From Chryseobacterium ginsenosidimutans (GTDB taxonomy: Bacteria; Bacteroidota; Bacteroidia; Flavobacteriales; Weeksellaceae): a DNA stretch of 64,000 bases. Location: assembly GCF_030823405.1 (NCBI RefSeq), contig NZ_JAUSXC010000001.1:2959001-3023000 (forward strand). The letters are read 5' to 3'. The notes under the pieces were generated by a model. That model worked only from the letters and a program-made list of their open reading frames with translations. It had not been told where the DNA came from and did not search any database. Positions 1 through 64,000 of the stretch are shown piece after piece. The stretch's first letter is position 1, and each line of letters opens with the position of its first letter. The translations under genes were made by a program, and so were the position numbers.

Positions 1-156
1 ATCCTGTAAATAAAATCCGATTTCATCCCATCTGAACAAAGATAATTTTGGTTCTAAAATTATTTCTTCAAAGCCAAGATCCTTATAAAAATTTCTGCTG
101 ATTTCGAAATTTTCAGAACCTATAAATGGACGGATTGATTTAATTTTTTGTTTCAT
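1..156 (-). CDS. VOC (glyoxalase/bleomycin-resistance fold) protein, partial
   Basis: Only the first 52 codons are present; the gene runs off the left edge. The translation starts MKQKIKSIRPFIGSENFEIS and continues with NFYKDLGFEE, the usual first beta-alpha unit of the vicinal oxygen chelate (VOC) superfamily, whose members bind a metal and act as lyases, dioxygenases or drug-binding proteins. The start codon at 156 lies inside the end of the upstream GNAT gene (17-base overlap in another frame), so the two are probably co-transcribed and translationally coupled. The substrate cannot be told from this half domain. Confidence 0.7.
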   Translation of the reverse strand, partial: MKQKIKSIRPFIGSENFEISRNFYKDLGFEEIILEPKLSLFRWDEIGFYLQD

Positions 157-595
157 AATTGCTATTTTTCCAGTTATTGTAAGTCATTTCAAATTTTATT
201 TCACCTTTTCCGTGAGTTCCGATTTGTTTCCAGCCAGATTTCCTGTAAAAAATTTCTGCTCTTGTATTGGGAGAAGTTCCGAGCCAGACATTTTCCTGTG
301 TTTGATCAAAATACCAATCAAGCATAATGTTGTGTAACTTTCTTCCAATACCTTGTTTTTCAAAATCGGGATGTAAAAATAATGCCCAAATATTATTTTC
401 CATTAAATCAACAATAGAAAAACCAACAATCTTGTCATTAACTTCACAAATCCAGCCTTTTCCTCTGTTAAAAAGAAATTCTTCACAATCCTTATCTGTT
501 ACGAGATTTGGATCTGATAAAGTATTTTCTTTGACAGAATTCCTTACTATTTGAATTTGAGAAATATCTTTTAACTGAGCCTCACGAATAATCAT
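140..595 (-). CDS. GNAT family N-acetyltransferase
   Basis: A 151-residue protein of the usual length for a single-domain Gcn5-related acetyltransferase. Residues near 80-90 hold the acetyl-CoA loop (QGIGRKL, matching Q/R-x-x-G-x-G), preceded by a strand of the IWALFLHPDF type, and the C-terminal part has the AEIFYRKSGW motif typical of the last helix and strand. These enzymes transfer acetyl from acetyl-CoA to an amine; the acceptor here is unknown. The gene overlaps the downstream VOC gene by 17 bases. The 64-base space to the M28 peptidase gene shows no clear terminator. Confidence 0.85.
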   Translation of the reverse strand: MIIREAQLKDISQIQIVRNSVKENTLSDPNLVTDKDCEEFLFNRGKGWICEVNDKIVGFSIVDLMENNIWALFLHPDFEKQGIGRKLHNIMLDWYFDQTQENVWLGTSPNTRAEIFYRKSGWKQIGTHGKGEIKFEMTYNNWKNSNYETKN

Positions 596-659
596 TTAAA
601 ATAATACTTTAATTAAAACCCATAAACATCTGTCTATTAAATATTTATTAGTTTATAAA

Positions 660-1703
660 TTATTTTTTATCGACTACAATTCTTTCCGGTCTGTTTGCTA
701 TTTCCCATGCAGTTGTAAAAACAAGCTGCGCTCTTTTTGCTAACAGATTATAATCTATTTTTTCTACATCATCCGTTGGTTTATGATAATCTTCATGAAT
801 TCCATCAAAGAAAAATGCAACAGGAATGTTATGTTTAGCAAAATTGTAATGATCTGATCTGTAATACAGTCTCTCTGTGTCATTAGGATCATCATATCTA
901 TAATTCAATTCTAAATTATTTGTTCTCTTATTGGCTGTTTCATTAATTACTTTTAATTGTGAGCTTAACATTTCAGAACCAATAACATAAACATATTGTT
1001 TACCTCTGTTTTCAGGATCATCCCGGCCAATCATATCAATATTTAAATCCACCACAGTATTTGCCAATGGAAAAACAGGATTGTCGGTATAATATTCAGA
1101 ACCAAATAATCCGTGTTCTTCGCCGGTTACATGAAGAAATAAGATCGATCTTTTTGGGCCTTTTCCTGCTTTTTTAGCACTTTGAAAGGCTTTTGCGATT
1201 TCCATTACAGCAACCGTACCGCTTCCGTCATCGTCTGCACCGTTGTAAACAACCCCATTTCTTGTCCCAACATGGTCGTAATGCCCGGAAATAACCACAA
1301 TTTCTTCAGGCTTTTCAGATCCTTCGATAAAGGCAAGAATATTTTCAGAATCAGGAAGATTTCCACCGCCTCTTTTTTTCATAAAGTCTGCCGGAACCTT
1401 CTGATAATAAGAACCCAGAGCTTTTGGAAAAGAAATTCCTAAATTTTTATAATAATTAACCATATATACTCCAGCCTTCTTTTGTCCCGGGCTTCCTGTA
1501 TCTCTTCCTTCCATTTCATCAGAAGCAATTACATATAAGTTTTTCTTTAGATCATCTGCACTAATCTCCTTATAAGCAGAAACAAACGCTTTATCACCCT
1601 TTACACCGGACGAAGTTGAAGATGCCGCATCAGTAGAAATTTTTGCTGTTCCACAACTTACCAATACAGCAATTGAAAATAGTGGAATAAATAGTTTTTT
1701 CAT
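660..1703 (-). CDS. M28 family metallopeptidase, lipoprotein
   Basis: 347 residues. The N-terminus is a lipoprotein signal with the lipobox VLVSC (Cys17), so the mature enzyme should be membrane-anchored outside the cytoplasm. All M28 zinc ligands can be placed: H141 in SGHYDHVG, D157 in GADDDGSG, the catalytic pair E195/E196 in TGEEHGLFGS, D223 in DMIGRD and H307 in DYHKPTDD. This is the di-zinc aminopeptidase/carboxypeptidase fold; members release N-terminal residues or cleave dipeptides. Residues 60-75 (SDEMEGRDTGSPG) are the conserved lead-in of bacterial M28 lipoproteins. It is divergent from the aminotransferase gene, with only 49 bases between starts, so the promoters overlap. Exact peptide specificity is not predictable. 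Confidence 0.9.
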   Translation of the reverse strand: MKKLFIPLFSIAVLVSCGTAKISTDAASSTSSGVKGDKAFVSAYKEISADDLKKNLYVIASDEMEGRDTGSPGQKKAGVYMVNYYKNLGISFPKALGSYYQKVPADFMKKRGGGNLPDSENILAFIEGSEKPEEIVVISGHYDHVGTRNGVVYNGADDDGSGTVAVMEIAKAFQSAKKAGKGPKRSILFLHVTGEEHGLFGSEYYTDNPVFPLANTVVDLNIDMIGRDDPENRGKQYVYVIGSEMLSSQLKVINETANKRTNNLELNYRYDDPNDTERLYYRSDHYNFAKHNIPVAFFFDGIHEDYHKPTDDVEKIDYNLLAKRAQLVFTTAWEIANRPERIVVDKK

Positions 1704-1752
1704 TATAAAATAATTTGCTTAAAAATAATAAAAATTATTTAATCCGTAACGA

Positions 1753-2931
1753 ATGGCTAATTTTCCTATATTTGATATAAACGCAAAATATATGCAGAAA
1801 GTTTACGGATTTACTCATTACTCATTCTTTACGGAAATGTCGGAACTTGCTTCAAAACATAACAGTTTTGATCTTTCTTTAGGTTTGGCAGATTTTGATA
1901 TTGATGTGCGCCTAAAAGACTTTTTAAAAGAAGCAGCTGGTCATAACAGTCATAATTATGAGCCACTTGCCGGAAATCCTTTATTGATTGAAAGCGTTAT
2001 AAGTCTTAATTCAAAAAGGAAAAACAGCATTTTTTTAAGAGAAAATGAAGTCACTATTACCCCATGTGCAACCTTTACTTTATATACTGCACTAAAATCA
2101 GTTATAAATCAAGGAGATGAAGTTATTATTATCCAGCCATCTTACTACACTTACGGACCTTCTATTGTTTTAAATAATGGGATTCCTGTCTATTATGATC
2201 TTGATAATGATCTTGAAATAAACTGGGAAAAACTTCAAAACTGCATTTCAGAAAAAACAAAAGCCATCATTGTTAATTCTCCTCAAAATCCTACAGGAAA
2301 AATGTGGACAGAAAATGATTGGAATCAGCTATATCAAATTATTAAAGATCAGGAAATTTACTTGATTTCAGAAGAGATTTATGACACTTACTGTTATGAT
2401 GGAAAAGAACATTACAGTACATTTCTGCATCCTGAATTAAAGAAAAGGACATTTTGTATCTTCTCCTTTGGCAAAATGTTTCATTCCACCGGCTGGAAAG
2501 TAAGTTATCTGTTGGCTTCGGAAGAGCTTACGGCTAAGTTTCGGTGTCATCAGCAATATATTTCTTACAGTGCGAATGCGCCCTGTCAATATGCAATTGC
2601 AAAATATTTACAGGTTTTTGATCCTTTGGAGAATCAACGGATAATGCAGCAGAAAAGAGATATTTTTTATGATTTAATGAAAGGAACACCTTTACAGATA
2701 GACAAAAAGGCAGAAGGTGCTGTTTTTCAGATCGTTAATTTTAGAAATGTTTCAAAGACGATGACCGATGTAGAATTTTCCAAATGGCTTACAATTGAAA
2801 AAAAGGTAGCCTGTCTTCCGCTTTCAGCCTTTTATGACTCAAGACAAAATTCGGATTATGTGCGTTTTAGCTTTTCAAAAAAAGATGACTTGATTATTAA
2901 TGCCTTGGAGCATTTAAGAAAGAATCTTTAA
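1753..2931 (+). CDS. PLP-dependent aminotransferase, class I/II
   Basis: 392 residues, a full-length fold-type I aminotransferase. The PLP-binding features are in order: YEPLAGNPLL near 70, the NSPQNPTG loop around 175-182, SEEIYDTY near 206-213 and the Schiff-base lysine K241 in SFGKMFHSTGWK. The FGKMFHSTGWKVSYL stretch resembles the methionine/kynurenine aminotransferase-like (YbdL-type) branch, so a broad-specificity methionine or aromatic aminotransferase is the best guess. That substrate is inferred from family resemblance only. It is a single-gene unit ending in the shared hairpin at 2974-3001. Confidence 0.87.
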   Translation: MANFPIFDINAKYMQKVYGFTHYSFFTEMSELASKHNSFDLSLGLADFDIDVRLKDFLKEAAGHNSHNYEPLAGNPLLIESVISLNSKRKNSIFLRENEVTITPCATFTLYTALKSVINQGDEVIIIQPSYYTYGPSIVLNNGIPVYYDLDNDLEINWEKLQNCISEKTKAIIVNSPQNPTGKMWTENDWNQLYQIIKDQEIYLISEEIYDTYCYDGKEHYSTFLHPELKKRTFCIFSFGKMFHSTGWKVSYLLASEELTAKFRCHQQYISYSANAPCQYAIAKYLQVFDPLENQRIMQQKRDIFYDLMKGTPLQIDKKAEGAVFQIVNFRNVSKTMTDVEFSKWLTIEKKVACLPLSAFYDSRQNSDYVRFSFSKKDDLIINALEHLRKNL

Positions 2932-2973
2932 AAAACTATTGATTTATTATTCAGTATTCTGAGGATTATAAAT

Positions 2974-3001
2974 AAAAAAGCACCGCATTATGCAGTGCTT
3001 T
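2974..3001. terminator. Bidirectional hairpin terminator between convergent genes
   Basis: Arms 2977-2986 and 2992-3001 pair with a 5-base loop. On the minus strand every position pairs (one G-U) and six U follow, so it ends the pyrophosphatase transcript. On the plus strand there is one C-A mismatch and a weaker U-rich tail after the aminotransferase gene. Confidence 0.8.
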
Positions 3002-3020
3002 AAATATTTTTGAGTGAGTT

Positions 3021-5747
3021 TTAAAGAGCCAAAATCCTTACATCGATTCTTCTGTTCTTCGCCTTACATTCATCAGTATCATTTGCTTCACAGACAGGAT
3101 ATTGAGATCCGTAACCTTCTGCTTCTACCCTGTCACCAGCAACTCCTAATTCTAACAGCTTAAGTTTCGCGGTCTGAGCTCTTAAATTTGAAAGCTTCTG
3201 ATTGCTTTCTTCATTGCCTGAATTATCTGTATAGCCTCCCAATTTTATTTTCAAATCCGGATAAGCATTCAGAATTTCAACTAAATTTAATAACTGAACT
3301 TCAGAACCAGCTTTCAAATCACTTGAGCCCGTTTCAAAATAAAGATTTTCAATGGTAAACCATTTATTCGGATCCAAAACTGCCTGGTCTTTATTTTTAA
3401 CGGAATTATACATTTGAAATAACTGACTTCCTTCGCCGATGGAAATTTTCTTACCACCTTTTAACTGGATTTCCTGAATATTTCCTGTTTCATAAACAAA
3501 GTCTCCGTTTTCGTTTAGATGTCCTTTGATTTCTCCCGGAACCAAAGCTTGTGCAACAGCTCCCGAAGTCATATGAGTACCGGTAACTCCCATTAAAGCT
3601 TCAATTTTAGCTTTTCTGTTGGCTTCAATTTTATCTTTATGTAAAACCGCCAGAGTCGGTGCAATCACCAATGAAACTATTGACATTAATTTAATTAAAA
3701 TATTCATTGATGGTCCTGAAGTATCTTTAAAAGGATCTCCTACCGTATCACCTGTAACAGAAGCTTTATGAGGCTCAGAACCTTTATAATAAGTCTGTCC
3801 GTTGATATCAACACCTTTTTCAAAAGATTTTTTAGCATTGTCCCAAGCGCCGCCTGCATTATTCTGAAACATTCCCATTAAAACTCCGCATACTGTTGCT
3901 CCGGCTAAAAATCCACCCAAAACCTCAGGTCCGAAAATAAAACCAATTAAAAGAGGAGAAATAATCGCAATTGCCCCAGGAAGCATCATTTTCTTAATCG
4001 AAGCATCTGTAGAAATAGCCACACATTTTTCGTATTCAGGTTCAGCTTTTCCTTCTAAAATCCCGGGAATTTCACGGAATTGGCGTCTTACTTCTTCTAC
4101 CATCGCCATTGCAGCCTGCCCCACCGCAGTAATTGCCAGTGAAGAGAAGATAAACGGAATCATTCCGCCAACAAATAGCCCTGCAAGAACATCTGCTCTA
4201 TAAATATCAATTCCATCGATTCCTGCAATTCCTACAAAAGCTGCGAATAAAGCTAAAGCCGTTAATGCAGCAGATGCAATTGCAAAGCCTTTTCCTGTTG
4301 CTGCCGTCGTGTTTCCAACTGCATCCAAAATATCCGTTTTTTCACGCACTTCTTTTGGTAATTCGCTCATTTCGGCAATTCCTCCTGCGTTATCGGCAAT
4401 AGGTCCAAAAGCATCAATTGCTAACTGCATTGCTGTTGTCGCCATCATCCCTGCCGCTGCAATAGCAACACCGTACAATCCGGCACACAAATATGATCCA
4501 TAAATACCTCCGGCCAAAACTATAATTGGGAGAAAAGTAGATTCCATACCAACAGAAAGTCCACCAATAATATTCGTTGCATGGCCAGTTGAAGACTGTC
4601 TCACAATACTTTTAACCGGTCTTTTACCCATTGCTGTATAATATTCCGTGATGATACTCATTAAAGTACCCACCACTAAACCGACCATAATTGCCCCGAA
4701 CACACCCATTTTAGTGAATTCGTGACCTCTTAAAAACATTTTGTCTGGTAAAATATAAGTAACTAAAAAATATGAGGCTATAGCTGTTATGACAATACTT
4801 CCCCAATTTCCTAGATTTAAAGCATTCTGAACACTTGAGGTGGACGAATCTTCATTATCATTAATTCTAACGAATAAAGTTCCTATCATGGAAAAGATAA
4901 TTCCTGTTCCGGCAATTAACATCGGTAAAAGAATCGGAGCAAAACCTCCGAAAGAATCTTCAGAAATTGTTTCTCTTCCCAAAACCATCGTCGCCAAAAC
5001 AGTTGCTACATAAGAACCGAATAAATCTGCTCCCATTCCCGCAACATCTCCAACATTATCTCCTACGTTATCTGCAATTGTTGCAGGGTTTCTCGGATCA
5101 TCTTCCGGAATTCCTGCTTCTACTTTTCCTACTAAATCTGCTCCAACGTCTGCAGCTTTTGTGTAAATACCACCGCCTACTCTTGCAAAAAGCGCAATAG
5201 ATTCTGCTCCCAGAGAAAACCCTGTAAGAATCTCAATCGTTCTTTCCATTTCGTGAGATTCTACAGGTGCACCCGGTGCAAAGATCTGTTTTATAATCAA
5301 ATAAAGAGATCCAAGACCCAAAACAGCTAATCCTGCAACTCCCATTCCCATTACAGAACCTCCAGCAAAAGAAACTTTTAAGGCTTTAGAAAGCGAAGTT
5401 CTTGCAGCTTCAGCAGTTCTTACGTTGGCTTTGGTGGCGATTTTCATTCCGATAAAGCCAGCTAGAGCAGAAAATACGGCTCCAACAACAAAAGCAACTC
5501 CGATACTCCAGTGAGAATTGACATTTGTCATGCCCATGACTGCTAATAAAATAGCTACAATAACTACGAAGTAAGACAACACGTTGTACTCGGCTTTTAG
5601 AAAGGCCATTGCACCGTCAGCGATGTGACCGCTGATAATTTTCATTTTCTCATTTCCGGCATCTTGCTTCCTCACCCAATTACTTTGAAGAAAGGTGTAG
5701 AGTAAAGCAACCACACCAAAAATTGGTACTAACACAAATAGATTCAT
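3021..5747 (-). CDS. hppA: Membrane-bound ion-pumping pyrophosphatase fused to an OmpA-like domain
   Basis: 908 residues. Residues 1 to about 700 are a membrane pyrophosphatase, which couples PPi hydrolysis to Na+ and/or H+ export. The PPi-binding loop [11 protein letters not shown] sits at 200-210, followed by [16 protein letters not shown] (226-235) and a second acidic cluster near 449-455. [10 protein letters not shown] at 478-487 has Ala482 and Gly485, the K+-dependent signature (K+-independent pumps have Lys and Thr). About 690-790 is a linker, and 790-908 is an OmpA C-terminal-like peptidoglycan-binding domain: [29 protein letters not shown] and NRRIDV. Family pumps have 16 membrane helices with both ends outside the cytoplasm, so this tail would face the periplasmic cell wall. 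The 908-residue length against the usual 670-770 is explained by the extra domain. A promoter lies at 5854-5886, with a leader of about 100 bases. Confidence 0.93.
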
Positions 5748-5853
5748 AGTTTAATATTTTTTTGGTAATAGAAAATTAAATATAATAAATAATTCTCATG
5801 AAATTGCCTAAAAATAATATGGCTACTTAAAAATTAGTAATTAAACGGTTAAG

Positions 5854-5886
5854 CAAATTTAAAATCTGATATTAAATGATATTCAA
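5854..5886 (-). promoter_or_regulatory. Bacteroidota-type promoter for hppA
   Basis: On the minus strand a TTG (-33) at 5886-5884 is followed after 22 bases by TAAATTTG (-7, matching TAnnTTTG) at 5861-5854. This predicts a start near 5848-5850 and a leader of about 100 bases. Confidence 0.65.
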
Positions 5887-5896
5887 TTATTCATAA

Positions 5897-5934
5897 AAAT
5901 AAAAAAAGGATAAACGAAAAATCATTTATCCTTT
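5897..5934 (-). terminator. Terminator after ppa
   Basis: A perfect 10-bp stem (5905-5914 with 5925-5934, 10-base loop) is followed on the minus strand by a run of U from the A tract at 5897-5904. It is 23 bases past the ppa stop and ends the long minus-strand gene run. Confidence 0.85.
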
Positions 5935-5956
5935 AATTATCTTAATAAAGAGAATT

Positions 5957-6568
5957 TTATCCTCCGAATTTATTTGCGTAATCCTCCTGAGATGCTTTGA
6001 TTACTGTTTTAGCATGTTCAGCGCCGTAAACCTCTTGAATTCTACATTTTGCAGGCTCATCCGGTAAGTTTTTGTATGTTAAAAAGTAGTGCATTAATCG
6101 TTTCACTTCAGCTTCAGGCAATTCTGCGATATCTCTGAAATGTCCGAAAGCGTGATCACCGATCATTACTGCTACGATTTTGTCATCAGCTTCTCCTCCG
6201 TCAATCATTTTGAAACCTCCGATCGGAATAGCCTCCATGAACAATCCGCCTCCGTGTATATTATGAGAACTCAAAACACAGATATCCAATGGGTCATGAT
6301 CTCCCGTTGTAACGTCTGTAGCTCCTCTTTCAACAGCCAATTTCATTACTTCGTTATCACAATATGTTCTTGGTACAAATCCGTATAAAGCCGGAATAAT
6401 ATTTGAAAATTTCTGAGGTCTGTCTACCTTTAAATATCCTGTTTCTTTATCTACTTCATATTTAATAGTATCTGAAGGAACGATCTCCACGAAAACGTTC
6501 ACAACATTTGGCGCATCTTCTCCTGCAGAAACCCCGTGCCATGGATGTGCTTTAAAATTTGGAATCAT
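5957..6568 (-). CDS. ppa: Soluble inorganic pyrophosphatase, family I
   Basis: 203 residues; hydrolyses cytoplasmic PPi to two phosphates and so pulls biosynthetic reactions forward. The family I signature is GDHDPLD at 89-95 with metal-binding Asp90, Asp92 and Asp95. A substrate lysine precedes it (IKYEVD, 35-40) and the acidic cluster DGGEADDK follows at 123-130. It is last in the minus-strand run that may begin at lolD, 23 bases after the preceding gene, and ends at a strong terminator. The next gene on the strand encodes the membrane pyrophosphatase from its own promoter, so the dissipating and the energy-conserving PPi enzymes lie side by side. Confidence 0.92.
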   Translation of the reverse strand: MIPNFKAHPWHGVSAGEDAPNVVNVFVEIVPSDTIKYEVDKETGYLKVDRPQKFSNIIPALYGFVPRTYCDNEVMKLAVERGATDVTTGDHDPLDICVLSSHNIHGGGLFMEAIPIGGFKMIDGGEADDKIVAVMIGDHAFGHFRDIAELPEAEVKRLMHYFLTYKNLPDEPAKCRIQEVYGAEHAKTVIKASQEDYANKFGG

Positions 6569-6591
6569 TATTTAAATTTTTATTTTTTTAG

Positions 6592-7104
6592 TTAAGCTAT
6601 TATTAAAATTTCTCTTCTTAAATCTTCAATTGTCTTTGAAATGTAGTCTTCATCCTCCATATAATTCATAATAAAAATGGTTTTGAACTCATCAAGAGTC
6701 GCATTTCCATTAATTCCTTCATATGTTTTGTGAAGTGTATCTATGATCGCATTTTTTGAATCGACAATATTTTTCCAGGAATTTTTTGTGATATAAAGCT
6801 GCTGCGAAGAATTATAATCAAACTCTTCGTTGATAGACTTTTCCGTAAGAAAAATAAATTCGTGAGGAGCAAGATTTTTATCAAACCTTTGGATAAGATT
6901 TGAAGGTTTCATTCTTTCCATAAAAAGAGTCATTCTTTCATAAGACTGTGTCTTATTATCGGAATTGGATTTCATGGCAAGGAGCTTGATTTCCTGTTCT
7001 TTAAGTTTGATGTGAGTAAATACAAATTGTCTAAGCAAAACCAAGAAAGGTATTGCGATGATCAATGCAAAAGCATAAGGTAAATATCCTGAAAAACTTG
7101 TCAT
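6592..7104 (-). CDS. Conserved membrane-anchored hypothetical protein
   Basis: 170 residues from the ATG at 7104. A GTG at 7146 gives 184 residues and would overlap the upstream stop by 4 bases (GTGA), so translational coupling from GTG is a real alternative. One hydrophobic segment (YAFALIIAIPFLVLLRQF, about residues 8-25) is followed by a charged helix with many Lys/Glu and a mixed cytoplasmic domain containing PSNLIQRF and LAPHEFIFLTEKSINEEF. I do not recognise a characterised family; the pattern is an inner-membrane protein with a cytosolic domain. It lies between the polytopic protein gene and ppa, with spacing that suggests one transcript. Confidence 0.7.
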   Translation of the reverse strand: MTSFSGYLPYAFALIIAIPFLVLLRQFVFTHIKLKEQEIKLLAMKSNSDNKTQSYERMTLFMERMKPSNLIQRFDKNLAPHEFIFLTEKSINEEFDYNSSQQLYITKNSWKNIVDSKNAIIDTLHKTYEGINGNATLDEFKTIFIMNYMEDEDYISKTIEDLRREILIIA

Positions 7105-7142
7105 AATTTGAGGTAGCAAAATTACTGATAATTTTATAATTT

Positions 7143-8297
7143 TCACGCAGTCTCGGCTAATATTTGCTTTTTAGAATTTTGATATGCTATTAATGATAAA
7201 ATTATAATTAAATAAAACCCGACCATCATTCTATTTACAAGACTTGGAAACATCATAAAACGCAATGAAACACTAAGATAAACAGCGAGATAGAGACTCA
7301 GGAAAATCAAACTTTTTCTATTTCTGCTTATCAATAATTTATAATCCAAAATGATAATAATAAAAATTAATAAAAGTGGAAAATATGAGGTATTAAATTC
7401 AAGTAATACTTTTCCCTTCACACAAGCCAGATATTCGTAAAAATTGAAAGAATCTGGGTTTGAAATGGGATAAAGTTGAACTTTGGTAAACTGGTTCATA
7501 AACAAGACCGACCATGGAATCTGATTGAAATACTGTATAATACCAAAAGTTAATGCAAAATAAATAAATGAAAAAGTAATTTCTTTTGTCTTAAAACCAA
7601 AATCTGCTTTAAATATATATAGCAATAACAGCAAGAAACTGTAAAAAATAAAATATTCCGGTCTTGTTAGGATACATAAAATGCCAAATACTGTTGCAAT
7701 AAATATATTCTTTTTCATTACTGCATAATAGAAACTAAGCAACAGCAATAAAGTCGACAAGCCATCCGGAGTTGCATGACGGGAAGCATCTAAAAGAGGC
7801 TTAAATAAGGATATTAAAATTGTTAAAACTAAAGCTAAATAGTTATTTTTAAGTATCTGTAATAAAAAAATAAAAATTAATATTACAATTAAAACATAGG
7901 AAATGATTGTAATCAAAAATGTAGATGTTGAAGCCTTGAATCCTAATTTAAAGAAAATAGAATTGATAAAGTTATAAAGTGGCTTCACTGTAAATAGTTG
8001 GAGTTCTTCTTTATACATTTTTGGATTTTCCGACAAGTTTTTATAATAACTATTGTCTCCTACCGCTTCCTCCTTCCTTTCCGTATTTATTTCACCTACT
8101 TCTGGTTTTTTTTCTTTCAGTTCATCATATACTTTTTTATGGATGTCTTCAATTTTCATATCCGGGAAATTAGCTTTATATACCAACCCCATATAAGCCT
8201 CAATATCAACATTATAATATTGATGTGTATAAAGATAATATGACATCATGCACAAATAAACTGATAATAATATTTTAACCAAAACCTTGCTTTTCAT
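7143..8297 (-). CDS. Polytopic membrane protein, possible GT-C-type glycosyltransferase
   Basis: 384 residues. The first membrane segment (about 7-23) is followed by NVDIEAYMG, then a roughly 90-residue polar, charge-rich loop, then about eight hydrophobic segments from residue 125 to the C-terminus (for example FLITIISYVLIVILIFIF and YFIFYSFLLLLLYIF). An early acidic pair in the first extracytoplasmic loop plus many helices is the layout of GT-C glycosyltransferases using lipid-linked sugars, but no family motif is decisive, so this is only a suggestion. Also notable are RHATPDGLST and CILTRPEYF, the latter resembling the TRPE/TRPD motif of such proteins. It starts 16 bases after the FemAB-like gene. 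Confidence 0.65.
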   Translation of the reverse strand: MKSKVLVKILLSVYLCMMSYYLYTHQYYNVDIEAYMGLVYKANFPDMKIEDIHKKVYDELKEKKPEVGEINTERKEEAVGDNSYYKNLSENPKMYKEELQLFTVKPLYNFINSIFFKLGFKASTSTFLITIISYVLIVILIFIFLLQILKNNYLALVLTILISLFKPLLDASRHATPDGLSTLLLLLSFYYAVMKKNIFIATVFGILCILTRPEYFIFYSFLLLLLYIFKADFGFKTKEITFSFIYFALTFGIIQYFNQIPWSVLFMNQFTKVQLYPISNPDSFNFYEYLACVKGKVLLEFNTSYFPLLLIFIIIILDYKLLISRNRKSLIFLSLYLAVYLSVSLRFMMFPSLVNRMMVGFYLIIILSLIAYQNSKKQILAETA

Positions 8298-8313
8298 TAC
8301 ATGTTTATTTTAA

Positions 8314-9210
8314 TTACCATTTATTTGTTAAAAATTTCTTTAAAAGCTGTTTTTTAGAATTTAAAATTGCTGGATACATCTGCAGTTCCGGACGAAATCC
8401 CCTGAAAAATTCTTCTATTGCCGGAACATCACTTCCTTCGAAATCAAAGATCTTATTTTGAATATTTTCAGAAATAATATGATCAATAATCACAGACGAA
8501 CCGGATAATTTAATGTATTTTTTATCATTAAAAGTTCCCAGGAGCGCTAGAGTTTTTTCATCAATATAAACAGCAATAAGATTAATAATAGTCTTATGAT
8601 AAAAAAAAGCTGTTAATTTTAAATGTTGCGCTTTCTCCAAATCTGTAAAAATCTGTAAAAATTTATCTTTATCTCTATCATTTTTTGTCCCGATCATATT
8701 TTGAGAGATAAAATCCAAAGCTTCAGCTATATCGATATCTTTCACCTCAGAATTTTGTAAAACCTCTTCATCAAGCCTTAATTTTCGCTTCCTTTTTGGT
8801 GAATATTTTTGCTTTATACTTTCATAATCATTGGGATAAATAAGAAAATTTTGTCTTTTATTTAATTTTCTTGTAAACTGATTTTCAGCATTAAAAGCAT
8901 AATACCAAATATTATATTTCTTTTCGAAAAAATTTAAAAATAAATCGTTGATTTCCCGGCTGTCTTTTTCTGAAAAAATGCCTAATTGCTGACAGAGTTT
9001 AGGGTTAACAACAACCTTACACCCAAATTTCTTTATAAAAGGAATAGGCATTACCGTCTCATAATCATTGTAAACCAATAATTCCCATTGTTTCTCTGAA
9101 GTTATATCTAAAAAAGCCTTTGTTGCAGAATACTTCCTTTGCTCAGAATTTTCCAAACATTGAGTGTATCTTTCGAAATCGATTTCGTGATATTTTAATC
9201 TCTTAATCAT
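8314..9210 (-). CDS. GNAT/FemAB-like acyltransferase
   Basis: 298 residues. The C-terminal third has the signature of the Bacteroidota FemAB/GNAT-like group: a substrate-side strand TLALLGTFND, then IIDHIISENIQNKIFDFEGSD with PAIEEFFRGFRPELQ. FDFEGS followed by FFRGFG/R is characteristic of these double-GNAT proteins. Such enzymes transfer amino-acyl or acyl groups and are often linked to cell-surface polymer modification; the substrate here is unknown. The ATG overlaps the radC stop by 4 bases (ATGA), indicating translational coupling, and the GT-C-like membrane protein follows after 16 bases, which fits an envelope role. Confidence 0.7.
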   Translation of the reverse strand: MIKRLKYHEIDFERYTQCLENSEQRKYSATKAFLDITSEKQWELLVYNDYETVMPIPFIKKFGCKVVVNPKLCQQLGIFSEKDSREINDLFLNFFEKKYNIWYYAFNAENQFTRKLNKRQNFLIYPNDYESIKQKYSPKRKRKLRLDEEVLQNSEVKDIDIAEALDFISQNMIGTKNDRDKDKFLQIFTDLEKAQHLKLTAFFYHKTIINLIAVYIDEKTLALLGTFNDKKYIKLSGSSVIIDHIISENIQNKIFDFEGSDVPAIEEFFRGFRPELQMYPAILNSKKQLLKKFLTNKW

Positions 9211-9884
9211 AATACCCCTTCGTCTGCGAAACTATAATATGAATTCTGTGTGATAATCAAATGATCCAAAAGCTGAATATTTAAAGTCTTTCCCGCTTCT
9301 TTTATTTTTTGTGTAATATCAAGATCTTCCCTACTTGGGTTCAAATTTCCTGACGGATGATTGTGAGCAATGATAATTCCCGTAGAAAAATGGTCTAAAG
9401 CTGTTTTAAATAAAACCCTTGCATCAACAATAGATTGATTAATGCCGCCCTGCGTCAATTTTGAAAGATGAATAACTTTATTACTCTGATTCAGAAAAAT
9501 TGCCCAAAATTCTTCCGTTCTTAAGTCTGACAAATGATTTTTTAAAATTAAATAAGCATCATTACTTTTTGAAATTGAGGATTTTTCAGGGATTTCCTGA
9601 CCTGCTTTTCTTCTTCCTATTTCTAAGGCTGTTGAAATGGAAATTGCCTTTACTTCACCAATTCCTTTGAATTTCATTAAATCTTTAACGGAAAGTAAAC
9701 TTAATTGACTCCAATTATTATTCACCGAAGTTAAAATCCTTCTTGCCAATTCTACTGCCGTTTCCTCTCTGCTGCCACTACCCATGATGATTGCCAGCAA
9801 CTCGGAATCAGAAAGAGAATTTTTACCTTTTGATAAAAATTTTTCCCTGGGTCTGTCGTCTTCTGCTAGAAATTTAATGGACAT
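9207..9884 (-). CDS. radC: RadC family (JAB/MPN domain) protein
   Basis: 225 residues, the standard RadC length. The N-terminal half has a helix-hairpin-helix segment (LMKFKGIGEVKA) and the C-terminal half has the JAMM metal site: the Glu of TEEFWAIFLN, AHNHPSG and the downstream S-x-x-D of PSREDLD. RadC proteins were named for DNA repair, but their biochemical role remains unresolved. The gene sits in the middle of the minus-strand run, 31 bases after the L,D-transpeptidase-like gene and overlapping the next gene by 4 bases. Confidence 0.93.
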   Translation of the reverse strand: MSIKFLAEDDRPREKFLSKGKNSLSDSELLAIIMGSGSREETAVELARRILTSVNNNWSQLSLLSVKDLMKFKGIGEVKAISISTALEIGRRKAGQEIPEKSSISKSNDAYLILKNHLSDLRTEEFWAIFLNQSNKVIHLSKLTQGGINQSIVDARVLFKTALDHFSTGIIIAHNHPSGNLNPSREDLDITQKIKEAGKTLNIQLLDHLIITQNSYYSFADEGVL

Positions 9885-9915
9885 TATTAGAAAGTTAGGA
9901 TTTATAAATGATGAA

Positions 9916-10497
9916 TTAGTAAAAAGCGTATAAAATTATAGTCTGCTTGGATTGGTCGATATATTTAGAAGTTTGATTAAGCGCATTTTTTGAAAGCATG
10001 GGACAGCCAAAACTTAAACATGCCGGATTTGGCGATTCATTATCTTCAATACAATAATATGAATGAAGAACAATTGCCCTTGATCTTGCATTGCTATTGG
10101 TTTGATCCAAACCATCCAGTCGATAAGCTTTACCGAATCTTCCGTTATAGCTTTCGCGAATCTCATACTTTCCTAAAGATGACTGATGAGAACCGTCAAC
10201 ATTGCTAAATTGTAAAGCTTCCGAATTTTTCACAACACAACCTTCACCATGTGCAACAATGGCTTTTTGTAATATCTTATCGTTTTTTAAATCGTAAACA
10301 AAATATCTGTACTTTCCGGAATGTATTTTAAAGTTGATAAAAACAGCCAAATTCTGATTGTAATTTTTGCCTTTAATATAGTTCTTTATCTCCAAAACTT
10401 TTGATTTTGGTAAATAATCAACGGCATTACTAGCCTGAGATTCAAATTTTGAACAGGAAATAAGAAAAATAAATAAAAAAATAAGGTGTTTCATCAT
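9916..10497 (-). CDS. Murein L,D-transpeptidase catalytic domain-like lipoprotein
   Basis: 193 residues with a lipoprotein signal (LIFLFIFLISC, Cys15). The body matches the YkuD_2-type murein L,D-transpeptidase-like family: SSLGKYEI, RLDGLDQTN, ARSRAIVLHSYY and the terminal S-x-GCPML motif (SFGCPMLS) with the presumed catalytic Cys preceded by a His (VLHS). These proteins are thought to act on peptidoglycan stem peptides in the periplasm; activity of this branch is less well established than that of classical YkuD enzymes. It starts 11 bases after the lolD stop and is probably co-transcribed with lolD and radC. Confidence 0.82.
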   Translation of the reverse strand: MMKHLIFLFIFLISCSKFESQASNAVDYLPKSKVLEIKNYIKGKNYNQNLAVFINFKIHSGKYRYFVYDLKNDKILQKAIVAHGEGCVVKNSEALQFSNVDGSHQSSLGKYEIRESYNGRFGKAYRLDGLDQTNSNARSRAIVLHSYYCIEDNESPNPACLSFGCPMLSKNALNQTSKYIDQSKQTIILYAFY

Positions 10498-10508
10498 TTG
10501 GCGGAATT

Positions 10509-11177
10509 TTATTCGATAATCATTCCGTCCTTCATGACTAATTTTCTGTCGGTAATTTCAGCAAGGTTAGGATTATGCGTTACAATGACAAAAGTCTGGT
10601 TATATTTATCCCTTAAATCAAAGAATAATCTGTGTAAATCATCGGCATTTTTCGAATCCAGATTTCCTGTCGGTTCGTCTGCAAAAATAATTTTGGGTGA
10701 ATTGATTAAAGCTCTTGCCACTGCTACTCTCTGTGCTTCTCCTCCCGATAGCTGATTCGGTTTATGATGCAATCTCTGTTCGATTTTTAAATCCTCAAAT
10801 AAAGCATAGGCTTTTTCTAAAGATTCTTTTTCATTGGCGCCTCCAATTTTTGTTGGTAACAAAACGTTTTCTAACGCAGTAAATTCGGGAAGTAACTGAT
10901 GAAACTGAAATACAAAACCAATATTCTGGTTTCTGAATTTAGAAAGCTGTTTGTCATTCATATTGATAAAAGACTCTCCTGCAATAGAAATTTCGGTATC
11001 GAATTTACTAGAATTGCTTGGCTGATCCAAAGTACCTAAAATCTGCAAGAGCGTTGATTTCCCTGCCCCTGATTCTCCGACAATAGATACAACTTCTCCT
11101 ACTTTGATATGAATATCAACACCTTTCAATACTTCTAAATTCCCATAAAACTTATGGATATTTCTTGCTTTAATCAT
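10509..11177 (-). CDS. lolD: ABC transporter ATP-binding protein, LolD type
   Basis: 222 residues, a single nucleotide-binding domain. Walker A GESGAGKS is at 34-41, followed by a Q-loop ([18 protein letters not shown]), the signature LSGGEAQR, Walker [13 protein letters not shown] and the switch His in VTHN. The [15 protein letters not shown] and DEPTGNLD stretches are typical of LolD/MacB-type ATPases, which drive lipoprotein release from the inner membrane. No LolC/E-type permease gene is adjacent, so the partner must be elsewhere. A TAnnTTTG box at 11189-11182 (minus strand) lies only 4 bases before the ATG. It is the probable first gene of the run down to ppa. Confidence 0.88.
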
Positions 11178-11302
11178 GATTCAAAAATAGTGAATTGATT
11201 TGAAATAATTATAATTTTAAAATGAATTGTGAAGAGTTAAGACAATTTGGTCAGCAATTTTTATCTAATATAAAATTGTTTATTGATTACATTATCACCA
11301 AC

Positions 11303-11333
11303 AAAAAAACCTCCCAAAAAAATTGAGAGGTTT
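11303..11333 (-). terminator. Terminator of the pdh E1-alpha/E2 operon
   Basis: Arms 11307-11313 and 11327-11333 pair perfectly, with further partial pairing inside. On the minus strand the stem is followed by seven U (A tract 11303-11309). It lies just past the E2 stop. Confidence 0.85.
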
Positions 11334-11353
11334 CATAATATTATTTTAGAAAA

Positions 11354-12970
11354 TTACAGTAACAATGTTAAAGGACTTTCCAAATATGTTTTTAATGTTT
11401 GTAAAAACTGAGCACCGGTAGCACCATCTACCACTCTGTGGTCACAAGCTAATGAAAGCTTCATGATGTTTCCAACTACGATCTGTCCGTTCTTAACAAT
11501 CGGTTTCTCGATAATTGCTCCTACTGAAAGGATTGCAGAGTTTGGTTGATTGATGATACTTGTAAATGTTTCAATTCCGAACATCCCCAAGTTTGAGATT
11601 GAGAATGTAGAACCTTCCATTTCGTTTGCTTTAAGACCTTTAGATTTTGCTCTTCCTGCCATATCTTTTACAGCAGCAGAAATCTGAGTATAACTCATCT
11701 GGTCTGTATTCTTAAGAACAGGAACTACCAATCCGTCAGGAATTGCAACTGCTACACCAACATTGATGTTCCCTCTGTGAATGATCTTATCACCTGCCCA
11801 GCTTGAATTAACCTGCGGATGTTTTCTTAAAGCAACTGCAGTCGCCTTAATGATCATATCGTTGAAAGAAATTTTTGTATCCGGTAAAGAATTGATTTCT
11901 TTTCTAGCCTCAATTGCTTTATCCATGTTGATTTCAACCATCAGATAATAGTGAGGCGCAGAGAATTTACTTTCAGCAAGACGTTTTGCAATGATATTTC
12001 TTACTTGTGAATTCGGAGTTTCTGTATCTTCACCTTGTACAAAACTTAATGCAACCTGAGCAGCAGGACTTGAAGCCGGAGCCGATTCAGTTGTTTTTGC
12101 AGATGGCTGATAATTTTCAATATCTTTTTTAACGATTCTTCCGTTTTCACCAGAACCCTGAACACTGTGAATATCAACACCTTTTTCCTGAGCGATTTTT
12201 TTAGCTAAAGGAGAGATTGCAACTCTGTCTGTAGATGAAGAACTTACAGTTTGTGCAACCGATTTCTCTTCTGCTTTAGTTTCAGTTTTTTGTTCAGCAG
12301 GCTTTTCTGATGATTGAGCAACAGGTTTTACAGCACCAACTCCGGAAACGTCTGTTCCTTCAGGTCCGATAATTGCCAAAACTGAATCAACAGGAGCAGC
12401 ACCACCTTCTTCTACACCTTGCTTCAATAATACTCCATTAAATTCAGATTCAAAATCCTGAACTGCTTTATCTGTTTCGATCTCAGCAAGAAGATCACCT
12501 TCTTTTACTGTATCTCCTACATTTTTGTGCCATTTCGCTACTTTACCTTCCGTCATTGTATCAGAAAGTCTTGGCATTGTGATCACTTCTACACCTGCAG
12601 GAACTTCCGAAGAAGTTTGCTCCACGCTTGTAGATTCTTTTTCAGTTTTAGATTCTTCCTCAATCTTTTTTTCTTCAGAACCGCTTTCAGCCGGAGCAGC
12701 AGCTCCACCTGTTAATTCTGAAATATCTTCTCCTTCATTACCGATAATTGCCAAAACAGAGTCTACAGCAGCGGCACCACCTTCTTCTACACCTATGTAT
12801 AAAAGGGTACCTTCTATTTCAGATTCGAAATCCTGAACTGCTTTATCAGTTTCAATTTCAGCTAAAATATCTCCTTCTTTTACTTTATCTCCTACTTTTT
12901 TATGCCATTTTGCCACCTTACCTTCCGTCATAGTATCGGAAAGACGCGGCATTGTAATAACTTCTGCCAT
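11354..12970 (-). CDS. pdhC: Pyruvate dehydrogenase E2, dihydrolipoamide acetyltransferase
   Basis: 538 residues. Two lipoyl domains occupy about 1-77 and 130-207, each with the lipoylated lysine in the motif ETDKAVQDFES. Ala/Pro/Glu-rich linkers follow, then a peripheral subunit-binding domain at about 250-288 (ISPLAKKIAQEKG, GSGENGRIVKKDI) and the catalytic acetyltransferase domain from about 310 to the end with the active-site His in CDHRVVDGATGA. The enzyme moves acetyl groups from E1 to CoA. It follows the E1-alpha gene by 90 bases on the same strand. No E1-beta or E3 gene is in the window. The two near-identical lipoyl-domain coding segments are an internal DNA repeat. Confidence 0.95.
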   Translation of the reverse strand: MAEVITMPRLSDTMTEGKVAKWHKKVGDKVKEGDILAEIETDKAVQDFESEIEGTLLYIGVEEGGAAAVDSVLAIIGNEGEDISELTGGAAAPAESGSEEKKIEEESKTEKESTSVEQTSSEVPAGVEVITMPRLSDTMTEGKVAKWHKNVGDTVKEGDLLAEIETDKAVQDFESEFNGVLLKQGVEEGGAAPVDSVLAIIGPEGTDVSGVGAVKPVAQSSEKPAEQKTETKAEEKSVAQTVSSSSTDRVAISPLAKKIAQEKGVDIHSVQGSGENGRIVKKDIENYQPSAKTTESAPASSPAAQVALSFVQGEDTETPNSQVRNIIAKRLAESKFSAPHYYLMVEINMDKAIEARKEINSLPDTKISFNDMIIKATAVALRKHPQVNSSWAGDKIIHRGNINVGVAVAIPDGLVVPVLKNTDQMSYTQISAAVKDMAGRAKSKGLKANEMEGSTFSISNLGMFGIETFTSIINQPNSAILSVGAIIEKPIVKNGQIVVGNIMKLSLACDHRVVDGATGAQFLQTLKTYLESPLTLLL

Positions 12971-13060
12971 AATTTATTTTTAATTTGTATGTGATGAAGT
13001 GATGATAAGAAAAGTGAAAGTTAAAATAACACATTATATCATCCTATCAGCAAATTATTA

Positions 13061-14062
13061 TTAGTTTTCTAATTTATCTAAGAATGGATAGTTTTCCTGA
13101 GAATATACATATTCATAGACTTTCTCCACATCCGGATACGGAGAATTTTCCATGAATTCGATACATTCTTCAACGAAATCTCTCGATTTGTTATCTGTAG
13201 CTTCCAATTCTTCTTCTGTAGCCCAATTGTTGGCTAAAATTCTTTGCTTGATCAATTCTATTGGATCATCATTTTTGTGGATCGCAACTTCTTCCTTAGA
13301 TCTGTAAGGCTCGGCATCAGACATAGAATGCCCTCTGTAACGGTAAGTTCTGGCCTCGATGAAAGTTGGCCCGTCTCCTCTTCTTGCTCTTTCAATAGCT
13401 TCGTAAGCAGCTTCAGCCACTTTCACAGGATCCATTGCGTCTACTGCAAGACAAGGCATTTCGTACCCTAAACCTAATTTGTAGATATCTTCGTGATTAG
13501 CTGTTCTTTTAACAGAAGTTCCCATTGCATATTGATTGTTCTCAACAACAAAAACCACTGGTAATTTCCAGTTCATTGCCATGTTAAACGTTTCATGTAG
13601 TGAACCCTGTCTAGCCGCTCCATCTCCGAAAAAGCAAATATTTACCGCTTTTCTGTCGAAAAATTTATCAGCAAAAGCGATACCTGCTCCTAAAGGAATC
13701 TGACCTCCAACGATACCATGACCTCCATAAAATCTATGTTCTTTGCTGAAAATGTGCATAGATCCACCCATACCTCCGGAAGTACCCGTAGCCTTGCCAC
13801 AAAGTTCCGCCATGATTCTTTTAGGATCTACTCCCATCGCCATTGGATGGATGTGACATCTGTAAGCAGTGATCATACTATCTTTAGTTAAATCCATTGC
13901 ATGCGTAAAACCAGCAGGAATAGCCTCCTGACCATTATACAAATGTAAAAAACCTCTGATTTTTTGTTTTAGATAAAGAGAACGGCATTTGTCTTCAAAC
14001 CTTCTCCACATTGTCATATCTTCATACCACTTCAGGTATACCTCTTTAGAAAATTCTTTCAT
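13061..14062 (-). CDS. pdhA: Pyruvate dehydrogenase E1 component, alpha subunit
   Basis: 333 residues, the alpha chain of the heterotetrameric thiamine-diphosphate E1. The ThDP/Mg motif begins at GDGAARQGSLHE and runs to ENNQYAMGTS (GDG-x(25-30)-NN). The phosphorylation-loop region found in this family (YRYRGHSMSDAEPYRSKEE) follows. MGGSMHIF and YGGHGIVGGQIPLGAG are the usual alpha-subunit signatures. It decarboxylates pyruvate and acetylates the lipoyl arms of E2, encoded just downstream. A TAATTTTG -7 box sits at 14108-14101, giving a leader of roughly 35 bases. E1-beta must be encoded elsewhere. Confidence 0.95.
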   Translation of the reverse strand: MKEFSKEVYLKWYEDMTMWRRFEDKCRSLYLKQKIRGFLHLYNGQEAIPAGFTHAMDLTKDSMITAYRCHIHPMAMGVDPKRIMAELCGKATGTSGGMGGSMHIFSKEHRFYGGHGIVGGQIPLGAGIAFADKFFDRKAVNICFFGDGAARQGSLHETFNMAMNWKLPVVFVVENNQYAMGTSVKRTANHEDIYKLGLGYEMPCLAVDAMDPVKVAEAAYEAIERARRGDGPTFIEARTYRYRGHSMSDAEPYRSKEEVAIHKNDDPIELIKQRILANNWATEEELEATDNKSRDFVEECIEFMENSPYPDVEKVYEYVYSQENYPFLDKLEN

Positions 14063-14189
14063 GTGTTGAGCTCTTGCTTATTTATTATGAAATAGTTGAG
14101 CAAAATTATAAAAAAAACTTCGTTTTTATTGTATACATACCAATTGTTTTTTTGGTTATAGTATTATATTTACATTATCAAACTTAAAT

Positions 14190-14792
14190 ATGGAAGAAAA
14201 ACAGCCTTCATTAATATATAAAATCTCAAAAGTAATATCCGATTTCTTCAATCCTCTGGTTTCTTTATTTATATTTTTCGTTTATATGAGCATAAAGAAT
14301 TATACTTTACAGAATTCTGTTATTTATTTTCTTCCTATATTATTAATGATTATAATCCCGGTAGTCAGCTGGCTGGTCTGGAATGTAAAAACGGGAAGAT
14401 ATACCAATATGGATGTTTCCAACCGTATTCAGAGAAAAACTTTATACATTTTTATTGCTGCCTGTGTCATTGCCTATATTGCTTACAATTATTTCAAAAA
14501 CGGATATATTGATTTTGTAATGCTGTTTGTTTTAGTTCTGCTTTTCGCTATGCAGATCAGTAATTTTTTCATTAAAAGCTCAATGCATACATCCTTCAAC
14601 ATATTTGTAGCAGCTCTGTTTTTCGCTTTAAATACAACAATGGGTTTGGTCTGGCTAGGCATTGCCGTATTGGTAGGAATTACACGGATCATTTTAAAAA
14701 GACATACAGTAAAAGAGGTATTGATGGGGGCAGGAATTGCTTTTATGGTATCTTTTCTTTACCTTTATTGCAATATACAGTTTCAACATTAA
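14190..14792 (+). CDS. PAP2 (phosphatidic acid phosphatase type 2) family membrane protein
   Basis: 200 residues with about six hydrophobic segments. The PAP2 active-site pieces are late: S-x-x-H-T-S-F (SSMHTSF, about 131-137) and the final motif G-I-T-R-I-x(4)-RHTVKEVLMG (about 160-178), which supplies the Arg and His of the SRxxxxxHxxxD-like motif with Glu in place of Asp. The first KxxxxxxRP motif is not obvious (RYTNMDVSNRIQRK is a candidate). Such enzymes dephosphorylate lipid phosphates, undecaprenyl-PP or lipid A. The degenerate motifs make catalytic activity uncertain. A possible promoter has TTG at 14144-14146, 18 bases before a TATATTTA box. A BlaI-like gene follows 8 bases later. 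Confidence 0.75.
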   Translation: MEEKQPSLIYKISKVISDFFNPLVSLFIFFVYMSIKNYTLQNSVIYFLPILLMIIIPVVSWLVWNVKTGRYTNMDVSNRIQRKTLYIFIAACVIAYIAYNYFKNGYIDFVMLFVLVLLFAMQISNFFIKSSMHTSFNIFVAALFFALNTTMGLVWLGIAVLVGITRIILKRHTVKEVLMGAGIAFMVSFLYLYCNIQFQH

Positions 14793-14800
14793 GAATTCAT

Positions 14801-15262
14801 ATGAAAATAAATCATCTTACATCTGCCGAAGAAAATTTAATGAAATTATTCTGGAAGATGGAGTCCTTTTATTTAAAAGATGTTATGGAAAAACATCCAG
14901 ATCCAAAACCACATCAGAATACAGTTTCTACTTACTTGAAAATATTGGTAGAAAAGGGATATTTATCTACAGAAAAAGAAGGCAGGATTTTTAAATATAA
15001 TGTTCTTGTTCCTTTCGAAGAATACAGAAAATTTTTATTAAAAGAATTTTCACTTAATTTCTTTAATAATTCGGGGAAAGAAATTTTAAAATTTTTAATT
15101 AATGAAAACCTGATTTCGCAGGAAGATTTAACGGATTTTAATATTGAAATAAGTACAACAAATACAAAAGAGCCGCAGTTTGAATTCGCCAATGAAATTC
15201 TGAATCCGAAAAAAGATAAAAAGAAGAATAAGGATAAGAAAAAAAAGAAGAAAAAAGATTAG
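14801..15262 (+). CDS. BlaI/MecI/CopY-type winged-helix regulator
   Basis: 153 residues from ATG 14801; an earlier in-frame TTG at 14768 lies inside the PAP2 gene and is not needed. The N-terminal 70 residues form the BlaI-type winged helix: LTSAEENLMKLFW, then HQNTVSTYLKILVEKGYL and a wing with EGRIFKY. The middle is a dimerisation region, and the last 25 residues are an extreme Lys/Asp tail. BlaI proteins are repressors normally cut by a BlaR1/M56 sensor protease. No such protease is adjacent; the linked gene is the PAP2 protein 8 bases upstream, so the inducer route is unclear. It ends in a bidirectional terminator. Confidence 0.88.
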   Translation: MKINHLTSAEENLMKLFWKMESFYLKDVMEKHPDPKPHQNTVSTYLKILVEKGYLSTEKEGRIFKYNVLVPFEEYRKFLLKEFSLNFFNNSGKEILKFLINENLISQEDLTDFNIEISTTNTKEPQFEFANEILNPKKDKKKNKDKKKKKKKD

Positions 15263-15288
15263 TATTAATTTTTTCTAGATTTTCAGCA

Positions 15289-15321
15289 TAAAAAAAGCGG
15301 CTCAAAAGCCGCTTATATTTT
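15289..15321. terminator. Bidirectional terminator
   Basis: A perfect 8-bp stem (15295-15302 with 15307-15314) and CAAA loop, with an A tract on the left and a T tract on the right. It can stop transcription from both the BlaI gene (+) and the RRM gene (-). Confidence 0.9.
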
Positions 15322-15322
15322 T

Positions 15323-15745
15323 TTACCAACGTTTCCCGCCGTTTCCGCCACGATCTCCGCCTCCGCTGTAGCCACCTCCGCCACCGCTTCTGTTACCTCC
15401 GCCGTAGCCACCTCCGCCACCGCTTCTGTTACCTCCACCGTAGCCACCGCCACCGCTTCTGTTACCACCTCCAGTACTGTTACCGAAAGTTCTTCTTGGC
15501 TTCTCCTCTCTTGGTTTAGCTTCTGAAACGTTAAGTTCTTTTCCGTTGAATTCTTTTTGGTTAAGAGCTTCAATAGCCTGCTGTCCTTCAGCGTCCTCCA
15601 TTTCGACAAATCCGAAACCTCTGGAACGACCAGTTTCTTTATCTGTAATGATTTTTACTGAAGAAACTTCTCCAAATTCTGAAAATAGATCCTGCAACTC
15701 ATAATCTTTAGTTGCGTAGTTGATGTTTGAAACAAAAATGTTCAT
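15323..15745 (-). CDS. RRM domain RNA-binding protein with glycine-rich tail
   Basis: 140 residues. Residues 1-80 are one RNA recognition motif with RNP2 (IFVSNI, 3-8) and RNP1 (RGFGFVEM, 42-49), including the two aromatic RNA-stacking positions. Residues 91-140 are Gly/Arg/Asn/Ser/Tyr rich with a repeated 12-residue unit GYGGGNRSGGGG. This RRM-plus-Gly-tail layout is like cyanobacterial and bacterial cold-induced RNA-binding proteins, which act as RNA chaperones. The function here is inferred from that. The gene is monocistronic, with a hairpin right after the stop. The more than 400 bases upstream may carry a long leader. Confidence 0.92.
   Translation of the reverse strand: MNIFVSNINYATKDYELQDLFSEFGEVSSVKIITDKETGRSRGFGFVEMEDAEGQQAIEALNQKEFNGKELNVSEAKPREEKPRRTFGNSTGGGNRSGGGGYGGGNRSGGGGGYGGGNRSGGGGGYSGGGDRGGNGGKRW
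15360..15475. repeat. 36-bp tandem repeat inside the RRM gene tail
   Basis: Three near-copies of a 36-base unit begin at about 15368, 15404 and 15440, encoding the 12-residue Gly-rich unit of the RNA-binding protein. It is a coding minisatellite and a likely site of length variation between strains. Confidence 0.8.
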
Positions 15746-16120
15746 CTGAGTTAAAAATTAAAAATGTTAACAATGATTTGGTTTATAAAAGAAAAACAAC
15801 ATAAAGACTGAACAAATATTGATTCCAGATATAAGACAGGTGCAAGATACGATTATTAATTTCATATCAAAGCTTTTTTTGAAAATTTTTCAACAAAATT
15901 TCCTATTACGAGACTATTTCGTTAAAAAGTATTAATTTATGATTAAAAATTTATGAATAATTGTCTAAAACCGCCATATTGATAAGAATTTGTAATTTTG
16001 AAAAGACTAAAATTGAGGGGTTTAGTATCTATTAAAACTACATTAAAATTACTTAAAACATATCGTAAACCGGATAATTGAGAATATAAATAATACTCTT
16101 CGGATAACTGAATTCTCCTT
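15746..16120. other. AT-rich intergenic region without a recognised gene
   Basis: The roughly 430 bases between the RRM gene start and the thioesterase gene hold no convincing coding frame; the open stretches here are short with implausible composition. The right end carries the thioesterase promoter. The left part must contain the RRM gene promoter, but I find no clear TAnnTTTG box on the minus strand. A small RNA or a long cold-shock-type leader is possible but unsupported. Confidence 0.4.
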
Positions 16121-16123
16121 TTG

Positions 16124-16154
16124 TTGATAAAGCCAGTTTTTAGAGTTAAATTTG
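16124..16154 (+). promoter_or_regulatory. Bacteroidota-type promoter for the thioesterase/AraC-HMA pair
   Basis: TTG at 16124-16126, a 20-base spacer, then TAAATTTG at 16147-16154, a perfect TAnnTTTG. The ATG at 16173 is 18 bases downstream. Confidence 0.7.
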
Positions 16155-16172
16155 CAGTACAAAATTTCAAAT

Positions 16173-16568
16173 ATGAACTATCACACTAGAAAATGGGTAA
16201 AACCTGAAGATTTAAATCCTAATCAATCTCTTTTTGGCGGGAAGTTATTACAATGGATAGACGAAGAAGCAGCTTTATACGCAGTAATTCAGTTGGAAAA
16301 TAAAAAAGTAGTTACAAAATTTATCTCAGAAATTAATTTTGTAAGCTCAGCAAAACAAGGCGATATTATTGAAATCGGTATTGAAGTTTCGGCTTTTGGT
16401 TCCACTTCTCTTACCTTAAAATGTGATGTACGAAATAAAATGACGCATCAAACAATTATCACTGTTGATAAGATCGTAATGGTAAACCTTGATCAGGACG
16501 GAAATCCAGCGCCTCACGGAAAAACAAAAGTTGAGTTTGTAAAAGACAGATTAAACGGTCAGTTATGA
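16173..16568 (+). CDS. Acyl-CoA thioesterase, hot-dog fold (YciA-like)
   Basis: 131 residues from ATG 16173; an in-frame TTG at 16152 lies within the -7 box and is rejected. The sequence has the single hot-dog domain of cytosolic acyl-CoA thioesterases: PNQSLFGGKLLQWIDEEAALYA with the catalytic Asp, then FVSSAKQGDIIEIG and SLTLKCDV. These enzymes release free fatty acids from acyl-CoA. The stop overlaps the next ATG by 4 bases (ATGA), so it is translationally coupled to the AraC-type regulator, an unexpected pairing of lipid and metal genes. Confidence 0.87.
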   Translation: MNYHTRKWVKPEDLNPNQSLFGGKLLQWIDEEAALYAVIQLENKKVVTKFISEINFVSSAKQGDIIEIGIEVSAFGSTSLTLKCDVRNKMTHQTIITVDKIVMVNLDQDGNPAPHGKTKVEFVKDRLNGQL

Positions 16569-17125
16569 AAATATTTGTAAAAAATATGGTTTGCGGCAGG
16601 TGCATTTCTGCTGTCGAACACATTTTTAATGATCTTAATATTAAAATTTCATCTATAAATCTCGGAGAAGTTGAAACAGAATCCGAAGTTTCCGACAAAG
16701 ACATGTTATCTTTGGAAAACAATTTGTTGAAAACAGGATTTGAGAGGATAAAAGACTCTTCACACCAGGTTATTGAGAAAATTAAAAATCTGATTATTCT
16801 AAAAATCAGCGAACTTGATATTGATGAAAACTTTCTTTTATCTGAGTTTTTAACTTCAGAATTGCATAAAGACTACAGCTCTATTTCCAAAACATTTTCA
16901 CAAAACGAAAATATTACACTAGAACAGTTTTTTATCCTTCAAAAAATTGAAAAAGTGAAAGAACTTCTTCTTTATAATGAATTTACATTAACGGAAATCG
17001 CCGGAAAACTTGGATACAAAAGCGTTCAGCATTTATCTTCACAATTCAGAAACAGCACAGGCTTCACTCCTACTGAGTTTAAAAAATTGAAAATTCATAA
17101 CAGAAAACCCTTGGATTGGGTTTGA
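16565..17125 (+). CDS. AraC-type regulator with an N-terminal HMA-like metal-binding domain
   Basis: 186 residues. Residues 1-65 look like a heavy-metal-associated (ferredoxin-like) domain: a beta strand, then MVCGRCI with Cys10 and Cys13 as a CxxC pair, and a helix plus strands ending in a LLKTGFERI-like segment typical of HMA repeats. Residues about 75-180 are an AraC DNA-binding domain; its second helix-turn-helix is clear (FTLTEIAGKLGYKSVQHLSSQFRNSTGFTPTEF). The gene directly precedes a CopA-type ATPase gene, so the simplest reading is a one-component copper sensor that controls the ATPase. This is inference from domain order and position; it could also be autoregulatory. The usual AraC sugar-binding domain is absent. 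Confidence 0.82.
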   Translation: MKIFVKNMVCGRCISAVEHIFNDLNIKISSINLGEVETESEVSDKDMLSLENNLLKTGFERIKDSSHQVIEKIKNLIILKISELDIDENFLLSEFLTSELHKDYSSISKTFSQNENITLEQFFILQKIEKVKELLLYNEFTLTEIAGKLGYKSVQHLSSQFRNSTGFTPTEFKKLKIHNRKPLDWV

Positions 17126-17260
17126 GAATTTGAGCGTTTATAATATTTAAAACACTAATATTCTCCTTAAAAACCTTTACAAAATTCTATAAACATTATC
17201 CTTAAATTTATAACAGATTTCTATTTTCATTTTTGAAATTTGTAGTATAAATTTAAGATT

Positions 17261-20098
17261 ATGGAACAGCAATATAAAATTCTGGGAATGACATGCTCCG
17301 GCTGTCAGAAGAAAATTTCAGACACACTCAATAGTATAGAAGGAATTAAAGCTGATATCAATCTTGAAAACAGTACAGCAACAATAATTTCTGACAAAAA
17401 AATTGAACTTTCAACTTTAAATAAAGCCCTAGAAGAAGTCGGAAATTATAAACTTGAAGATCCAAATAATCCCCAAAAAGCTTTTCTAAAGCCACAAGAC
17501 AGAATTTCTCCATCTTCCGTTTATTATTGTCCGATGGAATGTGAAGGCGATAAAGTTTATTTTCAACAAGGCAAGAGATGCCCTGTTTGTAATATGTATT
17601 TGGTTCCGATTGAGGAGAAACACGCCAAAGATCCTAATCATAAGCCTACTTTCTCTTCAACAAATCTTCCTGAAAATTTTAAAGATAATATTGGAAAAAA
17701 TTATTGTCCGATGTTCTGCGAAGGTGATAAAATCTATGATAAGAAAGGTGATTGCCCGATTTGCCATATGCATTTGGACGAAATTACAGAAGATTTGGTT
17801 AAAAACTCAACGACTCATTCACATGATCATTCTCATCACCATCATGAAACTCCGAAAGTAACAGATGAAATGGCAGGAAAATATTATTGCCCGATGTATT
17901 GCGAAGGTGATAAAGTATACGACAGTAACGTTGGCTGCCCTGTTTGCGGAATGGATTTGGTAAAATATCCCGAAAAGAAAGTCGCAAAATATACCTGCCC
18001 CATGCATCCCGAAATTGTTCGGAACGAACCTGGAGACTGCCCAATTTGTGGAATGGATCTCGTCAGAATACCCGAAAAAGATAATCATGAAGAAGATGAA
18101 ACGTATACTATTTTAAAAAGGAAATTCATTATTTCTCTGGCATTTACGATTCCTATTTTTATTCTTTCGATGGGCGGAATGTTTATTAATTTTCCTTTTT
18201 CACATCAGGTTCAAGGAATTATTGAGTTGATTTTAACACTCCCTGTTTTATTTTATTCAGGATGGTTTTTGATGAAAAGAGGATGGGTTTCGTTCAAAAC
18301 ACGGAACTTAAATATGTTCAGCTTAATTGTTTTGGGTGTCGCAGCAGCTTTTATCTTCAGTATTGTTGCTTTAATTTTCCCGAATATTATTCCGCATGAA
18401 ATTCGTGGTGGTCATCATGAGACCCCACTCTATTTTGAGGCGGTTTCGGTAATTTTAACACTTGTGATTCTAGGACAGTTAATGGAAGCTGCAGCTCATA
18501 AAAAAACAGGAAATGCAATTAGAGAATTAATGAATCTTTCACCTGACGAAGCCAATCTTATCATTAATGGCGAAGAAAAGAAGGTCTTGTTGTCACAGGT
18601 GAAAATAGGTGATCTTTTAAAGGTAAAACCGGGTGAAAAAATTCCTGTTGACGGGAAAATCACAGAAGGAAATTCTATCGTTGACGAAAGTATGATCACA
18701 GGTGAACCTATTCCTGTTGAAAAAAGCATCGATGATAAAGTAACCTCAGGAACCATCAACGGAAATCAGGTTTTTATTATGAAAGCTGAAAAAGTAGGCG
18801 ATGAAACTTTGCTTTCACAGATCATTAAAATGGTAAATGAAGCCAGCAGAAGCAAAGCTCCGATCCAAAAACTGACTGATAAAGTAGCTAAAATTTTTGT
18901 TCCGGCTGTCATTTTAATTGCGGTTTTAACGTTCATTTTATGGCAGTTTTTCGGCTCTGAAGGACAAAAAACCCTGTTCGCTTTTGTGAATGCTGTTGCA
19001 GTTTTAATTGTGGCTTGTCCGTGTGCTTTAGGATTGGCAACGCCAATGTCTTTGATGGTAGGAATCGGGAAAGGGGCAAAAAATGGCATCTTAATTAAAA
19101 ATGCCGATGCTCTTGAACAAATGAATAAAGTAAACGTTCTAATTACCGATAAAACAGGAACTTTAACGGAAGGAAAACCATCAGTTGAGTATATTGAAAC
19201 GATTAATAATAATGACAGAAATTCAATCTTAAAATTTGCCTATTCATTAAACCAAAATTCAGAACATCCTTTATCAAATGCTGTCATTAAAAAGGCAAAA
19301 GCTGAAAATATTTCTTCTGAAAAAGTAGAAGATTTCGAGAATATTTCAGGAAAAGGTGTTAAAGGAAATATCAACGGGAAAACAGTGTATTTAGGAAACG
19401 AAAGTTTATTGATTTCGCACCAAATTTCAATTCCTGAAAACTTAAAACAAAAAGCCATTGATGTCCAGTCAAAAGCACATACAATTTCCTATGTCGCACA
19501 AGAAAATGAAGTCCTGGGTTTCATAAGTTTTACCGACAAAATTAAAGAAAGTTCTAAAAAAGCCGTTCAGCAGCTATTTAGTGAAGGTATTGATATTATT
19601 ATGATGACCGGTGACAACAAGCATACCGCAAAAGCCGTTGCAGACGAACTTGGCATTAAACATTTTAAAGCAAACTGCCTTCCGGAAGACAAATTAAATG
19701 AAGTCAAAAAGCTTCAGCAACAAGGTAAAATCGTAGCAATGACAGGCGACGGAATCAATGACTCTCCTGCTTTGGCTCAGGCAAATATCGGAATTGCAAT
19801 GGGAACCGGAACCGATGCAGCCATTGAAAGCGCAGAAATTACTTTGTTAAAAGGCGACATTCTTGACGTGGCAAAAGCAAAATTACTGAGTGAAAAGCTT
19901 TTGAAAAACATTAAGGAAAATCTGTTTTTTGCTTTCATCTATAATGTTCTGGGAGTTCCCGTTGCGGCAGGATTATTGTATCCATTTTTCGGAATTCTAT
20001 TGTCACCGATGATTGCGGCTGCGGCAATGAGTTTCAGCTCTCTATCTGTGATTTTAAATTCACTGCGATTGAATTCAGTTGATCTCGATATTAAATAA
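17261..20098 (+). CDS. copA: Copper-translocating P1B-type ATPase with four extra metal-binding repeats
   Basis: 945 residues. An N-terminal HMA domain (1-66) has Cys12 and Cys15 in MTCSGC. It is followed by four copies of the short heavy-metal-binding motif C-P-M...C-P-x-C-x-M at about 88-119, 147-175, 206-235 and 243-270. A His-rich linker (about 185-195) separates copies two and three. Then come eight expected membrane helices, the translocation motif CPC (Cys586/Cys588), the phosphorylation site Asp630 in DKTGT, an HP dipeptide (EHPLSNAV), TGDN and [13 protein letters not shown] marks a Cu+ (or Ag+) exporter at the inner membrane. The gene lies 135 bases after the HMA/AraC regulator gene. 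Confidence 0.95.
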
Positions 20099-20179
20099 TT
20101 TTTAACGCTCACGCAGATTGAACTGATGTTGAATACGTTCACATTTTAACTTTTAATAAATCTGCAGGAAAAAATAAAC

Positions 20180-20908
20180 ATGAAAAAAGAAAATCTTTAC
20201 ATCGGATGCTCAGGGTTTTACAACAATGATTGGAAGGGCACATTATTTCCCGAAGATGCCAAAAGCAAAGATTTTCTTACAATATATTCTCAAACATTTA
20301 ATTCAGTTGAAATCAATTCTACATTTTACAGAAAACCAACTGCAAAAACTCTGTTGAAATGGTTTGATGAAACGCCTGATGATTTTAAATTCTTCATTAA
20401 AATTCCAAAAACGATTTCTCATGAAAAGCGTTTAAAAGATTGTAAAGAAGAAGTTTCAGACTTTTGCTTACATATTCAATCCCATTTAAAAGAAAAACTT
20501 TCCGGTTTTTTATTTCAGTTTCCGCCATCGTTTAAAAATACTCAGGAAAATATTGATTTAATTCTTAACAATCTTGATTTTAATTATTTAAATGTGATAG
20601 AATTCCGTCATGAATCCTGGTGGAGAGATGAAATTTTCAAGATCTTAAAAGATGACAATATTATTTTTTCGGGTGTCAGTTTCCCTGGAAATCTTCCTGA
20701 AAATATAATTGTCAATCATCCCGAAATTTTGTATTACAGACTTCATGGTAAACCAGTACTTTACAAATCAGAATATTCCCAAGAATTTCTCGATAACCTG
20801 GCTGAAAAAATTAAAACAGAACAAAAGAAAACGTTTATCTTTTTCAATAATACTTGGGGAACTGCTGCAATTAAAAATTCGTTGTATTTGAAGAAAATTC
20901 TCGAATAA
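20180..20908 (+). CDS. DUF72 domain protein (YecE-like)
   Basis: 242 residues, a single DUF72 TIM-barrel-like domain. Diagnostic stretches are IGCSGFYNNDWKGTLFP at the N-terminus, FNSVEINSTFYRKP, FLFQFPPSF and YYRLHGKP. The family is widespread and sometimes linked to DNA or Fe-S processes, but its function is not established. There is no close operon partner (81 bases after copA, 115 before the deacetylase gene), and no terminator is visible on either side. Confidence 0.88.
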   Translation: MKKENLYIGCSGFYNNDWKGTLFPEDAKSKDFLTIYSQTFNSVEINSTFYRKPTAKTLLKWFDETPDDFKFFIKIPKTISHEKRLKDCKEEVSDFCLHIQSHLKEKLSGFLFQFPPSFKNTQENIDLILNNLDFNYLNVIEFRHESWWRDEIFKILKDDNIIFSGVSFPGNLPENIIVNHPEILYYRLHGKPVLYKSEYSQEFLDNLAEKIKTEQKKTFIFFNNTWGTAAIKNSLYLKKILE

Positions 20909-21023
20909 AATCTTTTATTAAAATAAGCTTAAAAACAGGAATTTAATAAATTTCGGTACAATTTTTGTTAAGAATAATTTAGAAAAATTAACAATTTTTA
21001 ACAATTAAATTCCATTAAACTTT

Positions 21024-21890
21024 ATGACAAAAACTTTTGCCGAAAAGTCTAGAAACAAGACTTTTCGTGGGATGTTTGCATTGATGAGTGCAACTTCAAT
21101 TTTATTTAGCAGCTGTAATCAAAAAAAAGACAAGAAAGAATCTGAAAAGATGATTTCTAAAGACCATCCCGTCGCAAAAATTGTCCCTAAAATTGATGAT
21201 GAAAATGTCACTTCAAATAAAAGAGTAATTTATCTCACTTTCGATGACGGACCCAATCGCGGAACCGAAAACCTTCTAAAAATTCTGCACAAAAGAAACA
21301 TTTGTGCAACTGCATTTCTCGTAGGAAAACATGCTTACGGAAGCAAAAAACAACAAGAAGATCTTGAGCTTTTAAGAAACGATCAATTAGTAGAATTAGC
21401 CAACCACAGTTTTACTCATGCTCATAATAAATATAGCGATTTTTACAAGAATCCGTTGGGTGTAGTTCAGGATTTTGATATTGCAAAAGACAGTTTGAAA
21501 CTCTATGACAAAATTGCAAGAACTCCCGGCCGGAACATATGGAGACTTAATAATATTACTGTAACAGATCTTAAAAGCTCCACAGAAGCAGCAAATAGCC
21601 TGAAAAAAGCAGGTTATAAGCTCATTGGTTGGGATCTTGAATGGAAACCTACCAATAAAATGGAGCTGAAAGGGAATCATCAGGCAATGCTTAAAAAAGT
21701 AGACAGTATTTTCTTTAATGATCTCGAAAAAACGTCAAGACATCTTGTTTTTCTTACTCATGATCAGTATTTAACAGATACCGATTCTGTGAACGAATTG
21801 GATTTATTTATCGAAAAACTGCAGAAAAGCAATCGGTTTGTTTTCAGGAAAATCTCGGAGTATCCGAAAGTTAATGAGGTTTTGAATTAA
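21024..21890 (+). CDS. Polysaccharide deacetylase (NodB-like), lipoprotein
   Basis: 288 residues. The signal region is long, with a charged start, a hydrophobic segment and lipobox LFSSC (Cys31). The NodB catalytic motifs are present: motif 1 TFDDGP (residues 72-77, catalytic and metal-binding Asp), motif 2 NHSFTH, and motif 3-like RTPGRNIWR. The expected activity is removal of N-acetyl groups from surface glycans or peptidoglycan outside the cytoplasm. It stands alone; a long palindromic repeat follows at 21904-21971. Confidence 0.88.
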   Translation: MTKTFAEKSRNKTFRGMFALMSATSILFSSCNQKKDKKESEKMISKDHPVAKIVPKIDDENVTSNKRVIYLTFDDGPNRGTENLLKILHKRNICATAFLVGKHAYGSKKQQEDLELLRNDQLVELANHSFTHAHNKYSDFYKNPLGVVQDFDIAKDSLKLYDKIARTPGRNIWRLNNITVTDLKSSTEAANSLKKAGYKLIGWDLEWKPTNKMELKGNHQAMLKKVDSIFFNDLEKTSRHLVFLTHDQYLTDTDSVNELDLFIEKLQKSNRFVFRKISEYPKVNEVLN

Positions 21891-21903
21891 CGAACTCAAT
21901 AGT

Positions 21904-21971
21904 CTGATTGTTTCTGGCGAAGATAAATCTCTTATTTGAGGCAATTTAATCTTCGTTAGAATGACAATCAG
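21904..21971. repeat. 68-bp imperfect palindrome (MITE/REP-like)
   Basis: The left arm 21904-21928 and right arm 21944-21971 are near reverse complements, sharing CTGATTGT, TTCT and CGAAGAT blocks with a small insertion; the loop is 15 bases. It lies between the deacetylase and yggS genes. No U tract follows, so it is not a standard terminator. One arm contains GTCATTCT, shared with the element at 47387-47443. Confidence 0.65.
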
Positions 21972-22041
21972 TATTACGCATGCTTCCAAAAAGATTCGCT
22001 TTTATTAGTTTTTTGCTTTTAAAATTCAGAAATTTGCAATT

Positions 22042-22701
22042 ATGAGTATTCAGGAAAATTACAACGATATAAAAAACCAACTTCCTTCAAATGTACAGCT
22101 GGTGGCCGTTTCAAAAACACATCCCGTTTTAGCAATTCAGGAGGTTTATGATTTGGGGCAGAGAGTTTTTGGCGAAAATAAAGTTCAGGAATTAACAGAG
22201 AAATACCCTCTTCTTCCAAAAGATATTCAATGGCACTTGATCGGGCATTTACAAACCAATAAAGTAAAATATATTGCCGAATTTATTGATACTATTCAAA
22301 GTGTAGATTCGGAAAAATTAATATCAGAAATTAATAAAGAAGCTGCAAAGCATAACCGTATAATTAAAGTTTTACTTCAAGTGAAAATAGCTGAAGAAGA
22401 AAGCAAATTCGGGCTGGAAATTGAAGAAGCAGAAAATTTATTTCAAAAGTATATGAACGGAGATTTTCCAAATGTAGAAATTACCGGTTTAATGGGAATG
22501 GCAACTTTTACAGACGATAAAATTCAGGTAAAAAAGGAATTTTTAATCTTAAAAAAGCTTTTTGATGAATTAAATCAACTAAAAAAACTGGAAACCTTAT
22601 CAATGGGAATGAGTGATGATTTCCCTGTAGCCATTGAAAGCGGAGCCAATTCTGTGAGAGTGGGATCGGCAATTTTCGGCAGGCGAGATTATTTAAAATA
22701 G
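22042..22701 (+). CDS. YggS family PLP homeostasis protein
   Basis: 219 residues, a single alanine-racemase-like TIM barrel that binds PLP but has no known enzymatic activity. The PLP lysine is in VAVSKTHP (about residue 25), followed by FGENKVQE, WHLIGHLQTNKVKY and the C-terminal LSMGMSDDFPVAIESGAN with VRVGSAIFG. These proteins buffer cytosolic PLP and affect amino-acid metabolism. The start is the ATG that immediately precedes SIQENYNDI. It is 56 bases before the response regulator gene, which has its own promoter. Confidence 0.93.
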   Translation: MSIQENYNDIKNQLPSNVQLVAVSKTHPVLAIQEVYDLGQRVFGENKVQELTEKYPLLPKDIQWHLIGHLQTNKVKYIAEFIDTIQSVDSEKLISEINKEAAKHNRIIKVLLQVKIAEEESKFGLEIEEAENLFQKYMNGDFPNVEITGLMGMATFTDDKIQVKKEFLILKKLFDELNQLKKLETLSMGMSDDFPVAIESGANSVRVGSAIFGRRDYLK

Positions 22702-22719
22702 TTGGTTTAGGTATAGTTT

Positions 22720-22753
22720 TTGCTAATAATTCAATCAAAAAATCTAAATTTGC
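22720..22753 (+). promoter_or_regulatory. Bacteroidota-type promoter for the NtrC-like gene
   Basis: TTG at 22720-22722, a 22-base spacer, and a perfect TAAATTTG at 22745-22752. The ATG begins at 22758, so the predicted transcription start falls on or within a few bases of the start codon. Confidence 0.7.
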
Positions 22754-22757
22754 AACT

Positions 22758-23942
22758 ATGCAAAAAATCCTTATTGTAGAAGACGAAAAAGCAATCTCAG
22801 GGGTACTTCACAGTATTCTTTCTGACGAACTAACTGACTATGAATTTGTTATCGCCGAAGATGGACTTGAAGGTTACAAACAGATAGAAAAAGAAGATTT
22901 CGCACTGGTAATTTCCGACATCAAAATGCCAAAACTTTCAGGAACTGAGCTTTTAAAGCAAAGTTTAGCTTTAAAACCGGAATCCACTTTCATTATGATT
23001 TCAGGACATGCAGATATAGATTCGGCAGTATCTTGCTTAAGAGATGGTGCATACGACTTTATTTCCAAGCCAATTGATATCAACAGATTGATTACCAGTG
23101 TAAAAAACGCCTTAGCTAAAGAAACTTTGAAGAAAGAAAATAAAAATCTTCAAACCGAAAATAAAACGTTAAAGAAAAAAGTTAACAAAAAATACCAAAT
23201 GATCGGTGAATCAGCTGGTTTGCAAAAGATTCAGGATATGATCGTTAAGGTTGCTGCTTCTGATGCCAGAGTTTTGATCACAGGTCCGAACGGTGCAGGA
23301 AAAGAGTTGGTAGCCCACGCCATTCACAATCAAAGTGAAAGAGCGAGAGGTCCTATGGTTGAAGTGAATTGCGCTGCAATACCTTCAGAACTTATTGAAT
23401 CTGAACTATTTGGACATGTAAAAGGTTCTTTTACAGGAGCAATTAAGGATAAACAAGGAAAATTTGAACAGGCAAACGGAGGCACTATTTTTCTGGATGA
23501 GATCGGAGATATGAGTTTAATTGCGCAGGCTAAAGTTCTTAGAGCCCTTCAGGAAAGCAAAGTTTCTCCTGTGGGAAGTGATAAGGAAATAAAAGTTGAT
23601 GTAAGAGTGCTTGCTGCAACAAATAAAAACATGCAGGTGGAAATTGAAGCAGGAAGATTCCGAGAAGACCTTTACCACAGACTTTCTGTGATTGAAATCT
23701 ATGTACCGCCATTGGACGAAAGAAAGGAAGACATCAAATTATTGGTAGATCACTTTTCCGGATTGATTTCTGAAGAGCACGGTACTGCATTGAAAAAGTT
23801 TGATGATAAAGCTATTGAAGCACTAAAAGCTCTTTCATGGACCGGAAATATCAGAGAATTAAGAAACGTTGTAGAAAGATTGATTATTCTTGGCGGAAAC
23901 ACTGTTTCTGCGGAAGACGTTGCAAGTTTTGTAAGGAAATAA
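22758..23942 (+). CDS. NtrC-like response regulator, receiver plus AAA+ domain, no DNA-binding domain
   Basis: 394 residues. The receiver domain is residues 1-120 with acidic pocket E8/D9, phospho-acceptor D54 (SDIKMP) and K104. A Lys/Glu-rich coiled linker spans 121-145. The sigma-54-type AAA+ domain follows: Walker A GPNGAGKE (176-183), the sigma-54 contact loop GSFTGA (223-228, a variant of GAFTGA), Walker B FLDE (245-248) and the arginine-finger region FREDLYHR. The protein stops at VRK soon after RNVVERLIIL, where family members continue with a Fis-type helix-turn-helix. It should therefore activate RpoN promoters from solution or through a partner. No histidine kinase gene is adjacent. 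Confidence 0.9.
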   Translation: MQKILIVEDEKAISGVLHSILSDELTDYEFVIAEDGLEGYKQIEKEDFALVISDIKMPKLSGTELLKQSLALKPESTFIMISGHADIDSAVSCLRDGAYDFISKPIDINRLITSVKNALAKETLKKENKNLQTENKTLKKKVNKKYQMIGESAGLQKIQDMIVKVAASDARVLITGPNGAGKELVAHAIHNQSERARGPMVEVNCAAIPSELIESELFGHVKGSFTGAIKDKQGKFEQANGGTIFLDEIGDMSLIAQAKVLRALQESKVSPVGSDKEIKVDVRVLAATNKNMQVEIEAGRFREDLYHRLSVIEIYVPPLDERKEDIKLLVDHFSGLISEEHGTALKKFDDKAIEALKALSWTGNIRELRNVVERLIILGGNTVSAEDVASFVRK

Positions 23943-23967
23943 TTTTATTATTATTTTAAATATATGA

Positions 23968-24001
23968 AGATTTGCAGTATAACACTGCAAATCTTTTTTT
24001 T
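23968..24001 (+). terminator. Strong intrinsic terminator
   Basis: A perfect 11-bp stem (23968-23978 with 23984-23994), ATAAC loop and a run of eight T. It ends the NtrC-like transcript. Confidence 0.92.
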
Positions 24002-24029
24002 GCCTAAACTATATGATATATAAACTATT

Positions 24030-25391
24030 ATGAACTTTTTAAATAAAAAATACACAAAAGAATGCCTGATTCTGGCTCTTCCCGTGATGTTAACACAAGT
24101 GGGACAGGTCTCGGTGAATTTGTTTGATAATATTATTGTCGGTAAATTATTGGGAGCAGATGCTTTGGCTTCTGTATCTTTGGGAAATGCTGTATTTTTC
24201 TCAATGTTTGTATTGGCATTGGGATTTTCTTTTGCTATTCCGCCACTGGTTTCTGAAGCGCATTCCAAAAATGACCATAAAACCATTAACTCGGTCTTCA
24301 GCCACGGATTTGTTATTAATATGACCGTCGGAGTTATTTTAATGGGCGTGTTGCTTTTAGGGCTTCCCCTACTCTATAAATCTGGTCAGCCTGCAAAAAT
24401 TGTTCCCGATACGGTAGATTTTTTAGGAATTATGGCGATCAGTATTGTTCCTTTTATGGCTTTTCAGACGTTGAGAGAAGTTTCGGAAGGTTTATCTTAT
24501 ACCATTGGAGTGACCAAAGCTACGATCATTGCCAATGTTATTAATATCGTTTTAAATTATGTTTTCATCAAGGGACTTTGGATTTTTCCTGAAATGGGAG
24601 TAAAAGGTTCTGCTTTAGCAAGCCTTATTGCGAGAATTTTCATGGTTGTTTTCCTGTATTTTGTTCTTTTAAAGGAGAAAAAAACAAGACAGTATATCAA
24701 AGATTTTTCGTTAAAAATTCAGGTTTTTACAAAAGAAATGTTTGAAAGAATGGTGAGACTCGGCTTTCCAACTGCTTTACAGATGTTTTTTGAAGTCACT
24801 GCTTTTGCGGGAGCTGCCTTCATCTGCGGATTGATTTCTGCTCATGATATTGCTTCACACCAGATTGCACTGAGCATGGCTTCTTTCACCTTTAATCTGT
24901 GCATCGGTTTCAGTGTTGCCTCAACAGTAATGATTGGACGAAAACTGGGCGAACAGAATTTTGTTGAATTAAGAAAAGTAGGAATCAATAACCTGAAAAT
25001 AGCTTTTATTTTTATGTGTATTTGTGGAATTGTTTTTATTTTGGGACGAAATATTCTTCCGACATTTTTCACGAAAAAAGAAGAGATTGAAGTGATTGCT
25101 TTGGCTTCAAAATTAATGATTATTGCTGCTTTATTCCAGTTATCAGACGGAATTCAAGTGACGGCATTGGGAATGTTGAGAGGTTTACAGGATGTTAAAA
25201 TTCCTTCTATTTATACATTTATTGCCTATTGGGTGATTACGGTTCCTTTAGGATATTTCCTTTGCGTAACAATGAAAATGGGTGCTTTCGGAATGTGGAT
25301 CGCTTTAGGATTGGGGCTAACGATTTCCGCAGTGATGCTCGTTAAACGGTTCTTGAATATGTCTGCCAAGAGAATTAAACAGAATTTATAA
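24030..25391 (+). CDS. MATE family efflux transporter
   Basis: 453 residues with twelve hydrophobic segments in two similar halves, the MATE layout. The N-terminal stretch ECLILALPVMLTQVGQVSVNLFDNIIVGKLLG is the usual first helix pair with the D-N-I-I-V-G motif. MATE pumps export cationic drugs or metabolites using Na+ or H+. The substrate is unknown. The gene is monocistronic, with a terminator on each side. Confidence 0.93.
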   Translation: MNFLNKKYTKECLILALPVMLTQVGQVSVNLFDNIIVGKLLGADALASVSLGNAVFFSMFVLALGFSFAIPPLVSEAHSKNDHKTINSVFSHGFVINMTVGVILMGVLLLGLPLLYKSGQPAKIVPDTVDFLGIMAISIVPFMAFQTLREVSEGLSYTIGVTKATIIANVINIVLNYVFIKGLWIFPEMGVKGSALASLIARIFMVVFLYFVLLKEKKTRQYIKDFSLKIQVFTKEMFERMVRLGFPTALQMFFEVTAFAGAAFICGLISAHDIASHQIALSMASFTFNLCIGFSVASTVMIGRKLGEQNFVELRKVGINNLKIAFIFMCICGIVFILGRNILPTFFTKKEEIEVIALASKLMIIAALFQLSDGIQVTALGMLRGLQDVKIPSIYTFIAYWVITVPLGYFLCVTMKMGAFGMWIALGLGLTISAVMLVKRFLNMSAKRIKQNL

Positions 25392-25394
25392 ATT

Positions 25395-25430
25395 GAAAGC
25401 GGTCTTTTTAGATCGCTTTCATTATTTTTG
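25395..25430 (+). terminator. Terminator after the MATE gene
   Basis: A 10-bp stem with one G-U (25395-25404 with 25411-25420), six-base loop, then a T-rich tail. Confidence 0.8.
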
Positions 25431-25470
25431 AGATCATTTCCAGAACTTTTAAAAATCCTAATATTAATCA

Positions 25471-25974
25471 CTAGCTAATTCTTTTCCCTAAAATCACCAA
25501 AGTCCTTTCTACTCCGTCCAAAACCGCAACATCAGGAAAAATGCCCCAATCTTCAAAACCAAAATATCTGAAGAGTTTTAAACTTGGTTCGTTATGCAAA
25601 AAGATAAAACCTAATAAAGTTTTGACACCAAATTTCCCTGCATTATCAATACAATATTGCAGAACTTTCTTGCCGTAACCTTTTCCACGGCAACTTTCAT
25701 CCATATAAATGCTTAATTCCACTGTTCCGTTATAAGCGGGTCTTCCGTAAAATGATGAAAAACTTACCCAACCCAAAACATTATTTTGATGATCTTCAAT
25801 CATCCAAAGTGGTCTTGTTTCGGAATTGTGTTCATGAAACCATTGTAATTTATTTTCTACAGAAACGTTCTCTGTATCAGCAGTTACCATTCTTGAAGGG
25901 ATGGTTGAGTTATAAATTTCAACGATTTTCGGTAAATCTTTCAGGTCAGCATTCCTGAATTTTAATTCTTCCAT
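25471..25974 (-). CDS. GNAT acetyltransferase, phosphinothricin acetyltransferase-like
   Basis: 167 residues from ATG 25974; the frame stays open to 26022, but the extra residues are Lys/Ile-rich and unlike the family start. MEELKFRNADLKDLPKIVEIY is the standard opening. The acetyl-CoA loop is in ELSIYMDESCRGKGYGKKVLQY, and NEPSLKLFRYFGFEDWG near the C-terminus is typical of the Pat/YncA/MddA-like branch, which acetylates phosphinothricin, methionine sulfone or similar amino acids. Actual substrate unknown. Confidence 0.86.
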   Translation of the reverse strand: MEELKFRNADLKDLPKIVEIYNSTIPSRMVTADTENVSVENKLQWFHEHNSETRPLWMIEDHQNNVLGWVSFSSFYGRPAYNGTVELSIYMDESCRGKGYGKKVLQYCIDNAGKFGVKTLLGFIFLHNEPSLKLFRYFGFEDWGIFPDVAVLDGVERTLVILGKRIS

Positions 25975-26095
25975 TTTTACAATTATTGACTTTTTGAATT
26001 TCTTGAACCTATCAATTATCATTTCTAAACAGATTGTAGAAATAGGGTAATTTAATAAAAACTACTCTATTCAAGTTTAAAAAATTCTACAAAAT

Positions 26096-26124
26096 AAAAA
26101 AGCAGTAAAAATTACTGCTTTTTT
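26096..26124. terminator. Bidirectional terminator
   Basis: A perfect 8-bp stem (26101-26108 with 26112-26119), A tract on the left and T tract on the right. On the minus strand it ends the DoxX gene. Confidence 0.85.
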
Positions 26125-26142
26125 GCTTATATTTTAAATTAA

Positions 26143-26574
26143 TTACCAATCATTGGCTCTTTTTCTCTTCTCTATCATGTAATCTACAGAATATTTTCCT
26201 GCCCCGAAAACGATTAAAAGAAGATAAACAGAAAGATAAACTAAGCTCATTTCCTGCTTTGTGAAAGGGTCTGCTCCATGAACCACAAATCCTGCAATAA
26301 CCATTGTGAAGATCAAAAATCCTAAAGCAATTCTTGAAAAAAGCCCTAAAATCAGAAGAATAGAACAGACAAATTCTGCAAAAACCGTAAGCCCTAAAGT
26401 AATTTGCGGTCCTAATCCCAAAAAGTCGAAAAACTCAATCTTTCCACCTTCCAAAAGCATCTGAAGTTTCGGAAAACCGTGAGACAACATGGCAAAGCCA
26501 ATAAATACCCTCACAATTAATAAAATAATATCTTTTAAAACCGAATTAGAATTTGTTGAGTTCAAGTAGTTCAT
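26143..26574 (-). CDS. DoxX family membrane protein
   Basis: 143 residues with four hydrophobic segments. LLIVRVFIGFAMLSHGFPKL at the N-terminus and AEFVCSILLILGLFSRIA in the middle are typical of the DoxX family of small inner-membrane proteins, variously linked to quinone or thiol redox processes. The role in this organism is unknown. It lies 67 bases from era and is likely a separate unit. Confidence 0.88.
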   Translation of the reverse strand: MNYLNSTNSNSVLKDIILLIVRVFIGFAMLSHGFPKLQMLLEGGKIEFFDFLGLGPQITLGLTVFAEFVCSILLILGLFSRIALGFLIFTMVIAGFVVHGADPFTKQEMSLVYLSVYLLLIVFGAGKYSVDYMIEKRKRANDW

Positions 26575-26641
26575 TAAATTAGGATTTAAATTTAAAGATA
26601 ATGAAAATCTTTTAATAGAACGGCTTCAAAAACTTTTTAGT

Positions 26642-27517
26642 CTATCTGTACCCGAAATTCTTCAAATCTCTGTCATTTTTTCGCCAGTCTTTTTTCACTT
26701 TTACAAAAAGGTTCAAGTGTATTTTCTTGTTGAAGAATTTTTCAAGATCAATTCTTGATTCTGTTCCCACTTTCTTAATTGCTTCTCCTTTATGACCGAT
26801 AATAATCCCCTTTTGTGTATCTCTTTCTACATAAACAATAGAATCGATGAAGATAATTCCTTCTTTTTCCTTGAACTGTTCTGTAACAACTTCTACAGAA
26901 TACGGAATTTCTTTATCATAATTTAAAAGGATTTTCTCGCGAATAGCCTCGTTTACGAAAAATCTTTCCGGTTTATCCGTGTACTGATCTTTGTCATAAT
27001 AAGGAGGATTTTCAGGCAGCATTGATTTCAATTTTGGAAGAATAACATCCGTATTGAAAGCATTTAACGCAGAAATAGGTAAAATTTCAGCTTTTGGAAT
27101 TCTTTCGTGCCATGTTTCCACCAGCTTTTCAAGACCTTCCTGATTCGTCTGATCTACTTTGTTTAATAAAAGTAAAACGGGAACTGGTATTTTATTCAGT
27201 TTATCAATTAAAAATTCTGAAGGTTCCGCTTTATCGGTAACATCTACTATGAATAAAAAAACATCTGCATCCTGTAAAGAATCCTTTACAAAATCCATCA
27301 TTTTTTCCTGTAAACCGTATTTTGGATCAAGCACTCCTGGAGTGTCAGAAAATACGATCTGTAAGTCTTCTTCATTATAAATTCCAAAAATTCTGTGTCG
27401 TGTTGTTTGAGCCTTTTGCGTTACAATTGCCAGCTTCTCCCCCATCAATTGGTTCAATAAGGTAGATTTTCCGGCGTTTGGCTTCCCAACTATATTTACA
27501 AATCCTGCTTTGTGCAT
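26642..27517 (-). CDS. era: GTPase Era
   Basis: 291 residues. The GTPase domain has G1 GKPNAGKST (11-19), a TTRHRIFGI switch I, G3 DTPGV and G4 NKVD. The C-terminal KH domain includes GIIIGHKGEAIKKVG, the RNA-binding loop. Era binds the 3' end of 16S rRNA and helps assemble the small ribosomal subunit at the membrane. A minus-strand promoter (TTG at 27572-27570 and TAACTTTG at 27545-27538) precedes it. Confidence 0.96.
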   Translation of the reverse strand: MHKAGFVNIVGKPNAGKSTLLNQLMGEKLAIVTQKAQTTRHRIFGIYNEEDLQIVFSDTPGVLDPKYGLQEKMMDFVKDSLQDADVFLFIVDVTDKAEPSEFLIDKLNKIPVPVLLLLNKVDQTNQEGLEKLVETWHERIPKAEILPISALNAFNTDVILPKLKSMLPENPPYYDKDQYTDKPERFFVNEAIREKILLNYDKEIPYSVEVVTEQFKEKEGIIFIDSIVYVERDTQKGIIIGHKGEAIKKVGTESRIDLEKFFNKKIHLNLFVKVKKDWRKNDRDLKNFGYR

Positions 27518-27537
27518 AAAAATAATATTACAAAGTG

Positions 27538-27572
27538 CAAAGTTACTAAAACAAATCTGGTCTTTCGGTCAA
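27538..27572 (-). promoter_or_regulatory. Bacteroidota-type promoter for era
   Basis: On the minus strand TTG at 27572-27570, a 24-base spacer, and TAACTTTG at 27545-27538. The start codon is 20 bases downstream. Confidence 0.55.
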
Positions 27573-27576
27573 TTCA

Positions 27577-27608
27577 CAAAAAAAGCCCTTCCAAAAACTG
27601 AAAAGGCT
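27577..27608 (-). terminator. Terminator after the sugar kinase gene
   Basis: On the minus strand a 9-bp stem with two G-U pairs (27608-27600 with 27592-27584) is followed by seven U. Confidence 0.8.
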
Positions 27609-27628
27609 CATAAATTATCTGTACAAAA

Positions 27629-28528
27629 TCAAATATTCTGATTTTTAAATCTTTCAAATTCTGAATACTCATAATCCGGGCAGGCTCCCAATTTTGAAGT
27701 AATAAAAGCTCCCAACGAAATTGCCTGTTTTATAATCTCTTCCGGATTTTCTTTATTAATTCTTTTTGAAATAAACCCAGATAAAAAAGCATCCCCACTT
27801 CCAACCGTATCAGCAACTGTAATAGGAATGGCTTCAAAAGTATAATTCTGATCTCCGACAAAATATTTTGCGCCTTTGCTTCCTTTTGTCAAAATGACTT
27901 CTTTAATACCAAAATAATTCTGAAGAAATGCAATGCTGTCTTCTTCAGAGTCGTATTGTTTTCCTATAAATTCTAGGATCTGGTGCAACTCGGATTTATT
28001 CATTTTAACGATATCCGCTTTATGCAAAAGAGTTTTAATTAATTCGACATCGATAAACGGCGGCCTGAAATTGACATCAAAAATTTTAAGTTTTGCAAAT
28101 TCCAGCAATTGAAATAAGGTTTCTTTTGTCTTTTCGTTTCTTGCAGAAAGACTTCCGAAAACGAAAGCTTCAGCGTTTAAAACCAATTCCTTTTGTTCGG
28201 GAAGAAATTCTATAAAATCCCAGGCAACATTAGTGATGATTTCGTAAGTTGCTTCATTATGTTCATCAATTTTTGCAATTACTGTACTGGTAGGATGTTT
28301 TTCGTCAATTTGAATATAATCGGTAGTAATTCCCCAACTTTTTATTTGATCAGTTAATTTTTTTCCCAATTTATCATTGCCTATTTTACTGAGCATTTTT
28401 ACATCAATACCCATTTTATGAACGTTATAAGCAACATTAAAAGGCGCTCCTCCCGCTTTTGAGCCCTCAGGAAAAATATCCCAGAGAACTTCTCCAAAAC
28501 AAACTATATAAGGATTCTTATCTCTCAT
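27629..28528 (-). CDS. PfkB family carbohydrate kinase, fructokinase-like
   Basis: 299 residues, a full ribokinase-fold enzyme. The N-terminus has VCFGEVLWDIFPEGSKAGGAPFNVAYN with the first PfkB signature (GGAPFN), and the C-terminal signature DTVGSGDAFLSGF carries the catalytic Asp of the anion hole. GEVLWD(I)FP and the overall length match bacterial fructokinases, which phosphorylate fructose to fructose-6-phosphate. It follows a LacI regulator gene by 34 bases on the same strand, an arrangement common in sucrose/fructan loci, but no transporter or hydrolase for those sugars is in the window. Confidence 0.88.
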   Translation of the reverse strand: MRDKNPYIVCFGEVLWDIFPEGSKAGGAPFNVAYNVHKMGIDVKMLSKIGNDKLGKKLTDQIKSWGITTDYIQIDEKHPTSTVIAKIDEHNEATYEIITNVAWDFIEFLPEQKELVLNAEAFVFGSLSARNEKTKETLFQLLEFAKLKIFDVNFRPPFIDVELIKTLLHKADIVKMNKSELHQILEFIGKQYDSEEDSIAFLQNYFGIKEVILTKGSKGAKYFVGDQNYTFEAIPITVADTVGSGDAFLSGFISKRINKENPEEIIKQAISLGAFITSKLGACPDYEYSEFERFKNQNI

Positions 28529-28562
28529 CGTTACATCATTTTTTAAGCCTTAAGCTAAATTT

Positions 28563-29561
28563 TTATTCTACCGAACCTCTTTCCATAAACTTGGCATGAA
28601 AGGTCACTCTTTTTCCGTTTGGCGTGTAATTATTAATTTGGCTGTCAAGAAGTTTTACCGATTCTTTCGCCATGTCTATTAAAGGTTGCTGCACAAAACT
28701 TACTTCGGTAGGAAAAAGATAGTAAGCTTCCGTTTCATCAAAAGCAACTAATGAAACATCCTGCGGAACAGTAATATTGTTGTCTATCAAATATCTAAGA
28801 CCCGCAATTCCTAATTTATTACTGGAAAAATAAATAGCTGTCTTTTTCGAAAGATCCAGATTCTCCTTTAATTTTGCGTGAACCTCTTCCGTAATATTAT
28901 GAATTCCGATTAAAATTATTTTAGAAGAAGCTTCAGATTTTGCAATTCTTTTTTCAAAACCATCCTGCCTGTCTAGCAAATGCGGAAGTTTGGTATCATA
29001 ACCAACATAAATTATTTCATCAAAATGTTTTTTAACCAAATGATCACAAATATATTCTGATATTTCTGAATTATTAATCATTACACCCGGAAGACTTACA
29101 TTTTTCAGATAACGGTCGATTGTTACGATTGGATATTCTTCATCAATCAGTTTATTAATGGCTTCATCAGAATCAACAACCGGAGCAATGATCATTCCGT
29201 CAACTTGCTGCTCAGAAAACAGCTCTGTAAGTTTTCTGAATTTTTCCGGCGTCTCATCACAGCTCCCGATCAGAAGTGTATAGCCCAACTTCATTGCTTC
29301 ATCTTCAATACTTCTTGCTATGTTAGAATAAAAGTCGTTTGAAATATCTGCCACAATTAAGCCGACAAGCTTGCTTTTACTCATTTTCAAGCTTTTGGCT
29401 ATTTTATTCGGAGTATAGTTAATACTTTTTGCCACTTCAAAAATTCTTTTCTTCGTGGTTTCGCTAATGCGGCTTCCTTCTTTTTTATTGAGAACATAAG
29501 AGACGGTAGCTACAGATACTTCTGCAATTCTTGCTATGTCTTTAATAGAAGCTCGTTTCAT
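28563..29561 (-). CDS. LacI family transcriptional regulator
   Basis: 332 residues from ATG 29561. An in-frame TTG at 29579 lies inside a TACTTTTG -7 box and is rejected as a start. The helix-turn-helix (SIKDIARIAEVSVATVSYVLN) and hinge helix (TPNKIAKSLK) are followed by a periplasmic-binding-protein-like sensor domain. It represses or activates in response to a sugar and probably controls the kinase gene that follows. Candidate operators lie at 29780-29793 and 29734-29752 in the region upstream. Confidence 0.92.
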   Translation of the reverse strand: MKRASIKDIARIAEVSVATVSYVLNKKEGSRISETTKKRIFEVAKSINYTPNKIAKSLKMSKSKLVGLIVADISNDFYSNIARSIEDEAMKLGYTLLIGSCDETPEKFRKLTELFSEQQVDGMIIAPVVDSDEAINKLIDEEYPIVTIDRYLKNVSLPGVMINNSEISEYICDHLVKKHFDEIIYVGYDTKLPHLLDRQDGFEKRIAKSEASSKIILIGIHNITEEVHAKLKENLDLSKKTAIYFSSNKLGIAGLRYLIDNNITVPQDVSLVAFDETEAYYLFPTEVSFVQQPLIDMAKESVKLLDSQINNYTPNGKRVTFHAKFMERGSVE

Positions 29562-29733
29562 AGTTTTACTTTGATACAAAAGTATTTCATAAAAGATATA
29601 AAAAAAATAGTGATATTTTTTGGCTGTATCAGAAATAATTGTAGTTTCGCCATTTTTTTAATTTAAAAATAAAACCAATTAAATATCTAATAACCAAATA
29701 TTTAAATAAAAGTCAATTCACTCTTAAACTCAA

Positions 29734-29752
29734 TGTTAATTCAATATTAACA
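29734..29752. promoter_or_regulatory. Palindromic candidate operator (7-5-7)
   Basis: TGTTAAT at 29734-29740 and ATTAACA at 29746-29752 are perfect reverse complements around 5 bases, the form of a dimeric regulator site. The binding protein is unknown; the adjacent Crp-like or LacI protein could be tested. Confidence 0.4.
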
Positions 29753-29779
29753 ATAAAACTCTGTTTAATTATGATTTCG

Positions 29780-29793
29780 GTTAAACGTTTTAC
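29780..29793. promoter_or_regulatory. Candidate LacI-family operator
   Basis: GTTAAACGTTTTAC is a near-perfect palindrome centred on CG with an 8-bp perfect core (AAACGTTT). This is the form recognised by LacI-family hinge helices. It lies 219 bases upstream of the LacI start codon and about 100 before the Crp-like gene. Confidence 0.5.
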
Positions 29794-29895
29794 TGATTAA
29801 AATTTAATTAAATAAATCTATTTCTAAGCTTATCAGAATATTTTATTGCTTTATACTGGTAAAACCGGTAATTTTAAACAAATCTTTGTAGATTC

Positions 29896-30459
29896 ATGGA
29901 AATTGATAAAATTCTAGATACAATTTATTTACTGCCCGAAAATTCGAAAAAGAATATAGAAAAATATATTACAGAAATTTCTTATCCGAAGAATTTTTGT
30001 TTGATGCAGGCTCATAAAATTATTCCCCATATTTATTTTGTAAAAAAAGGAATTGTACGCGCTTACGCTTCTACGGACGATAAAGATATTACGTTCTGGT
30101 TCGGAAAAGAAGGTGAACCCGTAGTTTCTATGAGAAGTTATGTAGAAAATAAACCTGGCTATGAGAGTATCGAACTTCTGGAAGATTGTGATTTTTATAA
30201 ACTGGAAACAGCAAATTTGAAAAAATTATTCAATGAAGATATTCATATTGCCAATTGGGGAAGAAAATTTGCTGAAAGAGAATTGGTAAAAACGGAAGAA
30301 CTTATTATTTCAAGACAATTTAAAACCGCTTTGGAACGATATAAAGACTTAATGAGAGATAAACCTGATCTTTTGAAACGGGTTCAGCTTGGTCATATTG
30401 CTTCCTACCTGGGAATTACACAGGTAAGTTTGAGCAGAATCCGCGCGGAAATGAAATAA
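29896..30459 (+). CDS. Crp/Fnr-type regulator (cyclic-nucleotide-binding-like domain)
   Basis: 187 residues. Residues about 15-115 form a cNMP-binding-like beta roll (IPHIYFVKKGIVRAYAST, ESIELLEDCDFYKL). The C-terminal 60 residues contain a short helix-turn-helix region (LGHIASYLGITQVSLSRIRAEM). The canonical cAMP-binding phosphate cassette is not conserved, which is normal for this Bacteroidota group, whose ligands are mostly unknown. It is followed after 87 bases by an SMR pump gene. It may regulate that pump; this is inference from position only. Confidence 0.87.
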   Translation: MEIDKILDTIYLLPENSKKNIEKYITEISYPKNFCLMQAHKIIPHIYFVKKGIVRAYASTDDKDITFWFGKEGEPVVSMRSYVENKPGYESIELLEDCDFYKLETANLKKLFNEDIHIANWGRKFAERELVKTEELIISRQFKTALERYKDLMRDKPDLLKRVQLGHIASYLGITQVSLSRIRAEMK

Positions 30460-30546
30460 TAAAGTGAAGAAAATCTTTATTTTTTAACAATTGTAAAATT
30501 TTAACCACTTTTAAATCCTGAACTTTGCAGTAGAAAAATAAGAAGA

Positions 30547-30876
30547 ATGAATTGGACTATCTTAATTATAGCCGGACTATTTGAGGTTGCATTTGCATCA
30601 TGTTTAGGAAAAGTAAAAGAAACAAGTGGAACTACTATGTACTTCTGGTTTGCAGGTTTCCTTATTTCTTTAACGATAAGTATGCTTTTGCTGATCAAAG
30701 CAACCCAAACTTTACCAATCGGGACAGCTTATGCAGTCTGGACAGGAATCGGAGCTGTAGGAACTGTTTTAATGGGTATTTTCTTCTTTAAAGATCCGGT
30801 AAGTTTCTGGAGAATTTTCTTTATCGTTACTTTAATTGGTTCTGTAGTAGGATTGAAAGCTGTTTCTTCTCATTAA
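30547..30876 (+). CDS. SMR family small multidrug efflux protein (SugE/EmrE-like)
   Basis: 109 residues and four membrane segments, the SMR size. The essential glutamate is in AGLFEVAFA (Glu14). LPIGTAYAVWTGIGAVGTVLMGIFFFKDP is the family core motif. SMR dimers exchange protons for quaternary ammonium or guanidinium compounds; the GLFEV N-terminus is closer to the SugE/Gdx branch. It ends in a 12-bp terminator stem. Confidence 0.92.
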   Translation: MNWTILIIAGLFEVAFASCLGKVKETSGTTMYFWFAGFLISLTISMLLLIKATQTLPIGTAYAVWTGIGAVGTVLMGIFFFKDPVSFWRIFFIVTLIGSVVGLKAVSSH

Positions 30877-30930
30877 GATTACAAAATCCTATTCATCAAT
30901 AATATTAATCTTGTTAAATGCTTTATAGAC

Positions 30931-30967
30931 AAAACCGTTTCCATCGTTTGGAAGCGGTTTTATATTT
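30931..30967 (+). terminator. Terminator after the SMR gene
   Basis: A 12-bp stem with one G-U (30931-30942 with 30950-30961), 7-base loop, then a T-rich tail. Confidence 0.85.
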
Positions 30968-30986
30968 TTAAAAAGAGTATACTTTT

Positions 30987-30994
30987 TATCTTTG
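30987..30994 (+). promoter_or_regulatory. -7 promoter box in front of the decayed T9SS gene
   Basis: A perfect TAnnTTTG (TATCTTTG) 15 bases before the ATG at 31010. No TTG at the proper distance was found upstream, so the promoter may be partial. Confidence 0.4.
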
Positions 30995-31009
30995 GGTAAA
31001 ATTATAACC

Positions 31010-31703
31010 ATGAAAAAAACTTTACTTCTTTTATTTACAAGCAGTCTTTTGTTTGCACAGAATACTTCTGAATTATTAATACCAATTGGTACATTTCACA
31101 AATGATTATCGGAGGACAGACAATTGTTAACCCGACAATGGATCAGTCACTTCAACCATCTGTATTAATTCCGCATCAAATAATTATAGCTTTTTATCAA
31201 AATATTAATGTTTCAGTGTTAACACTTATATTTTCTACAATAGATAATTCATTTATCAAGAATGATTCTGCTTGTACTTTGATGGATTATTGGGGGGCTA
31301 ATATGACAGCTGTACAAGGATATAATCAGAAACCTGCGACTTTTATGGATATCCTTTTAGTGGAAGTGTTTTAATTATCAGGTCATTTCAAATGGTTCAG
31401 GGAAGACTTTAATCATTACAAACCCTTCTAATGGAAATAAAATTTATTATAACAGTATGTTCTAGGAACGAAAGAAAATAATCCCAAAACAGCAATCACT
31501 TTTCAAAATCCTGTAAAAGAAAGCTTACTTATAGAAAATATTGAAAACGATCTTTCTGTAAAAGTTTTTAATATGCTTGGACAATCGATTTACGAAGGAA
31601 AAAGCAGTGATAAAAGAGTAAAAATTGATACACATATTTTGCTGTCGGTCAATATATTTTAATTATAAAAGGCCAGAAACCTTATAAATTTATCAAAGAA
31701 TAA
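31010..31703 (+). pseudogene. Decayed secreted protein with type IX sorting domain
   Basis: The reading begins with a good signal peptide (MKKTLLLLFTSSLLFAQ) and stops after about 31 codons. A second frame continues at about 31102-31374 with GGQTIVNPTMDQS and DSACTLMDYWGANM-like sequence; the text before it, read in this frame, gives NWYISQM, which suits a flavobacterial secreted family. A third segment (about 31425-31703) encodes the C-terminal type A sorting domain: AITFQNPVKESLLIENIEN, VKVFNMLGQSIYEG and a final KFIKE, itself broken by a stop near 31464 and a frameshift near 31640. At least three disabling changes separate pieces of one former gene. The original product was probably exported by the type IX system. 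Confidence 0.75.
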
Positions 31704-31720
31704 TTTTACTCTAAACTTCA

Positions 31721-31760
31721 AATAAGAAACGTCTCCGATTTTGAAGACGTTTCTTTATTT
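31721..31760. terminator. Bidirectional terminator
   Basis: A 9-bp perfect stem (31726-31734 with 31745-31753) flanked by A-rich and T-rich tracts, between the pseudogene (+) and the methyltransferase gene (-), whose stop codon overlaps its edge. Confidence 0.8.
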
Positions 31761-32522
31761 TTTATAAATAATAGGAAGAATTTCATTTTTTCTTAACCCA
31801 TATTTTTTTATTTCTTCTTCTGAAAAATTTTGAGAATAAAAATTGATTTCTGTTTCAAAACCTGCTTGTTTTAATCGGTCAAAATAATCCATTCCATACC
31901 AACGAACATGATCGTATTGTCCGAAATGTTTCTGGCGTTCTTTCGGGTCCTTAATCGTGAAATCTTCATAGGTTTTTTCCAGAGAATTTTTCATCGGAAC
32001 CTGTAAAATACCCCATCCTCCAGGTCTTAACACTCGATATAATTCACTCATCGCTTTTGCATCGTCTTCAATATGCTCTAAAACGTGGTTACAGAAAATT
32101 ATATCAAAACTTTCATCAGCAAATGGAAGATCCAGAATATCCGCTTTTACATCTACAATCGGCGAAAACAGATCTGCTGAAATATAATCCAGATTTCTCA
32201 TTCTTTTGAATTTCCGTAGAAATTCCTGCTCAGGAGCAATATGAAGAACCTTAGCATTTTTAATGAAAAAATCTGTTTCATTTTGCAGATACAGCCACAT
32301 TTGACGATGTCTTTCGAGACTTAAAGTTCCTGGAGACAAAGCATTTTCACGCTGACTTCCGTATCCGTAAGGAAGAAATTTTCTGTAAGATTTCCCATCA
32401 ATGGGATCGAAAAATCGATCGCCTTTAAAAAACTGATAAATAAGCGGCCGCGCCCAAATACTCATTTTTATAAGCATAGGACGTGGAAGTTTATTCAATA
32501 AAAGTTTAGTCACTTTTTTCAT
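31755..32522 (-). CDS. SAM-dependent methyltransferase (class I)
   Basis: 255 residues. The Rossmann-fold SAM sites are VLHIAPEQEFLRKF (motif I variant), YISADLFSPIVDVKADILDLPF (motif II/III), FDIIFCNHVLEHIEDD (motif IV with the VLEH signature) and LRPGGWGILQVP. HIAPE rather than DxGxGxG in motif I is characteristic of a Bacteroidota subgroup of unknown substrate. The first base of this gene overlaps the last base of map, so the two are coupled. Confidence 0.85.
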   Translation of the reverse strand: MKKVTKLLLNKLPRPMLIKMSIWARPLIYQFFKGDRFFDPIDGKSYRKFLPYGYGSQRENALSPGTLSLERHRQMWLYLQNETDFFIKNAKVLHIAPEQEFLRKFKRMRNLDYISADLFSPIVDVKADILDLPFADESFDIIFCNHVLEHIEDDAKAMSELYRVLRPGGWGILQVPMKNSLEKTYEDFTIKDPKERQKHFGQYDHVRWYGMDYFDRLKQAGFETEINFYSQNFSEEEIKKYGLRKNEILPIIYKK

Positions 32523-33331
32523 TAAAAATCCAATTGGAAAGCTTTTTCTTCATCAGTTACAATTCCCAAAGCATCGTAAATATATTGGAAAGTAGAAAGC
32601 AATACCGGTTTTCCGTTGATTACCGCTACATCATGCTCGAAATGTGCAGAAGGCTTATTATCCAAAGTTGTTACTGTCCAGCCGTCATTATGAAACTTTA
32701 CCTTTTCAGTTCCAAGGTTAATCATTGGCTCAATAGCAATTGTTAAGCCGTCTTTAATTACTTTTCCGCTCCCCTGTCTTCCGTAATTCGGAACTTGTGG
32801 ATCTTCATGCATCTGTCTTCCGACACCATGCCCAACAAGCTCTTTTACAACACCATAACCTTGTTTTTCACAATGATTCTGAATGGCATGAGAAATATCT
32901 CCGATTCGTTTTCCTCTGACACATTGCTCGATACCTTTATATAGAGATTCTTTAGCAACTTTTAATAGCTTTTTTGTCTCCGGATTTACTTCTCCGATCT
33001 CAAAAGTATAAGCATGATCGCCTACGAAACCATTCAAAACAGCTCCACAGTCTACAGAAAGCACATCTCCTTCTTTAATTTCTTCATTGCTTGGAAAACC
33101 GTGTACAACCTGGTCGTTTGGTGAAATACATAACGAATAAGGAAACCCTCCATATCCTAAAAATGCAGGTTCAGCTCCATGATCTTTAATAAAATCGTGA
33201 GCTAGTTTATCTAAATATAAAGTGGTAATCCCAGGTTTTATTTCTTTCGCCAACATTCCTAATGTTCTGGAAACCAACTGAGCACTTTGTTTCATAAGAC
33301 GAAGTTCGTCTATTGTTTTTAATTGAATCAT
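32522..33331 (-). CDS. map: Methionine aminopeptidase, type I
   Basis: 269 residues. It removes the initiator methionine from new proteins. The five metal ligands are visible: Asp in SVDCGA, Asp in VGDHAYTF, His in GHGVGRQMHEDP, Glu in AIEPMIN and Glu in HFEHDVAV. There is no N-terminal extension or zinc-finger. It is upstream of and overlaps the methyltransferase gene by one base. Confidence 0.95.
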   Translation of the reverse strand: MIQLKTIDELRLMKQSAQLVSRTLGMLAKEIKPGITTLYLDKLAHDFIKDHGAEPAFLGYGGFPYSLCISPNDQVVHGFPSNEEIKEGDVLSVDCGAVLNGFVGDHAYTFEIGEVNPETKKLLKVAKESLYKGIEQCVRGKRIGDISHAIQNHCEKQGYGVVKELVGHGVGRQMHEDPQVPNYGRQGSGKVIKDGLTIAIEPMINLGTEKVKFHNDGWTVTTLDNKPSAHFEHDVAVINGKPVLLSTFQYIYDALGIVTDEEKAFQLDF

Positions 33332-33458
33332 TGTTTAATAGATATTAGATAGACGCTAGGAAATTATTAAAATTTATGAATAAAAATCTCTAAGCAACTA
33401 TTATTTCTGATATTTTGAGTTAAAAGCAGCATAACAACTACTAACTTTAATCAACTTT

Positions 33459-33890
33459 TTACCAGAAAAGTCCTTTTTTCTTTTCTTTTTTGAGTTTTGA
33501 ATATGCTAAAACTTCTTTTCCTTCTACACGAAATTCTATTCTTTCCTGAATAATATTGTAAATCTCACCCCAACCTGGAAATCCGCCAAGATTCCTGTCA
33601 TCAATAAACCAGTCAGCATCCAGCTTTCTGGATTGATTTTCTGCGTCAAAAACTTCACCTTCAAAACTTGAATTTACGGCATAGAATTCAACACCGTTTT
33701 TTTTGCAGAATTCTACGGCTTCATCTAATGTTTTGCCGTGTCTGTATGTCCAAAGAATAAGTCTGAAACCTTCAGCCTGAAGCTTTCTTAATGTTTCAAA
33801 AGCAAAAACTTTAGTTTTGCCAATTGCCGGATAAGCATCCTCAACAATAGTTCCGTCAAAGTCTACAGCAATTTTTTTATTATTCATCAT
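33459..33890 (-). CDS. HAD-like hydrolase (BT0820-like)
   Basis: 143 residues from ATG 33890; the next codon is also ATG. The frame is open upstream, but two TAnnTTTG boxes at 33928-33921 and 33920-33913 place transcription start just before this ATG. The HAD motif I is KKIAVDFDGTIVED, with the nucleophile Asp and DGT. Later come FRLILWTYRHGKTLDEAVEF and a DWFIDDRNLGG motif IV. There is no cap domain. The phosphatase substrate is unknown. Confidence 0.82.
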   Translation of the reverse strand: MMNNKKIAVDFDGTIVEDAYPAIGKTKVFAFETLRKLQAEGFRLILWTYRHGKTLDEAVEFCKKNGVEFYAVNSSFEGEVFDAENQSRKLDADWFIDDRNLGGFPGWGEIYNIIQERIEFRVEGKEVLAYSKLKKEKKKGLFW

Positions 33891-33984
33891 TTTGAATATA
33901 TTTTTTGAAGTGCAAAGATACAAAAATAAAAGAGTGCTAAAATACTTAACACTCCTACTTTTATATTTTAATAATAATCTAAAA

Positions 33985-34965
33985 CTAACCTTTAACCCAG
34001 TTAAACTGAAACTGTAAATCCGGTGTTGAGATTCTATCTGTAATCTTCTGAAGTCTTGAAGGAAGTTTCATTAAATATTCCTGAGCTTTTTCAGCTTTTT
34101 CATTAAGACCCTTCACATGTTCAATCTTCCATTCATCCAACAGATCTTTCATAATATTGATATAATCCTGACCTGTATACACCATACATCTTTGTGCAGC
34201 ATCCGAAAAATGCCCCCACAGTTCTCCCGCTTTCTGACCAGATTGTCTCATCATGTGAGCCGGCATTACGATCTTTTTACGCATCATATCTTCGAATGCA
34301 ATAATCATTTCAGAAGGATCTATTTCTAAAATTCTTGATACAAAATATTTATATGCTTTTGCGTGTCTTGCTTCATCTGCTGCAATTACACCACACATTT
34401 TTGCCAATTTTCCGTTTCCGGATTGTTTTGCCAATGTACCTACCCTTCTGTGAGAAATATTGGTTGCCGTTTCCTGAAAACTTGTATAAATGAAATTTCT
34501 GTAAGGATCCATACTTGTACCCAAATCGAACCCGTCATTAATTAAATACTGAGTCGTAATTTCCATCTCTCTCATGTTCACTCTTCCACATAAATAGAGG
34601 TATTTACCCAAAAGATCTCCGTGTCTGTTTTCTTCACCAGTCCAGGCTCTAATCCAATTTGCCCAACCGATTTCTTTTTGCTCCTGATCTACTCCATCTA
34701 TACCCATCAACCAGGTTTCATAAGACGGTAAAGCTTCTTCTGTGATACAGTCACCGATCAATGTTACGAATAAATCATAAGGCATTTCACGTGCAAAAGT
34801 CTGGATCTCTTCTAAATCGTATTTAAAATCTGCACTTGAAGGATCTGGAAGGTAATCGGAAGGCTGCCAGATTTTCTCAATTGGCGTTAAAAACTTATCC
34901 AGAAAAGAACCTACTTCCTTTTCCAATATTCCCATTACTTCTTTCCTTACAAGTTTTTGATACAT
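33985..34965 (-). CDS. Acyl-ACP desaturase (ferritin-like di-iron)
   Basis: 326 residues, a soluble desaturase like plant stearoyl-ACP desaturase. Its two iron-binding motifs are EENRHGDLL (E-x-x-H) and DEARHAKAY (D-E-x-R-H), about 85 residues apart. It introduces a double bond into ACP-bound fatty acids, which tunes membrane fluidity. A TAAATTTG -7 box at 34996-34989 lies about 23 bases before the ATG. The gene is monocistronic. Confidence 0.92.
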   Translation of the reverse strand: MYQKLVRKEVMGILEKEVGSFLDKFLTPIEKIWQPSDYLPDPSSADFKYDLEEIQTFAREMPYDLFVTLIGDCITEEALPSYETWLMGIDGVDQEQKEIGWANWIRAWTGEENRHGDLLGKYLYLCGRVNMREMEITTQYLINDGFDLGTSMDPYRNFIYTSFQETATNISHRRVGTLAKQSGNGKLAKMCGVIAADEARHAKAYKYFVSRILEIDPSEMIIAFEDMMRKKIVMPAHMMRQSGQKAGELWGHFSDAAQRCMVYTGQDYINIMKDLLDEWKIEHVKGLNEKAEKAQEYLMKLPSRLQKITDRISTPDLQFQFNWVKG

Positions 34966-35050
34966 TTTATAAATTTAGGATTAATTTGCAAATTTAAAAT
35001 TTTATTTATTATTTACGACATAATAATCTGTTAATTCTTTCTGATAATAA

Positions 35051-35091
35051 TCATAAAAATCGCCGCTTTACAAATTATAACGGCAATTTTT
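35051..35091 (-). terminator. Terminator after gpmI
   Basis: On the minus strand a 10-bp stem with one G-U (35090-35081 with 35065-35056) is followed by a U-rich tail. It is close to the gpmI stop at 35109. Confidence 0.7.
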
Positions 35092-35108
35092 GTTCCATAG
35101 TATTCATT

Positions 35109-36650
35109 TTAGTTAACTAAAATATCTCCCGTCATTATTTCAGGAATTTCCACACCCATTACTTTTAGAATAGTTGGAGCAACATCACCTAATTTTCCAG
35201 GTTTAAGGCTCCATGTATGGTCTTTATCCATCACAATGAACGGAACAAGATTTGTTGAATGCTGTGTATTTGGAGTTCCATCAGGATTAATCATTACATC
35301 AGAATTTCCGTGATCTGCAAGAATAAAAACCGCGTAACCATGCTCATAAGCCGTTGTCGCCACTTTTTGAATACATTGATCTACTACTTCTGCCGCCTTT
35401 ACAGCCGCTTCGAAAACTCCTGTATGGCCTACCATATCTGTATTGGCAAAATTTAAACAGATAAAATCTGCCGTTTCATTTTCCAGTTCGGAAACGATAG
35501 CGTTGGTAATATCGTAAGCCGACATTTCAGGTTTTAAGTCATAAGTAGGAACATCTTTCGGGCTCGGACATAATAATCTTCTTTCTCCTACGAATTCCTC
35601 TTCACGACCTCCGGAAAAGAAAAATGTAACGTGAGGATATTTCTCCGTTTCAGCAATTCTGATCTGTGTTTTATGATTTTTTTCTAATACCTCTCCCATT
35701 GTTTCTTCAAGAACATTTTCATCAAAAACTACGTGTACATTTTGATATGTTTTATCATAGTTCGTTAATGTAATATAGTAAAGATTCAGTTTTCTCATGA
35801 AATATTCCGGAAAATCTTTCTGAGAAAGCACTTCTGTAATTTCTCTCCCTCTATCTGTTCTGAAATTAAAAGAAATAACTACATCATTGTCAATAATTTT
35901 AGCCACAGGAACTACGTTTCCGGTTTCAGTAGAATTCACTAAAATGATCGGCTTTAAAAATTCATCCGTTACATTATTTTCATAAGATTTCTGGATGGAA
36001 GCCAAAGCATCAGTTGATTGTTCACCAACTCCCTCTACCAAAGCATCATAAGCCAATTTTACACGCTCCCATCTTTTATCTCTGTCCATCGCATAATATC
36101 TGCCGACAACTGTTGCCAATTTTCCGGTAGTTGTTTCCATATGGTTTTGAAGCTCTTCAATGAAGCCTTTTCCAGAATGCGGATCGCAGTCGCGACCGTC
36201 TGTAAAAGCGTGAACGAAGACATTTTCATTCAACCCAAATTCATGCGCTGAAGTTAAAAGACCTTTCAGGTGATTGATATGTGAATGCACACCTCCATTG
36301 GAAACCAAACCGATAAAGTGTACTTTTTTATTTTCTCTTTTAGCATATTCAAAAGCATCCTGAATTTCTTTTTGCTGTCCAAGCGTTCCGTTTTCAACAG
36401 CCATATTCAGTTTTACCAAATTCTGATATACCACTCTTCCTGCGCCCAGATTCATGTGCCCTACTTCAGAATTTCCCATTTGTCCAAAAGGAAGACCAAC
36501 CGCTAAACCACTCGCTTCGAGCGTTGTGTGAGGAAAATTTTTAAGACAGCTATCTATAAATGGAGTACTTGCTTTATCAAGTGCTGAAACGTCCGGATTC
36601 ATTCCCAATCCCCATCCGTCAAGGATTGCTAATATTGCTTTTTTTGACAT
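35109..36650 (-). CDS. gpmI: 2,3-bisphosphoglycerate-independent phosphoglycerate mutase
   Basis: 513 residues. It interconverts 3- and 2-phosphoglycerate in glycolysis. The alkaline phosphatase-like metal motif DGWG has Asp11, and the phosphoserine nucleophile is Ser61 in QMGNSEVGHMNLG. C-terminal metal ligands appear in NFANTDMVGHTG and LADHGNSD, followed by HSTNLVPFI. The manganese-dependent GpmI form is complete in length. A TAAATTTG -7 box at 36680-36673 precedes the gene by about 22 bases. Confidence 0.96.
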   Translation of the reverse strand: MSKKAILAILDGWGLGMNPDVSALDKASTPFIDSCLKNFPHTTLEASGLAVGLPFGQMGNSEVGHMNLGAGRVVYQNLVKLNMAVENGTLGQQKEIQDAFEYAKRENKKVHFIGLVSNGGVHSHINHLKGLLTSAHEFGLNENVFVHAFTDGRDCDPHSGKGFIEELQNHMETTTGKLATVVGRYYAMDRDKRWERVKLAYDALVEGVGEQSTDALASIQKSYENNVTDEFLKPIILVNSTETGNVVPVAKIIDNDVVISFNFRTDRGREITEVLSQKDFPEYFMRKLNLYYITLTNYDKTYQNVHVVFDENVLEETMGEVLEKNHKTQIRIAETEKYPHVTFFFSGGREEEFVGERRLLCPSPKDVPTYDLKPEMSAYDITNAIVSELENETADFICLNFANTDMVGHTGVFEAAVKAAEVVDQCIQKVATTAYEHGYAVFILADHGNSDVMINPDGTPNTQHSTNLVPFIVMDKDHTWSLKPGKLGDVAPTILKVMGVEIPEIMTGDILVN

Positions 36651-36869
36651 TATGTATAAACTTTTTTATACACAAATTTATCTATTTTGAAATGAATTGA
36701 AGAATTTGAAGGACTTAAATTTTTATTAAAAGATTCGTTTTCTCTTGCTAATTTACAGATTATGCTGATTCTTTAAATTTTTTAGTCTTTATATACAACA
36801 TTTAAAAAATATTTTCTCCACTGATTTCACAGATTATATACTTCGTTATAATTTTATTAATTTTGCAAT

Positions 36870-37193
36870 ATGGATTTTAGAGATCAATTGAAAAACCTTT
36901 TCCCTGACCATGAGGAACAGGATTTTGAGATGCCGGAAGAACAGTTTAAGCAGAAAGAACCATTGGTATGCAAGTTTGAGAAAAAAGGCAGAAACGGAAA
37001 ACCTGTAACGGTTGTAGAAGGCTGGGAAGGTAGCGAGGACGATTTGAAGAAAATCTCAAAAAAAATAAAAACCACCTTGGGAATCGGTGGTTCTGAGAAG
37101 GATGGAACAATTATTATTCAAGGTGATAATCGTGATAAAATAATGGATATCCTTAAAGAAATGGGCTATAAAACCAAAAGAGTCGGCGGATAA
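36870..37193 (+). CDS. SUI1 domain translation factor (YciH-like)
   Basis: 107 residues. The N-terminal third is acidic. About residues 35-105 form a SUI1/eIF1 domain: GKPVTVVEGWEGSEDDLKKISKKIK, GIGGSEKDGTIIIQGD and a KRVGG end. Bacterial homologues influence initiation-codon choice. The TAATTTTG box ends 4 bases before the ATG, suggesting a leaderless or near-leaderless mRNA. It is convergent with the leucine-rich repeat gene, with only 3 bases between stops and no terminator in between. Confidence 0.92.
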   Translation: MDFRDQLKNLFPDHEEQDFEMPEEQFKQKEPLVCKFEKKGRNGKPVTVVEGWEGSEDDLKKISKKIKTTLGIGGSEKDGTIIIQGDNRDKIMDILKEMGYKTKRVGG

Positions 37194-37196
37194 AAT

Positions 37197-38096
37197 TTAG
37201 AAATAAATTTGTGTTTCCGGCATGATGGCTTTTAATTTTTCAATGGTTGATTTTTCCATTGGATTACCCGTTAATATGAGTGTTTTAAGATTTTTAAGTT
37301 GTGAAAATTCGGTTGGCAGATCTTTTAAATTGTTGTTTGCTAAATTCATACTCACAACATTTTTCAACCCTTTTACTTTAGGTGAGATTTCTTTGATATT
37401 ATTCTGACTTACATTTAAAAATTCCAGGTTTCTTGAATGAAAAAGATCTTCAGGAAGTTTTGTAATGGAATTTTGCTGTAATTCAAGGTATTTTAAATGT
37501 TTCGGAAATTCTAAGTTCCCTAAATCATTGATTTGGTTGGATGACAGATTTAATGATTTTAAATTTTTAATCTGATCCAGATCTTTCGCAATAAAACTGA
37601 TCTGATTTCCCTGTAAATTAATTTCTTCCAAGCTCGGAATCTGCAATAAAGCTTCCGGAAAAACATTCAAACTATTGGCATCCAAATAAATGAATTTTAA
37701 TTTCTGAAGTTTTGCTAAATTTGGATTTATGCTTGTTAATTCATTTAAATTAATGGAAAAACTTTCCAGTTTCTGGAGTTCTCCGATTTCGTCAGGAATG
37801 AATTTGATGCTGTTTTCGTTTAAATTTAAAATCGCCAATTCTTCTAAAGAAAAAATAGATTCATCCATTTTTTCAAACTTATTTTCCATCAGATTCAGGA
37901 AAAAAATTGATTGTAGCTTTTGAATTTCAGTCGGAAGATTAAACATCACTTTCCCTCTAAAACTCATGCTGTAAATGGTTTGTCCGCTTTTCAAAGCATC
38001 ATCAATGTTGGTATACGTCGGATATTTCACAGGATCAATCTGAGCTTTCGCCTGAGAAAGAATTAAAACAGAAATAGAAAAAAGTAGTTTTTTCAT
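37197..38096 (-). CDS. Secreted leucine-rich repeat protein
   Basis: 299 residues. A cleavable signal (about 1-19, ending SQAKAQ) is followed by about ten 22-24-residue leucine-rich repeats (L-x-x-L-x-L-x-x-N-x-I/L pattern, for example LEELAILNLNENSIKFIP and LKSLNLSSNQINDL). No enzyme domain or type IX sorting domain is seen. Such proteins bind other proteins or glycans. It follows the PhoX-like gene by 57 bases and could be co-transcribed with it. Function unknown. Confidence 0.85.
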   Translation of the reverse strand: MKKLLFSISVLILSQAKAQIDPVKYPTYTNIDDALKSGQTIYSMSFRGKVMFNLPTEIQKLQSIFFLNLMENKFEKMDESIFSLEELAILNLNENSIKFIPDEIGELQKLESFSINLNELTSINPNLAKLQKLKFIYLDANSLNVFPEALLQIPSLEEINLQGNQISFIAKDLDQIKNLKSLNLSSNQINDLGNLEFPKHLKYLELQQNSITKLPEDLFHSRNLEFLNVSQNNIKEISPKVKGLKNVVSMNLANNNLKDLPTEFSQLKNLKTLILTGNPMEKSTIEKLKAIMPETQIYF

Positions 38097-38153
38097 AACA
38101 GAAAAAAGCTACCGATAACCAATATTACCGGCAGCAATTGTAATATTAATAGT

Positions 38154-40301
38154 TTATTTCTTTAAAAGTTTTACCGTCTGCTGGAATCCTTCTTCCGCTT
38201 CGATATTTACAATTAACACTCTTGAAGCCTCAAGCTGATTTGTAAAATCTAAATCCAACGATTTGTTCGTTCCTGAGAATTTCTTCGTGAAAACAATTTT
38301 ACCATCAATGCTGTAAGCTGTTACAGAAATATCTTTCAACCCTTTTAGAGAATTGATTTTTACCATTCCTGAAGTCGGGTTCGGAGCAACTGTAACTGTA
38401 TTTTCTACATGAGTATCAATCGTACCCAACGTTCCTGCTGTTCCTAAATTATTTTTAAGAGCAACTACAATGGTAGCCGATTTTCCTCTGTAATCAATTG
38501 TATTTCCCGTTGCATCAATATCCGTAGAAATTGTAGAATCCGGGTGCTGAATTGAGAAGAATCCGAACTTGTGATCGGGTGTAAATGTAAGACCCGTCGG
38601 TTCTGAACCTGCAGGCATAGAAGCGAACAGTTTCACTTTTGGATTTGCCTGAGTGTGATCTGGAGCAATTACCCAGATGTAGTTTTTACCACCATCCTGA
38701 AGAACCCAAAGATTCCCTAATTCGTCGAAAGTAAGATTGTCGTTTCCGTCGCCCCAAGCTTCAGTTTTTGTTCCCTGAGCTGTCTCGAAAGAATAAGTTG
38801 TTGTAAGACCTCCAACAAAAGTTTCAACCTGAGAAACCGTCATTCCGTTGTCCTGAATTCTGTATACCTTATTTAAACCTTTCGCAGTAAAATAGATTTT
38901 ACCATCAATCGGACTGATATCAACATCTTCAATTCCGTTGAAAGAAGTTCCAAGAGATTGAGCTAAAGTACTTGTATTATTCTGGTCGGCCTTTGTTTTG
39001 TTAGGAACCTGAACCCAAACACCTGTTGTAGCTACAGGATCTCCATTGCTAAGACCTTGATCTAATTTTAAAACATAAAGATTTCCTGAAGAAAGGTTAT
39101 TCGGAGTATCCATCACATATTTGTAAACCATGTGAGTTCCACCGTCTTCACCGTAATAAGCTGTAGTTCCTGCATTATTTACCACTACATTTTCGTGATT
39201 CATAATACCCATCTGCCAAAGTTTTCCTTTAGAACCGTCGGTATTTTGAGAAATAACCTGAGCCGTTGCAGGATCAATCTCTACCAACCAACCGTAATCC
39301 TTCATTCCGTCGCCATTTACATCACTTGAAGTGGTCTGTTCTTCCGCTGTAACTACAGTTCCCCAAGGCGTAATACCTCCTGAACAGTTTCTGATTGTCT
39401 GAACCAAACTCGGAGCCGAGAAACTTACCGCTCTTGATTTTGTCAGTTGCCAAAGCTTCGAAGTCGCATTATAGTTGATTTCCGCCATCGTAACACCACC
39501 CGGATTCGTTTCGTGGTTTACAGAAAGATATCCGTTGGTTGCGCTTCCGTTTTTCGGAACATACGCTGTAAAGTCATTTTGTCCTCCAACTAATCCTCCT
39601 CCTTCTGTATAATTTTCACCTTCTTTTAAGATTAACTGATATTTATGTTCAGCAGGAATGATTAATTTATTAGTCTGCGCTGTCGGAACGATTGAAGTAA
39701 AACAGCTTATGTGTGTTGAATTACAAGAAACCGAAGGGTTTGTAGTGTTTGCTACCATTTTAAGATAAGCATCAATTCTTAAATCAGAACTTGCAGCACC
39801 TCTGTTATGCAATTCGATAGAAATTCTATTAGCTCCGTTTACAAATTTAGATTTCGGAATAGAGAATATGTTGTAAACACTTTCCGCAGCACCGTCAACT
39901 GTTGTACTGGATAAAGTATTAAAATCAATTACGCCCGTCGGCATATTGTCTCTTACCACTTCTTCACCGTTAAGATAAACAACGATTCCGTCATCTCTCA
40001 TTACGCCCAATTCTACTGTAGCAGAGAGATCATTTAGGTTTACTGTAAAATCTTTTGCAAAATAAGCTGTTACAAGACCTGTAGCTGTTGTAGTGGTCAC
40101 AGGATCACCGTAACCCAATGGTCCGTCTCCTTGAGACCATGTTGAAATATCATAGTTTGCATCTTTCCACTGTGCAATCTGTGCTACGTTGTTATCTTTA
40201 TACTTCCAAGAAGAATTCTTGTTAAAAATAAAAGTCTGAGCGTTCAATAAAGAACCCGAGACCATTGCAAGAGCGGCAACTGTTAGTAATTTTCTTTTCA
40301 T
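38154..40301 (-). CDS. PhoX/DUF839-type secreted protein with T9SS sorting domain
   Basis: 715 residues. A signal peptide (1-21) is followed by a beta-sandwich of about 150 residues (WKYKDNN, VMRDDGIVVYLNGEEVVRDN, RISIELHNRG) like those found beside metallophosphatases. The DUF839 (PhoX-like) beta-propeller comes next: YLSVNHETNPGG, IRNCSGGITPWGTVVTAEEQ, MGIMNHENVVV, and GNDNLTFDELGNLWV. Residues about 640-715 are a type A sorting domain (VTVAPNPTSGMVKI to TVKLLKK). Known PhoX enzymes are Ca/Fe alkaline phosphatases, so an extracellular phosphatase role is likely but not proven. A TAGCTTTG -7 box is at 40335-40328. Confidence 0.88.
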   Translation of the reverse strand: MKRKLLTVAALAMVSGSLLNAQTFIFNKNSSWKYKDNNVAQIAQWKDANYDISTWSQGDGPLGYGDPVTTTTATGLVTAYFAKDFTVNLNDLSATVELGVMRDDGIVVYLNGEEVVRDNMPTGVIDFNTLSSTTVDGAAESVYNIFSIPKSKFVNGANRISIELHNRGAASSDLRIDAYLKMVANTTNPSVSCNSTHISCFTSIVPTAQTNKLIIPAEHKYQLILKEGENYTEGGGLVGGQNDFTAYVPKNGSATNGYLSVNHETNPGGVTMAEINYNATSKLWQLTKSRAVSFSAPSLVQTIRNCSGGITPWGTVVTAEEQTTSSDVNGDGMKDYGWLVEIDPATAQVISQNTDGSKGKLWQMGIMNHENVVVNNAGTTAYYGEDGGTHMVYKYVMDTPNNLSSGNLYVLKLDQGLSNGDPVATTGVWVQVPNKTKADQNNTSTLAQSLGTSFNGIEDVDISPIDGKIYFTAKGLNKVYRIQDNGMTVSQVETFVGGLTTTYSFETAQGTKTEAWGDGNDNLTFDELGNLWVLQDGGKNYIWVIAPDHTQANPKVKLFASMPAGSEPTGLTFTPDHKFGFFSIQHPDSTISTDIDATGNTIDYRGKSATIVVALKNNLGTAGTLGTIDTHVENTVTVAPNPTSGMVKINSLKGLKDISVTAYSIDGKIVFTKKFSGTNKSLDLDFTNQLEASRVLIVNIEAEEGFQQTVKLLKK

Positions 40302-40517
40302 TTTAAATTTCGATTTATTAGACGTTGCAAAGCTATTAGATTGTCGTCAAGCCTTTATTAATAGGACTTTAAATAAATCTTCGCAAATATTAATTAATAG
40401 AAAACCGAATGTTAATTAAATTAATTTTATGTTAAATTAAAAAAATATTAAAAAGTGAGTAAGTGGATAATGAACTGCAATTGTTAACTTTTACATCCTT
40501 TAAACCACTCCTCACAA

Positions 40518-42353
40518 TTATTTATTTTTGGTCTTACTTATATCGGTCAAAGTATTGAGGAAAGCAATAACCTGTTTAATTTCGGTTTGAGTCAAGTTCA
40601 ATTTGTCTGGTGCCAGTGTTTGATTTTTCACTTTTAAACCGAGACCTTCTCCACCACCTTCGTTGTAGAAATCCATCACTTCTTCTAATGTATTGAAAGC
40701 CCCGTTGTGGAAATAAGGTTTTGTTAATACTGCATTTCTTACCGTCACCGTTTTGAAAGAGTTTTCGTAAATCCACGAATTTTCTTTTTTCACCGGACTA
40801 TTTATTCTTCCTTTATCAGCATCCAGTTCCAAAGGTTTTTGACTGATCGGTTTGGCAGTAATTCCCAACACTTCAGATTCATTCTCATTAAAAAGCGGCG
40901 GAACCAATCCTGAAAAATTCGGAGCAAAATGACACGTGGCACAATTCGCTTTTCCCATGAATAAATTAAATCCTTTTTTCGCATCAGTAGAAATTTCTTT
41001 TTCATTTCTCATGAATTTATCAAAATCACTTTCGTAAGAATATAATGAGGCAACATAAGAACTTAATGCTTTCGAAAAATTTTCTTTGCTGATATTTCCG
41101 TTTTTAAAAGCAGTTTTGAATGCTTTTTTGTATTCAGGTTTTGTTTTTAATTTCCTGATGATGCTTTCATAGCTTGTATTGAATTCGTTTTCATTGTAAA
41201 TTACGTGTTCTGCCTGCTGTTCAAGATAAAATGCTCTTAAATCATAGAAAAATCGTTTCGCAAAAACAGCATTGTATAAGGAAGGGGAATTTCTCAACAC
41301 CGTTTTTCCTTCCACATTACTTTGGGATTTTGTTTTTAAATCGGTGAAAGCATTTTCAGGCAAATGACAGGTCGCACAGCTCATTTTTCCGTTATCGCTT
41401 AAATTTTGATCATAAAAAATCTCTTTTCCTAATTCTCTCAAATCAACATTATCTTCCTCTTTTTTCAATAAAGTATAAAAATAAGGATCCAGGAAGTCGC
41501 TGCTGAAAAAGTTTTTATTATTGACATTCCATCCTGAAAATTCTTTCAGATTATCACTTCTTCCGTCCCAGTTTCCCAATTCTTCATATAAAGGCTGAAT
41601 GAATTTTTTATAGAATTCTATTCTGTCAAAAGTCTCGAAATCGGTGCTTTTTGATAGATAATCGATTCCTTCGGTTAAAATTGTATTGGCTTTCTGAACG
41701 TTGTAATTTTTAAAGTAAGAGTCATCATTAATGTATCTTTTCATTCCTAAAAAAGTATGTTTTGCTTCTTCAGAAATATTTAATGATCCAGGAGTATCAA
41801 AACCTGTAACACCCAGACTGTACATTCTGATTAATTCAATTCTCAATGGCAACGTTTTATTATTTCCTTTGCTTAAGCCGTTTTTAACAGAACTCAGATA
41901 AAAACTCGCATAACTGTTGTACAGAAAATCGGTAATCGTCTTGATTTCTTCTTTCTGTTCCGCCGCTTCACCAGAAAATATCAATTCATCCAACACCTGC
42001 AATCCTTCGGGAGGAAGTGTATAAGCAGTTGTTCCCGCCGCTTCAATGTGAAATAACGGTGCCGCGTTGAGGTGGGTTTTTGTAAATTCCGGATAATGAT
42101 AGGCTACGTAAAATTCAATTTCTTTGAAGGAATTTCTTGTGTTTTTTAATGATTTTTGAAGATCTTCCAATGATATTTTATCCTCTGAAAACAGGTAAGC
42201 GTCAGATTTTAATTGATCAAGTTTAGTTTTAAAATCCGTTAAACCTTTATTAACGACAGAATTTTCAGTTTCAACACCTTTATAGGTCGGGTTGAATGAC
42301 ATTATTGCAAAACCAATTACAAGAATCACAATAAATAAAGGATAAGATCTCAT
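40518..42353 (-). CDS. Di-haem cytochrome c peroxidase (MauG/CcpA-like)
   Basis: 611 residues from ATG 42353; a GTG at 42401 would add 16 residues, but a TAGTTTTG box (42372-42365) lies between the two, favouring the ATG. The first about 22 residues are a signal or membrane anchor. Residues about 30-280 form a helical domain without motif recognition. Two CxxCH haem sites lie at Cys326 (CATCHLPENAFTD) and Cys471 (CATCHFAPNFSG), followed by the KPYFHNG stretch of bacterial cytochrome c peroxidases. These periplasmic enzymes reduce hydrogen peroxide; related proteins oxidise protein substrates. The N-terminal domain is larger than in classical peroxidases (about 330 residues). It is not tightly linked to the PhoX gene (216 bases). 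Confidence 0.88.
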   Translation of the reverse strand: MRSYPLFIVILVIGFAIMSFNPTYKGVETENSVVNKGLTDFKTKLDQLKSDAYLFSEDKISLEDLQKSLKNTRNSFKEIEFYVAYHYPEFTKTHLNAAPLFHIEAAGTTAYTLPPEGLQVLDELIFSGEAAEQKEEIKTITDFLYNSYASFYLSSVKNGLSKGNNKTLPLRIELIRMYSLGVTGFDTPGSLNISEEAKHTFLGMKRYINDDSYFKNYNVQKANTILTEGIDYLSKSTDFETFDRIEFYKKFIQPLYEELGNWDGRSDNLKEFSGWNVNNKNFFSSDFLDPYFYTLLKKEEDNVDLRELGKEIFYDQNLSDNGKMSCATCHLPENAFTDLKTKSQSNVEGKTVLRNSPSLYNAVFAKRFFYDLRAFYLEQQAEHVIYNENEFNTSYESIIRKLKTKPEYKKAFKTAFKNGNISKENFSKALSSYVASLYSYESDFDKFMRNEKEISTDAKKGFNLFMGKANCATCHFAPNFSGLVPPLFNENESEVLGITAKPISQKPLELDADKGRINSPVKKENSWIYENSFKTVTVRNAVLTKPYFHNGAFNTLEEVMDFYNEGGGEGLGLKVKNQTLAPDKLNLTQTEIKQVIAFLNTLTDISKTKNK

Positions 42354-42591
42354 GAATTTTTTGGCAAAACTATTAATAGAAAGCCGATCCGACGTTACCA
42401 CAACTTTAACTTTGAATTAAATTATGTTTACATTTTACCTATCATATTTTTTACTAATTTTAAATCCCGAAAATCAAAATTCATTATTCGCTGAAAGTCA
42501 ATTTACTTTTTGACTTCGTTTTAAGATAATGAGGAAAGGAATTTGGGGAGGATTTTAAAACAACTTTAATTAAACGATAAAAAACATATTT

Positions 42592-43446
42592 ATGCTAGAT
42601 AAACTTGCAGCTTCAGAGCTTGTTCTGAACGACGACGGAAGTGTGTACCATCTTAATCTTCTGCCTGAAGATATTGCAGAAAAGATCATTCTTGTCGGTG
42701 ATCCTGACCGTGTGGCGAAAGTTTCAAAATATTTCGACACCGTAGAAATTAAGAAAAACAAAAGAGAATTTTACACCCATACAGGAACTTTAAGAGGCGA
42801 AAGAATCACCGTAATGTCAACAGGAATCGGTACGGAAAACATTGATATTGTGATGAACGAACTCGATGCTTTGGTAAATATCGATCTTAAAAATAAAGAA
42901 TTTAAAACCGACCATTCTGCGCTTCAATTATTCAGAATGGGAACTTGCGGAAGTGTGAATCCTGATGTTCAGGTTGATAATATGCTGGTGACTCAAAATG
43001 TTGTCGGATTAGATGGCTTGATGCATTTTTATCAGGATTATGAGTTTGAAAATGAGTTTTCTAAGAACTTTTTAGAAAAATTCCCTTACCAGAAAATCAA
43101 GCCCATGCTTTATTTTGCGGATTGGTCGGAAGAATTGGGAGCATTGTACAAAGACGCGAAATATCATGGAAATACAGCCACTTTTCCCGGTTTTTACGCT
43201 CCACAGGGAAGACAATTACGTTTAAAAGCTCTTGACGACAAATTTCTGGAAACATTGAATGATCTTGGCGTAACCAATTTTGAAATGGAAACTTCTGCAA
43301 TTTATGCTTTGTCTAAATTGTTAGGCCATAAAGCCATTACGGTAAATAATGTGATTGCCAACAGAAGACGTGGAGAATTTTCATCAGATCATAATAATTC
43401 TGAAAAAAACCTGATTACTTGGGTATTGGATAGAATTATTAAATAA
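42592..43446 (+). CDS. Nucleoside phosphorylase (uridine phosphorylase-like)
   Basis: 284 residues, family-typical for PNP/UDP phosphorylases. Key regions are IILVGDPDRVAKVSKYF (phosphate-binding Gly-Asp-x-x-Arg), MSTGIGTENIDIVMNELDALVN and, near the C-terminus, NFEMETSAIYALSKLLGHKA, the nucleoside-binding E-M-E motif. It splits nucleosides with phosphate for salvage. Pyrimidine specificity is likely from overall similarity but not certain. It is monocistronic. The 171 bases after it hold no clear gene before the next small ORF. Confidence 0.9.
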   Translation: MLDKLAASELVLNDDGSVYHLNLLPEDIAEKIILVGDPDRVAKVSKYFDTVEIKKNKREFYTHTGTLRGERITVMSTGIGTENIDIVMNELDALVNIDLKNKEFKTDHSALQLFRMGTCGSVNPDVQVDNMLVTQNVVGLDGLMHFYQDYEFENEFSKNFLEKFPYQKIKPMLYFADWSEELGALYKDAKYHGNTATFPGFYAPQGRQLRLKALDDKFLETLNDLGVTNFEMETSAIYALSKLLGHKAITVNNVIANRRRGEFSSDHNNSEKNLITWVLDRIIK

Positions 43447-43617
43447 AAAATTTCGGGAATTTTATTTGCAACAGCTGTACTGTATTTTCAACAACAATAT
43501 TTGAATAAAGATAAGCCTCGAAAGTATAGTAAAAAGATTATGAAAAATTTAACAATACATGGCATTTTTAGGAATGGTTATTGTTTAAATCATAACAACA
43601 CAAAATACTTAAATATT

Positions 43618-43917
43618 ATGAACAATTCAGAATACAACAAAGCGGAAGATGCAGTAAATAACACTGAAAACTCTTTAAAAGATGCAACGAACAATGCAAA
43701 ATGGAAAATTGAAGAATTGGCAGACAGAGCAAAAGATTACATCAACGAAAAAAGAGCCAACGATGAAGAAGCACAGCAGGAAGACTGGCTTGACAGGGTA
43801 AAAAATAATGCATCCGATGCTTGGGATGATGTTAAAGATAAAGCCAATGATGCATGGGAAAAAACTAAAGATGCTGCAGAAGATGTAAAAGCAGAATGGA
43901 ACAAGAAAACCAACTAA
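43618..43917 (+). CDS. Small amphipathic helical, LEA/CsbD-like protein
   Basis: 99 residues from ATG 43618; the frame is open upstream to 43501, but those residues are unlike the rest. The protein is almost all predicted helix, rich in Asp, Lys, Ala and Asn, with regularly spaced Trp in a repeating pattern (DWLDRVKNNASDAWDDVKD, then KANDAWEKTKDAAEDVKAEW). This resembles stress-related LEA/YtxH/CsbD-type proteins. No function can be assigned; expression under stress is a family-based guess. A strong 14-bp terminator follows. Confidence 0.78.
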   Translation: MNNSEYNKAEDAVNNTENSLKDATNNAKWKIEELADRAKDYINEKRANDEEAQQEDWLDRVKNNASDAWDDVKDKANDAWEKTKDAAEDVKAEWNKKTN

Positions 43918-43944
43918 AATTTCAGTCTTATATATATTTTCAAG

Positions 43945-43980
43945 AAAAACGGAGCCTTTTTATACAAGGCTCCGTTTTTT
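43945..43980. terminator. Strong hairpin terminator
   Basis: A perfect 14-bp stem (43945-43958 with 43966-43979), T tract at the right end. It ends the small helical protein gene; the A tract on the left would also work on the minus strand. Confidence 0.92.
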
Positions 43981-44006
43981 ATTATGCTCTAAACACAAAT
44001 TATTGC

Positions 44007-44014
44007 TACATTTG
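44007..44014 (+). promoter_or_regulatory. -7 box for fabI
   Basis: A perfect TAnnTTTG (TACATTTG) 24 bases before the fabI ATG. No TTG at a standard -33 distance. Confidence 0.5.
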
Positions 44015-44038
44015 TATCTTAATAAACATTAAAAAATT

Positions 44039-44848
44039 ATGTCATACGGTTTACTTAAAGGCAAAAAGGGAATTATTTTTGGAGCCCTTAATGAACAATC
44101 TATTGCATGGAAAGTTGCAGAAAGATGTCATGAAGAAGGTGCTGAATTTATCTTGTCTAATGCACCTATCGCTCTTAGAATGGGAGAATTAAACGGTTTA
44201 GCAGAAAAAACAGGTTCTGATGTAATCGGTGCAGATGCAACTTCAATTGAAGATCTAGAAAAACTTTTTGATGCTGCTGTTGCTAAATTTGGTAAAATCG
44301 ACTTTATCCTTCACTCTATAGGAATGTCCATAAACGTAAGAAAAGGAAAACATTACACAGAAATGAATTATGACTGGTTGGAAAAAGGCTGGGATATTTC
44401 TGCTGTTTCTTTCCATAAAGTAATGCGTGTAGCTTATGAAAAAGACTGTATGAATGAATGGGGAAGCATTTTGGCTCTTTCATACATTGCAGCACAGAGA
44501 ACGTTCCCAGATTATAACGATATGTCTGACAATAAAGCTTATCTTGAAAGTATCGCAAGAACTTTCGGAAACTATTGGGGAGAAAGAAAAGTGCGTGTAA
44601 ATACGGTTTCTCAGTCGCCGACAGTTACTACGGCAGGAAGCGGTGTGAAAGGTTTCGGCGGTTTCTTAGGATATGCTGAAGATATGTCTCCGTTAGGAAA
44701 TGCTACAGCTCTTGAATGTGCAGATTATTGTGTTACTCTTTTCTCTGATCTTACTAAAAAAGTGACCATGCAGAATCTTTTCCACGATGGAGGTTTCAGC
44801 AGTTCTGGAGTTACTCAGAAAGTAATCCGTAAATATGATGTAGAATAG
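44039..44848 (+). CDS. fabI: Enoyl-[acyl-carrier-protein] reductase (NADH)
   Basis: 269 residues. It catalyses the last reduction of each fatty-acid elongation cycle. It is an SDR enzyme of the FabI type: N-terminal GLLKGKKGIIFGALNEQSIAW (nucleotide-binding GxxxxxSIAW), the catalytic Tyr-x6-Lys (Tyr159, Lys166) and the QSPTVTTAGSGVKGF loop. It is in the same size class as triclosan targets. It ends in a hairpin terminator. Confidence 0.96.
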   Translation: MSYGLLKGKKGIIFGALNEQSIAWKVAERCHEEGAEFILSNAPIALRMGELNGLAEKTGSDVIGADATSIEDLEKLFDAAVAKFGKIDFILHSIGMSINVRKGKHYTEMNYDWLEKGWDISAVSFHKVMRVAYEKDCMNEWGSILALSYIAAQRTFPDYNDMSDNKAYLESIARTFGNYWGERKVRVNTVSQSPTVTTAGSGVKGFGGFLGYAEDMSPLGNATALECADYCVTLFSDLTKKVTMQNLFHDGGFSSSGVTQKVIRKYDVE

Positions 44849-44875
44849 TAGTTTTAAAATTACTTTTAAATAAAT

Positions 44876-44903
44876 AACCGAAGCATATTGTTTCGGTTTT
44901 TTG
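44876..44903 (+). terminator. Terminator after fabI
   Basis: A perfect 7-bp stem (44876-44882 with 44892-44898) followed by six T. Confidence 0.8.
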
Positions 44904-44930
44904 TTGTTTAAATTTTTGCAAGATGAATCA

Positions 44931-44959
44931 AATCGGCGGCACCAAAGGTGCCGCCGATT
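44931..44959. repeat. GC-rich perfect 13-bp inverted repeat with AAA loop
   Basis: Arms 44931-44943 and 44947-44959 are perfect reverse complements around AAA and are very GC-rich for this genome. No T tract follows on either strand. It lies 29 bases beyond the stop of the minus-strand GH30 gene, so it may be a 3'-end stabiliser or terminator of the PUL transcript, or a REP-like element. Confidence 0.75.
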
Positions 44960-44987
44960 CTTAATAATAAAAATATTAATATGAAGT

Positions 44988-46427
44988 CTATAAAATTACG
45001 GTTTGTATAGAATGTGCGGGTGCTGATAACTTTGCCGACATTCCTTCGATCCAGAGATTGGTATCAATATCATTTTCCGAATCATTCATGATAACGGTGA
45101 CCAACTGTCCGTTTTCATTCATGAAAGTTGTTGAGGTTAAAGCTGCTCTGTTTGATGAAGTCCCGATCCTCTGTGCATTTGGTTTAATAAATTTTGAAAC
45201 GTGCCCAACATAATAATACTCATATGTATAATGAACTTCCCCAGTTTTTGTGTCTGCAATAATTGGCGCAAAGCAGAAGTTTCCAACATGGTTTGGCCCG
45301 CCTGTTTCGTCCAGAAGAACGTTCCAGTCTGTCCACAAAGCAGTTCCTTTGTTGAAGTCATTGATCATATTTCTACCATACAATTCGCCCAAACTCACAT
45401 CATAAATTTTCGACATATCAAACTGTTCTTTACAACCTTCCGTAAAAGCTAAAAATTTATCAGGAAAAGCTCTTTGTGTTTCAATTAAATTATCAAAAAG
45501 CTGCGTTTTATTATTCCATGTTTCATACCAGTGGTAGCCAATTCCGGAAGCATATTTCGAGGTTTCAGGATCACTTAATGTAGTTGTTGCTCTTTGATAA
45601 ATTAAGTCACGGTTATGATCCCAGATCATTACTTTTTTATCTTTAAAACCATTATTCCAAAGTGTTGGTCCTAAATTATTTTTAAGAAAAGCTCCTTCTT
45701 CTTCCGCTGTATAAATACAAGATTCCCAAGTCTGAGTCGCCATCGGCTCGTTCTGGACGGTCAATCCCCAAACATTAATTCCTCTTTTTTCGTATTCCCT
45801 GATGAATTTCACATAATAATCTGCCCAGGTTTGATAGTATTGATTTTCCAATCTTCCGCCTTTCAACAGGCTTTTATTAGATTTCATCCAGGCAGGTGGA
45901 CTCCAGGGAGAAAAATAGAATGTAAAATTGTTTCCGATTGCTTTTTTAGCTTCTTTAATCATCGGAATTTTATACTTTTCATCATGTGCAACATTAAATG
46001 ATTTTAATGAATTATCATTTTCAGTTACATAGGTATAAGAATCACTTGAAAAATCACACGAATTCATATTGGTACGGACAACAGTGTATCCCAAACCGTT
46101 TTTTCCGTAATACGCTTCAATGATTTCCTTCTGCTTATTTTTTGGAAGCTTATAAAAAGTTTCAGCAGAAGCATCTGTAATGGCTCCGCCAATTCCTATT
46201 AATTTTTGATATTTAAAATCAGGATCCACAAAAATACAGGCATCAGTTTCTTTTGGCTGATCCATTTTTTCAAATTTTACCGTTCCTTTATCAACCATTT
46301 TTTCGTTGGTTTTAGAATTGGTAAAAATTATTCTCGCTGTTTTTCCTGCATTTTTTTTCCAGTAATTCTGTGCGTTAACATTAAAAGCCATCCCTGCAAC
46401 AAAACAACTTACAACTAATTTCTTCAT
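44988..46427 (-). CDS. GH30 family glycoside hydrolase (beta-1,6-glucanase-type), periplasmic
   Basis: 479 residues with a type I signal peptide (1-20, ending NVNAQ), so it is likely periplasmic or secreted. GH30 (beta/alpha)8 plus side beta domain: GGAITDASAETFY (81-93), SPWSPPAWMK (173-182), acid/base Glu227 in TVQNEP and nucleophile Glu330 in AFTEGCKE, then a C-terminal beta domain. Known bacterial GH30 enzymes in similar loci cleave beta-1,6-glucan; other subfamilies act on glucosylceramide or xylan, so the linkage is inferred. It is last in the minus-strand PUL run. The paralogue at 49760-51229 is a lipoprotein. Confidence 0.92.
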   Translation of the reverse strand: MKKLVVSCFVAGMAFNVNAQNYWKKNAGKTARIIFTNSKTNEKMVDKGTVKFEKMDQPKETDACIFVDPDFKYQKLIGIGGAITDASAETFYKLPKNKQKEIIEAYYGKNGLGYTVVRTNMNSCDFSSDSYTYVTENDNSLKSFNVAHDEKYKIPMIKEAKKAIGNNFTFYFSPWSPPAWMKSNKSLLKGGRLENQYYQTWADYYVKFIREYEKRGINVWGLTVQNEPMATQTWESCIYTAEEEGAFLKNNLGPTLWNNGFKDKKVMIWDHNRDLIYQRATTTLSDPETSKYASGIGYHWYETWNNKTQLFDNLIETQRAFPDKFLAFTEGCKEQFDMSKIYDVSLGELYGRNMINDFNKGTALWTDWNVLLDETGGPNHVGNFCFAPIIADTKTGEVHYTYEYYYVGHVSKFIKPNAQRIGTSSNRAALTSTTFMNENGQLVTVIMNDSENDIDTNLWIEGMSAKLSAPAHSIQTVIL

Positions 46428-46460
46428 AATTTCTTCTTCTTTTTTCTATTTATATTTAAC

Positions 46461-46508
46461 ACCCCGTCTAAATTTTCTTTGAAAATCTATCCCCCTCCTT
46501 TGGAGGGA
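46461..46508. repeat. Intergenic twin-hairpin element
   Basis: Two short palindromes, each with a TTT loop, are side by side: 46472-46477/46481-46486 and a GC-rich 46493-46498/46502-46507, in the gap between the GH16 and GH30 genes. The second is a CCCTCC/GGAGGG hairpin of a type I recall as recurrent between genes in Chryseobacterium. It could be a processing or attenuation signal. Confidence 0.5.
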
Positions 46509-46522
46509 ATTTTGATTCGGTT

Positions 46523-47332
46523 TTATTTATTCTGATAAACTCGTACATAATCAATGTAATATTTTTGAGGAAAGATCGTATCGTCAATTCCTTCTTTTCC
46601 GCCCCATGTGCCTCCTATCGCAAGATTTAAAATAATAAAATACGGACGGTTAAATGGCCATGCTTCATTGCTTTTTTCTTTATTTTCATAAGTGAAAAAC
46701 TTGTGATCGTCAATATAAATATCAATTTTTTCCGGTGTCCAGTCTGCTTTATACACATGGAACTTTTCGCTAGCATCTTTTACAAACAAAGTATCGGTTT
46801 TCTGAGAACCGACGATATGATTATATTTTTTGGTATGAGCAGACGCATGAATATATCCCTGGTTATATCCTACATGTTCCATAATATCAAGCTCGCCGTC
46901 ATCGGGCCATTTTTTCATACCTTCGCTCAACATCCATACGGCAGGCCACGTTCCACGGCCTTTGGGAAGTTTCGCTCTTACTTCCACCGTTCCGTACTGA
47001 AAGGAAAACTTCCCTTTCGTTAAAAGTCTTGCCGAAGTATATTTGCTGTTTTCCCAGTTTTCTTTTCTGGCTTCAATTATAAGATTTCCTTTTTCCAGTC
47101 TTGCATTTTCCAATCTGTTTTTGGTGTAAAACTGAGCTTCATTATTTCCGAAGCCTTCGCCTCCGACATCGTAATTCCATTTTGCGGCATCGGGTAAACC
47201 TTTCCCGTTAAACTCATCATTCCAGATTAATTTTCGGTTGGAATCTGGTTTGTTTGTGGCACAACCCGCAACAGAAAAAGCTAAAGCTCCTCCGATGATT
47301 AAATGGAAAATGTATTGAAGTTTAATTTTCAA
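46523..47332 (-). CDS. GH16 family beta-glucanase (laminarinase-type), lipoprotein
   Basis: 269 residues. The lipoprotein signal has lipobox VAGC (Cys24). The GH16 catalytic motif E-x-D-x-x-E is at Glu147, Asp149, Glu152 in DGELDIMEHVG. RKLIWNDEFNG opens the domain, and the tail KYYIDYVRVYQNK is the typical last strand. The enzyme should cleave beta-1,3(-1,4)-glucan. The only start in frame before the signal peptide is TTG at 47332; an in-frame stop lies a few codons upstream, so TTG initiation is required. The preceding intergenic repeat at 47387-47443 separates it from GH3. Confidence 0.93.
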   Translation of the reverse strand: MKIKLQYIFHLIIGGALAFSVAGCATNKPDSNRKLIWNDEFNGKGLPDAAKWNYDVGGEGFGNNEAQFYTKNRLENARLEKGNLIIEARKENWENSKYTSARLLTKGKFSFQYGTVEVRAKLPKGRGTWPAVWMLSEGMKKWPDDGELDIMEHVGYNQGYIHASAHTKKYNHIVGSQKTDTLFVKDASEKFHVYKADWTPEKIDIYIDDHKFFTYENKEKSNEAWPFNRPYFIILNLAIGGTWGGKEGIDDTIFPQKYYIDYVRVYQNK

Positions 47333-47386
47333 AATTCTGAATTTTACGGTTGATTACTTTATCAATATTTAATTTTATTTTCAAAG

Positions 47387-47443
47387 TTTGTCATGCTGGA
47401 AGCATCTCTACAATGATTATTTAGATTCTTTCAGAATGACAAA
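47387..47443. repeat. 57-bp imperfect palindrome (MITE/REP-like)
   Basis: Arms 47387-47407 and 47423-47443 are reverse complements at 18 of 21 positions, with TTTGTCAT at the outer ends. It is in the gap between the GH3 and GH16 genes. The GTCATTCT end is shared with the element at 21904-21971. Confidence 0.65.
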
Positions 47444-47487
47444 TACACATTTAAATTCATTAAAACTTAATGCCTTTTACCGCCAAA

Positions 47488-47505
47488 AGCGGGTTTTATC
47501 CCGCT
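47488..47505. other. Small hairpin after the GH3 gene
   Basis: AGCGGG at 47488-47493 pairs with CCCGCT at 47500-47505 around TTTTAT, followed on the minus strand by TTTT. It is a possible weak terminator or attenuator between GH3 and GH16. Confidence 0.45.
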
Positions 47506-47527
47506 CTTAGTAAAGTAAAACTACTAT

Positions 47528-49750
47528 TTATTTTGACCAATTAATTCTTTTTGTCTGAACATTTTGAGAATCGGTTCCGATCATAATATCGAAATCTCCG
47601 CCTTCCCAATCAAAGTTTAACTGATCATCATAGAATTTTAAATTTTCAGGAGTTAATGTAAAATTGACAGTCTTACTTTCTCCTTTTTTAATGAATATTT
47701 TTTGGAAACCTTTCAGTTCTTTCACAGGTCTTACCACTTTCCCGAATAAGTCTCTGATGTATAACTGCACCACTTCTTCCCCATCATAATTTCCGGTGTT
47801 GGAAACGTTTATACTAATATTTAATTTCTGATTTCCTTTAAGATTTGTTGAACTTAAATTCATTTCAGAATATTTAAAATTTGTATAGCTCAAACCATAA
47901 CCAAACGGAAATTTCGGGTCATTATCCAAATCAATATAGGCTGAAACATAATTTCTGTCTGTATTGTTTTTTGCAGGTCTTCCCGTATTGTAATGATTGT
48001 AATACACAGGAATCTGTCCTTCCGTTCTTGGGAAAGTCATTGGTAATTTTCCGCCCGGATTTACCGTTCCAAAAAGAACATCTGCAATAGAATTCCCGGC
48101 TTCCGTTCCCAGCCACCAAGTGTAAACAATTGTCGGAATATTGTCTGCAGCCCAATCGAAAACCAAAGGTCTCCCTGCATTGATCATTAAAATAATCGGT
48201 TTTCCTGTTTTTGCAATTTCTTTCAGTAAATCTTCCTGAACTCCTGAAAAATGGAGGTTACTTCTACTTTTTGCCTCACCGCTCATTGCGTGACCTTCAC
48301 CTAAAGTCATGATCACAACATCTGCTTTTTTTGCAGTTTCCACGGCTTCAGCAAACATCGATTTATCCTGATCATCAACGTTGGCTCCTTTTGCGTATAA
48401 TAAAGTTGAATTTTTATCTAACTGATTTTTAATTCCATCAAACTGAGTGATGATTCTTTGATTATCATCTTTAAAAGCAACCGACCAAAAACCGTGGTTT
48501 GCTGTTGTTTCTTTTCCAAAAGGACCAATTAGCGCAATCGTTTTCGTAGTTTTAGCAAGCGGAAGAATATTCTTTTGATTTTTAAGCAAAACAATGCTTT
48601 TTGAACCAAATTCTCTTCCGAATTTTCTGTTTTCTTGATTGTTTAACTGCTCTTTCTGTCTTTTTTCATTGCTGAATCTGTAAGGATCATCAAATAATCC
48701 CATCTCGAATTTCTTTACTAAAATTCTTCTTGCCGCATCATCAATCAACTTCGGATCAACTTTTCCTTCCTGAACCAACTTTGGAAGTTCTGCCATGTAA
48801 GCACGGCTTTCCATATCCATATCGCTTCCCGCAAGAATTGCTTTTTCTGCTGCTTCTTTGTTGTCTTTTGCATAGCCGTGAGGAACCATTTCGCCAATAC
48901 TTCCCCAATCTGAAACTACAAAACCTTTATAATTCCATTTACCTTTTAAGAGATCTCTTAAAATATATTTGTTTGCCGTCGCCGGAATTCCGTTGATATC
49001 ATTAAAAGAGTTCATAAAAGTAGCAACACCGGCTTCTGCAGCCGCTTTGAAAGGAGGAAGATAGGTTTCGTTTAATTGTCTTAAACTCATATCGACAGAA
49101 TTGTAATCTCTTCCGCCAACTGCCGCTCCGTATGCTGCAAAATGCTTTGCACAAGCCATAATTGCATCAATATTTCCCAAGCCTTTTCCCTGAAAACCCT
49201 TGATTCTTGCCAAACCAATTAAAGTACCCAAATAAGTATCTTCGCCTGAACCTTCCATTACTCTACCCCATCTCGGATCTCTTGCAATATCGACCATTGG
49301 TGCAAACGTCCAGTGAATTCCGTAAGCTGAAGCTTCTGTTGCCGCAATTCTTTCTGATTTTTCAATTAAACCTAAATCCCAGCTTGCAGCCTGACCCAAG
49401 TTCACAGGAAAAGTAGTTCTGTACCCATGAATAACGTCCTGTCCGAATAATAAAGGAATTTTCAACCTTGATTCTAAAGCCAGTTTTTGAAAAGAACGGG
49501 TTTCCTCAGCTCCTGCAACGTTAAGCATAGAACCTACTTTGCCTTTCTTTATTTCGTCTAAAACACTTGCAGAATTGGAATTTTGAGGACCCGTTGCATA
49601 TTCAAAACCACTGTATTGAACTAACTGCCCTACTTTTTCTTCTAATGTCATTTTAGACAAAAGCTCAGAAACCTTCTGATCAATTGTCTTTTGTCCATAA
49701 GCATTCATCCCAAATGCTGATAATAGTAATAAGAACGAAATTTTCTTCAT
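47528..49750 (-). CDS. GH3 family beta-glucosidase (BglX-like)
   Basis: 740 residues, full BglX size. A type I signal peptide (1-20) implies a periplasmic enzyme. The N-terminal GH3 barrel carries the nucleophile Asp281 in GFVVSDWG, with PRWGRVMEGSGED (159-171) and AKHFAAYGA (201-209) substrate motifs. The alpha/beta sandwich domain has the IVLLKNQKNILPL core, and a C-terminal fibronectin-like domain follows (from about 650). It should release glucose from gluco-oligosaccharides. It follows the first GH30 gene by 9 bases, so it is in the same operon. Confidence 0.95.
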   Translation of the reverse strand: MKKISFLLLLSAFGMNAYGQKTIDQKVSELLSKMTLEEKVGQLVQYSGFEYATGPQNSNSASVLDEIKKGKVGSMLNVAGAEETRSFQKLALESRLKIPLLFGQDVIHGYRTTFPVNLGQAASWDLGLIEKSERIAATEASAYGIHWTFAPMVDIARDPRWGRVMEGSGEDTYLGTLIGLARIKGFQGKGLGNIDAIMACAKHFAAYGAAVGGRDYNSVDMSLRQLNETYLPPFKAAAEAGVATFMNSFNDINGIPATANKYILRDLLKGKWNYKGFVVSDWGSIGEMVPHGYAKDNKEAAEKAILAGSDMDMESRAYMAELPKLVQEGKVDPKLIDDAARRILVKKFEMGLFDDPYRFSNEKRQKEQLNNQENRKFGREFGSKSIVLLKNQKNILPLAKTTKTIALIGPFGKETTANHGFWSVAFKDDNQRIITQFDGIKNQLDKNSTLLYAKGANVDDQDKSMFAEAVETAKKADVVIMTLGEGHAMSGEAKSRSNLHFSGVQEDLLKEIAKTGKPIILMINAGRPLVFDWAADNIPTIVYTWWLGTEAGNSIADVLFGTVNPGGKLPMTFPRTEGQIPVYYNHYNTGRPAKNNTDRNYVSAYIDLDNDPKFPFGYGLSYTNFKYSEMNLSSTNLKGNQKLNISINVSNTGNYDGEEVVQLYIRDLFGKVVRPVKELKGFQKIFIKKGESKTVNFTLTPENLKFYDDQLNFDWEGGDFDIMIGTDSQNVQTKRINWSK

Positions 49751-49759
49751 GATTTTATT

Positions 49760-51229
49760 TTAAAAAATATAGGTCGCTGTTGAAACTCCCGGCATTGTAA
49801 CGGAAGCCGTTTTTTGATTATATTTAATATTAAATGCTTTATCTGTAGAATTGCTGTTCTGAACAATTAAAACTGTTTTCCCCGCCGGCGTTTTGAAAGC
49901 TACCGTTGAAAGATTATCACCTTGCGTAGAAGCAATTCTCTGAGAATTTACAGGAACAAATTTCGAAGCATGCGCAATAATGTAATACGCAACATTTTTG
50001 TCGTAACCTGTTGCATTATTTACTGTGATTGCACCTTTGCATTGTGTACATCCACCTGGTGTATGAGGAGCAAATGATGCATCATTCGCTACATTCCACT
50101 CCAACGCTGTCTTACTCCAGTTTCTCATTGACCCAATAATAACGTTTTTTACGTGCCAATCCAAATCTCCGGAAAAACCTCCTGTAGAACTTGTCCATTG
50201 TTCTGTGAAATACACGTTTTTATTTGGAAATAAATTATGAACCGTACTTAATGCCGAAATATCTCCTGCATATAAATGAAAAGCCGATCCGTCAACGTAA
50301 GGATTTGCTGCTGTATCATTTAAAACAGCTAAAGGATAAGCCGGATTATCACAATTGTGATCGTAAGCAATAATTTTAGTATTAATATTTGCAGCCTGAA
50401 AAGCGGGACCTAAATTATTTTTAATAAAAGTTGCCTGATCTCCTGCCGTCATATACATACTTGGGTTATTTCCTGGATGTAAAGGTTCATTTTGAGGAGT
50501 TATGGCATCAATTTTAATTCCCTGAGCCTGCATTGCCTGAATATATTTTACAAAATATTGGGCGTAAACTCCGTAAAATTCGGGTTTTAAACTTCCACCA
50601 ACTGTATTTCCGTTATCTTTCATCCAAACTGGTGGTGACCACGGTGTGGCTAAGATTTTAATATTCGGATTAATCACCAAAATATCTTTTAACATCTGGA
50701 TAACAGCCTGATCTTTCGTTAAACTAAATTGAGAAAGCGTAGTATCCGTTTGTCCTGTTGGCATATCATCATAAGAAAAAACTTCACTGTTCAAATCTGA
50801 AGCACCGATGCTGATTCTTAAATAACTGATTCCAATTCCTGAAGTACTGAATAAATCATTTAATAACTCCTGTTTCTTAGTTGCATTCAGCTGATTAATC
50901 ACCTGAACACTTCCGCCGGTAAGCGTATATCCGAAACCATCGATACTCTGAAAAACCTGTGAAGCGTCTACCTCAATAGTTGTTCCCGAGTTCGAAGTTC
51001 CTGAAAAATAAACTGTACCCTGTTGTTGTAGTTTCACTGTCTGATCTCCTTTTGTCAACCATACCTGTACAGGATCTCCGGACGTATTTCCCCCTCCATT
51101 GTTACCAGAATTATCCCCATTATTGGCTAAATCCGAAGATGTACTGCTACAGTTAAAAAAAGAAAGAAGTGCTACACCGCAAAGTGCAGCACCTCTAAGT
51201 ACGAAACTATATGAATATTGTAATTTCAT
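49760..51229 (-). CDS. GH30 family glycoside hydrolase, surface lipoprotein
   Basis: 489 residues. The signal ends at lipobox FFNC (Cys27), followed by a Gly/Asn/Ser-rich linker to about 52, typical of surface-exposed lipoproteins. GH30 motifs are FGYTLTGGS, ATPWSPPVWMK, acid/base Glu248 in ITPQNEPL and nucleophile Glu343 in FTEQW. The linker and SusCD proximity suggest it acts at the cell surface as the first endo-enzyme on beta-1,6-linked glucan. It lies 9 bases before the GH3 gene and 20 after the SGBP gene. Confidence 0.93.
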   Translation of the reverse strand: MKLQYSYSFVLRGAALCGVALLSFFNCSSTSSDLANNGDNSGNNGGGNTSGDPVQVWLTKGDQTVKLQQQGTVYFSGTSNSGTTIEVDASQVFQSIDGFGYTLTGGSVQVINQLNATKKQELLNDLFSTSGIGISYLRISIGASDLNSEVFSYDDMPTGQTDTTLSQFSLTKDQAVIQMLKDILVINPNIKILATPWSPPVWMKDNGNTVGGSLKPEFYGVYAQYFVKYIQAMQAQGIKIDAITPQNEPLHPGNNPSMYMTAGDQATFIKNNLGPAFQAANINTKIIAYDHNCDNPAYPLAVLNDTAANPYVDGSAFHLYAGDISALSTVHNLFPNKNVYFTEQWTSSTGGFSGDLDWHVKNVIIGSMRNWSKTALEWNVANDASFAPHTPGGCTQCKGAITVNNATGYDKNVAYYIIAHASKFVPVNSQRIASTQGDNLSTVAFKTPAGKTVLIVQNSNSTDKAFNIKYNQKTASVTMPGVSTATYIF

Positions 51230-51249
51230 ATCAATTAATTGTGCAAAAA

Positions 51250-52104
51250 TTATTGCATTCTACGGAATTCAACTTTATCAATACTTAAACTGTTAACAGT
51301 TGTTCCTCCACATTTTATCTCTAGATAAACAGTTCCCGTAGTTGTTGCTGTGTATACACCCGCGTTTTTAACGGTATCACACCCTACAGATGAAACTTTT
51401 CCTTTGAATGCAGATTTTCCACATCCTGACCATGTATTGATATTTCGGTAAACCGTTCCTGATATATCCTGACCTGTAACCGGAATACTATTTAAAACAT
51501 AAACTTCAAACCACGTATCTACAAGAGCTGTATCGGATGAAGCAACCATATCAATTGAGTATTTTTGTCCGGCAACAACATTTACTGCCTGATAAATACC
51601 CTGCTGTGAACCACCTGATGCAACAATAGTAGCTTTACCATTAGCAAAAACCCATTGCGAACCTGAAGCACTTATTTTGTGAGTTGTCCATTTCGAAACT
51701 TCATCTGGTGTATCAAATCTTCCTCCTAAAATCATATTTCCGGAAATTGGATCTGAAGTGGGAACTGTGATAGTCTGAGTTCCTGTACCCGCTAATACTC
51801 CACCAATTCCAAACGCCTGATGTTCTACAACATAAGTCCCTGCATCCGGAAGAAAAATATCCTGTATGTTTTTTCCGATATTAAAACCTTCATCATCAAT
51901 ATTCCATTTTGTTGTGATGTAGTTATTGGCATTTGTCGTTAATCGATATCTGTTTTCTGCTGTTTTTGCTACTTTAAAAGAACCATCTACCGCCCCTTGA
52001 GAAAGTCCGTTTCCTTCACCATCAACAGTATCCGGTGAACAGCTTGCCAAGAAAAATATTGCTGATCCTAATAAAAGACTCTTGTTAATATATTTAGTTA
52101 TCAT
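51250..52104 (-). CDS. Surface glycan-binding-type lipoprotein of the PUL
   Basis: 284 residues with lipobox LASC (Cys22). After a short linker there is a PKD-like segment (YRLTTNANNYITTKWNIDD) and, from about 125, a carbohydrate-binding-module-like beta sandwich (ILGGRFDTPDEVSKWT, GIYQAVNVVAGQKYSIDM, YLEIKCGG, LSIDKVEFRR). It occupies the SusD-next position where surface glycan-binding proteins (SusE-like) are normally encoded. Glycan binding is therefore predicted from position and fold, not shown. Spacing is 10 bases from susD and 20 to GH30. Confidence 0.82.
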   Translation of the reverse strand: MITKYINKSLLLGSAIFFLASCSPDTVDGEGNGLSQGAVDGSFKVAKTAENRYRLTTNANNYITTKWNIDDEGFNIGKNIQDIFLPDAGTYVVEHQAFGIGGVLAGTGTQTITVPTSDPISGNMILGGRFDTPDEVSKWTTHKISASGSQWVFANGKATIVASGGSQQGIYQAVNVVAGQKYSIDMVASSDTALVDTWFEVYVLNSIPVTGQDISGTVYRNINTWSGCGKSAFKGKVSSVGCDTVKNAGVYTATTTGTVYLEIKCGGTTVNSLSIDKVEFRRMQ

Positions 52105-52114
52105 GTTTATTAAA

Positions 52115-53668
52115 TTAATAATTAGGATTTTGTTTTAAAGCTGTATTTGTTAGTTCATTGAAAGGAATCGGAAGAATTTCATTCTTACCAGCAGTAAATC
52201 CTCTCGCGCCTAGTTTAGCAGGAGCATCTCCCCATCTTACTAAATCGAACCATCTGTGTCCTTCGCCTGCTAATTCTCTTCTTCTCTCGTCTTTAATAGC
52301 CTGCATGGAAACAGGAACAGAAGCCAATCCAACTCTTGCTCTTACAGCATCTAATAATGCCTGAGCTCTAGAACCTGAACCATTTAAAGCTTCGGCTTCC
52401 ATTAAATAAGTATCTGCTAATCTGATTGCTATGTAATTTTGACGGAAATTTAGTTCTGTAACTCCCGGAAGCGTAGTTTCATCCGTTGTTCTTGGTAAAT
52501 ATTTATTTAGGAAATATCCTGTATCTTTAAATCCTGCAGAATAAGTGACTTTATTTTGCTGAACTAATGCTTTTGCATTAAAGATCGTAGCATTCAAACG
52601 TGGGTCTCCCTGCATGAAATTAAATAAATCATCAGTTACTGGATTGAATCCCCATCCTTTATGAATACTAGGAGCATCGTTAACGGGAAGAGGCGGTTGC
52701 TGTGCTACAAGACCATAAGAGATAATACCCACCATCTGATTTACTGAATTTCCTTCATCTTTCCCAGATCCCCAAAATCCCCAATCAGCATTACTCGCAT
52801 TAGTATGCATTACTTCTAATATAGATTCTGTTGTAAATTTGTTGTCAATTTTCCAAAGATCTGCAAAGTCTGCCACTAAATGATAACCAAACTGACTTGT
52901 CTGACCGGGTGTACCGTTTACCATTTCAAATTGCGCTGCAGCTAAAGTCTTTTTATTATCATACAAATAAATTTTACCTAAAATAGCATGAGCTGAACCT
53001 TGTGTAATTCTTCCGACTTCACCTTTATTATTAGCACTGATCGTCATAGGAAGATCGTTAATCGCTGAAACAATATCTCCTTCTATCTGGCTATAAACGT
53101 CTTCAGGTTTAGCTTGAGGAATATGATAATAATCATCTGTAACGAGAATAGGTTTTAAAACCAGTGGAATATTTTTGAACATCCTAAGCAATTCAAAATA
53201 ATATAATGATCTTAAAACTTTAGCTTCTGCAATAAATCTTTTTCTTGTCTGATCATTCATATTTGCATTAGGAATTCTATCCAACAAAAGATTTGCTTTT
53301 GCAATTCCCTGATAATAATCCTTCCAGTAACTTGCCGGAATGATGATCGGGTTTATGGTATAATTTGAAAATCCCTGAATTCCTGCACCATCTGAAGAGT
53401 TTCCTCCTCCTGAATAGAAATCGTCTGAAGCACCATTAAAGAATGTTACCATGTTTTCAAAACCTCCGGAATATTTTCTCAGCATATCATAACTAGCCAC
53501 AAGACCCGAATATGATTGCTCTTCATTCTGAAAATAATTATCTGAATCAAAAGTTCCTGTATTTTGTACATCTTCAAGATTACCGTTGTTGCAAGAAACA
53601 GATCCGAAACCAATACCTGCAAGCATTAAAACAGAAACGCTTTTATATATAAATCTTTTATTTTTCAT
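52115..53668 (-). CDS. SusD/RagB family outer-membrane lipoprotein
   Basis: 517 residues. Lipobox SVSC (Cys26), then the usual SusD N-terminal half with tetratricopeptide helices (KANLLLDRIPNAN, RFIAEAKVLRSLYYFELLRMFKNIPLVL) and the conserved C-terminal region including YIAIRLADTYLMEAEALN and ERRRELAGEGHRWFDLVRW. It caps the SusC pore and delivers glycan oligomers. The gene follows susC by 11 bases. Glycan specificity is inferred from the linked enzymes. Confidence 0.95.
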   Translation of the reverse strand: MKNKRFIYKSVSVLMLAGIGFGSVSCNNGNLEDVQNTGTFDSDNYFQNEEQSYSGLVASYDMLRKYSGGFENMVTFFNGASDDFYSGGGNSSDGAGIQGFSNYTINPIIIPASYWKDYYQGIAKANLLLDRIPNANMNDQTRKRFIAEAKVLRSLYYFELLRMFKNIPLVLKPILVTDDYYHIPQAKPEDVYSQIEGDIVSAINDLPMTISANNKGEVGRITQGSAHAILGKIYLYDNKKTLAAAQFEMVNGTPGQTSQFGYHLVADFADLWKIDNKFTTESILEVMHTNASNADWGFWGSGKDEGNSVNQMVGIISYGLVAQQPPLPVNDAPSIHKGWGFNPVTDDLFNFMQGDPRLNATIFNAKALVQQNKVTYSAGFKDTGYFLNKYLPRTTDETTLPGVTELNFRQNYIAIRLADTYLMEAEALNGSGSRAQALLDAVRARVGLASVPVSMQAIKDERRRELAGEGHRWFDLVRWGDAPAKLGARGFTAGKNEILPIPFNELTNTALKQNPNY

Positions 53669-53679
53669 TTTTCTTTTAA

Positions 53680-56589
53680 TTAAAATTGAACATTAGCACC
53701 AAAAAGGAAAGTTCTTGCCTGTGGATAAAAAGCTCTATCTATACCGAAAGTATCTGCACCTGCAATTTCAGGATCATAACCTGTATATTTTGTAAAGGTT
53801 ACAAGATTCTCTCCCGTCACATAAAATCTTATTTTAGAAGCACCAATACTTTTTGCTACATCTTTAGAAAGTGTATATCCTATCTGAACTAATTTCAGAC
53901 GTACATAATCTCCTTTTTGAAGATAATAATCAGACATTCTTGTGTAGTTTTGATTCGGGTCATCTTTCGTAAGTCTTGCAACGGTGTTAGAAGTTCCTTC
54001 ACCAGTCCAACGATCAAGAATTGCAGTTTGATAGTTAGATTCCGGAATATCAAGTCTTCTCAAACCCTGGAAAATTTTATTTCCAGCCTGTCCTTGAGCA
54101 AATATCATAAGATCAAAATTCTTATAATTCATATTTAGAGTAAGACCAAATGTATATTTAGGTACAGAATTACCAAGATTTACATAATCCGCTTCATCAA
54201 TTTTACCATCTCCGTTTGCATCTAATCTTTTGAAATCACCCGGTTTTGCATTAGCCTGAATCAATCCTCCATTTGAATTTCTGTAGGCATCAATCTCCGC
54301 TTGATTCTGGAAAAGACCCAGGTTCTGATATCCGTAGAAAGAACCGTAAGATTGACCAACTTGTAACCTAGAAACAGTTCCAAGGGTTTGGAAAGAAGCA
54401 AAATTAACATACTCTTTACCACCTTCAAGTCTAGTAATTTCATTCTTTAGATATCCGAAGTTACCATTTGCAGAAATACCGAAATCACCCCAGTTTTTCT
54501 TGTAGCCTAAACTTACTTCTATCCCGTCGTTATTCATATCCCCAATATTTCTCCAAGGATTATTGATTAATCCTAAATAACCGGGAACTTCAACTTGTCT
54601 AAGGATATCCGTACTTTTCTTTCTGTAAACATCAACGCTCAGATTAAAGTTTCTAAAAATCTTAAGATCTGCTGCAATGTTAAGCTGAGAAGTTCTTTCC
54701 CATTTTAAGTCAGGATTTTCTAATGTACTTGGTGCATATCCAACATGGATAATATTATCTCCAAAAGTATAATTGCTTCCGGCAACTAAGAAGTTGGCAA
54801 ATTGGAAATCTGCAATCGCGTCATTTCCTAATACACCATATCCACCTCTTAATTTAAAACTGTTCACTACATTATTTTCTGGCCAAAAGCTTTCATTAGA
54901 CACATTCCATCCCAAAGACATTGCCGGGAAAGTTCCCCAGTGATTGTTTCTTCCGAATTTTGATGATCCGTCTCTACGAACAGTTCCTGTGAAAAGATAT
55001 CTGTTATCATAATCGTAAACTACCCTTGCAAAGTAAGAAGCTTTATGTGTTTCTTTTCCATCCCAAGCATTTGAAGTTTTATCAGTCGGCGCAATATCAA
55101 AATTGAATGATGCTTCTTGCCAATCATTTGTAGGAAGGTTTTTATACGTTGTATTTTGTCCATAAGAAATATTGTACTCATAATATCCTTGTCCCAATAA
55201 TACATTTAAGCTATGTAAGCCAAATTTATTTTGATAAGTAAGGGTATTCTCTGTATTCCATTCAAATTTTTTCTGAATTTCTCTGAATAAGCTATTCGTA
55301 GAAAACGAATTGGCAGAGCTTAAATATGATTTCGGAGTAAATGCCTGATTTCCCCAATAAGACAGTTTCCCGTTTACACTTGATTTAAAACTAAAATTCT
55401 TATTAATTTTCCAATCTCCGAAAACATTAGCAACAATATCATCCGACCATCTGTATCTTCCTCTTTGAATTTCTTGGAATGCCAATGGATTAGACATTTC
55501 TTTACTTACATAATGAGAAATTCCATAAGGATTTCCATTAGGATCTCTTACAATATTTGCATTGTTTATGTAATCACTCGGAAATGGCTGACTTGCAATA
55601 TCAGTAACAACAAGGGGTGTCGTCGGATCTAAGTTGATCGCAGAACTTAAAGGTCCTCCAAATTCATTATTATCACTAATTCCCTGCGCTTTTACGTGGG
55701 TGTAGGCAAAGGTTTGTCCTATCGTTAAAAAATCAAAAACTTTATGAGTTGAATTAAATCTTGCATTAATTCTTTTATAATTTGAAATATCTCTCAATAC
55801 AATACCTTCCTGATCGTAATATCCGAATGAAGTATAGAATGTAGATTTATCATTTCCTCCATTGATGCTGAATTCATGAGATTGGCGCTGTGCACTATTA
55901 AAAATCTGTTTTTGCCAATCTGTCCCATTACCATATGAACTTGGGTTTGCAAACATGGGAGCATGACCATCGTTTGCATTGGCTTCATTCATGATCGTTG
56001 CATATTGTGTAGCATTCAATAAATCAAGCTTTCTGGCAGCACTTCCTACACCAAAGAATCCATTATACGAAAGATTCATTCTTCCTTTAGCTCCTTTTTT
56101 TGTAGTAATAAGAATAACCCCTTTAGCGGCAGAAACTCCATAGATAGCTGCAGAAGCACCATCTTTTAAGATTTCCATACTTTCAATATCAGATTGGTTC
56201 AGCCAGCCAATTCCATCAACTACAATTCCGTCAACAACCCAAAGCGGATCATTACTTCCTGCTCCAAAACTGGTAATACCACGAACACGAACTGTAGCAG
56301 CCGTTCCTGGTTGTCCGGAATTTGATATTACACTCACACCGGCTGCTCTACCCTGAAGTACCTGTTCTGGTCTACCGGCGTTGGGAGCATTTTCAATGTC
56401 AGAAGCTTTAATACTTGATATTGCTCCCGTCACATTACTCTTTTTCTGAGTACCATAACCGATCATTACCACTTCCTCAATTTTTTGCTCTTTTGGAAGG
56501 GTATCATTCGTTTTGTTTTGGGCATTGAAGTTGGCAGTAAAATATAGCACTGCAACCATTCCCAAACTTCTAGATATTCTTACATTCAT
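53680..56589 (-). CDS. SusC/RagA family TonB-linked outer-membrane transporter
   Basis: 969 residues. A type I signal (1-24) is followed by a short extension and the plug domain from about 36 (KIEEVVMIGYGTQKK, then VLQGRAAGVSVISNSG, VRVRGITSFG, DPLWVVDGI), the classic SusC/RagA plug. The carboxypeptidase-D-like N-terminal domain found in many SusC proteins is missing. The rest is a 22-strand barrel ending in FLFGANVQF. It imports glycan oligosaccharides using TonB energy. It is the first gene of the PUL; the promoter must lie in the 177-base divergent region shared with the MFS gene. No ECF sigma/anti-sigma pair or hybrid two-component gene is nearby. Confidence 0.95.
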   Translation of the reverse strand: MNVRISRSLGMVAVLYFTANFNAQNKTNDTLPKEQKIEEVVMIGYGTQKKSNVTGAISSIKASDIENAPNAGRPEQVLQGRAAGVSVISNSGQPGTAATVRVRGITSFGAGSNDPLWVVDGIVVDGIGWLNQSDIESMEILKDGASAAIYGVSAAKGVILITTKKGAKGRMNLSYNGFFGVGSAARKLDLLNATQYATIMNEANANDGHAPMFANPSSYGNGTDWQKQIFNSAQRQSHEFSINGGNDKSTFYTSFGYYDQEGIVLRDISNYKRINARFNSTHKVFDFLTIGQTFAYTHVKAQGISDNNEFGGPLSSAINLDPTTPLVVTDIASQPFPSDYINNANIVRDPNGNPYGISHYVSKEMSNPLAFQEIQRGRYRWSDDIVANVFGDWKINKNFSFKSSVNGKLSYWGNQAFTPKSYLSSANSFSTNSLFREIQKKFEWNTENTLTYQNKFGLHSLNVLLGQGYYEYNISYGQNTTYKNLPTNDWQEASFNFDIAPTDKTSNAWDGKETHKASYFARVVYDYDNRYLFTGTVRRDGSSKFGRNNHWGTFPAMSLGWNVSNESFWPENNVVNSFKLRGGYGVLGNDAIADFQFANFLVAGSNYTFGDNIIHVGYAPSTLENPDLKWERTSQLNIAADLKIFRNFNLSVDVYRKKSTDILRQVEVPGYLGLINNPWRNIGDMNNDGIEVSLGYKKNWGDFGISANGNFGYLKNEITRLEGGKEYVNFASFQTLGTVSRLQVGQSYGSFYGYQNLGLFQNQAEIDAYRNSNGGLIQANAKPGDFKRLDANGDGKIDEADYVNLGNSVPKYTFGLTLNMNYKNFDLMIFAQGQAGNKIFQGLRRLDIPESNYQTAILDRWTGEGTSNTVARLTKDDPNQNYTRMSDYYLQKGDYVRLKLVQIGYTLSKDVAKSIGASKIRFYVTGENLVTFTKYTGYDPEIAGADTFGIDRAFYPQARTFLFGANVQF

Positions 56590-56766
56590 ATACAGTTAGT
56601 TTTTTAATTCTCAAATTGAGACAATAAAAATATATTTTTTTTTAAATAATTAACATTTTATTAATAATTATTTTAATATTTCGTTTATTTTTGGGGGTTT
56701 AAAGGCATAATTTTACCTTGATAATCATTAAAAATTGGCAAAAATTGAATAAAAAAAATCCCCAAA
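56590..56766. promoter_or_regulatory. Divergent regulatory region of the PUL and MFS operon
   Basis: 177 very AT-rich bases separate the susC start (minus) from the MFS start (plus), so both promoters and probable operators are here. I do not find a perfect TAnnTTTG box with a spaced TTG on either strand, only weaker T-rich boxes such as 56708-56715. That would suit an activated promoter. Confidence 0.5.
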
Positions 56767-57960
56767 ATGTCAACTAAAGTCCCAAAAATATCACTTCCTC
56801 TAAAGTTAACTTTTCTTATTTTCTCCATGGTCTTAAACTGCATGGGTATTGTAATTCTTCAACTTTCGGAGGCAAAAATAACCTATGAAAAGCTAGGTTT
56901 TCTGGAATCTTTTAAAGATCTTCCGATTGCATTTATATCACTTTTTGCAGTGAATTTCATCAGCAAATTTGGGACAAAAAAATCCTTGATCCTGGCATTA
57001 ACAATTGTTGGGATTTGTTCACTTATTTTACCATTTGTAGAAGTGTTTTGGTTTTATAAACTTTGGTTTGCAATTATTGGAACGTGTTTCGCGATAGGAA
57101 AAATTTGCGTTTTCGGAATTATCAGAAACAATATTTCAGATGAAAAATCTCTTGCAAAAACGATGAACAGCGTGGAAGCTTCTTTTATGATAGGCGTTTT
57201 TGTTGTCAATATAGGTTTTGGATGGATAATTTCAAGTAAATTTTCAGAATTCTGGAAATTTGGCTTTTTATCAATTTCTGTTTTATCTGCCATAGCAATT
57301 TTTTTATTTTTAAGACTTCCGATTTCAGAACCCATTAAAAGTGAGAAAGAAAATATTATCAAAGATCTTTCAACATTAATTAATCCTTTGCTCATTATTT
57401 TTTTAGCTGTAATTTTTTCAATTGTATTTGTTGAACAGAGCTTTAATTCGTGGCTGCCTTCGTTTTATAAAAATCATCTAAAGGTCAATTCTTTCTTTGC
57501 ACTTCAGGCTTCTTCTTTTCTATCTCTTTTTTCTTACATCGGGAGAACAATTACAGCCAATATTATCCAAAGATTTTCTTTATCCAAATATTACATTTTG
57601 TGCTTATCATTAATCGTTTTGGTGCTTATCATTATTATCGGAATACAGTTTTTCGATACAGTTGATTCTAAATTATTATTATTTTTATTTCCTGTTATCG
57701 GTCTGTTTTTGTCACCGCTTTATCCTGTTATTAATTCAAAAATGATTGCCCGGATTGATAAAGCAAAAGCGAACCTTTTCACCTCTTTAATTGTAATTTT
57801 TTCGTCTCTCGGAAGCTCTGTAAGCTCAATTATTATGGCAATTCTATTTGCAAATCAAATGTTGAATTTTTACTCCTTATATATTTTAGTCGCTGTAATT
57901 GCGGTCTTTACGATAAGTTTAATTTATTTTAAACTTGCTGATAAAAGATTTGAAAAATAA
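56767..57960 (+). CDS. Major facilitator superfamily sugar transporter
   Basis: 397 residues with about twelve hydrophobic segments in two halves. The first helix region LTFLIFSMVLNCMGIVILQL and EKLGFLESFKDLPIAFISL resemble FucP/GlcP-type sugar-proton symporters. It is divergent from the glucan PUL and starts the MFS-NUDIX pair. The simplest function is inner-membrane uptake of glucose or a short gluco-oligosaccharide produced by GH3, but this rests on position, not on a substrate motif. Confidence 0.85.
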   Translation: MSTKVPKISLPLKLTFLIFSMVLNCMGIVILQLSEAKITYEKLGFLESFKDLPIAFISLFAVNFISKFGTKKSLILALTIVGICSLILPFVEVFWFYKLWFAIIGTCFAIGKICVFGIIRNNISDEKSLAKTMNSVEASFMIGVFVVNIGFGWIISSKFSEFWKFGFLSISVLSAIAIFLFLRLPISEPIKSEKENIIKDLSTLINPLLIIFLAVIFSIVFVEQSFNSWLPSFYKNHLKVNSFFALQASSFLSLFSYIGRTITANIIQRFSLSKYYILCLSLIVLVLIIIIGIQFFDTVDSKLLLFLFPVIGLFLSPLYPVINSKMIARIDKAKANLFTSLIVIFSSLGSSVSSIIMAILFANQMLNFYSLYILVAVIAVFTISLIYFKLADKRFEK

Positions 57961-57976
57961 TTTTATTTTTACTGTC

Positions 57977-58765
57977 ATGAAAATCAAGAACGAAAAAAAC
58001 AAAGAAACTCTCCAGGAACTCATTGATACAAAAGACTTTGTCGCCCATGTATCTGTTGACTGTACCATATTTGGTTTTCATAATAATATCCTTAAAGTTT
58101 TACTTTTGAAGTACCACGATCTGGATTTGTGGTCTCTTCCCGGCGGTTTCGTTTTTAATGATGAAGATCTTCGCGAAGCTGCTGCACGTGTTTTACACGA
58201 AAGAACACACCTTAAAGATATTTTTCTGAAACAATTTCATACGTTTGGAAGAATCGACAGGACAGAGAATAATGTTCACAAAATTCTTTTAAGAAATAAG
58301 GGTGTTGAGGTTCCGAAAAATCACTGGATCTTTCAACGATTCATAACAGTTGGTTATTGCAGCCTGATTGATTTTTCGATGGCCAATACTTTTCCTGATG
58401 CTTTTAATGAAACCTGCGAATGGTTTGAAGTGGATAAACTTCCAAAAATGGCTTTCGACCACGACAGAATCATCGAAACAGGACTTGAATACCTGAGAAT
58501 GAATATCAATACCGAAGTTGCAGCAAGTAATCTTCTTCCTGAAAAATTCACTATGAAAGATCTTCAATGCCTTTACGAAACCATTTTGGATGAAAAATTC
58601 AGAAGAAACAATTTCCAGCGTAAAATATTGAGTTTAAACATCTTAGAAAGACTTGAAAAACTATACGACGGTTCGGCAAATAAAGCTCCGTATTTATACA
58701 AGTTTAAAAACAGAATCTACAATCCTACAAACCAGTACCCTATTTCCAACGAAGACGGGAATTGA
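57977..58765 (+). CDS. NUDIX-domain transcriptional regulator (AraR/NrtR-like)
   Basis: 262 residues from ATG 57977; the frame is open earlier inside the MFS gene, but this ATG starts 16 bases after its stop. The N-terminal half is a NUDIX fold (VSVDCTIFGFHNNILKVLLLKYHDLDLWSLPGG). The NUDIX box starts at Gly56-Gly57 (GFVFNDEDLREAAARVLHERTHL) and lacks the REx2EE catalytic glutamates, having RVLHER instead, so hydrolysis is unlikely. The C-terminal half (about 165-262) is a winged helix (MKDLQCLYETILDEKFRRNNFQRKIL) typical of NUDIX regulators such as Bacteroides AraR, which sense sugars. It is the best candidate regulator for the adjacent permease and PUL. Confidence 0.85.
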   Translation: MKIKNEKNKETLQELIDTKDFVAHVSVDCTIFGFHNNILKVLLLKYHDLDLWSLPGGFVFNDEDLREAAARVLHERTHLKDIFLKQFHTFGRIDRTENNVHKILLRNKGVEVPKNHWIFQRFITVGYCSLIDFSMANTFPDAFNETCEWFEVDKLPKMAFDHDRIIETGLEYLRMNINTEVAASNLLPEKFTMKDLQCLYETILDEKFRRNNFQRKILSLNILERLEKLYDGSANKAPYLYKFKNRIYNPTNQYPISNEDGN

Positions 58766-58885
58766 TTTTAATCTCAATTATTTTAAAATTTAACTTAATT
58801 CACTAATAATCAAACAATAAAAGACATTTAAAAAAAATTTCTCTGAAATACTGAAAAGTCTTATTTTTAGGAAAATTAAAATATA

Positions 58886-60064
58886 ATGTCATATTATTCC
58901 CTTACAAGCATTCCTGACTATTACGGGATTGATGCTTTACTTACTGAAGAACATAAACTTATCCGCCAGTCTGTAAGAGATTGGGTAGAAAGTTTTGTGA
59001 TGCCTCAAATTGATCAGGCTGCACAAAATCATACAGATATACCTAATTTAATGAAAGAATTGGGGCAAATCGGAGCTTTAGGTCCATATATTCCTGTTGA
59101 ATATGGTGGTTCCGGCTTAGATCAGATTTCATACGGAATTATTATGCAGGAACTGGAAAGAGGAGATTCTGCAGTACGTTCCGCCGCTTCTGTACAAAGT
59201 TCTTTGGTGATGTTTCCTATTAATGAATTCGGTTCTGAGGAACAGAAGAAAAAATACTTACCAAAGTTAGCAGCCGGAGAAATGATCGGTTCTTTCGGAC
59301 TTACTGAGCCTAACCACGGTTCAGATCCTGGTTCTATGGAAACTTATTTTAAAGATATGGGAGATCATTATCTGTTGAATGGTGCCAAAATGTGGATCAC
59401 AAACTCTCCTCTTTGCGATATCGCCGTAATTTGGGCTAAAAATGAAGAAGGAAAAGTACAGGGATTAATCGTTGAAAGAGGAATGGAAGGCTTCACAACT
59501 CCGGAAACTCATAATAAATGGAGCTTAAGAGCTTCAAAAACAGGCGAATTGGTTTTCAATGATGTAAAAGTTCCTAAAGAAAATCTACTTCCGGGAGTAA
59601 CGGGATTAAAAGGACCTTTATCTTGTTTAAATTCAGCGAGATATGGTATTTCTTGGGGAGTAATTGGTGCTGCTATTGACTGTTATTGTACTGCAGTTCA
59701 GTATTCTAAGGAAAGAAAACAATTTGGAAAACCAATAGGCTCTTTTCAGTTACAACAGAAAAAATTAGCAGAATTTTTAACTGAAATCACTAAGGCTCAA
59801 TTACTTTGCTTACAGTTGGGAACCCTTAAAAACAATCATAAAGCAACTCCTGCGCAAATTTCAATGGCAAAAAGAAACAACGTAAAAATGGCGATTGACA
59901 TTGCAAGAGAATCGCGTCAAATTCTTGGCGGAATGGGAATTATGGGTGAATTCCCGATGATGAGACACGCTGCAAATCTTGAATCTGTGATTACTTATGA
60001 AGGAACTCATGATGTTCATTTGCTCATTACAGGCTTGGATATTACCGGGATTAATGCTTTCTAA
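58886..60064 (+). CDS. Acyl-CoA dehydrogenase, glutaryl-CoA dehydrogenase-like
   Basis: 392 residues, full acyl-CoA dehydrogenase domain. FAD and substrate regions: IGSFGLTEPNHGSDPG (ETF/flavin site), WSLRASKTGELVFNDVKVP and the catalytic Glu in VITYEGTHDVH, a context typical of glutaryl-CoA dehydrogenases. The family converts glutaryl-CoA to crotonyl-CoA in lysine and tryptophan degradation. The whole sequence is closer to that group than to short-chain dehydrogenases, but substrate remains inferred. It is monocistronic and ends in a strong terminator. Confidence 0.9.
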   Translation: MSYYSLTSIPDYYGIDALLTEEHKLIRQSVRDWVESFVMPQIDQAAQNHTDIPNLMKELGQIGALGPYIPVEYGGSGLDQISYGIIMQELERGDSAVRSAASVQSSLVMFPINEFGSEEQKKKYLPKLAAGEMIGSFGLTEPNHGSDPGSMETYFKDMGDHYLLNGAKMWITNSPLCDIAVIWAKNEEGKVQGLIVERGMEGFTTPETHNKWSLRASKTGELVFNDVKVPKENLLPGVTGLKGPLSCLNSARYGISWGVIGAAIDCYCTAVQYSKERKQFGKPIGSFQLQQKKLAEFLTEITKAQLLCLQLGTLKNNHKATPAQISMAKRNNVKMAIDIARESRQILGGMGIMGEFPMMRHAANLESVITYEGTHDVHLLITGLDITGINAF

Positions 60065-60085
60065 AACTTAGAAAAAACATAAAAA

Positions 60086-60117
60086 AGAGCTTGATGAATA
60101 ATCAGGCTCTTTTTTTT
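60086..60117 (+). terminator. Strong terminator after the acyl-CoA dehydrogenase gene
   Basis: A 10-bp stem with one G-U (60086-60095 with 60101-60110), 5-base loop, eight T. It also faces the convergent nuclease gene (stop at 60138), whose minus strand has an A/T-rich continuation. Confidence 0.9.
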
Positions 60118-60137
60118 ATTTCAATCAATAAAGTAGA

Positions 60138-62831
60138 TTAATTTGAATATGTTTTTATTTCTTCAATAAAATTAATATCCGGATTAAGAATTTCTTCAAT
60201 TAAGCTTTTAATAGATTTCATAGCATCATCAATATCACCTTTCTCAAATTGTAGAGAAATAACACCTTTTTTAGCCTCTGCAAAACTCCAGATTCCCGTT
60301 TCGATCGGAAGCCCCCAAAACTCAGGAAGATTCTGTACAACATACTGATAAATACATAATTGTAACGCTTGTTTACGATCGCCGTTATGGAAATACTTAT
60401 CGACATTATCCTGATCGATTTTGACAACAAGATTTTTTATTTTCGCAGTTTTATAATCAATAATTCTTAGGGTTCCGTTCAGTCTGTCAATTCTGTCAAT
60501 GAAACCAAAGAAGGAAATTTTATCATTTTTATCAAAGTAAAAATCTACATTTTCGAATCGTTTTTCTATGTCTAAAATCTCTAATTTATTTCCAGATTTT
60601 ACCAGTTCAAGATCATAATTAAGAATACTTCCAACCACTTTTTTGGCAATAGCTTTATGAATAAAATTCATTCCTTTTTCATAGAATTCAGGTTGATGTT
60701 TCAGCTTTTCTATTGCAATTTCTATATACTGATCTATCGCTTTAATTGATTCTCTTAAATCACTTTCCTTTAATATCTTACCTTTAATAACTTCATAAAC
60801 TTCTTGAAGTGTATAATGAACTAAATTTCCATAGTTTTTAATCGACAATTCCTCTTCAATTTCATCATTTTCAGACGTCTTTAAAATCTTAGAAAGATAA
60901 AAATCAATCGGATTATAAAGATAACTTGTAAGGTGTGAAGCAGAAACTTTTTCTTTCCATTTCTGCAGCCTTTCCAAAACAATATCTGTCTTTGAGATTT
61001 CTATCGGCTGGGTAATAATTGGCTCAGAAGAATTCTCAATAATCAAATGTTCTATATTATGAGAACTTTCCATTTCAATTTGGGTAATGAACCTGCTTTT
61101 TTCACCCGTATTTACACCTGAACTTAAAGCATTAAATAACAGATGAACATTTTTAGCATCCTGTATCAGGCGATAAAAATGATAAGCATAAATACTGTCA
61201 TTTTCCAGAAAAGTATGGAGATCAAAAAACCTTCGGATATCAAAAGGAATATAGGTATTTTGTGAGTTCCCAAGTGGTAATTTCCCTTCATTTACCGAAA
61301 GCATGATAACATTCTCAAAATTCAGAAGACGGGTTTCTAAAAGTCCCATAATCTGTAATCCACGCAAAGGCTCTCCTTGAAAATCAATACTTTCAGAATT
61401 AATATGCTGATTGATCAAGATCTCCAATGTTTCCATTTTAATCTCAAACTGATAAGGAGACAATTGGTTTTTAATGACCCTAAATGAATTCTCGAAGTGA
61501 GATACGTTTTCATATTGAATATCATCTATTTCCAGCCATTTTACTTTCCTACAAAACGCTATTAATGAATCTAAATAAATACTTGTAGATTCAGCTTTTT
61601 GGAGCAGATTAAAATACGAAAGCTCACCTAAAAGTTCGTGCAGCAATTTTTTTGAAATATAAACAATATTTCTTTCCTCAATTTTAGCCTTAAACTGAAT
61701 GATAATCAACTCATCTTCAGTAGATTTCGGAAGCTCCTCAAGAATGGGGAAAACGTCACGGTAATAATAAGAAGATTTATTTTTTTCTAATTGTTTCTGA
61801 AGATAAAAAAGCTGTTTTATGGCATTTGAAAAAGAAAGATTCTTCAACGGAAATCCCATTGTAATATTCAGGTTCTGAATACCATACATCACATCCAAAC
61901 TTGCGGGAAGAAGATTTTCATCCAATAAAACAACAGCAGTGTTGGAAAAAGTTTTATTTTTTATTTCTTTAAAAATTTCAGGCAAAATTTTCGTTTGTGC
62001 AACGTTTCCTGAAACTTCGTAAACTTTTATATTTTTAGGTTGATTAAAATCATCCTCAATCCATTGAAAAGCCCTGTTGTCAGTAAACTCTTTCCATGTC
62101 TTGTGATTTCTTAAAAATTTCCCTGCTTCCTGCCTTTCATCATCAAAGTAATAGTGGTCTGCCTGAAAAAAACACTGTCCTTTATCCCACTGCAACAGAC
62201 TTCTGACCAATTTTTCTTCAGCCGGAGTAAAAGCATTAAATCCGCAAAAAACGAATTGTTCTTTTGTATTTTTAGCAAAATCAATAATCTTAGCTTTTGC
62301 CGTTTCATGAATCATTCCTGAAGTTGCCCAGTTTTTATCCTGTAGCTTTTTCTTGAGAACAGGAAGAAAAACGGTCATATTTTTCCAGAAATTAAGAAAC
62401 TTTTTCCTTGGAACATCATCATCTTCACCTAAATCCTGCGCCCATTCCTTTATTCTCTCTTCATCAAACATATATTGTAAAACCGCATCATCACTTTCTG
62501 AAAACTTCAAAATATCATCCCAATCTTTCTGTAAAGTGGGAAACCATTTCAAAAAATCGGCAAAATCATCATTAGGAATAAGGTTCAGACTTTTATAAAC
62601 ATCGAAGGCAAAAAGCCATAAAGAAATACCCTGAATTGGCTGTTTATCAGCAATTCTGTTGATTAATTCTTCAATAGTAAAAAAGTTGGGAAGAAACCCT
62701 GAATAATTGTTCTCTTCCAGAATTCTTCGAATGAAAACAATGGGGCGTTTTCCGGGCAGAACAATATTAAACTCAGAGAGATCCGGGTTTTGGGCTAATA
62801 ATTCGTGGACGATTTTATTGAGGAATTTCAA
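60138..62831 (-). CDS. PD-(D/E)XK nuclease, AddB/RecB-like protein
   Basis: 897 residues. An N-terminal UvrD-like helicase region has lost the Walker lysine context (FNIVLPGKRPIVF). The C-terminal 150 residues form a RecB-type nuclease: FFGFIDRIDRLNGTLRIIDYKTAK holds the D...DYK catalytic set, followed by KQALQLCIYQYVVQN. AddB proteins pair with AddA to process DNA ends in recombination. No AddA gene is in the window, and the four-cysteine iron-sulfur motif of classical AddB is not visible. The gene start overlaps the stop of the upstream DUF922-like gene by 4 bases (ATGA). Confidence 0.87.
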   Translation of the reverse strand: MKFLNKIVHELLAQNPDLSEFNIVLPGKRPIVFIRRILEENNYSGFLPNFFTIEELINRIADKQPIQGISLWLFAFDVYKSLNLIPNDDFADFLKWFPTLQKDWDDILKFSESDDAVLQYMFDEERIKEWAQDLGEDDDVPRKKFLNFWKNMTVFLPVLKKKLQDKNWATSGMIHETAKAKIIDFAKNTKEQFVFCGFNAFTPAEEKLVRSLLQWDKGQCFFQADHYYFDDERQEAGKFLRNHKTWKEFTDNRAFQWIEDDFNQPKNIKVYEVSGNVAQTKILPEIFKEIKNKTFSNTAVVLLDENLLPASLDVMYGIQNLNITMGFPLKNLSFSNAIKQLFYLQKQLEKNKSSYYYRDVFPILEELPKSTEDELIIIQFKAKIEERNIVYISKKLLHELLGELSYFNLLQKAESTSIYLDSLIAFCRKVKWLEIDDIQYENVSHFENSFRVIKNQLSPYQFEIKMETLEILINQHINSESIDFQGEPLRGLQIMGLLETRLLNFENVIMLSVNEGKLPLGNSQNTYIPFDIRRFFDLHTFLENDSIYAYHFYRLIQDAKNVHLLFNALSSGVNTGEKSRFITQIEMESSHNIEHLIIENSSEPIITQPIEISKTDIVLERLQKWKEKVSASHLTSYLYNPIDFYLSKILKTSENDEIEEELSIKNYGNLVHYTLQEVYEVIKGKILKESDLRESIKAIDQYIEIAIEKLKHQPEFYEKGMNFIHKAIAKKVVGSILNYDLELVKSGNKLEILDIEKRFENVDFYFDKNDKISFFGFIDRIDRLNGTLRIIDYKTAKIKNLVVKIDQDNVDKYFHNGDRKQALQLCIYQYVVQNLPEFWGLPIETGIWSFAEAKKGVISLQFEKGDIDDAMKSIKSLIEEILNPDINFIEEIKTYSN

Positions 62832-63364
62832 GACGCTTTATAGCTTTTATAATTTTCTAATTCTTCAGCAATAATACGATTATATTCTGATTGTTTTTCC
62901 TCAATAATACCATTCTTGGTTTCCCCGTCATAAGCTCTTTGAAAATCCTGATATTCTTTGAGAATTCTATTGTAAATTTCTTTGAAATATTTATCAAAAT
63001 CTGCTCCTGTCTTTACTTTTTCGGCAACTTCTTTTCTCAATTTTCTTGAAAAAACTTCGGCTACATCAAAATGTTTTTGCTCATGCAACAAGACATAATT
63101 GTTGATTTTTTTTACGTCTTTCCATGATTTATCTTCATTGAAGACCGTTTCAATTTTTATTTTGATCGCAGATTTTGGGTTTGAAGATCTTACGTAAGAA
63201 TAGATCCAGCCGCAATTGGTATATGCCACTACGTTTTCTCCGCGCTGATTATTTATTTTGCTTTTAAAGTTGCTCCATTTTAACTTTCCTGTTTCCGTCC
63301 AATATATTTTTTGACCAAATAACACATTGGAAATCAGAAAACAAGCTACAAAAATCCCTTTCAT
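62828..63364 (-). CDS. DUF922-like secreted protein with HExxH-like motif
   Basis: 178 residues. A signal peptide (1-18) is followed by a domain with WTETGKLKWSNFK, VAYTNCGWIYSY and the zinc-protease-like HEQKHFD motif (H-E-x-K-H plus Asp). The C-terminal third is a Lys/Glu-rich helix. The family is annotated as putative metallopeptidase (DUF922) without proven activity. Its 3' end is coupled to the AddB-like gene by a 4-base overlap, and it begins 4 bases after the lipoprotein gene's stop, so all three may be one transcript. Confidence 0.8.
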   Translation of the reverse strand: MKGIFVACFLISNVLFGQKIYWTETGKLKWSNFKSKINNQRGENVVAYTNCGWIYSYVRSSNPKSAIKIKIETVFNEDKSWKDVKKINNYVLLHEQKHFDVAEVFSRKLRKEVAEKVKTGADFDKYFKEIYNRILKEYQDFQRAYDGETKNGIIEEKQSEYNRIIAEELENYKSYKAS

Positions 63365-63368
63365 TTAT

Positions 63369-63776
63369 TTACTCAACTACAATTGTTTTAGTGATCCAGT
63401 TGGTGCCCCCGTTCCAGAATTTAAAAGTGTATGTACCAACCTGTTGCGGACTAAAATTAATCTGGTTTGGTGCCGTATAGCTTTCCTGCGTACAAGGGCC
63501 GTTTGTAATATATTTATAAGCCGTAACCATTCTTGTGGAGTTATCTGTATGAATGTAATCATAACCATAAAAACCTTGACACTGAGACGAATACGTAGAA
63601 TATGTTTTAATACTTTGAACAGAAAAAACGTCCATTGTATCATTAATAATCTTTACGCTGTCAATTTTAATTTTATCAATTGACTCTATCGTCTGATAAT
63701 CATCATCGTCATTACATGACGTTAAAAATAATCCTAAAGCTAATGCAGAAAACCCAATATGGAAAAATTTTTTCAT
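63369..63776 (-). CDS. Small hypothetical lipoprotein
   Basis: 135 residues. Lipobox FLTSC (Cys21) is followed by an Asp-rich stretch (NDDDDYQ), then a beta-rich domain with YSSQCQGFYGYDYIHTDNS and a C-terminal NQINFSPQQVGTYTFKFWNGG. Cys in QCQG and GPCTQ may form a disulfide. No known family is recognised. The first gene of the likely lipoprotein-DUF922-addB unit. Confidence 0.78.
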   Translation of the reverse strand: MKKFFHIGFSALALGLFLTSCNDDDDYQTIESIDKIKIDSVKIINDTMDVFSVQSIKTYSTYSSQCQGFYGYDYIHTDNSTRMVTAYKYITNGPCTQESYTAPNQINFSPQQVGTYTFKFWNGGTNWITKTIVVE

Positions 63777-63837
63777 AACTACAACATTTTGATTATTAAT
63801 GAAATTTCAGCAAAAACTATTCCTTAATTATGTTAAT

Positions 63838-64000
63838 TTAAGAATTAAAATTACCTTTTGACAGATACACTACTTTTTTTGTATCAAAAAATTCTTCATC
63901 AAAATAGTTTTTAAGGCTGTAAATTTCACATTTAAGTCCGGCAAGCTCTTCAGCAAGATCTCCGCCTTTTAAATATAAAATTCCGTTATGCTTGGGATTA
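63838..64000 (-). CDS. rsmG: 16S rRNA (guanine-527-N7)-methyltransferase, partial C-terminus
   Basis: The last 53 residues run off the right edge: NPKHNGILYLKGGDLAEELA then YFDEEFFDTKKVVYLSKGN. This matches the C-terminal end of flavobacterial RsmG, which methylates N7 of G527 in 16S rRNA. The rest of the gene lies outside the window. There is no overlap with the lipoprotein gene (61 bases away). Confidence 0.78.
   Translation of the reverse strand, partial: NPKHNGILYLKGGDLAEELAGLKCEIYSLKNYFDEEFFDTKKVVYLSKGNFNS

Follow-up and report, generated by a model that had tools for sequence, protein, structure and literature searches.

A K+-dependent membrane pyrophosphatase with a C-terminal OmpA-like module in Chryseobacterium ginsenosidimutans and other Bacteroidota: a putative wall-tethered pump

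Introduction

Can an ion pump of the inner membrane be held to the cell wall by its own C-terminus? The question is raised by a gene found in a stretch of 64,000 nucleotides from Chryseobacterium ginsenosidimutans (NCBI RefSeq assembly GCF_030823405.1, contig NZ_JAUSXC010000001.1, positions 2,959,001 to 3,023,000 of the forward strand), hereafter called the window. A first-pass annotation of the window had read in this gene a membrane pyrophosphatase (m-PPase) joined to a periplasmic OmpA-like domain, and had proposed an ion pump tethered to the wall or coupled to outer-membrane proteins. Here, we ask whether the fusion is real, which ion the pump would move, where the additional domain would lie and what it might bind, and how far the arrangement extends among related bacteria.

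Results

The fusion gene and its neighbourhood

The gene is a single intact ATG frame of 908 amino acids on the minus strand (3021-5747), as seen in the open reading frame check, and it is the sole PF03030 match, with 0 internal stops, in a genome that consists of 1 contig of 4,296,724 bases. Pfam places H_PPase at residues 12-695 (910.4 bits) and OmpA (PF00691) at residues 803-899 (58.8 bits, cut-off 27.2), each score clearly above its threshold, so that the continuous frame described by the first-pass annotation is confirmed, and the residues and motifs that it had pointed out (Ala482/Gly485, GYTDNSG, LSNLRA and NRR) were all found in the translation. An assembly join or a frameshift as the source of the fusion is practically out of the question, since the genome is one contig and many independent assemblies share the architecture; the fusion is real and widespread. 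Its parts and nearest neighbours are the following, with the basis of each in brackets:

3021..5747, minus strand: whole gene, membrane pyrophosphatase with C-terminal OmpA-like module, 908 aa (frame, Pfam, genus genomes)
3648..5747, minus strand: residues 1-700, 16-helix m-PPase core with A482/G485, E182 and G244/A248 (Pfam, model, alignment, class table of PMC10897367)
3531..3647, minus strand: residues 701-739, variable linker (model, omega)
3372..3530, minus strand: residues 740-792, small beta segment, alignable to DUF937-OmpA proteins and apparent lipoproteins (alignment, model)
3024..3371, minus strand: residues 793-908, OmpA-like domain with D841, R856 and Cys886/Cys894 (Pfam, Foldseek, conservation)
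2977..3001, minus strand: terminator-like hairpin after the gene, beginning 20 bases past the stop (consensus scan only)
5905..5934, minus strand: terminator-like hairpin in the interval between the soluble pyrophosphatase gene and the pump gene (consensus scan only)
5957..6568, minus strand: soluble inorganic pyrophosphatase, 203 aa, PF00719, upstream neighbour outside the fusion (Pfam)

With one hairpin after the stop and another between the two pyrophosphatase genes, the pump gene may form a unit of its own, although the scan, made by consensus only, found 5 hairpins against a mean of 2.4 in shuffles. The soluble pyrophosphatase (5957-6568) lies directly upstream of the pump, two enzymes with one substrate thus being encoded side by side. 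A survey of neighbours for the soluble pyrophosphatase alone found it in 48 of 116 fused and 9 of 43 unfused loci; many of these loci are too short to reach it, and some places entered the counts twice. Wherever it was found, in fused and unfused loci, it was always upstream and on the same strand; 7 of the 9 enzymes from unfused loci match that of the window weakly (52-63 bits).

The pump core

The core belongs to the membrane pyrophosphatases by its full-length PF03030 match and its 16-helix fold, and Foldseek laid it on solved m-PPases with TM-scores of 0.87-0.90 by target length. In this family, alanine at position 12.46 marks the K+-dependent enzymes and lysine the K+-independent ones (class table of PMC10897367). 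Residue 482, numbered 12.46 by inference from the motif that holds it ([10 protein letters not shown]), is an alanine and is accompanied by Gly485, the K+-dependent signature, which agrees with the type assigned in the first-pass annotation. Alignment with the H+-PPase of V. radiata sets E182 against S235, A248 against E301 (6.57) and G244 against residue 297 (6.53). We infer that S235, and with it residue 182, stands at position 5.43, since papers give serine there in other classes and the three rows with Ser182 (L100, L109 and L167) carry glutamate at 244. Glutamate at residue 182 is present in 115 of the 116 fusions readable there, from a total of 132 distinct fusions.

Glutamate at 5.43, none at 6.53 or 6.57 and alanine at 12.46 are the residues given for the class of Flavobacterium johnsoniae, which is K+-dependent and H+-pumping (PMC6882861, Table 1; PMC10897367). 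The core of the window carries the same combination, with glutamate at the inferred position 5.43, a signature by which it probably pumps H+ rather than Na+. This specificity, read from residues, runs counter to the name of the NCBIfam family that matches residues 2-713 (sodium-translocating pyrophosphatase equivalog), and a Na+ pump as suggested by that name is unlikely given the E5.43 signature.

The C-terminal extension

AlphaFold2, run on 30 sequences (mean pLDDT 81.9, pTM 0.71), predicted a helix bundle with helix up to residue 718, a stretch of pLDDT <50 at residues 714-739, a beta segment at about residues 740-784 and an OmpA-like end with pLDDT mostly of 74-92. Foldseek placed this end on the OmpA-like domains 5wtp, 5u1h and 3td3, and the domain is therefore OmpA-like by fold as well as by its Pfam match. 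Helix 16 and the OmpA domain are separated by 62-124 residues in 130 distinct fusions; as the linker is disordered, the position of the OmpA domain relative to the pump is not fixed by the model. According to the topology given in PMC8657866, even-numbered m-PPase helices start in the cytoplasm, so that helix 16 ends in the periplasm. No hydrophobic stretch follows residue 702 (the highest 19-residue mean is 0.98), on which ground we reject a 17th helix that would bring the OmpA domain back to the cytoplasm. By this predicted topology the C-terminus should be periplasmic, the side on which the first-pass annotation had placed it from knowledge of the family; the prediction of structure and topology that it had proposed for this part of the protein gives an OmpA-like fold with no further membrane helix.

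In A. baumannii, the pair D271/R286 of OmpA is reported to bind diaminopimelate (PMC6572160), and by the motifs GxTD and LSxxRA, on which the equivalence rests, the corresponding Asp/Arg pair is present here as D841 and R856. All 132 distinct fusions have R856, and 131 have D841, the sole exception being a glycine in L021. For 59 of the 132 fusions the aspartate was preselected, as they stem from a pattern scan in which G-H/Y-T-D was required, and the fair count for D841 is 72/73 (R856, 73/73 in the same set), with 40 of the 73 coming from the genus of the window and all counts uncorrected for relatedness. Alignment of 30 sequences showed Ala482, Gly485, G837-N842, R856 and N898-R900 to be invariant.

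OmpA-like domains can serve protein contacts too, and the domain might bind another envelope protein, for instance one of the outer membrane, or pair subunits instead of binding peptidoglycan. Dimerisation of OmpA via its C-terminus was indeed reported (PMC6572160), residues of the OmpA domain other than the pair are invariant too, and the neighbour survey, which covered the soluble pyrophosphatase alone, leaves room for a partner gene. However, the diaminopimelate pair is among the best-kept features of the domain, and we consider this alternative quite improbable. Coupling to outer-membrane proteins, the second option of the first-pass annotation, finds no support in our data, and a tether to the wall would be the simpler reading.

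Two other features describe the extension. Cys886 and Cys894 are both present in 73 proteins and both missing in 59, with never one alone, a pattern, uncorrected for relatedness, that could be that of a periplasmic disulphide, although kinship alone could give the same. Rates of substitution were estimated in 39 pairs, the protein of the window against 39 genus members, from which 38 pairs were usable for the pump, 38 for the linker, 12 for the beta segment and 23 for the OmpA domain. Median omega was 0.023, 0.363, 0.074 and 0.046, respectively, values that are rough because dS is near or beyond saturation, so that the contrast between linker and OmpA domain is the point. This contrast suggests, in rough terms, that the OmpA domain is under purifying selection while the linker drifts.

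Distribution of the fusion

The full-length fusion was found in 24 of 24 genus genomes including that of the window, the 23 others at 88-92% identity. No m-PPase match was obtained in G166 and G369, two further genus members with assemblies 99-100% complete, and the pump thus seems dispensable. The search for the same fusion in other genomes, which the first-pass annotation had recommended, was fruitful. In a family sample of 148 genomes, an m-PPase match at E <=1e-60 was obtained in 79, and the pump is fused in 67 of them: in 64 the alignment runs unbroken to residue 905 or beyond it, and three more are G050, G056 and G115, the last with a frame covering residues 564-906 in a broken assembly. 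Eleven of the 79 are unfused, six by reading and five judged from short frames, and G051, with a 693-aa frame, was counted as neither.

Among the matches listed for the order sample (296 genomes), those outside the family end by residue 765, a figure in which fusions aligned in two pieces would not show. Among those listed for the phylum sample (296 genomes), a one-piece fusion is present in G641 and G591, and reading of the loci added G538, G451 and G625; one of 20 further loci from other families, most of them picked for long frames, is fused as well (L104). A degenerate DNA pattern (MNILIKL, a gap and G-H/Y-T-D, with a distance window that excludes the window's own genus) was scanned against one genome per species in 84,980 species. 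It returned 64 stretches, and pump and OmpA domain lie in one frame in 63 of them, the exception being a 658-aa pump alone (L167); 26 of the 64 frames extend past the fetched stretch, and some of the genomes coincide with genomes of the samples above. Sixty-three titles name Bacteroidota: Spirosoma, Larkinella, Runella, Arcicella, Fibrella, Moheibacter (placed in Weeksellaceae by NCBI taxonomy), Capnocytophaga catalasegens, a Flavobacterium strain and many metagenome assemblies. As the pattern fixes the linker length and the M of MNILIKL, this count is a lower bound, and it is not informative on differently built fusions in other phyla.

Gain, loss and descent of the module

A quick tree was built from 78 pump cores, 45 of them fused and 33 unfused, and the two states require a minimum of 11 changes along it. 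The tree is unrooted, so that gain and loss are indistinguishable in this count, and L100 and L103 were dropped from it by filters. The changes point to repeated gain or loss of the module in Bacteroidota. Unfused pumps sit within fused groups in the case of L083-L086, from the family, and of L105, beside L104 and L123; these last three share one genus code and have close pumps, with a short tail in L105 instead of the module, which makes them a natural comparison pair. No OmpA remnant was found downstream of the unfused pumps in seven loci (L083-L088 and L105) searched by profile over 1.5 kb in three frames. Since the module is absent from some close relatives, the pump can work without it.

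A tree of OmpA domains was built from 43 of the 132 distinct fusions and 24 other proteins over 114 columns, with 34 of its 64 inner branches weak. Forty-two of the 43 fused domains share a clade with 7 domains of DUF937 proteins and 2 of lipoproteins, and that of L100 (G625) groups with other OmpA proteins, which makes a second origin likely; a single origin of all fusions is thus unsupported. The pump of L100 is itself of a non-E5.43 type (Ser182, Glu244), with a BON match below cut-off, and is probably a separate fusion. The fused pump of L148 (Flavobacterium sp. SUN052) groups with those of Cytophagales/Spirosomataceae, which suggests transfer or a mislabelled contig.

The tails of Bacteroidota m-PPases are diverse: Cys-rich, acidic or domain-sized of unknown kind (L026, L030, L031, L085, L086, L093-L098, L101, L102), and the C-terminus of these pumps is a hot spot for periplasmic additions. 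Such variety, together with the 11 or more changes on the core tree, is what speaks for a neutral passenger, that is, a module captured at a permissive periplasmic C-terminus with little effect and possibly cleaved off. The purifying selection that appears to act on the module and the near-invariance of its binding residues across many lineages argue against it, and we hold it to be very improbable.

Other proteins bearing the module

The beta segment and the OmpA domain together also occur on other proteins. They are found on L201 and L203, with a lipoprotein signal recognised by eye, and after one membrane span on DUF937 proteins (L188, L234 and L240 by Pfam; others by resemblance). The module ends a P1B metal ATPase (L195:1190-4336) on a plasmid of Methylocystis rosea (NZ_CP044329.1), where it matches 94% of the Larkinella module with 51.7% identity; residues 833-851, ahead of it, form an additional hydrophobic stretch that could bring it to the periplasm. 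It stands at the C-terminus of cytochrome c oxidase subunit IV (COX4_pro) in G783 (L233:862-1800; L241), where its gene adjoins two COX3-family genes and a UbiA-family gene. The same genome bears the module on an m-PPase (L235) and on a DUF937 protein (L234). In SecD it lies inside the protein, flanked by the N-terminal part of P1 and the P1 head (L231:3373-5499 of G728; L232:2324-4498 of G689), in two genomes of one genus code. Support for these hosts amounts to one protein for the oxidase, two for SecD and one for the P1B ATPase. In all the cases looked at, the module would be periplasmic.

In profile searches, 16 of 198 class genomes (E <=1e-36) and 35 of 395 phylum genomes (E <=1e-40) proved to contain the module, and among the loci read, a classified subset of these matches, the commonest hosts are DUF937-like proteins and m-PPases. 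It occurs also on a CarboxypepD_reg protein with an apparent signal peptide (L239) and on small one-span proteins (L237, L238 and L255), so that its hosts are not only energy-coupled machines.

The presence of the module on such machines (oxidase subunit IV, SecD, P1B ATPase) would fit a role beyond anchoring, in which the OmpA-like domain would sense its contact with peptidoglycan, or the spacing of the envelope, and adjust the pump accordingly. The linker, however, is variable and partly disordered and would make a poor lever, and close relatives keep the pump without the module; we regard wall-sensing as unlikely.

Discussion

The reading that we favour, and that the residues and predicted topology make fairly likely, is that of a K+-dependent, H+-pumping m-PPase of the F. 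johnsoniae E5.43 type tethered to peptidoglycan by its own C-terminus. Judging from the family, cytoplasmic pyrophosphate would be hydrolysed at the usual site and protons moved outward. Helix 16 would end in the periplasm, from where 62-124 residues, partly disordered and including the beta segment, would lead to the OmpA-like domain, and this domain, to judge by its conserved residues, may hold the diaminopimelate of the wall via Asp841 and Arg856. Known m-PPases are homodimers, which would give two wall contacts per pump. Through the tether, the pump would be held or positioned beneath the wall with its chemistry unchanged, and the module would act as a portable periplasmic wall anchor, used on other inner-membrane machines as well. 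If this holds, the pump's location beneath the wall is of consequence to the cell, which departs from the usual picture of m-PPases as self-contained pumps.

More tentatively, and with some doubt, we hypothesize that a wall-tether module of Bacteroidota, about 150-170 residues long, was repeatedly joined to H+-pyrophosphatase, oxidase subunit IV, SecD, a P1B ATPase of a proteobacterial plasmid and DUF937 proteins, and that pinning machines to the wall is a general principle of the envelope. That a pyrophosphatase, an oxidase subunit, SecD and a metal ATPase all carry one module suggests a common means of fixing energy-converting machines beneath the wall. No report of DUF937 and OmpA together was found in the open-licence literature.

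The first-pass annotation took this kind of fusion to be undescribed, which turned out not to be the case: an OmpA-like C-terminus was already reported for the m-PPase of Paucibacter and a few others (PMC11210485). This review, from 2024, gives it a paragraph, a table and a supplementary figure, with five sequences tabulated, and states that the role of the OmpA-like domain is 'to be elucidated'; the word peptidoglycan is absent from its main text. No other report of an m-PPase-OmpA fusion was recognised in the open-licence literature, and PMC4602150, PMC6908572 and PMC1586193, in the parts available, do not describe one. Therefore, as far as our searches of that literature go, the kind of fusion is known, while its H+-type form in Bacteroidota, its breadth, the repeated gain or loss and the shared module seem unpublished.

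Compared with known systems, the closest is the protein of Paucibacter sp. KCTC 42545 (WP_058719013.1; 810 aa, predicted K+-insensitive, about 110 extra residues), in which, as in the window, an m-PPase and a C-terminal OmpA-like domain form one polypeptide; the other OmpA-fused m-PPases of the same review are mostly betaproteobacterial (PMC11210485). By that description, the fusion of the window differs in its core, which has the K+-dependent signature with E5.43 instead of the K+-insensitive type, in its longer extension with a beta segment and in its occurrence in Bacteroidota. The F. johnsoniae-type H+-PPase shares with the core of the window the putative E5.43, the lack of glutamate at 6.53/6.57 and Ala 12.46, a likeness drawn from published residue rules; that class is defined by the pump core alone, and many of its unfused cores in Bacteroidota bear other tails. 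The PsaB chain of photosystem I (PDB 7f4v chain aB), probably from Gloeobacter, is likewise a membrane protein that converts energy, and it resembles OmpA near its C-terminal end, where residues 753-864 of the chain match the query; its core is unrelated to that of m-PPases, and the open-licence literature yielded nothing bearing on this stretch. Inner-membrane machines attached to the wall through a periplasmic OmpA-like domain are known from the MotB stators and, as described for type VI secretion, from TagL/TssL. TagL/TssL and MotB are anchor subunits of multi-protein machines, whereas here the anchor would be carried on the pump polypeptide itself.
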